DNA from: an uncultured cyanobacterium
GTDB taxonomy: Bacteria > Cyanobacteriota > Cyanobacteriia > Cyanobacteriales > Geitlerinemataceae
Assembly (NCBI GenBank): GCA_937899645.1
Contig: CALCCD010000125.1
Location: forward strand, 1 to 36,445
DNA: 36,445 nucleotides
Direction: 5' to 3'
The position numbers and the translations under genes were made by a program. Positions within the stretch are counted from its first letter, which is position 1. Each line of letters begins with the position of its first letter. Positions 1 to 36,445 of this stretch are shown piece after piece. The notes beneath the pieces were generated by a model. It did not search any database and had not been told where the DNA came from. It worked only from the letters and a program-made list of their open reading frames with translations.

Positions 1-29
1 ATTCATTGCTGACTCATCTATTCTCTTCC

Positions 30-866
30 TCACCACTTTAGACGGCCAGTGCCCTTATCTTCCGGTGTAGAATTTTGGATCCAGGGCAGTAGCCAAAATC
101 CCTTAACGGTCACGTTGTTAAAAATAATTGAGCCATAGTCGATCTGAGCCGGTCGATCGGAAAGGCCACCAAACAAAACGAGAGTGCCATCAGACTCAAG
201 GGTTGCAGCCAGATGCCCACACGTTTCACCCGCGACTGCATCCAGTGCCAAGCGCATTTTGCTGCCGATTTTGGCTTGGACTCGCTCTGCCAAATCAGGG
301 CCGTTTAAGAAAACCGCATCTGCGCCAGCCGCTTCCAATTTGACCTTTGTCGCTTCTTTGCGAACAACACAGGCGACCTTAATCCCGCGAGCCTTACCCA
401 ATTGAATCACGTACTGTCCAACGGCTGAGTTGGCCGCAGATTGAATGATCCAATCCCCTGGCTGGAGATCGACATAGTCTCGCAGCATCAGATAAGCCGT
501 GGCTGGGTTCACCGTCAGCATGGCAAGCTGATCGACATCGGCTTCCGGTAGCGGCAGCAGCGTTTCAATCGCGCATACCACTTCGGTAGACCAAGTTTTA
601 CCCCCCGGCAGCAAAACCAGCGAACCGGGCTCAATGCCTTCACCATTCACTTCACGTACCCGTCCAATACCTTCCAATCCAGGGGTCGCGGGGAGATCGG
701 GAAGGTCACCGTAGCGACCTTCGATAGTGGCGACATCAGAGGGATCGATCGGTGCACGCAGCACGTCAACGCGCGCGGTGCCTTCAGGCAGGGTAACAGA
801 AACACTCTCTTGAATAGCAAGAACCTCTATGGGCGTGCCAAACGTTGAGAAGACCAAGTTTTTCAT
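30..866 (-). CDS. MDR-family NAD(P)H oxidoreductase (enoyl reductase / quinone reductase-like), 3' end disrupted
   Basis: A medium-chain dehydrogenase/reductase without visible zinc-site residues, resembling the 2-enoyl thioester reductase / quinone oxidoreductase branch. It probably reduces a carbon-carbon double bond or quinone with NADPH in the cytosol. The 278 residues show the N-terminal GroES-like fold (PGLEGIGRV around residue 63) and the nucleotide-binding region with NSAVGQ near residue 146 and the following Rossmann fold. The family usually runs to about 320-330 residues, so roughly 45 are missing. The reading frame ends right after TPEDKG, yet another minus-strand frame stays open from there to the window edge, so a frameshift is likely. 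It is the last gene of a minus-strand row with the SRPBCC and amine oxidase genes. Family is fairly sure, substrate unknown. Confidence 0.75.
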   Translation of the reverse strand: MKNLVFSTFGTPIEVLAIQESVSVTLPEGTARVDVLRAPIDPSDVATIEGRYGDLPDLPATPGLEGIGRVREVNGEGIEPGSLVLLPGGKTWSTEVVCAIETLLPLPEADVDQLAMLTVNPATAYLMLRDYVDLQPGDWIIQSAANSAVGQYVIQLGKARGIKVACVVRKEATKVKLEAAGADAVFLNGPDLAERVQAKIGSKMRLALDAVAGETCGHLAATLESDGTLVLFGGLSDRPAQIDYGSIIFNNVTVKGFWLLPWIQNSTPEDKGTGRLKW

Positions 867-975
867 CTTTCAATTCTTTAGTTAGTTTGGATTTATTAGG
901 TAAGTGCGGCATGGCGATATGGCGATGCTGAATACTCTTTGATTAAGCCATTTTTGCGTTTTTAGACGTGCAGAT

Positions 976-1500
976 TTAGGTGTTAGATTCTGCCAGTATT
1001 TTGATGGACTGCATCAGCTGTGGAACAACCGTGCGAAGGCGTTTGCCTATCAGCCAATTCAGAAGAAATGCACTATTGCCTTGAAAAGAAACCTCGTGTG
1101 TGAATGTCAGTGATTCGGCAAGACCGACAAAGTAATGACGCATGTGGAGTTGGCAAAGCGGTAACTGAACTGTAAATGTATAGCTCTGCTGCTCGGCTTG
1201 GTCATGACTTGTCAACTGGGAAATCACAAACCGAGACTTGGCACCTTGTTTCGGCTCGAAATAACCGACTGTATCCTTCTCAAACGGCCCTTCTAGCCAT
1301 GCACGCTGCAACTCAAAGTCCCAAACGGGCCATTGCTCGACGTTTGACCAGAGCGCCCAGATCGCGTTAGCAGAGGCGGTGGTTTCAACCGTGTTGGAGA
1401 ACTGAATGTTGAAGAGTGTTTGATTTGAGGTTTCCATATTTGAGGGGTCGATATTTAATGGTTTCTGGTTTGAGCGTTCAATCATCGAGAACGCCATCAC
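976..1500 (-). CDS. SRPBCC-family protein (polyketide cyclase/dehydrase-like)
   Basis: A small protein of the SRPBCC (START/Bet v1) fold, which forms a deep hydrophobic ligand pocket. Some members are aromatase/cyclases, others lipid carriers or coenzyme Q-binding proteins. The signature is the early segment FSNTVETTASANAIWALWSN followed by WPVWDFELQRAWLEGPF, typical of a first beta strand plus the paired helices, and GYFEPKQGAKSRFVI afterwards. The domain begins near residue 31, so the first 20 to 25 residues are extra. The longest start is GTG at 1500 with ATG right behind it; an internal ATG at 1437 is an equally possible start. It lies between the amine oxidase and MDR genes on the same strand. 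A perfect 7-bp inverted repeat sits just upstream (1516-1531). Ligand unknown. Confidence 0.7.
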   Translation of the reverse strand: MMAFSMIERSNQKPLNIDPSNMETSNQTLFNIQFSNTVETTASANAIWALWSNVEQWPVWDFELQRAWLEGPFEKDTVGYFEPKQGAKSRFVISQLTSHDQAEQQSYTFTVQLPLCQLHMRHYFVGLAESLTFTHEVSFQGNSAFLLNWLIGKRLRTVVPQLMQSIKILAESNT

Positions 1501-1515
1501 TTAAGGTCTTTTCGC

Positions 1516-1531
1516 TAATGAATTTTCATTA
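1516..1531. promoter_or_regulatory. Perfect inverted repeat TAATGAA-TT-TTCATTA, candidate operator
   Basis: Seven-base perfect arms with a 2-base centre, 16 bases before the SRPBCC start. The core ATGAATTT also occurs in the amine oxidase/TetR intergenic repeats (1519-1526 here and around 3060-3067 there), which suggests one regulator may see both. Function is inference. Confidence 0.4.
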
Positions 1532-1585
1532 ACAGCGAGAAGAGGAGATAACGAGCAAGGCATGCTTGCAAGATGTGTTTTGGGT

Positions 1586-2971
1586 TTACGCAGCTAACAC
1601 GTCATTGGCCGTCGCTTCGCCTGATGCACACGCCCCTTCCATGTAGCCTCTCCACACACGTGACAGTTGGCTTCCGGCCCAGTAAATACGTCCGCAGGGT
1701 TGCCAGAGGCGATCGCCAATAGCGGTGAGTGTTCCAGGCGTCATGTAGGCACAGGAACCACCTTGCGACCAAGGTTCAGCACCCCACTGCTTGACCACCA
1801 TCTGCACAGGATTTCGCGCCTGTTCGCCCAGCGATTTAGCGGCCAAGTCGAGAATAATTTGGTCACGCTCGGCCTCCGTGGCCGCGTTGTCTATCTCGAT
1901 CGCGGGCTCTCCGCCAAATAGAACCGTAATAGCGCCGCGCTTCGAGCCAATATCTCCTAGATCGAAAATTCCGGTCATGCTGCCATCTAGGCTGGTAACA
2001 ATGCCCGAGAGTCCTTGTTCTCTCCAGAAAGGCGTTTCGTACGTAAGAAGAGCCTTCGAGTATCGGCCCATGGGGCAACGCTGATGGAACTCGCGGCGGT
2101 AGGCGGGCAGCATCGGCTCAAATTCAATCCGATTAATCAACGTCGGTTGCAAAGCGCAGATAACGTGCTTGCCGCGCCAAGTGCTTCGATCGCATTCCAC
2201 AGTGACCCCTTGGGCATCTTGCAAGATGCGGCGAACGGGTGAGCTGAGCGAGACCACCCCATTAATTGTTGAAGCTAGGCCTTCAGAGACGAGCTGACTG
2301 CCCATCATATGGGCGGACTGGCCACCTGTTTCAGTGTCAGCCATGGTGAAAATATCACCGCAACTCTTGAAGAGATGCATCGTTTCAAGACAGGAGATTT
2401 CTTCGGCCCGGACACCAAAGAAAGCACTCGTACTAGAGATCCACGACTGGCGCAATTTCGGGGACTCAACGTTTTGAGCTACCCAGGTGGCGAAGGTCAT
2501 TGAGTCGAACTCGTAAGCCTTCTCGTGAGCCCACGGCGCGTCAAGATCCAAATTAGCTGTCTCGCCCTGAAACTTAGCCATGACAGTTTGCAGTTCTGGG
2601 AGTACTGATTCCATCCCAGGAAAGCTGCCCACTTCGCCCACGTAGCGAGCGTCTCCATCAATGGCTAACTCTTTGCCGGTGGTGTACTGCGGCACGAGCG
2701 GCACATTAAATTCTTGAATCAGCGCCTGCATCCGCGTGTGCATTTCAGCGACCCAGGTGGCACCCAAATCTAAATGCTTACCAAGATACTCACTGTATTC
2801 AGAACAGGTCAGCCCTCCGACGCGATCTCTGGCTTCTAGCACAGCAACGCGCTGCCCCGCCTGAGACAATACCCGCGCCGCGTACAGTCCAGATAATCCT
2901 GCGCCAACAACGATGGTGTCAAAAACGGTTTGTTCTACTGATGTGCTCTGAGCAAATTGATTTTGAGTCAT
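1586..2971 (-). CDS. Flavin monoamine oxidase family protein (FAD-dependent)
   Basis: A 461-residue FAD-dependent amine oxidase of the MAO / L-amino-acid oxidase superfamily, expected to oxidise an amine to an imine with H2O2 production in the cytosol. The N-terminus carries the dinucleotide-binding motif VVGAGLSGLYAARVL (about residues 21-35) followed by LEARDRVGG, the standard FAD signature. The C-terminus has RIYWAGSQLSRVWRGYMEGA, matching the second FAD contact (usually GT-E/hydrophobic-GYMEGA). Length is normal for the family. The start has AGGA a few bases upstream. It opens a minus-strand row with the SRPBCC and MDR genes, divergent from a TetR gene, which suggests TetR control and a shared small-molecule pathway. 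Substrate cannot be read from the sequence. Confidence 0.85.
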   Translation of the reverse strand: MTQNQFAQSTSVEQTVFDTIVVGAGLSGLYAARVLSQAGQRVAVLEARDRVGGLTCSEYSEYLGKHLDLGATWVAEMHTRMQALIQEFNVPLVPQYTTGKELAIDGDARYVGEVGSFPGMESVLPELQTVMAKFQGETANLDLDAPWAHEKAYEFDSMTFATWVAQNVESPKLRQSWISSTSAFFGVRAEEISCLETMHLFKSCGDIFTMADTETGGQSAHMMGSQLVSEGLASTINGVVSLSSPVRRILQDAQGVTVECDRSTWRGKHVICALQPTLINRIEFEPMLPAYRREFHQRCPMGRYSKALLTYETPFWREQGLSGIVTSLDGSMTGIFDLGDIGSKRGAITVLFGGEPAIEIDNAATEAERDQIILDLAAKSLGEQARNPVQMVVKQWGAEPWSQGGSCAYMTPGTLTAIGDRLWQPCGRIYWAGSQLSRVWRGYMEGACASGEATANDVLAA

Positions 2972-2994
2972 GACTGTCCTCGAAAAATCTACAA

Positions 2995-3074
2995 CCGACG
3001 AATTTAAATAAATCCTACAGTCGGTGAATTTATTTTGTCAAGGTATATTCTGCGATTGATGAATTTATTTTGCT
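2995..3074. promoter_or_regulatory. Cluster of direct and inverted repeats between amine oxidase and tetR (candidate TetR operators)
   Basis: GAATTTA occurs three times (3000-3006, 3026-3032, 3061-3067). The preceding bases are related (ACCGAC, CAGTCGGT, GCGATTGAT). GTGAATTTATTTTG and ATGAATTTATTTTG are near-identical copies 35 bases apart. Overlaid is an inverted repeat AAATAAATCC (3006-3015) / GAATTTATTT (3026-3035), 9 of 10 pairing, inside outer arms CCGAC (2995-2999) / GTCGG (3020-3024). The location in a divergent promoter beside a TetR gene makes autoregulation the natural inference. Confidence 0.5.
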
Positions 3075-3155
3075 AATCCGCTTTGACGTCGTGTACGCTC
3101 AAAAAGAAGTCGCGCGCGATCGCGTAACAATCGTGCGCCATAGGAGCTGTGTGTA

Positions 3156-3752
3156 ATGGGACGGAAAAGCCTAGCTGCCGAGCGAAAAACGGATATACTC
3201 AACGCCTTCGAGCAGTGCATCCTAGAGCGGGGGATTGAAGGCACTTCGTTTCAGCACATCGCCCAGGTGCTCGGGATGGACCGAAAAATGGTCAGCCACT
3301 ACTTTGGGAATAGAGAAGCGCTGGTTGATGCGATGACCCAGCGAATCGTTGGTGATTTTAACGCGCGGATGAATGAGGCAACGGCAAATCTAGCTCCATC
3401 GATGGATGTCATGGAACTCGTGGATGCGTTTTACGACGAGCAACACTGCACTGAAGAAATTGAAATACTTTGGGCGGAAATCCTTGCTTACGCAACAAGA
3501 TCTGAGGCTGTGCGAGGGTGCCTTCGTCAAAGCTACGATAAGATGCTCCAATCTGTAGGAGAGGCGATAAAGCAAGAGTATCCAAGCGCGCCTACAAGAC
3601 AGTTTCAGGCAGCAGTCTATACAGTTACTATCCTGCTCGATCGCGCGTCTACGTTTGAATGGCTCGGAGTAAAGGGCTCTCCAATCAAGGATGCAAAGGC
3701 CGCGATTAAAGAAGTGCTAAGGAGCTTGGAAGGCTCTATCGAAGAAAAGTAG
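3156..3752 (+). CDS. TetR/AcrR family transcriptional regulator
   Basis: A 198-residue one-component repressor. The N-terminal helix-turn-helix is clear: ILNAFEQCILERGIEGTSFQHIAQVLGMDRKMVSHYFGNREALVDAM, about residues 15-61, with the recognition helix at MDRKMVSHYFG. The remaining helices would form the ligand-binding and dimerisation domain, whose sequence is not family-specific. The ATG has AGGAG at 3142-3146, nine bases upstream, which fixes the start. It is divergent from the amine oxidase row with a 184-bp gap full of repeats, so it most likely represses that row and itself and is released by a substrate of the pathway. The ligand is unknown. Confidence 0.88.
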   Translation: MGRKSLAAERKTDILNAFEQCILERGIEGTSFQHIAQVLGMDRKMVSHYFGNREALVDAMTQRIVGDFNARMNEATANLAPSMDVMELVDAFYDEQHCTEEIEILWAEILAYATRSEAVRGCLRQSYDKMLQSVGEAIKQEYPSAPTRQFQAAVYTVTILLDRASTFEWLGVKGSPIKDAKAAIKEVLRSLEGSIEEK

Positions 3753-3775
3753 AGCGAGAATGTAGGAGTCAGCTT

Positions 3776-4027
3776 CTAAATTTCCCATCTGTAGCCCATG
3801 CCACCCCATTCAAAGGGAAGCATTTCCAAGACGGCATCATCTTGCTTAACGTGCGTTGGTACTGTCGCTACTCCCTGAGCGATCGGGATTTGGCAGAGAG
3901 ATGGTGGGCGCTGGCCGCTTAAAGGGGCTTCTGCGTCGGCCGCACCATCACACAGCTCGTAACGACTCTGGCTATCGTATGAAGACAGGAACTCCGAAAG
4001 GCTGACGCGAGTTGCGATCGTAACCAT
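3776..4027 (-). pseudogene. Uma2-family (DUF820) N-terminal remnant
   Basis: An 83-codon minus-strand frame begins MVTIATRVSLSEFLSSYDSQ followed by SRYELCDG, which is the start of a Uma2-family protein (a hydrophobic first strand, then the xxYELxDG motif). After that, the PD-(D/E)XK core (PDxxV, ExxSP, the GVxEYW stretch) is absent and the frame stops after about 53 unrelated residues. Uma2 proteins are normally about 180-220 residues. It therefore looks like a broken copy or a fusion to unrelated sequence. It faces away from recG, whose start is 32 bases beyond. Whether anything is still translated is unknown. Confidence 0.45.
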
Positions 4028-4058
4028 TCGACATGCCGGAAGACTGCATCTCAATCGT

Positions 4059-6686
4059 ATGAGCGAGCCCGTTTCGCGACCGACCGGAGACCTGCGTATC
4101 ATGATGGAAAGCCCCCAACGCACGCCGCCCGTGACCGATCGCGCCGCCCCTGCCCAAAGTCAGCAAGCTCCGCCCGACTGGCCGCGCTGGCAAAAAGCCC
4201 TCAGCGTCGAAGCCGAAACCGGCTTTGGCAACCTGATGGGGCGACAGTCGCGCTTTAACGCTTTCCTTGCGAGCTGCTTCGCTGACCCCGCCGAAGGCTT
4301 GACCGACCACGATCGCGATCGCTGGCAAAGCCTCGCCGATCGCTTCCGCGACTACGACGCCCTCACCGCCAGCAAGCGCCAACAGCTCGTCGCCGATGCC
4401 CGCCGCACCATCCTGCGATCGCAGCGTCAAATCGACAGCTACCGCGAAAAGCAGCGCCGCGCCACCGACAATAAACCCGCCAACTACATCAACGAAAACG
4501 GCGCGAGCTACACCAGTCAAACCAACAAAAGCGCCCGCACTAAATCCGTCGCCACCACCGCCAAGGTCCACCGCCTCACCGACGAACTGGCCTACATCAA
4601 AGGCGTCGGCCCCAAGAACAGCGATCGCCTCGCCCGCCTCGGTCTCTACACCGTCCGCGACCTGCTCTACTACTTCCCCCGCGACCACATCGACTACGCC
4701 CGCCAGGTCAAAATCCACGACCTCCACGCAGGCGACACCGTTACTGTGATTGGCCGCGTCGATCGCTTCGGCTTCTTCGACAGCAGCAAAAATCGCCACC
4801 TGACGATTATGCAGATGACGATTAGCGACGAAACCGGCAAGCTCAAAATCAGCCGCTTCTACGCTGGGCAGCGCTACTCGAAAAAGTGGCAGTACGCGCA
4901 GCGATCGAAGTATCCGAAAGGCGCGATCGTCGCCGCGTCGGGCATCGTCAAACGCGACAAATACGGCCTGACGCTCGATTCGCCGGAGCTGGAGCTGCTC
5001 GACGACGCCTACGGGGAAATCGAGTCGATGCATATCGGGCGGCTGTTGCCGGTGTACCCGCTGACCGAGGGCGTCGGTGCGGATTTGGTGCGGCGGACGA
5101 TCGCGGCAGCACTGCCCACAGCGGCAAGCCTGCGCGATCCGCTGCCGGTGGCGTTGCGCGATGCTTGCGACCTGATGCCGCTGCCCGAGGCGATCGCCCA
5201 GATCCACTTCCCCGACGATCGCGACATCCTCAGTCACGCCCGCAAGCGACTGGTGTTCGACGAATTCTTCTACCTTCAGCTCGGTCTGCTGAAACGCCGC
5301 AACGAACTACGCCAGGGTCAGGCCGGAATGACGGAAGCTGCTGCCCTGACCACGCGCGGCGAACTGATCGAGCGCTTCTACAACCTGTTGCCCTTCTCGA
5401 TGACGGGGGCACAATCGCGCGTCATCGATGAAATCCTCCACGATCTCGGGCAGTCTTCCGCGATGAACCGGCTGGTGCAGGGCGACGTGGGCGCAGGAAA
5501 AACGGTGGTGGCGGTAGTGGCGATCTTGGCGGCGATCCAATCTGGCTATCAGGCGGCGCTGATGGCTCCGACGGAGGTGCTGGCCGAACAGCACTACCGC
5601 AAGCTGGCCGACTGGCTGACCCAGCTCAATTTGCCGGTGGAGCTGCTGACCGGTTCGGTGGGCGTAAAGAAGCGGCGATCGATCCACCAACAGCTCGAAA
5701 CCGGCGAGCTGCCGGTGTTGGTGGGAACCCACGCGCTGATTCAGGACAAAGTGAAATTCCACCGCCTCGGCCTCAGCGTCATCGACGAGCAGCACCGCTT
5801 CGGCGTCCAGCAACGCGGCACGCTCCAGCGCAAGGGCGAGAACGGCGTCTGCCACGTCCTCTCGATGACCGCGACGCCGATTCCACGCACGCTAGCGCTA
5901 ACGCTGCACGGCGACCTCGATGTCAGCCAAATCGACGAGCTACCACCGGGACGCAAACCGATTCAGACTACCGTTTTAACCTCGAAGGAGCGACAGAACG
6001 CTTACGAGCTGATTCGCCGCGAGGTGGCGCAGGGGCGGCAGACCTATGTGGTGTTGCCACTGGTGGAGGAGTCGGAAAAGCTGGATTTACGATCGGCCAC
6101 CGAAGAGCACGATCGCCTCCAGCAGGTATTTCCCGACTTCGCGATCGGGCTGCTGCACGGGCGGATGAGTTCGGCGGAGAAAGATGCGGCGATCGAGGCA
6201 TTCCGCAAAAACGAGACGCAAATCCTCGTCTCCACTACTGTCATCGAAGTCGGGGTAGACGTGCCGAATGCATCGGTGATGCTGATCGAACATGCCGAGC
6301 GCTTCGGCCTCTCGCAGCTCCACCAGCTGCGCGGGCGGGTCGGGCGTGGCGCAGATACGGCGTTTTGCCTGCTGATGACGAAGCCGAAAGCCTCGAGTGA
6401 CGCTCAACAGCGGCTGAAGGTGATGGAGGAGTCTCAGGACGGGTTTTATCTGGCGGAGATGGACATGCAGTTGCGTGGCCCCGGTGAGGTTTTGGGGACG
6501 CGGCAGTCGGGTTTGCCGGATTTTGCGCTGGCGAGTTTGGTGGACGATCGCGAGGCGCTGATCCTGGCGCGATCGATGGCGGAAAAGACGATCGAGGCCG
6601 ATCCAGAGTTGGCGCAAACGCCGCTGCTGGCGCAGGCAGTGGAGGAGCGCTTCGTGGCGCTGATGGGGGGCACGGCGCTGACGTAG
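4059..6686 (+). CDS. recG: ATP-dependent DNA helicase RecG
   Basis: Branched-DNA translocase that remodels stalled replication forks and Holliday junctions. From the N-terminus: a poorly conserved basic extension (about 1-170), the wedge/OB-fold region beginning LAYIKGVGPKNSDRLARLGL, then the helicase. Visible motifs are Walker A GDVGAGKT near 475, the Walker B variant DEQHRFG at about 576, TATPIPRTLALTLHGDLDVS, and in the second RecA lobe STTVIEVGVDVPNAS and QLRGRVGRG. The C-terminal RecG-specific tail is present. The 875 residues exceed the E. coli protein (about 690), but cyanobacterial RecG usually carries such an extension. The ATG pair at 4101/4104 is an alternative start. Its last ~180 bases are duplicated downstream of the following Uma2 gene. 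Confidence 0.95.
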   Translation: MSEPVSRPTGDLRIMMESPQRTPPVTDRAAPAQSQQAPPDWPRWQKALSVEAETGFGNLMGRQSRFNAFLASCFADPAEGLTDHDRDRWQSLADRFRDYDALTASKRQQLVADARRTILRSQRQIDSYREKQRRATDNKPANYINENGASYTSQTNKSARTKSVATTAKVHRLTDELAYIKGVGPKNSDRLARLGLYTVRDLLYYFPRDHIDYARQVKIHDLHAGDTVTVIGRVDRFGFFDSSKNRHLTIMQMTISDETGKLKISRFYAGQRYSKKWQYAQRSKYPKGAIVAASGIVKRDKYGLTLDSPELELLDDAYGEIESMHIGRLLPVYPLTEGVGADLVRRTIAAALPTAASLRDPLPVALRDACDLMPLPEAIAQIHFPDDRDILSHARKRLVFDEFFYLQLGLLKRRNELRQGQAGMTEAAALTTRGELIERFYNLLPFSMTGAQSRVIDEILHDLGQSSAMNRLVQGDVGAGKTVVAVVAILAAIQSGYQAALMAPTEVLAEQHYRKLADWLTQLNLPVELLTGSVGVKKRRSIHQQLETGELPVLVGTHALIQDKVKFHRLGLSVIDEQHRFGVQQRGTLQRKGENGVCHVLSMTATPIPRTLALTLHGDLDVSQIDELPPGRKPIQTTVLTSKERQNAYELIRREVAQGRQTYVVLPLVEESEKLDLRSATEEHDRLQQVFPDFAIGLLHGRMSSAEKDAAIEAFRKNETQILVSTTVIEVGVDVPNASVMLIEHAERFGLSQLHQLRGRVGRGADTAFCLLMTKPKASSDAQQRLKVMEESQDGFYLAEMDMQLRGPGEVLGTRQSGLPDFALASLVDDREALILARSMAEKTIEADPELAQTPLLAQAVEERFVALMGGTALT

Positions 6687-6701
6687 CTCGAGCCGTTGAA
6701 A

Positions 6702-7376
6702 CTAAAGCTGGGCGTCGCGAGCCTGGAGGCCGTCCTGGAGCGATCGCAGCACTGCCGCCATATCGCCAGAGAGCACGGCGCTGGCGTTGAGCCACAGGCC
6801 CGGAAACTCTCGGCTTTTCAGGATGCCCACTTCGTCGGGCTCCAAGTTTTCATATTGTCCGTTTTGCCAGATAAACCAGTCGATCGCGCCGTCTAAGGTT
6901 CGCCAGACGATGTATTCTTTAGCGCCATTGCGTTCGTAGGCTTGCTTCTTGTCGTGGAGGTCGTAGGAGGTGGTGCTGGCGGCAATTTCGACGATCAGTT
7001 CGGGCGCGCCTGCGATGTAGCCGTCTGGGTCGATCGCGGCGCTGCCCCCTTCGCGAAACAGGGCGATGTCGGGCTGCGGTTCGTTGTCGTTGTCGAGGCG
7101 GACGGTGGGCTCGATGCCGAGTCGGCAGGCTGATGTACTGGCTTGATACACGCCGAGCCAGGTGAGGAGCTGGCCGTGGGGTTCGGCGTGGGGAGTGAAG
7201 CGGAGCGGAGAGGCCACGTAGACAGTTCCTTCGATAAGTTCGGCTTTTTTGACGTGAGGGGTGGCGGTGTAGCGGCGCTCGAATTCGGGGCGGTGGAGGC
7301 GATCGCCGTTCTCCAGGGGAACGATCGGGATTTCTCGTGTGGTGCTAGAGGACGCAGTTTGGTTGGTGGCGACCAT
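6702..7376 (-). CDS. Uma2 family protein (putative PD-(D/E)XK nuclease)
   Basis: A 224-residue member of the Uma2 (DUF820) family, very common in cyanobacteria and predicted from its fold to be a restriction-endonuclease-like nuclease; its biological role is unproven. Landmarks: AELIEGTVYVASP near 45, QPDIALFREGG near 101 (first catalytic acid), APELIVEIAASTTSYDLHDKKQAYERNGAKEYIVW near 127-160 (second acid, conserved Lys and the aromatic motif). The core is complete and the length normal, so it may be functional. It is convergent with recG, ending 15 bases after the recG stop, and is followed on the other side by a decayed recG tail, so it sits inside a duplicated recG end. Confidence 0.85.
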   Translation of the reverse strand: MVATNQTASSSTTREIPIVPLENGDRLHRPEFERRYTATPHVKKAELIEGTVYVASPLRFTPHAEPHGQLLTWLGVYQASTSACRLGIEPTVRLDNDNEPQPDIALFREGGSAAIDPDGYIAGAPELIVEIAASTTSYDLHDKKQAYERNGAKEYIVWRTLDGAIDWFIWQNGQYENLEPDEVGILKSREFPGLWLNASAVLSGDMAAVLRSLQDGLQARDAQL

Positions 7377-7434
7377 ATGCTTGGCCTCGGGTGGTGTTCG
7401 GACGGCTTTGTTTCACTCAGTCTAGACGAGGGCG

Positions 7435-7616
7435 ATTCGGCGTCTGGCGAGCTTGTGGGATTTGGCGATTGCGAAGCACCGATCTTGGCGCGATCGATGC
7501 TAGAAGAGACCCTCGAGGCCGACGAGGCCAAACTGATTTTGGCGCAGGCGCTTTAGGCTGGCGAAGGCTGCGAAGGAGCAATTTGTGGCGCTGATGGGCG
7601 GCACGGCGCTGATGCG
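7435..7616 (+). pseudogene. Decayed duplicate of the recG 3' end
   Basis: Translating the plus strand gives EAPILARSMLEETLEADEAK and then LILAQAL before a stop; after a frame change it continues AKEQFVALMGGTAL. The genuine RecG C-terminus reads EALILARSMAEKTIEADPEL, LLAQAVEERFVALMGGTAL. At base level GTGGCGCTGATGGG and GGCACGGCGCTGA are shared with 6654-6681. The copy has a premature stop and an indel, has no upstream helicase, and is separated from intact recG by the Uma2 gene. It is non-functional as a helicase fragment. Confidence 0.8.
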
Positions 7617-7667
7617 ATCTTTCCGACGCGATCGCTATCGCCCCCGCCCACCGTGTGTAAATGCCTG

Positions 7668-8630
7668 CTATGGCTCGAACTCTTCGCACTTTCCGCCGAG
7701 GTTTTTGGCGATCGAGCAGGTGTTGCTCACGAGCATCTTGATATAGGAGTCGCCATCGCTACCCGGTGCACCGATCGAGTCCGAGTACAGCATCGGCTCA
7801 GCCAATGCGACGCCCGCTTCCCGTGCGACAGTTTCGATGAGCTCCGGTGCGATCGTCGTTTCTGCAAAAATCGCCGGGACGCCCGCCGCACGAACTGCCT
7901 CCACGAGCTGCTGTACCGTCTGGGCGCTGGGTTGCTCCTCGGTGCTGATGCCGATTAGCGTGCCGATGACTTCTAGGCCGTAGGCATCGGCGTAGTACTG
8001 GAAGGCGTCGTGGGTCGTGACGATCGCGCGCACATCCTCCGGGATCGTCTCGATTTGCGCGCCGATCCAGCCGTCGAGGCGCTCTAGCTCGGCGATCAGC
8101 GCGTCGGCATTGGCCGCGAAAATCTCGGCGTCCTCCGGTTCCAGCTCGCTGAGCGAATCGCGCACTTGCTCGACCATGACAATCGCGTTTTCCACGTCGC
8201 CCCAGACGTGCGGGTCGGGGACGCTCTGGCCGTCTTCGTCCATTTCCAGCGGCTCGACGGTCTCGTTCAGCGCCAGGTACGGCACGCCGCTGCCCGCCCC
8301 GACGACCAGATCGATCAGCGCTGGTTCCAGGTTATGGCCGCCCACGAAGACGAAATCCGCCTGCTCGATCGTCAGGCTGTCGAGCGGGACGGGCTCGTAG
8401 ACGTGCGGGTCGTCTCCGGCCTCGAGCAGGCTTTGCAAGTCGATTTCCTCGCCACCGACGCGCGCCACCAGGTCGGCGACGATCGTATTGGTCGCGACCA
8501 CGTTGGGCTTTTCGGGGTCGTCCTCTAAAATTTCCGTGCCGCCACCGCAGGCTGCCGTCGCTAGTGCCAGCGTCAGCACCAGTGCGCGACCGAACCAGTC
8601 TTTACTGGATGCTCTGCCAAAGGTTTTCAT
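7668..8630 (-). CDS. Metal (Mn/Zn) ABC transporter substrate-binding lipoprotein, TroA/ZnuA family
   Basis: Cluster A-I solute-binding protein that captures Mn2+ or Zn2+ outside the cytoplasmic membrane. It opens with a basic N-terminus, a hydrophobic stretch and the lipobox LATAAC (about residues 23-28), giving a lipidated Cys28. Candidate metal ligands are in DPHVYEP (about 74-80), PHVWGD (about 142-147), THDAFQYY (third His) and YSDSIG (Asp near the C-terminus). The His-His-His-Asp pattern resembles TroA; the cyanobacterial MntC and PsaA type has Glu at the third place, so metal specificity is open. The STEEQPSAQ loop and IFAETTI strand are typical. It is divergent from the ATPase gene with a shared ~96-bp control region. 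No membrane permease gene is visible nearby. Confidence 0.88.
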   Translation of the reverse strand: MKTFGRASSKDWFGRALVLTLALATAACGGGTEILEDDPEKPNVVATNTIVADLVARVGGEEIDLQSLLEAGDDPHVYEPVPLDSLTIEQADFVFVGGHNLEPALIDLVVGAGSGVPYLALNETVEPLEMDEDGQSVPDPHVWGDVENAIVMVEQVRDSLSELEPEDAEIFAANADALIAELERLDGWIGAQIETIPEDVRAIVTTHDAFQYYADAYGLEVIGTLIGISTEEQPSAQTVQQLVEAVRAAGVPAIFAETTIAPELIETVAREAGVALAEPMLYSDSIGAPGSDGDSYIKMLVSNTCSIAKNLGGKCEEFEP

Positions 8631-8726
8631 AAAGTTCTCACGTTTTTCATATTCTTCTCATTATTGTCGTATTTCTGGCTAAACTGGTAAGTGCAACACC
8701 GCCGATCGCCGCGCGATCGTCCTGTC

Positions 8727-9518
8727 ATGCCACTGCTAGATCGCACCGCCCGAGACTCGAGCCGCCAATATCCGAGCAACCTGCGCGCCTTGCCGCAGAT
8801 AATCTCGATCGAAAACCTCGGCGTTTCGTACCGGGAGGTCGAGGCCCTGCGCAATGTAAATTTGACGGTGAAGTCCGGACGAATGACGGGCATTATCGGC
8901 CCCAATGGCGCGGGCAAAAGCACGTTCGTCAAGGCGATGCTCGGTCTAGTGCAAGCGACGGCGGGGCGGGCGACTTTCGGCGGGCGCGATCTCGCACGGC
9001 AGCGCGACCGTATCGCCTACGTGCCGCAGCGATCGGCGATCGACTGGACGTTTCCGGCGACGGTACGCGATGTGGTGATGATGGGCCGCGTGCGCAAAAC
9101 GGGCTGGTTTCGCCGCTTCTCGCCGACGAGCCGCCGCGCCGCGCTGGTCGCGATCGAGCGGGTTGGGATGAGCGAATTTCTCGATCGCCCGATCGGCAAC
9201 TTGTCCGGCGGGCAGCAGCAGCGGGTATTCCTGGCGCGATCGCTGGCGCAGGAGGCCGATATCTTCTGCTTTGACGAGCCGTTCGCGGGCGTCGATAAAA
9301 AGACCGAGGCGGTGCTATTTCAGATTTTTCGCGAGCTGGCTGATGCCGGTCGCGTGGTGCTGGTGGTGAATCACGATCTGGGCGAGTCGATCGCGCAGTT
9401 CGACGACCTGATTTTGCTCAACCGCGAGGTTATCGCCAGCGGTAGCCGCACCAGCGTCATGCAGACGGAAAAAATCGAGCGCGCATACGGCGGCCACGTC
9501 AGCTTCTACGCCGCATAG
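8727..9518 (+). CDS. Metal ABC transporter ATP-binding protein (MntA/ZnuC-like)
   Basis: Cytoplasmic ATPase that would drive Mn/Zn import together with the divergent binding protein. The fold runs IISIENLGVSYREVEALRNV, Walker A GPNGAGKS, Q-loop YVPQRSAIDWTFPATV, signature LSGGQQQR, Walker B IFCFDEPF, D-loop AGVDKKT and the switch histidine in VVNHDLGE. SAIDWTFP after the Q-loop is typical of the metal-transporter ATPases. I use ATG 8727; an in-frame GTG at 8691 would add 12 residues, and the conserved domain starts only at about residue 24. The usual partner, a MntB/ZnuB permease, does not follow: an O-methyltransferase comes next after an 81-bp gap. Confidence 0.9.
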   Translation: MPLLDRTARDSSRQYPSNLRALPQIISIENLGVSYREVEALRNVNLTVKSGRMTGIIGPNGAGKSTFVKAMLGLVQATAGRATFGGRDLARQRDRIAYVPQRSAIDWTFPATVRDVVMMGRVRKTGWFRRFSPTSRRAALVAIERVGMSEFLDRPIGNLSGGQQQRVFLARSLAQEADIFCFDEPFAGVDKKTEAVLFQIFRELADAGRVVLVVNHDLGESIAQFDDLILLNREVIASGSRTSVMQTEKIERAYGGHVSFYAA

Positions 9519-9599
9519 CTCGAGTCGAGTCAGCTAATTCGGCTGCGTAGACATCTTGCTCGCCATCCGCATTCGCCTCCATCTTTCAAACTTTATCCG

Positions 9600-10262
9600 A
9601 TGAACGACAAAGCCCTCGGCTTATCCCCAGAACTACTCGACTATCTCTGCGCTAACTCCCTGCGCGAACCGGAACTCCTGCAACAACTGCGCGAGGAGAC
9701 GGCGAAACTGCCCGCAAGCCTGATGCAGATCGCGCCGGATCAGGGGCAGTTTATGGCGTGGTTGGTGAAGGCGATCGGGGCGAAGCGGACGCTGGATATT
9801 GGCGTGTTCACCGGCTACAGCTCGCTGGTGGTGGCGCTGGCATTGCCGGAGGGCGGGCAGGTGGTGGCCTGCGATCGCGACCCGAAAGCGACCGAGATCG
9901 CGCGGCGTTACTGGCAGATGGCGGGTGTGGCCGATCGCATCGATTTTCGGCTGGCTCCGGCACTAGATACGCTCGATCGCCTGCTTGCCGACGGCCAGCG
10001 CGATCGCTTCGATTTTGCGTTTATCGATGCCGACAAGAGCAATTACGTCAACTACTACGAGCGCTGTTTGCAGCTCGTCCGACCTGGCGGCACGATTGCG
10101 ATCGATAACGTCCTCTGGTCGGGGCGCGTCGCCGATCCCACCGACACCGACAAAAGCACCGAGGCGATTCGGGCCTTTAACGCCAAGCTTTACGCTGACG
10201 ATCGCATCGATTTGAGCCTGCTGCCGATCGCCGACGGTCTGACCCTGGCGCGCCGACGCTAA
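9600..10262 (+). CDS. Class I SAM-dependent O-methyltransferase (caffeoyl-CoA OMT-like)
   Basis: A 220-residue methyltransferase that transfers a methyl group from SAM to a hydroxyl, probably of a catechol-like substrate, using a divalent cation. The sequence shows motif I LDIGVFTGYSSLVVALALPE (about 61-80), the acidic SAM-ribose contact VVACDRDP, the metal-binding acidic motif FAFIDADKSNYVNYYE (about 138-153) and DNVLWSGRVADP, all characteristic of the caffeoyl-CoA/catechol O-methyltransferase family. Length is standard. The physiological substrate in cyanobacteria is uncertain. It appears to be a stand-alone gene. Confidence 0.9.
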   Translation: MNDKALGLSPELLDYLCANSLREPELLQQLREETAKLPASLMQIAPDQGQFMAWLVKAIGAKRTLDIGVFTGYSSLVVALALPEGGQVVACDRDPKATEIARRYWQMAGVADRIDFRLAPALDTLDRLLADGQRDRFDFAFIDADKSNYVNYYERCLQLVRPGGTIAIDNVLWSGRVADPTDTDKSTEAIRAFNAKLYADDRIDLSLLPIADGLTLARRR

Positions 10263-10466
10263 AAAGTTTCGCGCTCGGGGCGCTCGGGGCGCTCGATACC
10301 TTCATCACCCCCTTCCGGATGCCTAGCAGGATAGGGCGTAAAAGAGAGACCGATTGCTTCTACCCTTCGCGTCGCCGCACGCGCGAGCGTAGTGTTTCCC
10401 ACCGATTGGCCGGTAACGAATCCGGATAAAATCGACTCAGGCAACCTTCTCCCCCAAACTTCACGC

Positions 10467-12047
10467 ATGGACTGGACGAGCCCGCTCCGATCGCAACAGG
10501 TCGGCTTTATCGACCGCCTCACGCATACCCTCGACGAGCGCGCCCCCCACTCCACTGGACTGTTGGCAGCGACTTACGATGCGAACGACGACGCAAGCCG
10601 CGACGCTCGATCGCAGCTCGAGCAACTCTCTTTCGACAGCAGGGCCGCTGGCGAGTTGCGGGCAGTCGGCCGCGAGCTCATTTTGCAGTCTGACCCGTCG
10701 CTGCCGGTGCGCGAGCTGCTGCTGATTTACCTGCGCGAGCAGTTGACTCAAATGACGCTGACGCGGGCGCTCGGCGCGGCGATCGACGTTAAGCAAACCG
10801 AGGACTACCTCGATCTCGAGCGCTTCGGACGGTTCGATATCGACCTCAGCGCGATCGCCCAAAGCGCTGCCGAGGCTCAACCGCTGCGCCTGCGCGTCTT
10901 GCTTTGCGAGGGAGAACAGCCGATCGAGTCGCTGTCGTGGCCGTGCGATCGAGGCACGGCCCAGGCCGACCTGGTGGTGTGCCTGTGGATCCGCGAGCCC
11001 GTCACCGAGAGGGGCAATGCCTACCGGGTCGTGCTGGCGGGCTTCCTGCCAAAGCCGCCGCGCGTCCGCAACGAGCCCGTCTCGATCGCGATCGGCGATT
11101 TGCTCTATATTGGCGGACTACCGTACTGGCTGGAAGCGAGCGCGGGCGCGGACATTGGCGAGCCGGAAATCGACACCAGCTGGTTCCAGACGCTGACTAG
11201 TGCCTCGAATTACGTTTATCCCTTCGCGCTGGGGGCGGACGGTAGAACGATCGCCAGCAGTAGCTACGACGGCAGTCTGCGCATCTGGACGACGGAAAAT
11301 ACCGAGCTTATCGCCTCGCTCGCGGGGCCGGTACGCTCGATCTCGCCCGCCTCGACTTCCTCGGGCAGCCACTCGCTCAGCACCGACACCGCCGATAAAA
11401 ATATGGAGCTGTGGCGATCGGGCAGCGCGCTGCTCGCCAAGCATCTGGTCGGCCACCCGAGCCGCATTAGTGCCGTCACCCTCTCGCCGAGCAGCAAGTT
11501 GGCGATCGTCGGCTGCGATGACGGCTCGATCGCGATTTGGGACGTCGAAACGGGCCAAAGCCTGCGCAAGCTGCCCGCCCACCGCACGTCGGTGAAGGCG
11601 CTGGTAGCGTCAATTGACGAGACGCTGCTGGTCTCTAGCGCCACCGATCGCACCCTGAAGGTGTGGGAGTTGGCGACGGGCGAGCTGCGCTTCGACCTCG
11701 AATGCAGCAGCGACGTAACGATCGCCCTGTCGCTCGACAGCGATCGCAACCTGCTGGTCAGCGGCTCCCAGTCCGGTCGAATTTCTATCTGGGATCTGAC
11801 CGACGGCAGCCTCCAGCGCGAAATCGCCGCCCACGCCGGTGTCGTCCAGTCGCTGACGATTTCCCCCGACGGCCAGCAAATCGCCAGCGCCAGCGTCGAG
11901 CGCACGATCAAGCTCTGGGATCTGACGAGTGGCGATCGCGACGCCACCCTAACCGGCCACCCGACGCCGCTCGTCGCCCTCGCGCCCCAATCTGGTAGCC
12001 AGTGGCTCGATCTCAGCTTATTCCAGCACCAGCAGCCGGGGTGGTAG
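10467..12047 (+). CDS. WD40 repeat protein with an unrecognised N-terminal domain
   Basis: A two-part protein of about 526 residues. The first ~245 residues form a domain I cannot name (DUF1822-like is possible). It contains LLIYLREQLTQMTLTRALGA and RVVLAGFLPKPPRV and has no signal peptide or membrane segment. From about residue 250 there are WD40 blades ending in ASSSYDGSLRIW, DTADKNMELW, VGCDDGSIAIW, VSSATDRTLKVW, VSGSQSGRISIW and ASASVERTIKLW, then a partial repeat GHPTPLVALAP. That is six clear blades plus a fragment, fewer than a closed seven-blade propeller. WD40 propellers act as protein-interaction platforms; the partner is unknown. I use ATG 10467; an in-frame ATG at 10392 would add 25 residues. 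Confidence 0.8.
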   Translation: MDWTSPLRSQQVGFIDRLTHTLDERAPHSTGLLAATYDANDDASRDARSQLEQLSFDSRAAGELRAVGRELILQSDPSLPVRELLLIYLREQLTQMTLTRALGAAIDVKQTEDYLDLERFGRFDIDLSAIAQSAAEAQPLRLRVLLCEGEQPIESLSWPCDRGTAQADLVVCLWIREPVTERGNAYRVVLAGFLPKPPRVRNEPVSIAIGDLLYIGGLPYWLEASAGADIGEPEIDTSWFQTLTSASNYVYPFALGADGRTIASSSYDGSLRIWTTENTELIASLAGPVRSISPASTSSGSHSLSTDTADKNMELWRSGSALLAKHLVGHPSRISAVTLSPSSKLAIVGCDDGSIAIWDVETGQSLRKLPAHRTSVKALVASIDETLLVSSATDRTLKVWELATGELRFDLECSSDVTIALSLDSDRNLLVSGSQSGRISIWDLTDGSLQREIAAHAGVVQSLTISPDGQQIASASVERTIKLWDLTSGDRDATLTGHPTPLVALAPQSGSQWLDLSLFQHQQPGW

Positions 12048-12091
12048 TGGCTGCCGGATTGGGGCGGATTGCCGATCTTCCCCGAAACGCG

Positions 12092-12712
12092 CTATGCCTC
12101 GCGCACCAGCACCCCGTTTAGGAAAATATCCGACAGCCCTTCCGCCATCGCCTTCATTGACTCCGGTGTGGCGGCATCGTCTTGGATCGTGTCGTGGCTA
12201 AAGCCCGCCACCATAAACAGCCCCAGGAAGACATGGGCGATCAGGCGCGCGTCGAGCGGGCGGTAAACGCCGCGATCGATGCCCGTCTGCACGAACGCCT
12301 CGGCCACGTCGGTCATCTTGGCGATCGTGTCGCGCTGGATTTGCTCGCGTAGCTCTGGATGAAATTGGGCTTCTAGGAAGCACACGCGGAACAGGTCGTT
12401 GTTCTCGCGCAGGTGCAGCATCCGGCGGCGCATCATCTGCGCGACGGCCTTGTAGCTGCCCATTTCGCTCAGCTCTGTAAGCAGATCGGTGAGGATATCG
12501 ATCCAGCCCGCTGTCGCCACTTCGACCAAAACTGCCTTTTTGTTGTCAAAATGTCTGAAGAGCGTCCCCTCAGCAACACCGGCGGCCTGCGCGATCGCGC
12601 GTGTGGTCGTACCGTCGTACCCCGTGCGGGCGAACAAGTGGCGGGCGGCACTCAAAATCTTTTGGTGCGTCGTCGCTTCTCGCGTGGGAGGCGAAGCTGA
12701 AACTGTTTTCAT
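12092..12712 (-). CDS. TetR/AcrR family transcriptional regulator
   Basis: A 206-residue TetR repressor. The DNA-binding domain reads KILSAARHLFARTGYDGTTTRAIAQAAGVAEGTLFRHFDNKKAVLVEV, about residues 17-64, a textbook TetR helix-turn-helix. The C-terminal helical domain includes FLEAQFHPELREQIQRDTIAKM and AHVFLGLFMVAGFSHD. The ATG at 12712 is preferred because the HTH begins shortly after; a longer in-frame start at 12751 would add 13 residues. It is divergent from the M16 peptidase pair, sharing a ~146-bp control region with inverted repeats, so it may regulate the peptidases and itself. Ligand unknown. Confidence 0.88.
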   Translation of the reverse strand: MKTVSASPPTREATTHQKILSAARHLFARTGYDGTTTRAIAQAAGVAEGTLFRHFDNKKAVLVEVATAGWIDILTDLLTELSEMGSYKAVAQMMRRRMLHLRENNDLFRVCFLEAQFHPELREQIQRDTIAKMTDVAEAFVQTGIDRGVYRPLDARLIAHVFLGLFMVAGFSHDTIQDDAATPESMKAMAEGLSDIFLNGVLVREA

Positions 12713-12780
12713 GGGGATAACCACTGTTCGTAAACGTATTGTGTGCGACACGGTGGTTCGCGAGTCCCGGCTTTTTATAG

Positions 12781-12796
12781 AACGTCACCGCACGTT
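12781..12796. promoter_or_regulatory. Inverted repeat AACGT-N6-ACGTT, candidate TetR operator
   Basis: Perfect 5-bp arms (12781-12785 and 12792-12796) with a 6-base spacer, in the gap between the divergent tetR and M16 genes. Another dyad, GTGT-GCG-ACAC, lies close by at about 12740-12750. Size and position suit a TetR-family operator, but short dyads also arise by chance. Confidence 0.35.
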
Positions 12797-12858
12797 ACAT
12801 AAGTCTTCAGTTCACCACGACTTCTGCTGAATTTATTCCTGTTCGGAGTTTTGTTTCT

Positions 12859-14421
12859 ATGCGATCGGTAAATTTTTGGAGAGTTTTTCCACGGCTGAGT
12901 CACGTTCGGCGATCGGCGATTGCCGTTAGTTTGGCCGCAATTTGCGCGATCGCGGTGTGGTCTGTGCCCGGCGTCGCCCGCGCTGCCGATTCCTATATCC
13001 AGCGCACGATCGATCGCGTGACGGACTTCACGCTCGACAACGGCATGAAATTTATCGTCCTGGAGCGCCACGAAGCTCCGACGATTTCGTTTATTACCTA
13101 CGCCAATGTGGGCGGCGTGGACGAGCCCGTCGGCAAAACCGGCATCGCTCACTTTTTAGAGCACCTGGCTTTCAAAGGCACGACGCGAATCGGCACCACC
13201 GACTACGCCGCCGAAGCTCCGCTGCTCGATCGCCTCGACGAACTTCACGACGAGATCGAGCGCAAAAAGGCTGCTGCGGGCGACTCGTCCGGGGGGATCG
13301 CGGCCCTAGAGGCCGAATTCGCCGCACTCGAAACCGAGGCCAGCAGTTACGCCGTCCAGAACGAGTTCGGCCAGATCGTCCAGCGATCGGGTGGTGTCGG
13401 CCTGAATGCCACGACCTCGTCCGACGCGACGCGCTATTTCTACAGCTTCCCGTCTAACAAGCTGGAGCTGTGGATGTCCCTCGAATCCGAGCGTTTCCTC
13501 GATCCGGTGTTCCGCGAGTTCTACAACGAGCAGCAGGTGATCCTCGAAGAGCGCCGTCTGCGTACGGATAACTCGCCGATCGGCGCGACGATCGAAACTT
13601 TTCTCGATACGGCCTTTGCCGTCCACCCCTACAGCCAGCCGACGATCGGCACGGCAGAAGATATCGCGAACCTGACCCGCGCCGATATCCGCGACTTTTT
13701 CGAGACCTACTACGTGCCGAATAACCTGACCGTGGCGATCGTCGGTGACGTCGATCCCGACGAAGTGCGCGAACTGGCTGAGGTCTACTTCGGGCGCTAC
13801 GAGCGCGGCTCCGAGCCGCCCCAGGTTACGGAAGTCGAGCCCGTTCAAACCGAGCCGCGATCGATCGAAGTCCGCATGCAGAGCGAGCCGTGGTACATCG
13901 AAGGCTACCACCGCCCCGCCCTCGACCACCCGGATAACGCCACCTACGACGCGATCGCCGCGATCCTCAGCGATGGTCGCACCTCGCGCCTCTACCGCTC
14001 GCTGGTGCAGGACAAACAAATCGCACTGTTTGCCGAGGGCTTTAACGGTTTTCCCGGCGATCGCTACCCGAACCTGATGCTGTTCTACGGCCTGACCGCA
14101 CCGGGCAGCAGCGTCGATGACGTGGAAGTGGCGCTGCACGACGAAATCGAGCAGCTCAAAGCTGAGCCCGTCAACGAAGTGGAACTCGATCGCGCCAAAA
14201 CTCAAGCGCGGGCGGCACTGCTGCGAGCGCTCGACTCCAACAGCGGCATGGCTTCCTCGCTGGTGGAGTATCAAGCGAAAACCGGCGACTGGCACAACCT
14301 GTTCGACCAAATCGAGGCGATCGAGGCCGTCACGACCGACGATATTCTCCGCGTCGCCAATGCCACCTTTAACGAAGGCAACCGCACCGTTGCCCGCCTG
14401 CTGCCCCTCGACGAGTCCTAA
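12859..14421 (+). CDS. M16-family zinc metallopeptidase (active subunit), exported
   Basis: A 520-residue pitrilysin/processing-peptidase-type protease. The N-terminus has a basic stretch and a hydrophobic segment ending GVARAADS, a signal peptide cut near residue 42. The inverted zinc motif is intact: H98-F-L-E101-H102 in HFLEHLAFKGT. The third ligand is expected in the glutamate-rich VILEERRLRTD. Between them lies a lysine- and glutamate-rich insertion (about 128-165) that looks coiled. The C-terminal half contains GFNGFPGDRYPNLMLFYG and the M16C-type tail. It lies 98 bases upstream of a second M16 homologue lacking the zinc motif, so the two probably form a heterodimer that degrades peptides in the periplasm or cleaves a specific substrate. 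Confidence 0.9.
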   Translation: MRSVNFWRVFPRLSHVRRSAIAVSLAAICAIAVWSVPGVARAADSYIQRTIDRVTDFTLDNGMKFIVLERHEAPTISFITYANVGGVDEPVGKTGIAHFLEHLAFKGTTRIGTTDYAAEAPLLDRLDELHDEIERKKAAAGDSSGGIAALEAEFAALETEASSYAVQNEFGQIVQRSGGVGLNATTSSDATRYFYSFPSNKLELWMSLESERFLDPVFREFYNEQQVILEERRLRTDNSPIGATIETFLDTAFAVHPYSQPTIGTAEDIANLTRADIRDFFETYYVPNNLTVAIVGDVDPDEVRELAEVYFGRYERGSEPPQVTEVEPVQTEPRSIEVRMQSEPWYIEGYHRPALDHPDNATYDAIAAILSDGRTSRLYRSLVQDKQIALFAEGFNGFPGDRYPNLMLFYGLTAPGSSVDDVEVALHDEIEQLKAEPVNEVELDRAKTQARAALLRALDSNSGMASSLVEYQAKTGDWHNLFDQIEAIEAVTTDDILRVANATFNEGNRTVARLLPLDES

Positions 14422-14519
14422 GCCGACCCATACAGACCTCAGCGGTTTCCCAAACCTTAGAGGTCGCTCGCACTTGCCGCATCATCGCTCGCCCTGCATT
14501 TCGTAAAACTTTGGCTGTC

Positions 14520-16049
14520 ATGATTTCTCTGCTGCGCCGCTTCTCGAATCGACTCTCCCGACTGTTCCGCGCGCTCCGCTCCGGCTCGACGCTGCGATCG
14601 CTCGGCATCGGCCTTTTCGGTCTGCTGACCGCTGCCGCGATCGTGCTGCTCCAGCCCCAAGCTTCGGCCGCAGCCACCCCGCACCACTACACTGAGCTAG
14701 AGTTTCCCCCCCTCTCGGAAATCCAGCTCCCCGACTACACCCGCGTCCAGCTAGACAACGGCGTGATTCTCTACCTCGTTGAAGATCGCGAGCTTCCCCT
14801 AGTCAGCGGCTTCGCGACGATTCGCACGGGCTCGCGCCTCGAACCAGCGGAGAAAACGGGCCTCGCGGGTCTCACCGGCACGCTGATGCGGACGGGCGGC
14901 ACGACGAGCCGCAGCGCCGACGAAATCGACCTAACCTTGGAGCAGATCGCCGCTTCGGTGGAAACCTCGATCGGCACGACCGCCGGTTCCGCCAGCTTTA
15001 GCGCCCTGAGCGAAGACCTCGACACCGTATTTGAAATCTTCGCCGACGTACTGCAAAACCCCGCGTTCGACGCCGATAAGCTGGCGCTGGCGAAGAACCA
15101 AGCCAACGGCAGCATCGCCCGCCGCAACGACGATCCTGACGATATCGCCGGTCGCGAGCTAAATAAATTGATCTACGGCGACGGCAGCCCCTACGCTCGC
15201 ACGATCGAATACTCGACCCTCGCCAATATCGATCGCCAGGATCTCATCGACTTTTACAAGGCTAATATCAGTCCCGATCGCATCATCCTCGGCCTCGTCG
15301 GCGACTTCGACGCCGAGACCATGAAGCAAAAAGCGAACGAGCAGTTCGGCCGTTGGCAGCCTGCCACCAGTGCCGCGCCCGCCGTCCCGGTGGCCGACCC
15401 GAGCGAAAATCCCGGCCTGTTCTTCGTCGATCGCCCCGAACTGACCCAGAGCTACGTACAGATGGGCCATATCGGCGGCCTGCGAAACAGCCCCGACTAC
15501 GCCCAGCTCGGCGTGATGAACGGCGTACTAAACGGCTTTGGCGGCCGCATGTTCGACGAGGTGCGATCGCGCCAGGGTCTGGCTTACAGCGTCTACGCCG
15601 CCTGGAGCGCCAACTACGACTACCCCGGTATCTTTATCGCGGGCGGCCAAACCCAGTCGGAAAACACCGTCGATTTTATTCGCGCCATCCGCACCGAAAT
15701 CGATCGCATCCGCAACGTGCCGATCGACCCCGACGAACTCAAAGCCGCTCAGGACAAAACCCTCAACTCGTTTATCTTCAACTTCGCCGACCCGGCCCAG
15801 ACCCTCTCGCGCCTGGTTCGCTACGAGTACTACGGTTACCCGTCGGACTTTATTTTCCAGTACCAGCGCGGCGTGGCGGAAACCACCATCGAAGACGTAC
15901 AGCGCGTCGCCCGCACGTACCTGAACCCCGACGAGCTGACGATCCTCGTGGTCGGTAGCTCGGAGCAAATCGAGCCGCCCCTCGACACGCTCGCGAGCGA
16001 TCGCAGCGTCCAAACCCTCGACGTAACAATTCCCGAACCCACCAGCTAG
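14520..16049 (+). CDS. M16-family peptidase homologue, zinc motif lost (partner subunit), exported
   Basis: A 509-residue M16 protein paired with the preceding gene. The N-terminus is basic and then hydrophobic (IGLFGLLTAAAIVLLQPQASAAA), a signal peptide. Where the active partner has HFLEH, this one reads EKTGLAGLTGTLMRTGGTTS, so the zinc-binding His/Glu residues are gone. The C-terminal half contains GFGGRMFDEVRSRQGLAYSVYAAWS, the Arg/Tyr-type substrate-binding segment kept in non-catalytic M16 subunits. In mitochondrial processing peptidase and bacterial M16B pairs, one chain supplies zinc and the other the Arg/Tyr pair; the same arrangement is inferred here. The ATG is at 14520; an in-frame TTG at 14511 is less likely. 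It is probably cotranscribed with the upstream gene. Confidence 0.88.
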   Translation: MISLLRRFSNRLSRLFRALRSGSTLRSLGIGLFGLLTAAAIVLLQPQASAAATPHHYTELEFPPLSEIQLPDYTRVQLDNGVILYLVEDRELPLVSGFATIRTGSRLEPAEKTGLAGLTGTLMRTGGTTSRSADEIDLTLEQIAASVETSIGTTAGSASFSALSEDLDTVFEIFADVLQNPAFDADKLALAKNQANGSIARRNDDPDDIAGRELNKLIYGDGSPYARTIEYSTLANIDRQDLIDFYKANISPDRIILGLVGDFDAETMKQKANEQFGRWQPATSAAPAVPVADPSENPGLFFVDRPELTQSYVQMGHIGGLRNSPDYAQLGVMNGVLNGFGGRMFDEVRSRQGLAYSVYAAWSANYDYPGIFIAGGQTQSENTVDFIRAIRTEIDRIRNVPIDPDELKAAQDKTLNSFIFNFADPAQTLSRLVRYEYYGYPSDFIFQYQRGVAETTIEDVQRVARTYLNPDELTILVVGSSEQIEPPLDTLASDRSVQTLDVTIPEPTS

Positions 16050-16076
16050 CGCGGTATCGAAGCCAAAATTCGGGAT

Positions 16077-16114
16077 ATTCGGGAGCGGCGCACAGCGGTG
16101 CGCCGCTCCCGAAT
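16077..16114. repeat. Perfect 16-bp-stem hairpin after the M16 pair
   Basis: Left arm 16077-16092 begins ATTCGGGAGCGG, loop CAGCGG 16093-16098, right arm 16099-16114 is its exact complement. No T-run follows on the plus strand, so it is not a classical terminator for the M16 genes, though it may still act as a 3' end or processing hairpin. The inner part GGCGCACAGCGGTGCGCC recurs in degenerate form at 16374-16393, which suggests a dispersed palindromic repeat. Confidence 0.7.
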
Positions 16115-16153
16115 GGCCGCCGCGCAGAGTTCGAGAAAACGCTTGCCAAAACC

Positions 16154-16182
16154 TTGACGCTCCTTTACGGGCTCGTTATATT
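16154..16182 (+). promoter_or_regulatory. Near-consensus sigma-70 promoter of tRNA-Gln
   Basis: The -35 box is TTGACG (16154-16159), the spacer is exactly 17 bases, and the -10 box is TATATT (16177-16182). Transcription would start around 16189, some 14 bases before the tRNA 5' end. Confidence 0.75.
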
Positions 16183-16202
16183 ATTTAGGCGCAAAGACGC
16201 AA

Positions 16203-16274
16203 TGGGGCGTCGCCAAGCGGTAAGGCAGCGGGTTTTGGTCCCGCCATTCGGAGGTTCGAATCCTTCCGCCCCAG
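16203..16274 (+). tRNA. trnQ-UUG: tRNA-Gln (anticodon TTG)
   Basis: The 72-base cloverleaf can be folded by eye. The acceptor stem TGGGGCG (16203-16209) pairs with CGCCCCA (16267-16273), including the U1-A72 pair usual for glutamine tRNA, with discriminator G at 16274. The D arm is CGCCAAGCGGTAAGGCA. The anticodon stem GCGGG/CCCGC encloses the loop TTTTGGT with anticodon TTG at 16235-16237. The T arm contains GGTTCGAATCC. CCA is not encoded. The gene has its own promoter and terminator. In most cyanobacteria the glutaminyl-tRNA is made through Glu-tRNA(Gln) amidation. Confidence 0.96.
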
Positions 16275-16296
16275 TTTTAAAATCAGAGCCACGTCG

Positions 16297-16322
16297 GGGC
16301 GCATGGCGATGCGCCCTTTCTG
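16297..16322 (+). terminator. Intrinsic terminator of tRNA-Gln
   Basis: Stem GGGCGCAT (16297-16304), loop GGCG, stem ATGCGCCC (16309-16316), followed by TTTCTGTTT. Perfect 8-bp GC-rich stem with a T-rich tail, 22 bases after the tRNA. Confidence 0.75.
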
Positions 16323-16373
16323 TTTCGTGCAGATCCTGAGGTCAGCCGCGCTCGGCAAGACCCCGGTATATTC

Positions 16374-16393
16374 GGGCGCACAGCGGTACGCCC
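16374..16393. repeat. Degenerate copy of the GGCGCACAGCGGTGCGCC palindrome
   Basis: GGGCGCA, loop CAGCGG, TACGCCC: a 7-bp stem with one mismatch and the same loop as the hairpin at 16077-16114. The flank TATTCGGG is also shared. The rest of the 16323-16613 gap shows no convincing gene. Confidence 0.5.
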
Positions 16394-16613
16394 CTATCAG
16401 AAGAATTCTTCACGTGCGCGGCGATCGCCACACCACATCATCCAGCCGTATCACCCAACCACATCGCCACACGACACCGCAGACGGTGTACTTTTGTAAA
16501 GGTTCGCGCGACTAACCCCCAGTAGCGCTCAAGCTATCGGGCGAGCCGTGATGAGCGCTCGCATATTCCCCGCCGCGCGATCGTCACTGACCTAAAAACT
16601 TCATACCCCCATC

Positions 16614-17636
16614 GTGTTAAATCCCGGCCAGAAACTCTACCGAGACCTGCGGAGCCGCCTCGAGGAAACCGACTTTTTCGAGCGGAACACCGCCGACTAC
16701 GTCCGCAAGATCGCCACCTACGGCACGCTCCACGTTCTGTCCTACCTCGGCCTCTACGCCTGTGCCGACACGCCCTGGCGCTGGGCGGCGCTGCTCGGCC
16801 TGACCATCTCCGGCATCCAGTTCTACTACATCAGCCACGACGCCGGACACTACGCCATCTCCGACAACCGCAACGTCAACCTGCGCCTCGGTCATATCGG
16901 CCACACTTTTATCGCAGGCGGCAGCTTCCGTTTCTGGCAGTACAAACACAACCTGCACCACCGCTACTGTAACGATGAAACGCGCGACCCCGACATGAAC
17001 GCGCTGTTCCTGAAACTCTACGAAACCGACCCGCTAGAGCGCCCCGCCTGGATTCGCTGGATCGTCCAGCATCAGGCCGTCTTGCTGTGGTTCCTGGCGA
17101 TGTTTCATAACTTCGACTTTCAGCGTCTGGGCTGGATCTACACCTGGGAGAACCCGAAGCTCTGCCGCGCCGAGCGCGTCCTGATCCCGCTACACTTCGT
17201 GACCTACCTGGTCGTGCCGATCGCGATCCTCGGCTGGCAGATGACGCTGACGAACTACATCCTTTCGACGATGCTGTCGGGCGTGATTCTGGCGAAGCTG
17301 TTCGCGATCAACCACATGGGGATGCCCAGTGTGCCGAGCGACCACAAACTCTCGTTTATCGAGCAGCAGGTGGTCACGTCGCGCAACGTACTGGTTCCGG
17401 CAATTTTCGACGACTACTTCGGTGGACTGAACTATCAGATCGAACACCACCTGTTCCCCTGGGTTTCGATCGACCGCTACCGCGCCGCCAGCCCGATCGT
17501 CAAGGCCTTCTGCGAAGAACACGGCATCGCCTACGTCGAGGAGAACTTCGGCCTGGCGCTGCTGAACGTCGAGCGTCACCTGGCAGAGATGTCGGAAGCG
17601 GACAAGCAGCAAATGAAGACCGCCTCGATCGCCTAA
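16614..17636 (+). CDS. Membrane fatty acid desaturase
   Basis: A 340-residue di-iron acyl desaturase that introduces a double bond into membrane-lipid fatty acids. All three histidine boxes are present: H75-DAG-H79 in SHDAGHY, H112-NL-HH116 in KHNLHHRY, and Q275-IE-HH279 in NYQIEHHLFPW. The QxxHH third box, with Gln in place of the first His, is typical of front-end (delta-6 type) desaturases such as DesD, but no cytochrome b5 domain is fused and regiospecificity cannot be set. Hydrophobic segments lie around 37-73, 155-165 and 190-235, as expected for a four-helix membrane enzyme. The start is GTG 16614. It is monocistronic and followed by a repeat element. Confidence 0.9.
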   Translation: MLNPGQKLYRDLRSRLEETDFFERNTADYVRKIATYGTLHVLSYLGLYACADTPWRWAALLGLTISGIQFYYISHDAGHYAISDNRNVNLRLGHIGHTFIAGGSFRFWQYKHNLHHRYCNDETRDPDMNALFLKLYETDPLERPAWIRWIVQHQAVLLWFLAMFHNFDFQRLGWIYTWENPKLCRAERVLIPLHFVTYLVVPIAILGWQMTLTNYILSTMLSGVILAKLFAINHMGMPSVPSDHKLSFIEQQVVTSRNVLVPAIFDDYFGGLNYQIEHHLFPWVSIDRYRAASPIVKAFCEEHGIAYVEENFGLALLNVERHLAEMSEADKQQMKTASIA

Positions 17637-17644
17637 CCTGAAAT

Positions 17645-17810
17645 GGTAGGGTGCGTCCGTCGGCGGCAAGCCTGGTGAAACCACGGTCGCTCTGCGCTCC
17701 GACGAACGCACCGCGATATCGTCGCGATTTACACATTCGGCGGTGCGTTGCGGTCGAAGCCCATTAGTCACGTTCGGCGAACACCGACTGCGACCGCAAC
17801 ACACCCTACC
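17645..17810. repeat. 166-bp non-coding repeat, copy A, with terminal and internal inverted repeats
   Basis: The ends are GGTAGGGTGCGT (17645-17656) and ACACACCCTACC (17799-17810), inverted with one mismatch. Internally AACGCACCG (17705-17713) is the exact complement of CGGTGCGTT (17741-17749). The structure alternates GGTGCGT and ACGCACC four times, so it can fold as two hairpins. A second copy is at 35631-35796; the 21-base core 17705-17725 matches 35691-35711 at 20 positions. No open frame explains it. Confidence 0.75.
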
Positions 17811-17902
17811 GGGCGCTTTGGCATCGATCGCGCCCTTCCCCCGCTAAAGCCCACGTGGTAAACTAAGTGGCTCGATTTTAGCCAACCCGCAAGAAAACTA
17901 CG

Positions 17903-18484
17903 ATGGAACTGACTGTAGAAGGCAAAGCGAGACCCGAAGGCAGCAAGCCGCGCGCGCTGCGCCGCGAAGGTCTCGTGCCTGCCGTTCTGTACGGACATAA
18001 AGGTACGGAATCGGTCGAATTTACCCTCGGCGCGAAAGCCGTCGAAAACCTCCTCAAGCAGCCCTCGCTGGGCAATCGCCTGATCTCGGTGTCGCTGCCG
18101 GATGCGTCCTGGAGCGGCCAAGCGCTGCTGCGCGAAGTCCAAACCCACCCCTGGAAAGGTTTCCCGTATCACCTGAGCTTCTTCTCGGTGGAGAACCAAA
18201 CGAAAGTGGAAGTGGAAGTGCCCCTGCGCTTTGTGGGCACGGCAGTTGGCGTCACCAGCGGCGGCATCCTCGAAGCACTGCTCAGCTCGCTGAAAGTGAT
18301 TTGCAAGCCCGACGCGATTCCCGAGTCGATCGAGGTGGACGTGAGCGGTCTGGATGTCGGCCAAGGTCTGCAAGTTTCCGACCTGACGGTTCCTGACGGC
18401 GTGCAGGTGCAAATCAGCCCCAGCCAACTGATCGTCGGCGTCCAAGAGTCGCGGATGACCCGGACGGCAGCGGCCACGGCGTAG
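17903..18484 (+). CDS. rplY: 50S ribosomal protein L25 (general stress protein Ctc type)
   Basis: A 193-residue L25 of the long, two-domain CTC/TL5 kind, binding 5S rRNA in the large subunit. The N-terminal L25 domain starts MELTVEGKARPEGSKPRALR followed by REGLVPAVLYGHKG, with the conserved RxxGxVPAVxYG motif. The C-terminal beta domain contains VPLRFVGTAVGVTSGGILEA and IEVDVSGLDVGQGLQVSDL, both standard for the TL5 extension. Length is normal. A possible -10 box TAAACT lies just upstream. A strong hairpin terminator follows at 18573, so the gene is probably transcribed alone. Confidence 0.95.
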   Translation: MELTVEGKARPEGSKPRALRREGLVPAVLYGHKGTESVEFTLGAKAVENLLKQPSLGNRLISVSLPDASWSGQALLREVQTHPWKGFPYHLSFFSVENQTKVEVEVPLRFVGTAVGVTSGGILEALLSSLKVICKPDAIPESIEVDVSGLDVGQGLQVSDLTVPDGVQVQISPSQLIVGVQESRMTRTAAATA

Positions 18485-18572
18485 TCGGCTCGGCGCGCGT
18501 GAGCTGTTTCGAGCTTGGCGCGTTCGCGGGTTCCGAACTCGATACGCTAGGTACAACTAAATATCGTTTTCC

Positions 18573-18619
18573 AAACAAGAGGCCGATCGCATGTTATTTG
18601 CCTCTTGTTTTTGGTTTTT
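18573..18619 (+). terminator. Intrinsic terminator after rplY
   Basis: AAACAAGAGGC (18573-18583) pairs exactly with GCCTCTTGTTT (18600-18610), 11 bp around a 16-base loop, followed by TTGGTTTTT. Confidence 0.8.
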
Positions 18620-18736
18620 AGGGAGGTTGCCAAAATTCGCGACCAATCCTCGTGCCGATCGTGCTTGGATGGAGCGCGGGGCTAGTTGCGATGAGGCGCG
18701 CCACGACAGATCTATCAAGACGCTTATAAAGAAACC

Positions 18737-19720
18737 ATGACTTCCTACAACATCTACGGTGTCGGCAACGCTTTGGTCGATATGGAATACGAAGTGTCGG
18801 TCGAGACGCTCGATCGCCTCGGCATCGATAAAGGCGTGATGACGCTACTCGATGAAGCCAAGCAGGACGATGTGGTGGCGGCGCTGGCGGACGCGAAGTG
18901 CCATCGGGCCTGCGGCGGCTCGGCGGCCAATACCGTCGTGGCGATCGCGCAGATGGGCGGCACGGGTTTCTTCTCTTGCCGCACGGGCGATGACGAAACT
19001 GGCGCGTTCTATCGCGACGACCTGACGGGCTTTGGCATCAACACGAACGCGGGCGCAAAATCGGCGGGCGGCAAAACCGGCAAGTGCCTGGTGCTCGTGA
19101 CGCCCGACGCCGATCGCACGATGAACACGTTCCTGGGCGTCTCGGCGGATATCGCGCCTGAGGATTTGGAGGCCGAGGCGATCGCCAGCTCGGACTACGT
19201 TTACGTCGAGGGCTACCTGGTTAGCTCCGACAGCGCCCGCGCCACGGCGATTCGCACCTGCGAGCTGGCGCGCGAGGCCGGAACCAAGGTGGCCTTTACG
19301 CTCTCCGACCCGAATATGGTCAAGTTTTTCAAGGAAGGCGTGCTGGAAATTATCGGCGACGGGGTCGATCTGCTGTTCGCCAACGAGCGCGAGATTCTCG
19401 ATCTGGCCGGAACCGAGTCGATGGACGACGCGATCGCCTACAGCAAAACGATCGCTAAGCAATTCGCCATCACTCTCGGTGAAAGCGGCTCGATCGTCTT
19501 CGATGGCAAGGCGCAGCATCAAATTAAGCCCAACCCTGTCGAGGCGATCGACACCGTTGGCGCGGGCGATATGTACGCTGGAGCTTTCCTTTACGGCATC
19601 ACCCACGGCCAGGACTTCCCGACTGCGGGGGCGCTGGCCTCGCGCGCGTCGGCTCGCGTCGTTACGAAATACGGTCCGCGCCTGAGTACTGCGGAAATTA
19701 CCGAGCTTCTGGTCGCATAG
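18737..19720 (+). CDS. PfkB-family kinase, adenosine kinase-like
   Basis: A 327-residue ribokinase-fold sugar/nucleoside kinase. Cyanobacterial members of this exact type are annotated as adenosine kinase, which would phosphorylate adenosine to AMP for purine salvage and to relieve S-adenosylhomocysteine hydrolase. Visible motifs: N-terminal YGVGNALVDMEYEV, the glycine-rich CGGSAANTVVAIAQMGG (about 59-75) for substrate binding, TPDADRTMNTFLG, and the anion-hole/catalytic motif DTVGAGDMYAGAF (about 272-284) with the catalytic Asp in GAGD. Length is normal. The gap before it (18620-18736) shows nothing more than a possible promoter. Family sure; adenosine as substrate is likely but inferred. 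Confidence 0.9.
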   Translation: MTSYNIYGVGNALVDMEYEVSVETLDRLGIDKGVMTLLDEAKQDDVVAALADAKCHRACGGSAANTVVAIAQMGGTGFFSCRTGDDETGAFYRDDLTGFGINTNAGAKSAGGKTGKCLVLVTPDADRTMNTFLGVSADIAPEDLEAEAIASSDYVYVEGYLVSSDSARATAIRTCELAREAGTKVAFTLSDPNMVKFFKEGVLEIIGDGVDLLFANEREILDLAGTESMDDAIAYSKTIAKQFAITLGESGSIVFDGKAQHQIKPNPVEAIDTVGAGDMYAGAFLYGITHGQDFPTAGALASRASARVVTKYGPRLSTAEITELLVA

Positions 19721-20064
19721 CTTCGGGAGTCGAGCATGGTGAAGGTGAAGATAAAGTCAGACAAAAGTTAACCGAACGCCACGCCAACGTCCGCCGGAGC
19801 AAAGTTCTCCGACTCCTGCTTTACGGTTGTCCGGCAGTTGCTCGATCGCCGTTTTTAGGCAGAGCGCGTCCCCAAAATGTCGCCTTCGACCTCCGGCTAG
19901 CGTAATTGCGGCGTCCTGACTACTATGGAATCGCGGCGTAAAAATAGCGACAACACTATGGCCAGTGGTGCGTTCGGCCTTCCGAGTTTGGGGCTCGTAG
20001 CCGCAATTGGGCGCGCTCGACGCCATTCGGGATCTCTGTCGGGGTTACGAACGTCTAGCCTAAT
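19721..20064. other. Intergenic stretch with no convincing gene
   Basis: About 345 bases between the adenosine kinase and DUF928 genes. Open frames here lack recognisable motifs and plausible starts. No strong hairpin with a T-run is seen. GCCACGCCAACG (19779-19790) recurs near 24661, a short phrase shared with the decayed repeat region there. Confidence 0.5.
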
Positions 20065-20088
20065 ATGTTCGCTTCGGGTGGTTACGAC

Positions 20089-20967
20089 ATGCACAAAATA
20101 CTAATGACGATGCGCTCTTCTTCACCTTTTCTTTTGGCCGCTCTTGCCTTGACTTCTTCGGGTCTGCCCGCCGTTGCCGGTCTCGCGATCGACGGCACGC
20201 AGCTTCCCTATCTCGCCCAGTTCGACCCGGCAGACCGTCCGCCCCCGCTGTCGGCCAGTGGCGGCGGCGCGCGCTTCTCCCCGCCCGAACGCAACGCGCC
20301 GGAGAGCGCTGCCGGTGGCGCGACGCGCAATAGCTGCGTGTCCATGTCGCCGCTGGTGCCAAAAGATGCCAACGGCTCCTACTACGGATTGACGGCTAGC
20401 GGTCGCCCCGAGCTTTACCTGTACGCGCTGCGGGCGAGCGGTACGCGCGCCGAACAGGCGACGCTGTTTATTTACGAGTACACCGAAGGCGGCCCGTCTT
20501 TCGAGCCCGCCTACGAAAAAGCCTTCGACCTGCCGGAAGCGACGCGTAGCATCGTGCGGGTCAGCATCGATGAAGCGACCGAGTTCGAGCTCGACCCCGA
20601 CAGCCAGTACGAGTGGTACATCGAAATCGAGTGCGAACCCGGTAGCGCCGACCCCACGACGCTCGCCTTTACCTACGGCTGGATCGAACGCACGTCCGAC
20701 GATCCGGTCGGCCTGGGCACGATCGGCACGAACGAGGCCGCTGCTGCCTATGGCGACGCGGGAATCTGGTTCGAGTACTTGGGCAACCTGGTTGCGGCGG
20801 GGCCGGAGAACTGGGACTACATCCTCAGCGGTTTCAGCGATGCGATCGGCGATAGCGTCGATCTCTCCGGAGCTCAAGTCGTGCCGTCTGAAGACAATTC
20901 AAACGTCCAAATCGTCGAGCCCGTCGCCGCACCAAGCGCGGACGATCGCGCGACGATCGCGCCGTAG
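20089..20967 (+). CDS. DUF928 domain protein, exported
   Basis: A ~292-residue protein of the cyanobacteria-enriched DUF928 family, with no established function. The N-terminus has a signal peptide (FLLAALALTSSGLPAVAG). The DUF928 features are SMSPLVPKDANGSYYGLTAS, GRPELYLYALRASGTRAEQA, YEKAFDLPEATRSIVRVSID, YEWYIEIECEP and the C-terminal GWIERTSDDP with GDAGIWFEYLGNLVA. Together they suggest a beta-rich periplasmic domain. Starts at 20065 and 20104 are also in frame; 20089 gives a normal signal peptide. It lies 164 bases upstream of a CHASE2-cyclase on the same strand; DUF928 genes are repeatedly found beside CHASE2 genes, so it may modulate or deliver the signal sensed outside the membrane. 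Confidence 0.82.
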   Translation: MHKILMTMRSSSPFLLAALALTSSGLPAVAGLAIDGTQLPYLAQFDPADRPPPLSASGGGARFSPPERNAPESAAGGATRNSCVSMSPLVPKDANGSYYGLTASGRPELYLYALRASGTRAEQATLFIYEYTEGGPSFEPAYEKAFDLPEATRSIVRVSIDEATEFELDPDSQYEWYIEIECEPGSADPTTLAFTYGWIERTSDDPVGLGTIGTNEAAAAYGDAGIWFEYLGNLVAAGPENWDYILSGFSDAIGDSVDLSGAQVVPSEDNSNVQIVEPVAAPSADDRATIAP

Positions 20968-21131
20968 CGCCGAGCCTGCGATCGCCCGCAGATGGCTGGA
21001 ACGATCGTAGCTTGGGCGATCTCGAAAATAGAGCGGTAGCCTGGAGGGGACGACGCGCAGCTTGCTGCACGCGCCCCCAGCGCACGCCCCGCGAGCATCT
21101 ACGGCGCTCCCCTTACCGGCACAGTTCAAAG

Positions 21132-23438
21132 ATGTCCCACCGCTCCATTTTCCATACGCTCAAGCACGCCCTCTGGCCTTGGCGGGTGGTGCTCTTCGCC
21201 GCGCCTAGCTTTGCGTTGCTGATCTGGCTGCTGCGCTGGCTCGGTGCGCTGCAAAGCTTGGAGCTGGCCACGCTCGATCGCTTCTTTCAGATTCGCCCCC
21301 TCGAGGAGCGCGACGAACGTATCGCGATCGTCGGCATCACCGAGCAGGACTTGCAGAAGCACGGCCATCCGATCGACGACGGCACTCTCGCCGACCTGCT
21401 CGGTACTATCGCCGAGGCCAACCCACGAGCGATCGGCCTCGATATCTATCGTGACTTGCCGGTGATGCCGCCCTACGCGCAGCTCCTCGAAGACCTGCGT
21501 GCCAATCCAGAGCTGCTCGAAAAAGACTTCGCCGAGTCCGAGGTGCTCGAACCGGGTTACCAGCGTCTGGTCGATGTCTTTCGCGCCAACCCGAATATTA
21601 TCGGCATCACCAAGGTGACGGGGGGTGACGAGAGTGTTGCGCCGCCGCCTGCCTTGGCCGACCTCGGTCAGCTCAGCGCCAACGATCTCCAGGTCGATAT
21701 TGACGGGCGGCTGCGGCGGGGCTTTTTGTACCTCAAGGGCGAAGACGACGGCGAGACCTACTTCAGCCTGGCGTTCCGGCTGGCGATGCTCTATTTCGAG
21801 CGTTTGGATATCGAGCCGCAGATGAGCGAGAACGGCCTCTGGGTGCAGATTAAAGACGCGACGCTTTATCCGGTAGAGGTTAACGACGGTAGCTATATCC
21901 GCAACGATGCTGGCGGCTATCCGGTGATGGTTAACTTTCGCGGGCCGGTGGGCTCGTTCGATATTGTCTCCCTCGACGACGTGCTTTCGGGCCGCACCGA
22001 TCGCGACCTGTTTTCCGATCGCGTGGTGCTGATCGGTGCGACCGCCGAGAGCCTGCGGGACTTTTTCGCTACGCCCTACACCAGCTTTAGCAACGACACT
22101 AATAAGGTTCCCGGCGTCGAAGCCCACGCCAACCTCGTCAGCCATATCCTCAGCACGGTGCTCGACGAGCGTCCGGGGCTGCGGACGATACCCGACTGGG
22201 CGGAGGCGCTGCTGGTATTGCTCGGGGCGAGCATCGGGGCGAGCGCGAGCTGGCAGTGGCGCTACCGCTCGCTTGGCTGGCGCATCGCGCCCCAGTTGCT
22301 GACGATCGTGGCGCTCGGCGGCGCGGCCTACGGTCTTTTCCTGAAGGGCTGGTGGGTTCCGGTCGTGCCCCCCGTACTGGCGCAACTGTCCGCCGCCACC
22401 GCGATCGTCGCCTACGTCGCTCGATCGGCGGCTGAAATCCGCGACACCTTCAGCCGCTACCTCACGGACGAAGTGGTCGAAACCCTACTCGAAACCGAGG
22501 GCGGCCTGAGCATGGGCGGCGAGCGCCGCCGTATCACGATCCTCACCTCGGATTTGCGCGGCTTTACGGGAATTTCCGAGCGCCTGCCCCCCGAAGAGGT
22601 GCTCGGCATTCTTAATATCTATCTCGAAGCGATGGCCGATGCGATCGTCGCGCACCAGGGCACGATCGACGAATTTATGGGCGACGGCATCCTCGTCCTG
22701 TTCGGCGCGCCGAGCCAGCGAGAAGATGACCCCGAGCGCGCCGTCGCCTGCGCGATCGCCATGCAAAAGGCGATGGTCGGCGTTAACCGCCAGATGAGCG
22801 AGCGCAACTTGCCCCAGCTCGAGATGGGCATCGGTATCCATACCGGTGAGGTCGTCGTCGGTAATATCGGCTCGACCAAGCGCACCAAGTACGGCATCGT
22901 CGGCTCCCAGGTCAACTTGACCTACCGCATCGAGGGCTACACCGTCGGCGGCCAGATCCTGATCACCGAAGCGACCCGAGACGCCCTAAACATTCCGCTC
23001 GAAACCAACGGCCAGCAGAGGGTCTCGCCCAAAGGCGTCATCGAGCCGATCGCGATCTATTCCGTGACCGGCATCGGCGGTCGCTACAACCAGCGGCTGG
23101 CAGGCGTGGACGACGAGCTACAGGTTCTGCCCGAGCCGATCGCGCTAAACTACGCCGAAATCCAAGGCAAAAACATCAGCACCCAGCGCCACGCGGGCCG
23201 ATTGATCGCCCTCTCGGAAAAACATGCCGACCTCTATACCGAACGGACGATCGCGCCGCTGACGAACCTGCAATTCCGCCTAAAAATCGGCGATAATATT
23301 GCAGATACCGAGTTCTACGCCAAAGTGATGAACGCCGAGACCAAACCAAACGTCCTGCGCCTGCGTATGACTTCAGTACCGCTCGACGTTCGCGAGTACT
23401 TCGCCAGCTTCTACGCCGCCCGTCAGGCTCACTCTTGA
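21132..23438 (+). CDS. CHASE2 domain-containing adenylate/guanylate cyclase
   Basis: A membrane-bound sensor cyclase of about 768 residues. Order: a first membrane segment (about 15-38); a large extracytoplasmic CHASE2 domain (about 50-350) with GITEQDLQKHG, RAIGLDIYRDLPV and LIGATAESLRDFFATPY; three further membrane helices (about 355-440); and a class III cyclase domain (about 465-655) holding the metal-binding Asp residues in LTSDLRGFTGISE and FMGDGILVLFG. The usual GDTVN substrate motif reads IVGSQVNLTYRIEG, so a purine-recognition Asp is replaced. A C-terminal segment (about 680-765) resembles a PilZ-like beta domain. It would convert ATP or GTP to a cyclic nucleotide on an external signal. 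The upstream in-frame start at 21012 is unlikely because it adds 40 basic, non-conserved residues. Confidence 0.9.
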   Translation: MSHRSIFHTLKHALWPWRVVLFAAPSFALLIWLLRWLGALQSLELATLDRFFQIRPLEERDERIAIVGITEQDLQKHGHPIDDGTLADLLGTIAEANPRAIGLDIYRDLPVMPPYAQLLEDLRANPELLEKDFAESEVLEPGYQRLVDVFRANPNIIGITKVTGGDESVAPPPALADLGQLSANDLQVDIDGRLRRGFLYLKGEDDGETYFSLAFRLAMLYFERLDIEPQMSENGLWVQIKDATLYPVEVNDGSYIRNDAGGYPVMVNFRGPVGSFDIVSLDDVLSGRTDRDLFSDRVVLIGATAESLRDFFATPYTSFSNDTNKVPGVEAHANLVSHILSTVLDERPGLRTIPDWAEALLVLLGASIGASASWQWRYRSLGWRIAPQLLTIVALGGAAYGLFLKGWWVPVVPPVLAQLSAATAIVAYVARSAAEIRDTFSRYLTDEVVETLLETEGGLSMGGERRRITILTSDLRGFTGISERLPPEEVLGILNIYLEAMADAIVAHQGTIDEFMGDGILVLFGAPSQREDDPERAVACAIAMQKAMVGVNRQMSERNLPQLEMGIGIHTGEVVVGNIGSTKRTKYGIVGSQVNLTYRIEGYTVGGQILITEATRDALNIPLETNGQQRVSPKGVIEPIAIYSVTGIGGRYNQRLAGVDDELQVLPEPIALNYAEIQGKNISTQRHAGRLIALSEKHADLYTERTIAPLTNLQFRLKIGDNIADTEFYAKVMNAETKPNVLRLRMTSVPLDVREYFASFYAARQAHS

Positions 23439-23530
23439 CGGATGCACCCCGAAGCCGAACGCTGCGGTAGGATCGACAGCCAAACCAGCCGAATAGAGAT
23501 ACGGCTCGCCTTCTATTCACCCCCACCACC

Positions 23531-24439
23531 ATGCTTCGCAAACGCCAACCGACCTGGATTCAGCGCAACTCTCGCTTCGCGATCGCCGCGATCGCGACCG
23601 TCGGCATCGTCACGACCGGCTACCTCACCGCGACGCGACTGCTACAGGCCGAGACCATCTGCCCGATCGAGGGCTGCGACAAAGTTCTCGAAAGCCCCTA
23701 CGCGACGATTTTCGGCGTCGTACCCCTCGCCGCATTCGGCCTACTGGCCTACATCGCAATGCTGGTGATGGCGATCGCGCCCTGGATTCTGCCGGAAGAC
23801 TCCCCGAAAGTCCAGCGCAGCCTGTTCGACGAAAAAACCTGGCTCGGCCTATCGATCGGCGCGACGGCAATGGCCGTATTTAGCGGCTACTTGATGTCGA
23901 TCATGATCTTCGAGATCCAAGCCTTCTGCCTGTACTGCGTCGTGTCGGCAGTGGCGGCTATCAGCCTGTTCGTGCTGTCGCTGGTCGGCCACGACTGGGA
24001 CGACTTTGGCTCGATGGGCTTCCGCAGCGTCATCATCGCTGCCGTCACCCTGGTCGGCTCGTTCGCGCTCTACGCCCCGCTCCACGCCGATCCCGACAAC
24101 CCGGCGGGCGGCTTTGCCATTAGCACCCAATCCCAACCGGCCAACATTGAGTTGGCGCAGCACCTGAAAACGTCAGAAGTCGCAATGTACGGCGCGTTTT
24201 GGTGCAACCACTGCCAAACCCAAAAGAGCCTGTTCGGTCGTCAAGCCTTCGCGGAAGTCGAGTACATCGAGTGCGACGCGAACGGCAAAAATCCTCAGCC
24301 CGCCCGCTGTCAAGCCGCCGGAATCCAAAGTTACCCGACCTGGGTCGTCGATGGCCAGCAGCATCAGGGCGTCCACTCCCTCGAGGAGCTAGCGGCGCTG
24401 TCCAGCTACGCGGGCGAGGCCGACTTCGGCGTGGAGTAA
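23531..24439 (+). CDS. VKOR-thioredoxin fusion (disulfide-forming membrane oxidoreductase)
   Basis: A 302-residue vitamin K epoxide reductase homologue fused to a thioredoxin-like domain. It passes electrons from folding exported proteins to quinone, making disulfides on the lumenal/periplasmic side. Predicted helices are near 17-38, 60-85, 103-128, 130-152 and 163-184. The loop pair C44/C49 (CPIEGC) and the quinone-side CXXC C133/C136 (CLYC) are present. The thioredoxin part has C225/C228 (FWCNHC) and a second pair C248/C260, plus the cis-Pro motif YPTW. This matches the layout of the structurally known Synechococcus VKOR. In plants the same protein (LTO1) is needed for photosystem II assembly. 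Fully intact. Confidence 0.93.
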   Translation: MLRKRQPTWIQRNSRFAIAAIATVGIVTTGYLTATRLLQAETICPIEGCDKVLESPYATIFGVVPLAAFGLLAYIAMLVMAIAPWILPEDSPKVQRSLFDEKTWLGLSIGATAMAVFSGYLMSIMIFEIQAFCLYCVVSAVAAISLFVLSLVGHDWDDFGSMGFRSVIIAAVTLVGSFALYAPLHADPDNPAGGFAISTQSQPANIELAQHLKTSEVAMYGAFWCNHCQTQKSLFGRQAFAEVEYIECDANGKNPQPARCQAAGIQSYPTWVVDGQQHQGVHSLEELAALSSYAGEADFGVE

Positions 24440-24571
24440 GGCTGAGTTCTTCAATTCTTGCAAGAAGTTTGCGAGCTGCTACGGGTCAAACGCATACTCC
24501 CGATTTCCCATGTCAGAGACCGTAGACCTCTCGCACGAAGGCTGTGAGTCTGGCCACCACTCGAAAAGTCA

Positions 24572-24743
24572 AAGGCTGAGGTTGTCGTTCGTATAGCGCC
24601 GACCTCGCCGATAGCCTGGGTGGGATCGCGAAAAGTGGCCGCACCATTCGCTTCGCGAAGGCCACGCCAACGATCGCGTCATCGATCTCGCTCAGTTCTC
24701 GAACCCTGAAAAACAGTGGGCGCTTACTGCCGTGGAGTATTCT
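24572..24743. repeat. Decayed, insertion-bearing copy of the MITE-like element
   Basis: Three blocks occur in the same order as in the element at 32107-32240: AAGGCTGAGGTTGTCG (24572-24587, 15 of 16), AGCCTGGGTG (24613-24622) and CTCAGTTCTCGAACCCTGAA (24691-24710, 18 of 20). The end CCGTGGAGTATTCT (24730-24743, 13 of 14) follows. Extra sequence separates the blocks and the left terminal repeat is not recognisable. The remaining gap 24440-24571 shows no gene. Confidence 0.6.
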
Positions 24744-24810
24744 CGAGGGCTCGAGATATTACTTTTGGGTCATCGAAAATCAGTATGCGTTTGCCCTGCT
24801 CGCTGCTAAC

Positions 24811-24853
24811 AGAAGAAGCGCCCGATTCGCAGTCGAACCGGGCGCTTCTTCTT
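24811..24853. terminator. Bidirectional hairpin terminator between VKOR and the SH3-like gene
   Basis: GAAGAAGCGCCCG (24812-24824) pairs with CGGGCGCTTCTTC (24839-24851), a perfect 13-bp stem. An inner TTCG/CGAA pair caps it. Pyrimidine-rich CTTCTTCTTC follows on the plus strand. It sits between convergent genes and can end transcription from both, although a strong T-run is lacking. Confidence 0.65.
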
Positions 24854-24886
24854 CACAAACGTGAAATGGGCGGTGTCGATCGGCGA

Positions 24887-25288
24887 CTACCAAGCAGCGG
24901 GGAACGTCACCGGCGTTGCCGTGCAGTAGCGGAGGTTCGCGAGGCGCGTGCCGCTCATGTAGGCAGGCATATAGCCCGTGTTGCCGACCGAATCTTCGAT
25001 AAAGAACCAGACCGTGCCGTCGTTCGCCGTCACCGTTTCCATAAAGTGAATCATCTCGTTTTCGAGCATGTTCGCGATTTGGAGGGACATGCCGTCCGGA
25101 TCGGCGTAGAGCGTGCTGGCCTCGACGACCATGCGGCAGACGTCGCCGGGGCGCTCGCCTACGCGCTGCGCGACCTCGATCGCCTCGCGGTCGTTGGCCT
25201 CGACGTTAGCGGCTCTGACCGGGGCTCCGACGGCTGCGATCGCGGCGGTCACCAGAGCTGCGGATAGCCCGAAATGGCGCAGTTTCAT
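24887..25288 (-). CDS. Small exported protein, SH3-like
   Basis: A 133-residue protein with a clear signal peptide (LSAALVTAAIAAVGAPVRAA), mature from about residue 28. The mature part carries RPGDVCRMVVEASTLYADPD, FMETVTANDGTVWFFIEDSV and GNTGYMPAYMSG, with Cys residues at about 51 and 122 that could pair. This reads like a bacterial SH3 (SH3b) fold, which often binds cell-wall peptides. That is a weak-similarity call. ATG 25288 has GAGGAG 8 to 10 bases upstream. A -10 box is seen at 25331-25336. It appears monocistronic and ends at the hairpin at 24811. Disulfide formation would depend on VKOR, the neighbouring gene, but that link is only speculative. Confidence 0.65.
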   Translation of the reverse strand: MKLRHFGLSAALVTAAIAAVGAPVRAANVEANDREAIEVAQRVGERPGDVCRMVVEASTLYADPDGMSLQIANMLENEMIHFMETVTANDGTVWFFIEDSVGNTGYMPAYMSGTRLANLRYCTATPVTFPAAW

Positions 25289-25330
25289 ATGCGCGTCTCC
25301 TCAAAAATAAAAGAACGCTAACCTTCCCTC

Positions 25331-25336
25331 AGTATA
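25331..25336 (-). promoter_or_regulatory. Extended -10 promoter of the SH3-like gene
   Basis: On the minus strand this reads TGTTATACT: TATACT with an upstream TG one base away, about 43 bases before the ATG. No good -35 hexamer at the right spacing. Apart from this and the rplI promoter, the 25289-25683 gap has only a small CGGCGT/ACGCCG hairpin at 25426-25440. Confidence 0.45.
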
Positions 25337-25537
25337 ACAACGGCATTTTTGCCGCGTCGGGGTTTTCAGAACCTTTCTTAAGAAATCGCGGCGATCGCGC
25401 GTAACTTCCGCCAAACTGGGGCGCTCGGCGTGAGACGCCGGTAGGCGGCGGGGTGCAGCAGTCCGTAAATTCGAGGCTGCCTAAAGGCGACGAGCAGCAC
25501 CGGCTAGAAACCACGCGGCTAACCTTCGCCGACGATC

Positions 25538-25567
25538 TTGTCAAGAACTAGGCGCGTCGTTTACTGT
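25538..25567 (+). promoter_or_regulatory. Possible rplI promoter
   Basis: TTGTCA (25538-25543) and TACTGT (25562-25567), 18-base spacer. This would give a 5' leader of about 110 bases before rplI. The -10 match is mediocre. Confidence 0.35.
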
Positions 25568-25683
25568 AGAAAGTCGGACTTTTAAAGCAGGCTTGGGAAC
25601 TGAAATGCGTGAGTCGAGAGCGATCGCAACCCAGGTCGCATGCGGTCGATGCTGTGGACTTTTAGCAAAGAACTCGAATCACA

Positions 25684-26142
25684 ATGGCAAAGCGCATCCA
25701 ACTGTTGTTAAACAAAGACGTGAGTAAACTCGGACGCTACGGCGAGATCGTCGAAGTCGCTCCGGGCTACGCGCGCAACTACCTAATCCCCAACCAGCTC
25801 GCCGTCCAGACGACGCCGGGGATTATGAAGCAGGTCGAGCGCCGCAAGGCCAAAGAGGCCGAGCGTCAAGCGAAAATCAAGAAAGAGGCCGAAGATCGCA
25901 AAAAGGCGCTCGAGTCGGTCGGTCGCTTCAAGATCGCCAAGCAACTCGGCGAGGGCGATGCGATTTTCGGTACGGTCACCGATCGCGAGATGTCGGAAGC
26001 AATCCTCGCGGCAACGGGCCAAGACCTCGATCGTCGCGGTATCACCGTCCCGGCGATCGACAAGCTGGGCATCTACAAGGTGCAGGTCAAGGTTCACCCC
26101 GAAGTGATCGCGGAAGTGGAAGTCCACGTGACCCCGCTCTAG
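25684..26142 (+). CDS. rplI: 50S ribosomal protein L9
   Basis: A 152-residue L9, the bridge-like protein of the L1 stalk base that helps keep the reading frame. The N-terminal domain [40 protein letters not shown] is a nearly exact family signature. A long, charged central helix follows ([20 protein letters not shown]), then the C-terminal domain with [17 protein letters not shown] and [21 protein letters not shown]. Length is normal. It ends in a perfect palindromic terminator 34 bases downstream. In many cyanobacteria rplI sits near dnaB, but no dnaB is seen here; the next gene is convergent. Confidence 0.97.
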
Positions 26143-26175
26143 GGCTTTGCCTTTCAAGCCGCGCCGGAAGGCAGT

Positions 26176-26218
26176 AAAAGAGTCAGCCGATCGCGCGATC
26201 GGCTGACTCTTTTGTTTT
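26176..26218 (+). terminator. Perfect 38-base palindromic terminator after rplI
   Basis: 26176-26213 is a perfect inverted repeat centred at 26194/26195: AAAAGAGTCAGCCGATCGC and its exact complement, followed by GTTTTT. It carries HIP1-like GATCGCGCGATC in the centre. Because it starts with A-runs and ends with T-runs it can also serve the convergent gene. Confidence 0.85.
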
Positions 26219-26246
26219 TGAAAAGCTGGGAGAGTTTCTGTAGAGC

Positions 26247-27152
26247 TTAGAACAGGCGATCGATACGATCGATGATGCGACCGACGCGCTCCAGGGTTCC
26301 GAGCACCGAGTCGATATTGTCGATCGTGTCAGCTTCGGTCGGCTCGCTGGCAACGTAGGGACCGGCCAGGTCTGGCGACGGCGAGTTGTCCACATCCATG
26401 CTCAGGTACATGCCCTCACCCGCCATTAGGCCCATCGCCGTCTGGATGGGAATCGCGTAGTTAAAGCCGGGCTTGATCATCCGCGAGATGCTGGCCGCTT
26501 CCTGGGCGGACATGCCCTCAGTTTGGATTTCATCCGGTGAGACGTAGTCGCCCATACCGTGGACGCCGACGACGCGACCAGCCGCATCGAAGACGCCACT
26601 GCCGCTCATGCCACGACGGGTGACGTTGGTGTAGATCATTTGGTAGCCATCAACGGGATCGTTGAGGAAGCCCGAAATCCGACCGTCGGTGAACTGGCGA
26701 ATTAGCTGGCCGGTACTGCCCGGCGCGGGCCAGCCGGAGATAAAGACGTCTTGACCTTCGGTCGTTTCGCCCGGAGCCAGGGTGGCGAGTTCGTAGTCTG
26801 CTTCGCTCTCGAAGCGGATCACGGCCAGGTCTGCGCCGGGGAGGATCGTGATGTCTTGGGCGGCGTAGGCGGTTTGCTCGTAGGTGCCGATCGCGACCGA
26901 CTCTGCGCCTTCGACCACGTGGCGGTTGGTCATTACGTAGTAGCTATCGCCGTCCTGCGAGAAGATAAAGCCCGAACCGTGGCCGGTGCCGTTGCTGTAT
27001 TCCGAGACGATCAGCGCCGTCACTTCGCGGGCGATGTTGTTGACCTGCGCGCCGGACAGGGCGTTCGCAGCTTGCGGGATCGCGCAAATCAACGCGGCAG
27101 TCGCACCGCCGAGCAGCGGGGTCAGGTGCTTTTGAAAAACCATAGTATTCAT
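26247..27152 (-). CDS. Trypsin-like serine protease, exported (HtrA-like without PDZ)
   Basis: A ~301-residue S1C/S1-type protease. The signal peptide runs TPLLGGATAALICAIPQAAN followed by ALS. The catalytic triad can be seen: His in MTNRHVVEG, Asp in GADLAVIRFES, and Ser in RRGMSGSGVFD (GxSGSG). GHGSGFIFSQDGDSYYVMTN is the usual beta-barrel start. No PDZ domain follows; the C-terminus is short and helical (IDNIDSVLGTLERVGRIIDR), unlike DegP/HhoA. ATG 27152 is preferred; 27143 is also possible, and a longer frame from 27242 only adds arginine-rich sequence. It is 161 bases downstream of glgA on the same strand. Likely acts on periplasmic or extracellular proteins; substrate unknown. Confidence 0.85.
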   Translation of the reverse strand: MNTMVFQKHLTPLLGGATAALICAIPQAANALSGAQVNNIAREVTALIVSEYSNGTGHGSGFIFSQDGDSYYVMTNRHVVEGAESVAIGTYEQTAYAAQDITILPGADLAVIRFESEADYELATLAPGETTEGQDVFISGWPAPGSTGQLIRQFTDGRISGFLNDPVDGYQMIYTNVTRRGMSGSGVFDAAGRVVGVHGMGDYVSPDEIQTEGMSAQEAASISRMIKPGFNYAIPIQTAMGLMAGEGMYLSMDVDNSPSPDLAGPYVASEPTEADTIDNIDSVLGTLERVGRIIDRIDRLF

Positions 27153-27313
27153 GCGAGTGTTTCTAACTGCGATCGCCAGAGCGAGCGATCTTCTCCTCAC
27201 CCTAGCAGTTGCAACCCGCCGATCGCATGCGCTCAAAAACAAGAGAGCCAGAGACGATCGACAAACGCTCGTAAGCTTCCCGGCGATCGCCCCCCGTTCC
27301 GGACTCGTGCCAG

Positions 27314-28687
27314 CTACTCGCTGACGATATCGCGGTAGAGCGCGTCGTATTGCTTCGCCGACTTCGTCCAGCTACAGTCCTGGCGCATTCCGCGCTGCTG
27401 TAGCTCGCGCCACTTGTCCTTGTAGCGAAAGCTCTCGTAGGCGCGAACGATCGCGGAGAACAGATCGAGCGGCTCGTAGCGATCGAAGCAGAACCCCGTT
27501 CCGGTTCCTTCCATCGGCTCGTGGTGCGACACCGTGTCCACCAGTCCGCCCGTGCGCCGGACGATCGGCACCGATCCGTAGCGCATCGCCAGCAGCTGGC
27601 TGATGCCACAGGGCTCGAAGCGGCTCGGCATCAGAAAGGCATCGGTTCCGGCATAGACCCGGCGCGAAAGGCGATCGTTGTAGAGCAGATACACCGCCAT
27701 CCGCTGGCGGTAGCGGGCGCTCAGCTGCCACATCTGGGTTTCGTAGTAGCGATCGCCCGTACCCAGCAAAATAAACTGCGCGTCGGTGTAGGCCAAAAAG
27801 CGATCGAGCACCTGAAGCAGCAGATCGAAGCCCTTTTGCTCCACCATCCGAGACACCATGCCGATAACGAAAGCGTCGGGATTGAGCTCGAGGCCCAGTT
27901 CTTTTTGAATCGCGACCTTGTTTAAGGCGCGCTTGTCGAGGCTGTTGGCGCTGAAAGTTTGGTAGAGATGCGCATCGGTGGCCGGGTCGTAGCTCGCGTC
28001 GTCGATGCCGTTGACGATGCCGCTCAGTTTGCTGCTGACGAACGACAGCAAACCTTCGACCTCTTCGCCGTATTCCTGAGTTTGGATTTGCTGGGCGTAG
28101 GTGGGCGAGACGGTGTTGACGCGATCGGCAAACTGCACCGCTGCGGCCAGGGTGTTGTGGCCTTCCATGTACCACGGACACCAGGTCATCTGCTCCAGCA
28201 GCGCGCGCCAGGGGCCTTGATAGGCGAGATTGTGAATCGTAAAGACGCTGCTGATATCCGGCGACTGGTGCATCCATACTGGCAGCATACCCGCGTGCCA
28301 GTCGTGGCTGTGGACGAGCTGCGGCTTCCAGTAATTCCAGCAAAACTCCGCCGCCCCGTTGGAAAACAGCGTAAAGCGCCACCACTCATTATCGCCGCCA
28401 TAAACTGCGTTGGGCATAAACGCCGGGTGGCCGAAGAGGTACACCGGTACGTCGCTATCGGGAAGCTGCGTTTCGTAGACCGCAAAATCCTGGAACATCG
28501 CTTGCCCCCACCAAACCGGCTCGCCGGGAATGTCAACGACATTCGGCAAAAAGCCGTAGTACGGCATGAAGATGCGGACATCGTGGCCGAGGGCGCGCAG
28601 GGCTTTGGGTAGAGAGCCGACGACGTCGCCCATGCCGCCGACCTTGGCGAGGGGGGCGGCTTCTGCTGCGACGAATAGGATGCGCAT
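27314..28687 (-). CDS. glgA: Glycogen synthase (ADP-glucose dependent, GT5)
   Basis: A 457-residue starch/glycogen synthase that extends alpha-1,4-glucan from ADP-glucose. The N-terminal GT5 domain opens [20 protein letters not shown] with the KVGG motif that binds ADP-glucose at about residues 15-18, and [35 protein letters not shown] lies near 130. The C-terminal GT-B domain has [15 protein letters not shown], the catalytic region [19 protein letters not shown] and [11 protein letters not shown]. Length is normal for the shorter cyanobacterial GlgA form. ATG 28687 is clearly the start because the motif follows at once. It diverges from the SSADH gene, so a ~342-bp intergenic region serves both carbon storage and the TCA bypass. 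Confidence 0.95.
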
Positions 28688-29029
28688 GGAAAATCTCGAA
28701 CTCTCTTCTGAAACGGGGCTCTTAATGTGAAACAGGCGAGCGACGGTTTTGGGGATGCCGAACGCGAGCTGTGGCGGCGATCGGCGGCAGCTCATACAGC
28801 AGCCTATCAGAGTCGCGTCGCGTTCCTTCTAACTTTTGAGTGATGGCGCGGCGGCAAGTTTGAGTTTGACTTTTATTACGTTCTGATGCGGCGACCAAAT
28901 CTGAGTTCGACAATGGATTTGAAGCGCTAATCTGACGAACGGCAAGCCGCGATCGCCTGGGAGAGCCAGAAAAGTCGCGAGTCGATCGTCGGCAAGCGCT
29001 GTCGTTTTAGAGGGATTAGGGACGGAACT
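28688..29029. other. Divergent intergenic region glgA / SSADH
   Basis: About 342 bases that must hold promoters for both genes. TTGAGTTTGACTTTTATTA (about 28858-28876) is AT-rich and could contain a -35-like TTGACT, but no paired -10 at standard spacing is convincing. I found no GTA-N8-TAC NtcA box and no protein motif in either strand. Confidence 0.45.
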
Positions 29030-30397
29030 ATGGGGATTGCCACGATCGACCCGGCCACCGGCCAAGCTGTCAAAACTTTTGCAGCGCTGACCCCGGCAGA
29101 AATTGAAGAAAAGCTCGATCGCGCCGATCGCGCCTTCCGTAGTTACCGACGCACAATGCTCGTCGAGCGTAGCCGCTGGCTCCGCAATGCCGCCGATATC
29201 CTCGAGCGCGACGCAGAATCACTCGGCGCGACCATTACGCTCGAGATGGGCAAGCCGATAAAGGAAGCAGCGGGCGAGGTGCGGAAGTGCGCGACGGTGT
29301 GCCGCTATTACGCCGATCGCGCCCCGGAGTTTTTGGCTGACGAACCGGCGGAAACCGACGCGAAATTCAGCTACGTTGCCTACCATCCCCTCGGCGTTAT
29401 CCTGGCCGTGATGCCCTGGAATTTTCCGCTGTGGCAGGTGTTCCGCTTTGCGGCTCCGGCGCTGATGGCGGGCAATGTCGGGATATTGAAGCACGCCTCG
29501 AACGTTCCGCAGTGCGCCCTGGCGATCGAGCGCGTCTTAATGGAAGCGGGCTTCCCGTCGGGGACGTTCCAGACACTGTTAGTCGGCGCGAGCCAGGTCG
29601 AGGCGATCGTGCGTGACGATCGCGTCAAAGGCGCGGCGCTGACCGGCAGCGAACCGGCGGGGGCGAGCCTCGCCTCGATCGCCGGAGACTGCATCAAACC
29701 CACCGTCCTCGAGCTGGGCGGCAGCGACCCGTTTATCGTCATGCCCAGCGCCGATCTGGATGCGGCGGTCAGGACGGCGGTGACGGCGCGCTTGCTCAAC
29801 ACCGGCCAATCCTGCATCGCTGCCAAGCGCTTTATCCTCCACGAACATATCGCCGATGCCTTTATCAGCAAGCTGGTCGATAAGTTCGCGGCGCTGAACG
29901 TCGGCGACCCGAAAGACCCCGCCACCGACATCGGCCCCCTGGCGACGCCGACGATCCTCGATGAGATCGAGCAGCAGGTGGACGCCTGCCTGAAGGTCGG
30001 AGCCAAAGCGCCTACCGGTGGTTTCCGGCTCGATCGCCCCGGTAACTACTACGCGCCGACAATCCTCACCGACCTGCCCGAAGGCTGCCCCGCTTACCAA
30101 GACGAGTTCTTCGGCCCCGTCGCGCTGACCTTTCGCGTGCCGACCCTGGAGGCCGCGATCGACTTGGCGAACAGCACCGAATTCGGCCTCGGAGCCTGCG
30201 CCTGGACAACCGTGGAAGCAGAGCAAAAGGCGGCGATCGAGCGCCTCGATGCCGGGGCAGTCTTCATCAACGGCATGGTCAAGTCCGATCCGCGCTTGCC
30301 CTTCGGCGGCATCAAGAAATCTGGATACGGTCGCGAGCTAGCGCGGCAGGGCATCCATGAATTCGTCAACATAAAAACAGTCTGGATTGGCGACTAG
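29030..30397 (+). CDS. gabD: Succinate-semialdehyde dehydrogenase (NADP+)
   Basis: A 455-residue aldehyde dehydrogenase that oxidises succinic semialdehyde to succinate. The sequence shows PWNFP at 129-133 (N131), the cofactor Lys in GILKHASNVPQ (K154), the catalytic base E228 in LELGGSDPF and the nucleophile C262 in NTGQSCIAAKRFI, all in the usual order. The C-terminus has LPFGGIKKSGYGRELARQGI. It stands 72 bases before the ThDP decarboxylase gene on the same strand. In Synechococcus PCC 7002 the same pair (A2770/A2771) converts 2-oxoglutarate to succinate, replacing the missing 2-oxoglutarate dehydrogenase. The neighbour makes this identification stronger than the family alone would. Confidence 0.93.
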   Translation: MGIATIDPATGQAVKTFAALTPAEIEEKLDRADRAFRSYRRTMLVERSRWLRNAADILERDAESLGATITLEMGKPIKEAAGEVRKCATVCRYYADRAPEFLADEPAETDAKFSYVAYHPLGVILAVMPWNFPLWQVFRFAAPALMAGNVGILKHASNVPQCALAIERVLMEAGFPSGTFQTLLVGASQVEAIVRDDRVKGAALTGSEPAGASLASIAGDCIKPTVLELGGSDPFIVMPSADLDAAVRTAVTARLLNTGQSCIAAKRFILHEHIADAFISKLVDKFAALNVGDPKDPATDIGPLATPTILDEIEQQVDACLKVGAKAPTGGFRLDRPGNYYAPTILTDLPEGCPAYQDEFFGPVALTFRVPTLEAAIDLANSTEFGLGACAWTTVEAEQKAAIERLDAGAVFINGMVKSDPRLPFGGIKKSGYGRELARQGIHEFVNIKTVWIGD

Positions 30398-30469
30398 CAA
30401 CGCTCGCATTCGCAGCGCCACCGCTACCGCATTTCGCCGCTTTACCACCACGATCGAGGTTTATCGTCC

Positions 30470-32107
30470 ATGAATACCGCAGAACTCCTGGTCAAGTGCC
30501 TGGAAAATGAAGGTGTTAAATATATCTTCGGCCTCCCCGGTGAAGAAAACCTCGCCGTCCTCGAAGCCCTGCGGAACTCGCCGATCGAATTCATTACCAC
30601 TCGCCACGAGCAGGGCGCAGCCTTCATGGCCGACGTATACGGGCGGCTGACTGGTAAAGCGGGTGTGTGTCTTTCGACGCTCGGCCCCGGCGCGACCAAC
30701 CTGATGACCGGTGTTGCCGACGCCAACCTCGATGGCGCACCACTGGTGGCGATCACCGGGCAGGTGGGCACCGATCGCATGCACATCGAGTCCCACCAAT
30801 ACCTCGATCTGGTGGCGATGTTCGCGCCGGTGACCAAGTGGAACAAGCAGATCGTCCGCCCCAGCATCGTCCCGGAAGTCGTTCGCAAAGCCTTCAAGCA
30901 AGCCCAGCAGGAAAAACCGGGCGCGGTTCACATCGACCTGCCGGAAAATATCGCCGGAATGCCCGCCGACGGCGTATCGCTACACATCAACACCAAGGAA
31001 ACTCAGTACGCTTCCTACGCCAGCTTCAACGACGCCTCGACGCTGATTTCGCGGGCGACCAATCCGCTGCTGCTGGTGGGCAACGGCGCGATCCGCGACA
31101 ACGCCAGCGATGCCCTGACCGAGTTCGCGACGCGGCTGAATATCCCGGTGGTCAACACCTTTATGGGCAAGGGCGTAATTTCTTACACGCACCCGCTGTC
31201 GCTGTGGACGGTGGGCCTGCAACAGCGCGACTACATTAGCTGCGGCTTCGACAACACCGACTTGGTGATTTGTGTGGGCTACGACCTGGTGGAGTATTCC
31301 CCGAAAAAGTGGAACCCCAATGGCGAGATTCCGATCGTTCACGTCAGCACGGCCCCGGCGGAGATCGACAGCAGCTACATCCCGAAGGTCGAGGTCGTCG
31401 GCAACATGACCGACTCGCTCAACGAGCTGCTGCGCCGCAGCGATCGCACCCACAAAGAGGAACCCCACGCCGTGGCGCTGCGCGACGACATCCGCGCGGA
31501 CTACGAACAGTACGCCACCGACACCGAATTCCCGATTAAGCCGCAGAAGCTAATTTACGATTTGCGGCAGGTGATGGAACCGAACGATATCGCGATTTCA
31601 GACGTGGGCGCGCACAAGATGTGGATGGCGCGCCATTACCACTGCGAGCGCCCCAATACTTGCCTGATCTCCAACGGGTTCGCGGCGATGGGGATTGCGA
31701 TTCCCGGCGCGATCGCAGCGAAGCTGGTGTACCCCGATCGCAACATCGTCGCAGTGACGGGCGACGGCGGTTTCATGATGAACTGTCAGGAGCTGGAAAC
31801 GGCGCTGCGGGCGAAGACGCCGTTCGTGACGATCATTTTCCACGACGGCGGCTATGGCCTGATCGAGTGGAAGCAGGAGGCGCAGTACGATCGCGCCTCG
31901 TTTATCAAGTTCACCAACCCGGACTTCGTGAAGCTGGCCGAAAGCATGGGGCTGAAGGGCTACCGCATCAGCACCACGGAGGAGTTCGTACCGACGCTGA
32001 AGGAGGCGATGGCGCAGGATGTCCCGGCGGTGATCGACTGCCCGATCGACTATCGCGAAAATACGCGCTTCTCGCAGAAGTCCGGCGACCTGAGCTGCCC
32101 GATATAA
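30470..32107 (+). CDS. 2-oxoglutarate decarboxylase, ThDP-dependent (acetolactate-synthase-like)
   Basis: A 545-residue ThDP enzyme of the acetolactate-synthase superfamily. It would decarboxylate 2-oxoglutarate to succinic semialdehyde, the first step of the cyanobacterial TCA shunt. Visible are the cofactor-activating Glu47 in TTRHEQGAAFMADVYGRLTG, the conserved GPGATNLMTGVADANLDGAP and the ThDP/Mg motif GDGGFMMNCQELETAL (about 431-446), with an intervening domain from about 190 to 320. Proteins of this kind are often mislabelled acetolactate synthase; the tight neighbourhood with SSADH is the main reason to prefer the decarboxylase. Its stop codon overlaps the first base of a MITE-like element. 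Confidence 0.88.
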   Translation: MNTAELLVKCLENEGVKYIFGLPGEENLAVLEALRNSPIEFITTRHEQGAAFMADVYGRLTGKAGVCLSTLGPGATNLMTGVADANLDGAPLVAITGQVGTDRMHIESHQYLDLVAMFAPVTKWNKQIVRPSIVPEVVRKAFKQAQQEKPGAVHIDLPENIAGMPADGVSLHINTKETQYASYASFNDASTLISRATNPLLLVGNGAIRDNASDALTEFATRLNIPVVNTFMGKGVISYTHPLSLWTVGLQQRDYISCGFDNTDLVICVGYDLVEYSPKKWNPNGEIPIVHVSTAPAEIDSSYIPKVEVVGNMTDSLNELLRRSDRTHKEEPHAVALRDDIRADYEQYATDTEFPIKPQKLIYDLRQVMEPNDIAISDVGAHKMWMARHYHCERPNTCLISNGFAAMGIAIPGAIAAKLVYPDRNIVAVTGDGGFMMNCQELETALRAKTPFVTIIFHDGGYGLIEWKQEAQYDRASFIKFTNPDFVKLAESMGLKGYRISTTEEFVPTLKEAMAQDVPAVIDCPIDYRENTRFSQKSGDLSCPI

Positions 32108-32240
32108 GAGCACTCCACAAATATATTTGTCCAGAAGCCGCCAATGAAGGCTGAGCTTGTCGAAGCCTGGGTGTGACGCACTTCGACAAGCTCAGTGCTC
32201 GAATCCTGAATACTGGACATTTATTTCCGTGGAGTACTCT
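32107..32240. mobile_element. 134-bp MITE-like element with 28-bp terminal inverted repeats and an internal hairpin
   Basis: The left end (32107-32134) opens AGAGCACTCCAC and closes GTCCAG; the complement of the right end (32213-32240) opens AGAGTACTCCAC and closes GTCCAG. The arms match at about 21 of 28 positions, with the outer 12 differing once. Inside, CTGAGCTTGTCGAAG (32151-32165) and CTTCGACAAGCTCAG (32181-32195) are exact complements, a 15-bp stem around a 15-base loop, a palindrome seen widely in bacteria. No coding capacity and no clear target duplication. A decayed relative lies at 24572-24743. It may act as a 3' hairpin for the upstream gene. Confidence 0.7.
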
Positions 32241-32370
32241 AGGCTGGCCCGATCGCGACTTCAAGGCCACCGCTCGCATACGCTGAACGAAGCTGATTCA
32301 CTGGAGTAGCGGCGGGTGGTGTAATGGGGGCATAGGACGATGGTGAATCGAGGAGAAGAGAACCGGCAGG

Positions 32371-33483
32371 ATGGCGAGCAATCCGTTTTTTACCAATGGC
32401 GCGGTTTCGGAGCGGCGCTATTTTGTTGGGCGTGGCGAGGAGCTGCGGGCGATTTTCGCGCGGGCGTTTGGCGATGCGCCGCAGAGCGTGAATCTGACGG
32501 GGGAGGCGCGATCGGGTAAGTCGTCGCTGTTGCGTCACGTCCAGCAAACCTATGAGGACGTTGCGCCGGATGCGAAGGCGGTGGTGGCGGTGTACGTGGA
32601 GTTCGGGCGGGTGAATGCCGATTCGGAGGCGTCATTTTATGGCGCGATCGCGGAGGCGTTGCTGGCAGAGATCCCGAGGAAGCGCGGCTTGCTGCAATAC
32701 TTCCAGCGGGGCGAACTGGAAGCGGTGCTGAAAATGGAGCCGTTTGAACGCGCTGAATTCGACAAGGCGATGCGGGCATGGAAAAAGGCAGGGATTTTGC
32801 CGATGCTGTGTCTCGATCGCTTCGAGTATCTGCTCGATAAGCCTGAGGTGTTTCCCGACGGGTTTTACGAGGTGCTGCGGGCGCTGGCGGATGACGGCGT
32901 GGTGATGCTGGCGATCGCGTCGCGTAAAACGGTGGCGGAGTATGGCAAAACGACGCCGCAGTATACATCGGGCTTTTTCAATTTGTTTCATACGCTGCGG
33001 GTCGGCGAGCTGGCGGAGTCGGCGGCATGGGATTTGGTGCGTTTGCCGGTGGGGGCTCCGGCGCTGAGCGTGACGAGTCAGGCGCTGGCGCGCAAGTGGG
33101 GCGGGTGCGATGCGTTTCGGCTCCAGGCGGCGGGCTGGTGTTTGTTCGAGATGGAGCGTGATGGGCTATCGGAGGCAGTAGCGCGGAAGAATTTTGAGGA
33201 GAGGACTAAGCGGCGTCCGAAGGGGGTACGCGACTGGAAAAATTGGTTTTTTGTGGCTTGGAGTGCGCTGCGCGGGACGGGGCGATCGGCTCAGGCCACG
33301 GGGAAGAATATCAAGCCCATCTCGGAAGCGCTGATGGGCGCGATTGTCATCGCACTGGTGCTCAGCATCGGTTTGGGATGGCTTGGGGTGGGGAAGTTTC
33401 CGAAGGTGTTCGAGGATTTTCTGAAGCTGTTTCGTAGCGAGAGCGTGCCCGAACAGCAGCAGAAGCGCGACCACCAGCGTTAA
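32371..33483 (+). CDS. P-loop ATPase with C-terminal membrane anchor (AAA/STAND-like)
   Basis: A 370-residue protein of the AAA/STAND NTPase class. The first part reads NPFFTNGAVSERRYFVGRGE and LTGEARSGKSSLLRHVQQTY with Walker A GEARSGKS at about 44-51. LPMLCLDRFEYLL near 146 is the likely Walker B strand with Asp, followed by VMLAIASRKTVAEY as sensor-like strand. A helical lid then contains LSVTSQALARKWGGCDAFRL. Near the C-terminus the hydrophobic stretch MGAIVIALVLSIGLGWLGVG (about 321-340) is a single membrane anchor with a charged tail. No effector or sensor domain is fused. It lies right after the MITE and before Uma2 and two toxin-antitoxin pairs. Function unknown; an AAA-type signalling or stress-response role is speculative. 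Confidence 0.8.
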   Translation: MASNPFFTNGAVSERRYFVGRGEELRAIFARAFGDAPQSVNLTGEARSGKSSLLRHVQQTYEDVAPDAKAVVAVYVEFGRVNADSEASFYGAIAEALLAEIPRKRGLLQYFQRGELEAVLKMEPFERAEFDKAMRAWKKAGILPMLCLDRFEYLLDKPEVFPDGFYEVLRALADDGVVMLAIASRKTVAEYGKTTPQYTSGFFNLFHTLRVGELAESAAWDLVRLPVGAPALSVTSQALARKWGGCDAFRLQAAGWCLFEMERDGLSEAVARKNFEERTKRRPKGVRDWKNWFFVAWSALRGTGRSAQATGKNIKPISEALMGAIVIALVLSIGLGWLGVGKFPKVFEDFLKLFRSESVPEQQQKRDHQR

Positions 33484-33522
33484 AGTCAGTAATGATGGGA
33501 TTAGTCGCCCTCTAGACTCGCC

Positions 33523-34164
33523 ATGACCTGCACGATCGAGCTACGAAAAATCGACATCGCCCCCGGCCAGGTGCTGACCCTGCGCGAGATCGACTGGGCG
33601 GAGTTCGATCGCATTGCGGCGGCGCTGGGCGATCGCCGGACGCCGCGTCTGACCTATTCTCACAGCGCTCTCCAGCTTCGTATGCCTTCCCCAGAACACG
33701 AATCGATCGCCCGGCTGTTGGGTATGCTGGTGACAGTGTGGCTAGAGGCGCTGGACTGTGACTGGGTGTGTCTGGGTTCGACGACGTTTCGCAACGAGGC
33801 GGCGGGGGTCGGGGTGGAGCCGGACGACTGTTTTTATCTGACGAATCTCGATCGCGTTGTCGGGAAGGCGCGATTGGGGGCAGGCGACCCGCCACCGGAT
33901 CTGGCGATCGAGGTGGACATCACGTCGCCGAGTTCGCTGCCAGTGTATTCAGCGCTGGGCGTTCGGGAGGTGTGGCGCTATCGCGATGGGCGGCTGGAGT
34001 TTTGGGTGTTGGCGGCGGGGAAATATCGCTCGGTTGCGGAGAGTGAGGTATGTACGGGGTTGCCGGTGGCGGTGGTGTCGGCGGCGGTGGCGCGGTTGGG
34101 GTCGGAGCCGATGAGTCGGATTCGGCGGGAGTTTGCGGACTGGGTGGGCGATCGGTTGGGGTGA
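33523..34164 (+). CDS. Uma2 family protein (putative PD-(D/E)XK nuclease)
   Basis: A 213-residue Uma2 (DUF820) protein of the subgroup that reads VGVEPDDCFYL (first acidic site, about 102-112) and PPDLAIEVDITSPSSLPVYS (second site, about 125-144), then ALGVREVWRYRDGRLEFWVL. The N-terminus has LRMPSPEHESIARLLGMLVT, the usual opening helix. The canonical catalytic lysine is not placed where the gene at 6702 has it, which is usual for this subgroup. It lies 39 bases after the ATPase gene and 54 bases before the first antitoxin, all on the plus strand. Nuclease activity is a fold-based prediction; Uma2 proteins are abundant in cyanobacteria without a proven role. Confidence 0.85.
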   Translation: MTCTIELRKIDIAPGQVLTLREIDWAEFDRIAAALGDRRTPRLTYSHSALQLRMPSPEHESIARLLGMLVTVWLEALDCDWVCLGSTTFRNEAAGVGVEPDDCFYLTNLDRVVGKARLGAGDPPPDLAIEVDITSPSSLPVYSALGVREVWRYRDGRLEFWVLAAGKYRSVAESEVCTGLPVAVVSAAVARLGSEPMSRIRREFADWVGDRLG

Positions 34165-34218
34165 GCGGATTGCGTTGGCGGGCTGGTTAAAATTGGTGTG
34201 TCGATCGCTGGATTGGTT

Positions 34219-34485
34219 ATGTCTGAAGTTTCGCTGAATTGGAAGCCGGATGCGGAGACGCTGCACGGTTTGATGCAGATTGCGGTCGATCGGCATTGTT
34301 CGCTGGAGTCGGTGCTGGAAGAGGCGATCGCGATGTACCTAGACGAACAGCTCAGTTCGCCGCTCCCGCCCGAGTCTGACCCCATGGTTGGTCTATTCTC
34401 GGGGTCGCCGGATCTCAGCGAGCAAACGGAAGAGATTTTAGAGGCAGGTGCGATCGAGGAGGCAGGCGTGCCGTGCCAAGGATAA
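34219..34485 (+). CDS. Antitoxin, VapB-like
   Basis: A small acidic protein (88 residues from ATG 34219; an in-frame start at 34198 adds seven). MSEVSLNWKPDAETLHGLMQ, IAVDRHCSLESVLEEAIAMY and LDEQL look like a ribbon-helix-helix type DNA-binding domain, with one short strand and two helices. The C-terminal half, PPESDPMVGLFSGSPDLSEQ onward, is acidic and flexible, as expected for a toxin-neutralising tail. The last 13 bases overlap the following PIN-domain gene, the standard VapBC layout. Identification rests mainly on this position. It would neutralise the toxin and repress the operon. Confidence 0.7.
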   Translation: MSEVSLNWKPDAETLHGLMQIAVDRHCSLESVLEEAIAMYLDEQLSSPLPPESDPMVGLFSGSPDLSEQTEEILEAGAIEEAGVPCQG

Positions 34486-34892
34486 CGGCGGTTGTGGATA
34501 CGGGGTTTGTGGTTGCGTTGCTGAACGATCGCGATCGCAACCATCAGGCCGCAGCCCGAACGTACAGCCAGCAGGGTGTCATCGCTATGTCACAAACGGT
34601 GCTCTCCGAGGCGGCGTATATGTTGAGGCTGCGGACGAATCGAGATCGTGTGGTGCAGTGGCTACGAGCGTTTCGGGTTAGCCGGTATCAGGTAACGCCG
34701 GTCACGCAGGTCGATCTGGATCGCGTGGCGGATATTTTGGAGCAGTACCGCGACAGTCGGATTGATTTTGTCGATGCAAGTGTGATGGCGGTGGCGGAGC
34801 GGTTGGGGGTATGTCGGATTTTGACGCTCGATCGCCGCGATTTCGGGTTGTTTCGTCCGCGCCACTGCGAGTCGTTTGAGATTTTGCCGTAG
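34473..34892 (+). CDS. vapC: PIN-domain toxin, VapC-like
   Basis: A 139-residue ribonuclease toxin of the PIN fold. The acidic catalytic quartet is visible: Asp9 in TAVVDTGFVVALL, Glu45 in VLSEAAYML, Asp98/Asp101 in IDFVDASVMAVAERL, and Asp in ILTLDRRDFG. PIN toxins cleave tRNA or rRNA when freed from their antitoxin. The GTG start at 34473 overlaps the antitoxin gene by 13 bases and is preceded by GAGGAGG (34456-34462), ten bases upstream, so translational coupling is likely. Intact and probably functional. Exact target unknown. Confidence 0.9.
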   Translation: MPRITAVVDTGFVVALLNDRDRNHQAAARTYSQQGVIAMSQTVLSEAAYMLRLRTNRDRVVQWLRAFRVSRYQVTPVTQVDLDRVADILEQYRDSRIDFVDASVMAVAERLGVCRILTLDRRDFGLFRPRHCESFEILP

Positions 34893-34928
34893 TGATAGAT
34901 TTGGAAAATAACCAGCAGACTTAAGCCG

Positions 34929-35213
34929 ATGACGCCCCACGAAACGACGTTTGCGAAATTACAGCAGCTTCCGGCCTCGATGCTGCCGACGGTCGATCGC
35001 TTTCTCGATTCGCTGCTCGATTCGGTGGAAGACCCGGAAGCGACAGCTCCAGCGGATGTAAACCAGCCGGATATCAGAGATTTGCTGCGTTGGATCGAAG
35101 AAGTGGAGAACCTCGAGATCGATCCGCAGGGAGTGGCGAGAGCGCGGGAGCACGAGGATGAGTTTGGGGAGGCTTTGGTTGAGAAGTATCGCAAGCTGGG
35201 GCTGGATTTGTGA
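34929..35213 (+). CDS. Antitoxin of the second PIN pair (VapB-like)
   Basis: A 94-residue protein with an N-terminal helical segment TFAKLQQLPASMLPTVDRFL, then DSLLDSVEDPEATAPADVNQ and RDLLRWIEEVENLEIDPQGV. The start resembles DUF2281/YefM-like small antitoxins often placed before PIN toxins. The acidic middle and C-terminal tail EFGEALVEKYRKLGLDL fit toxin binding. Its stop codon overlaps the next gene by four bases (GTGA at 35210-35213), classic for coupled toxin-antitoxin genes. It is unrelated in sequence to the antitoxin at 34219, so these are two independent modules rather than a duplication. Confidence 0.7.
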   Translation: MTPHETTFAKLQQLPASMLPTVDRFLDSLLDSVEDPEATAPADVNQPDIRDLLRWIEEVENLEIDPQGVARAREHEDEFGEALVEKYRKLGLDL

Positions 35214-35626
35214 TTCTCTGCGATACGAGTGTGTTGCTGTGTTTGGTAGACCGGAGCCAACTGCGCCATGCATCTTGCATTCGCGCGATCGTCAATCTCC
35301 GCAAGCCTCTGGTAACGACTTGGCCTTGTCTGACTGAGGCGATGCATCTTGCGCTGCGTTCTGGCGGCTGGCCGATGCAGCGTCAGCTCGGGGAATTATT
35401 GCTGGATGGCTGGCTGACGGCGTATGCCATCGACGAGGATCTGTTTCCGAGAATTCTGGAGCTAATGGAGCGGTATCGCGATCGCCCGATGGATTTTGCG
35501 GATGCGAGTCTGGTGTTAGTGGCGGAGCGGACGGGCTATCGGCAAATTTTGACGCTGGATTCGGATTTTTTCTTTTATCGGATTGATGGCAGGGAGAGTT
35601 TTGAGGTTTTGCCTGTGGATGGGTAG
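35210..35626 (+). CDS. vapC: PIN-domain toxin, VapC-like
   Basis: A 138-residue PIN-domain ribonuclease. Catalytic acids: Asp5 in LCDTSVLLCL, Glu in PCLTEAMHLALRSGG, Asp in MDFADASLVLVAERTG, and Asp in ILTLDSDFFFYR. The C-terminus GRESFEVLPVDG is the usual ending of this VapC subgroup and resembles that of the toxin at 34473 (CESFEILP). GTG start coupled to the antitoxin stop. The two VapC proteins share motifs (DASxxxVAER, ILTLD) but differ otherwise. Probably active as a growth inhibitor held in check by the upstream antitoxin. Confidence 0.9.
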   Translation: MILCDTSVLLCLVDRSQLRHASCIRAIVNLRKPLVTTWPCLTEAMHLALRSGGWPMQRQLGELLLDGWLTAYAIDEDLFPRILELMERYRDRPMDFADASLVLVAERTGYRQILTLDSDFFFYRIDGRESFEVLPVDG

Positions 35627-35630
35627 GTTC

Positions 35631-35796
35631 GGTCGGGTGTGCGTCGCGGTTTCGGTAAGGTGACGGCACGCGCGACGATCGGGCGCGAACAACGCACCGG
35701 GATATCGTCGCAAGGTCTGCGGCATCCTGTGGTGCGTTCAGCCGTTGCCGATCGATCGCAGGATGCCAGCTCGATCGCGGCTGGACGCACCCTACC
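35631..35796. repeat. ~166-bp non-coding repeat, copy B
   Basis: Left end GGTCGGGTGTGCGTC (35631-35645), right end GGACGCACCCTACC (35783-35796). The core 35691-35711 equals 17705-17725 at 20 of 21 positions, and GGTGCGTT (35731-35738) follows at nearly the same distance as in copy A (17645-17810). Total length equals copy A. Non-coding and between genes, like copy A. Confidence 0.7.
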
Positions 35797-35861
35797 GTTA
35801 CTGCTTGCGCGGGGCGATCGTGGAACAATGGGCGTGGTGAATCGTGGGGAAGTGACGAGCG

Positions 35862-36410
35862 GTGGATTACGTAGCTGAGTGTTTGCAGATTTTGTATTGG
35901 GCGTTTTTCAAGCCGTTTTCGCTCAACCGCAAACTCCGCGAGATTCACCCCGAACTCAATGCATTTTCCAATCCGTTTGAGTTCCGGAATGACTTTGCAG
36001 AGAACCCTAGGCTCAAACGCTATTCGAATCAAGTTTGGTGGCTGAGCGCGATCGCGCCTTTTCTGATCGCCGCGATCGTTGCACCGCTCTACACATTCTT
36101 TTCAACCGAAATATTTAACTGGATCGACCCTGGCTTCTTTTTTGTTGGCTGGTGGAGCGGGCTTGTCTTTGCTAGAGGTGAAAACTCAGCACTCACGACA
36201 TGGGCATACCGCTTCATATATGCCGCGATCGCCGTCGGCTTGATTTTCAACCTAACAAACGACTTTGCCCCCGAACTCGTACAGCCCATTATTGAATTCT
36301 TTCAACAGCATAATTATGGTACGATATTCAATGCGTTGAGGCTCGTGGCGGGAGGCGTGGCGTTCGGCGTGGCGTTCGGCGTGGCGGGAGGAGAAGAGAG
36401 AAGGGTTTAG
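35862..36410 (+). CDS. Cyanobacterial membrane protein with GVAF tandem repeats, possibly truncated
   Basis: A 182-residue membrane protein I do not recognise by function. It starts MDYVAECLQILYWAFFKPFS and LNRKLREIHPEL, an opening I have seen in cyanobacterial membrane proteins that carry long glycine-valine repeats. Membrane segments are near 61-82 (LSAIAPFLIAAIVAPLYTFF), 90-104 and 115-132. The C-terminus reads GGVAFGVAFGVAGG, coded by a 12-base tandem repeat (36354-36386), then stops after GEERRV. Relatives often continue with many more such repeats, so the end may be a frameshift or a contracted repeat, but I cannot prove it. The start is GTG 35862. No clear terminator follows before the window edge. 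Confidence 0.65.
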   Translation: MDYVAECLQILYWAFFKPFSLNRKLREIHPELNAFSNPFEFRNDFAENPRLKRYSNQVWWLSAIAPFLIAAIVAPLYTFFSTEIFNWIDPGFFFVGWWSGLVFARGENSALTTWAYRFIYAAIAVGLIFNLTNDFAPELVQPIIEFFQQHNYGTIFNALRLVAGGVAFGVAFGVAGGEERRV

Positions 36411-36445
36411 AGAAAGGTTTGAAAAAGAGGGTGGGAAAGAGGTGC

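What the first reader, a model, noticed from the sequence alone, without database searches (positions are those of the whole stretch)
6484..7616. Uma2 gene enclosed between recG and a decayed second copy of the recG 3' end
The intact recG tail (to 6686) and the sequence at 7435-7616 translate to aligned peptides (EALILARSMAEKTIEAD / EAPILARSMLEETLEAD and VALMGGTAL in both). The downstream copy has an internal stop and a frame change. A complete minus-strand Uma2 gene lies exactly between. This looks like an insertion that rebuilt or duplicated the recG end, or a tandem duplication later invaded, and may show how Uma2 genes spread: a gene that carries a host-gene tail and leaves the host reading frame intact.
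Basis: seen in the sequence. Interest (0 to 1): 0.6.

Follow-up and report, generated by a model that had tools for sequence, protein, structure and literature searches.

The report
Uma2 gene beside displaced recG tail
In this cyanobacterium a small nuclease-like gene sits between the intact recG gene and a broken second copy of recG's last 160 bases, most likely the scar of foreign DNA that entered by pairing with the end of a conserved gene; similar scars enclose other toxin- or defence-like genes, so they may show how such genes build up.

Summary
Window 6519-6681 (recG end) and 7434-7612 are homologous: score 106 against a maximum of 32 in 1000 shuffles. A complete minus-strand Uma2 gene (6702-7376) lies between. 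Two congeners have one recG end and no close relative of this Uma2.

It is not unique. In 1.22 Mb of this genome I kept eight gene ends with an orphan copy beyond enclosed genes. Four enclose Uma2; others a Fic/Doc gene, a nucleotidyltransferase or a weak reverse-transcriptase match. Scars in two related genomes enclose XisHI, PIN and ParE genes.

In the seven cases other than recG the two ends differ mainly at third codon positions (44 of 65; about 45% expected for an in-place neutral copy; p 2e-4). This suggests two functional alleles brought together. recG itself (11 of 26) does not decide. An Anabaena recG locus joins one relative's haplotype on the left to another's on the right.

Best reading: donor DNA with a recG end plus Uma2 entered by one-sided homology and displaced the resident tail. 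The architecture is known as 'insertion with long target duplication'; Uma2 is frequent cargo here, not shown to be the driver.

The parts
4059..6686 (+). recG, intact, 875 aa; anchor gene
   Evidence: ORF and RecG_wedge, DEAD, Helicase_C, RecG_dom3_C matches
6519..6681 (+). T: end of the intact recG, repeated downstream
   Evidence: alignment far above shuffles
6687..7433 (.). inserted segment between the two tails (747 nt)
   Evidence: limits from the alignment; absent after recG in two congeners
6702..7376 (-). Uma2 gene, 224 aa, complete
   Evidence: PF05685, 106.1 bits against cut-off 27
7434..7612 (+). T': orphan, decayed second copy of the recG end
   Evidence: alignment; in-frame stop and frame change; 19 unique changes against 3 in T
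7668..8630 (-). znuA-type gene, present neighbour of the orphan tail
   Evidence: PF01297, 267.6 bits; followed by a trkA-like gene in both congeners

Best explanation
The structure is the scar of an additive DNA acquisition by one-sided homology. Donor DNA from a closely related cell, carrying the end of its own recG followed by Uma2, paired with the resident recG and recombined inside it. The other end was joined without long homology about 160 bases before the resident stop codon. The resident recG body therefore now ends in the donor tail (T) followed by the donor neighbour Uma2. The displaced resident tail (T') remains as an orphan before its old neighbour, here znuA, and has decayed. Two routes fit: a small circle carrying a recG end plus Uma2 integrated by one crossover (insertion-duplication), or homology-facilitated illegitimate recombination (HFIR) of a linear piece. 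No dedicated recombinase is needed, recG stays intact and no neighbour is lost. Shown: the repeat, absence of Uma2 and of a second tail after recG in two congeners, recurrence of the architecture, third-position bias in the sister cases, a two-haplotype chimera at recG in Anabaena. Inferred: that the recG/Uma2 case arose in this way, which tail is the donor's, and circle versus linear DNA.
For: 1) T and T' share 15 states against both congeners, while T' has 19 unique changes and T has 3, of 162 sites: they separated after the genus split and T' then lost constraint. 2) Congeners G001 and G002 have one recG end and other downstream genes; this Uma2 has no relative at E<=1e-20 in either. 3) In the same genome seven other gene ends (radical-SAM, murJ, thrS, GFO/IDH oxidoreductase, cofH-like, two small ORFs) have an orphan copy beyond enclosed genes, at 82-96% identity. 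4) Without recG, 44 of 65 T/T' differences are third-position against about 45% expected for a neutral in-place copy (p 2e-4); other genomes 23 of 37, p 0.027, with two of the eight rows sharing one T. 5) Anabaena UHCC 0187 (L079): recG - p422 gene - recG tail' - small gene. L105 has recG-p422 with one tail (93% over 3.8 kb); L052 and L074 have one recG tail followed directly by the flank that in L079 lies beyond tail', and L107 shares the start of that flank. 6) G002 has the architecture at the radical-SAM start with another enclosed ORF. 7) A ComEC-type gene is present. 8) In E. coli small non-replicating donor DNA gave duplications of a lacZ end, 109-950 bp in 14 sequenced clones, attributed to single crossovers (PMC3240628, passages).
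Against: For recG itself 11 of 26 differences are third-position, as expected of an in-place copy, so this locus alone cannot decide. No genome with recG directly followed by this Uma2 was found: of 388 genomes searched with the junction DNA, 107 had matches, and only the three of this genus matched the recG-tail part. By my own profile one of 108 recG loci (97 distinct) had a Uma2 within 4 kb, at 2.1 kb, but that profile missed L107, where Pfam finds Uma2 0.6 kb after recG. No empty site with recG directly before znuA was found. At the radical-SAM gene the T-side upstream sequence, not the T'-side, matches G002, which does not fit 'T' is resident' without a further rearrangement; thrS flanks gave no empty site. 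The homology of all eight G000 repeats ends within 12 nt of a gene terminus, but the rule demanded 20 nt, so this is partly built in; in other genomes repeats pass the stop by 41 nt (L417) and 58 nt (L399). Third-position bias is absent in L334 (1 of 4), L417 (2 of 4), L421 (3 of 7) and L396 Uma2 part (0 of 2). The codon test ignores mutation bias.
Confidence: 0.55

Rival explanations
1. Insertion with long target duplication in the strict sense: Uma2 entered recG's end and both tails derive from one resident target, copied during repair of a long staggered break, possibly one made by a nuclease such as Uma2.
For: Repeat length of order 100 bp as described for restriction-modification genes (PMC3874152, passage). 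Uma2 is annotated as a putative restriction endonuclease. recG's own differences fit a decaying in-place copy. Uma2 is over-represented as cargo in this genome.
Against: Third-position bias in the other seven cases; T linked to its flank in a separate haplotype in Anabaena; many enclosed genes are not nucleases.
Confidence: 0.22
2. Tandem duplication of the recG end first, Uma2 insertion between the copies later.
For: T and T' are sisters against both congeners; direct repeats are far commoner than inverted ones near Uma2 genes (25 against 1 listed pairs).
Against: Sequences after the two tails are unrelated, and it needs two independent events at each of several loci; no locus with a duplicated end and no cargo was seen, though none was sought directly.
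Confidence: 0.13
3. Remnant of a site-specific integrative element that used the recG 3' end as attachment site and carried a replacement end, as some phages do in housekeeping genes (recalled).
For: Geometry: intact end on one side, orphan end on the other. A repeat around a tRNA-Val gene in L319 shows that such elements may exist in this genome.
Against: One gene enclosed and no integrase at recG; different gene ends and no common core at the eight loci.
Confidence: 0.04

Closest known systems
Insertion with long target duplication (Nobusato et al. 2000, original not held; known through passages of PMC1643837, PMC3154945, PMC3874152)
   Same: A gene flanked by direct repeats of order 100 bp; cargo in those reports is restriction-modification genes, and Uma2 is annotated as a putative restriction endonuclease.
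   Different: Cargo here is a solitary Uma2 gene (elsewhere Fic/Doc, XisHI, PIN, ParE, nucleotidyltransferase genes); several repeat pairs look like two alleles, not one copied target.
Homology-facilitated illegitimate recombination and insertion-duplication by single crossover (PMC3240628, passages)
   Same: A homologous side and an illegitimate joint; partial duplication of a gene end with new DNA between.
   Different: Those are laboratory events with selectable DNA; here the process is inferred from scars of 45-185 nt.
Displacement of T6SS effector genes leaving orphan immunity genes in Vibrio (PMC5361080, passages)
   Same: A new module anchored in conserved sequence, the old downstream part displaced and kept; the authors propose a process akin to HFIR.
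   Different: There the anchor is the secretion cluster itself; here unrelated housekeeping genes serve as anchors.
Small variable segments flanked by direct repeats (PMC2884548, passages)
   Same: About 10-18% of variable segments in three bacterial species are flanked by direct repeats, so flanking repeats are not rare.
   Different: There the repeats are read as a route of deletion; here as displaced gene ends.

Membership tests
Uma2 family (PF05685) | Profile match above the curated cut-off | tested here: met
   106.1 bits against 27, residues 31-198
Uma2 family (PF05685) | Endonuclease activity | not testable with these tools
   no assay
Insertion with long target duplication | Direct repeat of about 100 bp on both sides of the inserted gene | tested here: met
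   163 against 179 nt at recG; 45-185 aligned nt in the other seven cases
Insertion with long target duplication | Empty site in a close relative: one repeat copy with both flanks | tested here: inconclusive
   congeners have one recG end but other downstream genes; an empty-type site was seen only for the Anabaena case
Insertion with long target duplication | Both copies derive from one target sequence | tested here: inconclusive
   third-position bias argues against it in the other seven cases (44 of 65); recG alone (11 of 26) fits it
HFIR or insertion-duplication | Homologous side: T found with its flank in a donor haplotype | tested here: inconclusive
   seen in Anabaena (L105 against L079); no donor found for recG-Uma2
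HFIR or insertion-duplication | Illegitimate joint on the other side | tested here: inconclusive
   abrupt inner end of T' at about 7434; donor unknown, so microhomology cannot be read
Site-specific integrative element | Linked integrase and common attachment core | tested here: not met
   one gene enclosed, no integrase; different gene ends at each locus

The most novel reading that the evidence does not exclude
Gene-end capture is a major route by which cyanobacteria accumulate dozens of Uma2, toxin-antitoxin, XisHI, PIN and similar genes. Small DNA pieces bearing a short end of any conserved gene plus a cargo gene integrate by one crossover at that gene, and can do so again at the same end (L387 has three tail copies with two sets of cargo between them). 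The orphan ends are datable scars that record each arrival and its donor allele.
Probability: 0.33. Interest if true: 0.7.

Novelty: new member of a known kind. Interest (0 to 1): 0.5.

Why it matters
Uma2 genes are among the much-repeated genes of these cyanobacteria (57 hits in this genome, 14-97 in seven relatives). The paper listings I saw on Uma2 or DUF820 showed no title or abstract on how they arrive. If orphan gene ends mark arrivals, each scar gives the anchor gene, the insertion point and, through T against T', the donor allele. The spread of defence-like genes then becomes testable by a repeat scan across genomes.

Tried and rejected
Chance: rejected by shuffles. Another recG-tail copy on C44: a short match in an open frame that I take for aroA. 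Assembly error: not credible at about 80% identity with indels (judgement). Uma2-only mechanism: rejected as the sole reading, since other genes are enclosed too. Site-specific element: no integrase, no common core.

Pairs in G000 that passed the rule but were dropped by eye: L322, L342:3706-8359 (repeated domains in long ORFs) and L328 (several overlapping repeats, content unresolved); 11 passed, 8 kept. Not passing but possibly of this kind: L326, a 70% intergenic repeat around one gene, and L319, which is a repeat of part of a tRNA-Val gene. In loci from other genomes 8 pairs passed in 246 loci; only L079 was kept. L061 and its duplicate L130 are a repeat outside recG, L139 a short-period repeat; L058 (two pairs) and L156 have repeats of 341-723 nt at 69%, taken as paralogues without further work. 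In G004 and G007, 74 pairs lay outside a single ORF and 8 passed. I inspected 11 pairs, of which six had not passed the rule; the passing L388 and second L405 pairs were not followed up. My own Uma2 profile missed members. The recG-Uma2 junction DNA found no donor in 388 genomes.

Weak points of the counts. The Fisher test counts about 8 non-Uma2 enclosed genes by hand, including an unresolved ORF in the cofH gap, against a scripted ORF count of 1039 (391 + 648), an undercount of genes. Set A (420 kb) was chosen around Uma2 genes, set B (800 kb, two regions overlapping by 4 kb) to avoid them, so only gene-level counts are compared. The first test gave 2 of 52 Uma2 loci and 7 of 238 control ORFs, no enrichment; it used a 120-nt pad and 2.5-kb flanks and missed murJ and thrS; four of its seven control hits rest on repeats of 45 nt or less. 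The rule was made afterwards.
Full report
THE OBSERVATION. The two recG-tail sequences are homologous well beyond chance (score 106; shuffle mean 19.4, maximum 32 of 1000). Refined limits are 6519-6681 and 7434-7612. The enclosed ORF 6702-7376 minus is a Uma2 domain protein over nearly the full profile. The copy has an in-frame stop and a frame change. The genome, G000, has 4.55 Mb in 134 contigs, and the stretch occurs once in it.

RELATIVES. recG was found in 38 of 39 genomes including its own. In congener L033/G001 the tail is followed by a minus-strand transporter-like gene and in L034/G002 by a response-regulator-like region (names recalled from sequence). Neither shows a second tail or a Uma2 there, though L034 ends 0.7 kb after recG. 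The window Uma2 has relatives at E<=1e-20 in 25 of 39 genomes including its own, not in the two congeners; the best is 67% identical, in another family. znuA, which follows the copy in the window, is followed by a trkA-like gene in both congeners; the G000 trkA-like gene lies on contig C49. In G004, G007, G008 and G010, same-family genomes in at most 8 contigs, recG and znuA lie about 0.9 Mb or more apart. recG/znuA adjacency was thus not seen elsewhere and looks like a rearrangement of this lineage.

AGE. Across 162 aligned sites with both congeners, 15 are shared by T and T' against both, 19 are unique to T' and 3 unique to T. The two tails separated after the genus split, and T' then changed much faster.

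IT RECURS. Of 57 Uma2 hits 52 had testable flanks; a first test found recG and radical-SAM only (2 of 52; controls 7 of 238). A uniform rule was then run on 49 Uma2-centred stretches (420 kb) and 40 stretches without Uma2 (800 kb). Eleven pairs passed; three were dropped by eye. The eight kept are recG; a radical-SAM gene (5' end, 95.6%); murJ (last 45 nt with stop codon, 91%); thrS; a GFO/IDH oxidoreductase; a cofH-like gene; a 116-aa ORF; a 165-aa ORF. Enclosed are Uma2 at recG, radical-SAM and murJ, and Uma2 plus an RTX-repeat gene at thrS; a membrane protein at the oxidoreductase; a weak reverse-transcriptase match (below Pfam's cut-off) at cofH; a nucleotidyltransferase plus a small ORF at the 116-aa ORF; Fic/Doc plus a neighbouring small ORF at the 165-aa ORF. 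At gene level Uma2 is enclosed in 4 of 57 cases and other ORFs in about 8 of 982 (p 0.003; without the seed case 3 of 56, p 0.018). Forty Uma2-centred stretches of G004 and G007 gave further cases with XisH/XisI, PIN, ParE, nucleotidyltransferase and ParA-like cargo; at L396, L417 and L421 Uma2 is the gene whose tail is repeated.

WHERE THE HOMOLOGY STOPS. In G000 the eight repeats end from 12 nt inside to 4 nt beyond the gene's stop or start codon. If the two ends come from two genomes whose intergenic sequences differ, this is expected. But the rule asked for 20 nt, so the closeness is partly built in; the unfiltered lists held few candidates with intergenic repeats (L326). In other genomes the limits are -4 (L079), -19 (L387), +5 (L407), -13 (L421), +41 (L417) and +58 (L399), so it is no general law.

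TWO ALLELES. Under in-place duplication a neutral T' and a constrained T give about 45% third-position differences (computed for three genes). Seven cases without recG give 44 of 65 (p 2e-4). Other genomes give 23 of 37 (p 0.027), two of the eight rows sharing one T. recG alone gives 11 of 26. At thrS, T' keeps two amino acids of congener G001 that T has changed (read from the alignment). The test ignores mutation bias.

A CASE CAUGHT HALFWAY. Among 80 recG loci from named genomes Anabaena UHCC 0187 (L079) has recG - p422 gene - 69-bp tail copy with stop (94%) - small gene. L105 has recG-p422 at 93% over 3.8 kb and a single tail. L052 and L074 have a single recG tail followed directly by the flank that in L079 lies after the copy; L107 shares the start of that flank. 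So L079 joins two haplotypes at recG with one abrupt joint. Which haplotype was resident is inferred from the commoner flank.

MECHANISM. One-sided homology with an illegitimate joint explains the intact host gene, the donor-type flank after T, the resident flank after T', the short repeat and the variety of cargo. Experiments in E. coli gave gene-end duplications of 109-950 bp from small donor DNA, attributed by the authors to single crossovers (PMC3240628, passages read). A process akin to HFIR has been proposed for displaced effector genes in Vibrio (PMC5361080, passages read). A ComEC-type gene is present in G000, which is compatible with DNA uptake but no proof.

WHAT IS KNOWN. The architecture is that of 'insertion with long target duplication', reported for restriction-modification genes in H. 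pylori (PMC1643837, PMC3154945 and PMC3874152, passages read; the original paper was not read). Direct repeats flank 10-18% of small variable segments in three other species (PMC2884548, passages), so flanking repeats as such are common. Searches for Uma2 with cyanobacteria, DUF820 with horizontal, and toxin-antitoxin with cyanobacteria and partial duplication (listings, and passages of one paper) showed no paper on this for Uma2; subscription journals are mostly not in that library.

LIMITS. No donor and no empty site was found for the recG/Uma2 locus itself; the radical-SAM locus does not fit a simple resident/donor assignment; several sister cases rest on one genome; the enrichment of Uma2 is post hoc and modest.

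Noticed in passing
L387 (G004) 1957-3903: Three copies of one gene's tail (2103-2258, 2774-2873, 3748-3903) with a 148-aa ORF and then XisI/XisH between them: apparently two successive insertions at the same gene end.
   Followed up: partly
L396 (G004) 3022-3390 and 3969-4568: A ParE-type toxin ORF ends in nearly the same C-terminal residues as the neighbouring Uma2 protein, as if the joint had fused the tail to it.
   Followed up: no
L275 (G002) 2198-2850: Congener G002 has the same architecture at the radical-SAM start, with a small antitoxin-like ORF (only a weak TraY match, below cut-off) instead of Uma2.
   Followed up: partly
L342 12804-15471: A 301-aa ORF with a weak reverse-transcriptase match lies between a cofH-like gene end and its orphan copy; possibly a retron.
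   Followed up: no
L319 1796-1853 and 5361-5418: A 58-bp direct repeat (83%) of part of a tRNA-Val gene (5365-5436 minus, ARAGORN) on the two sides of a 695-aa gene, like an island in a tRNA gene.
   Followed up: partly
window 34473-35560: A 95-bp repeat (75%) between the tail region of a PIN-like ORF (recognised by eye) and a place 0.7 kb on, near the window's second Uma2 (33595-34035).
   Followed up: no
L223 4003-5553: The 45-bp murJ tail copy also encodes, antisense, the C-terminus of the next ORF, and what looks like a decayed second Uma2 follows it: both convergent genes keep an end.
   Followed up: partly
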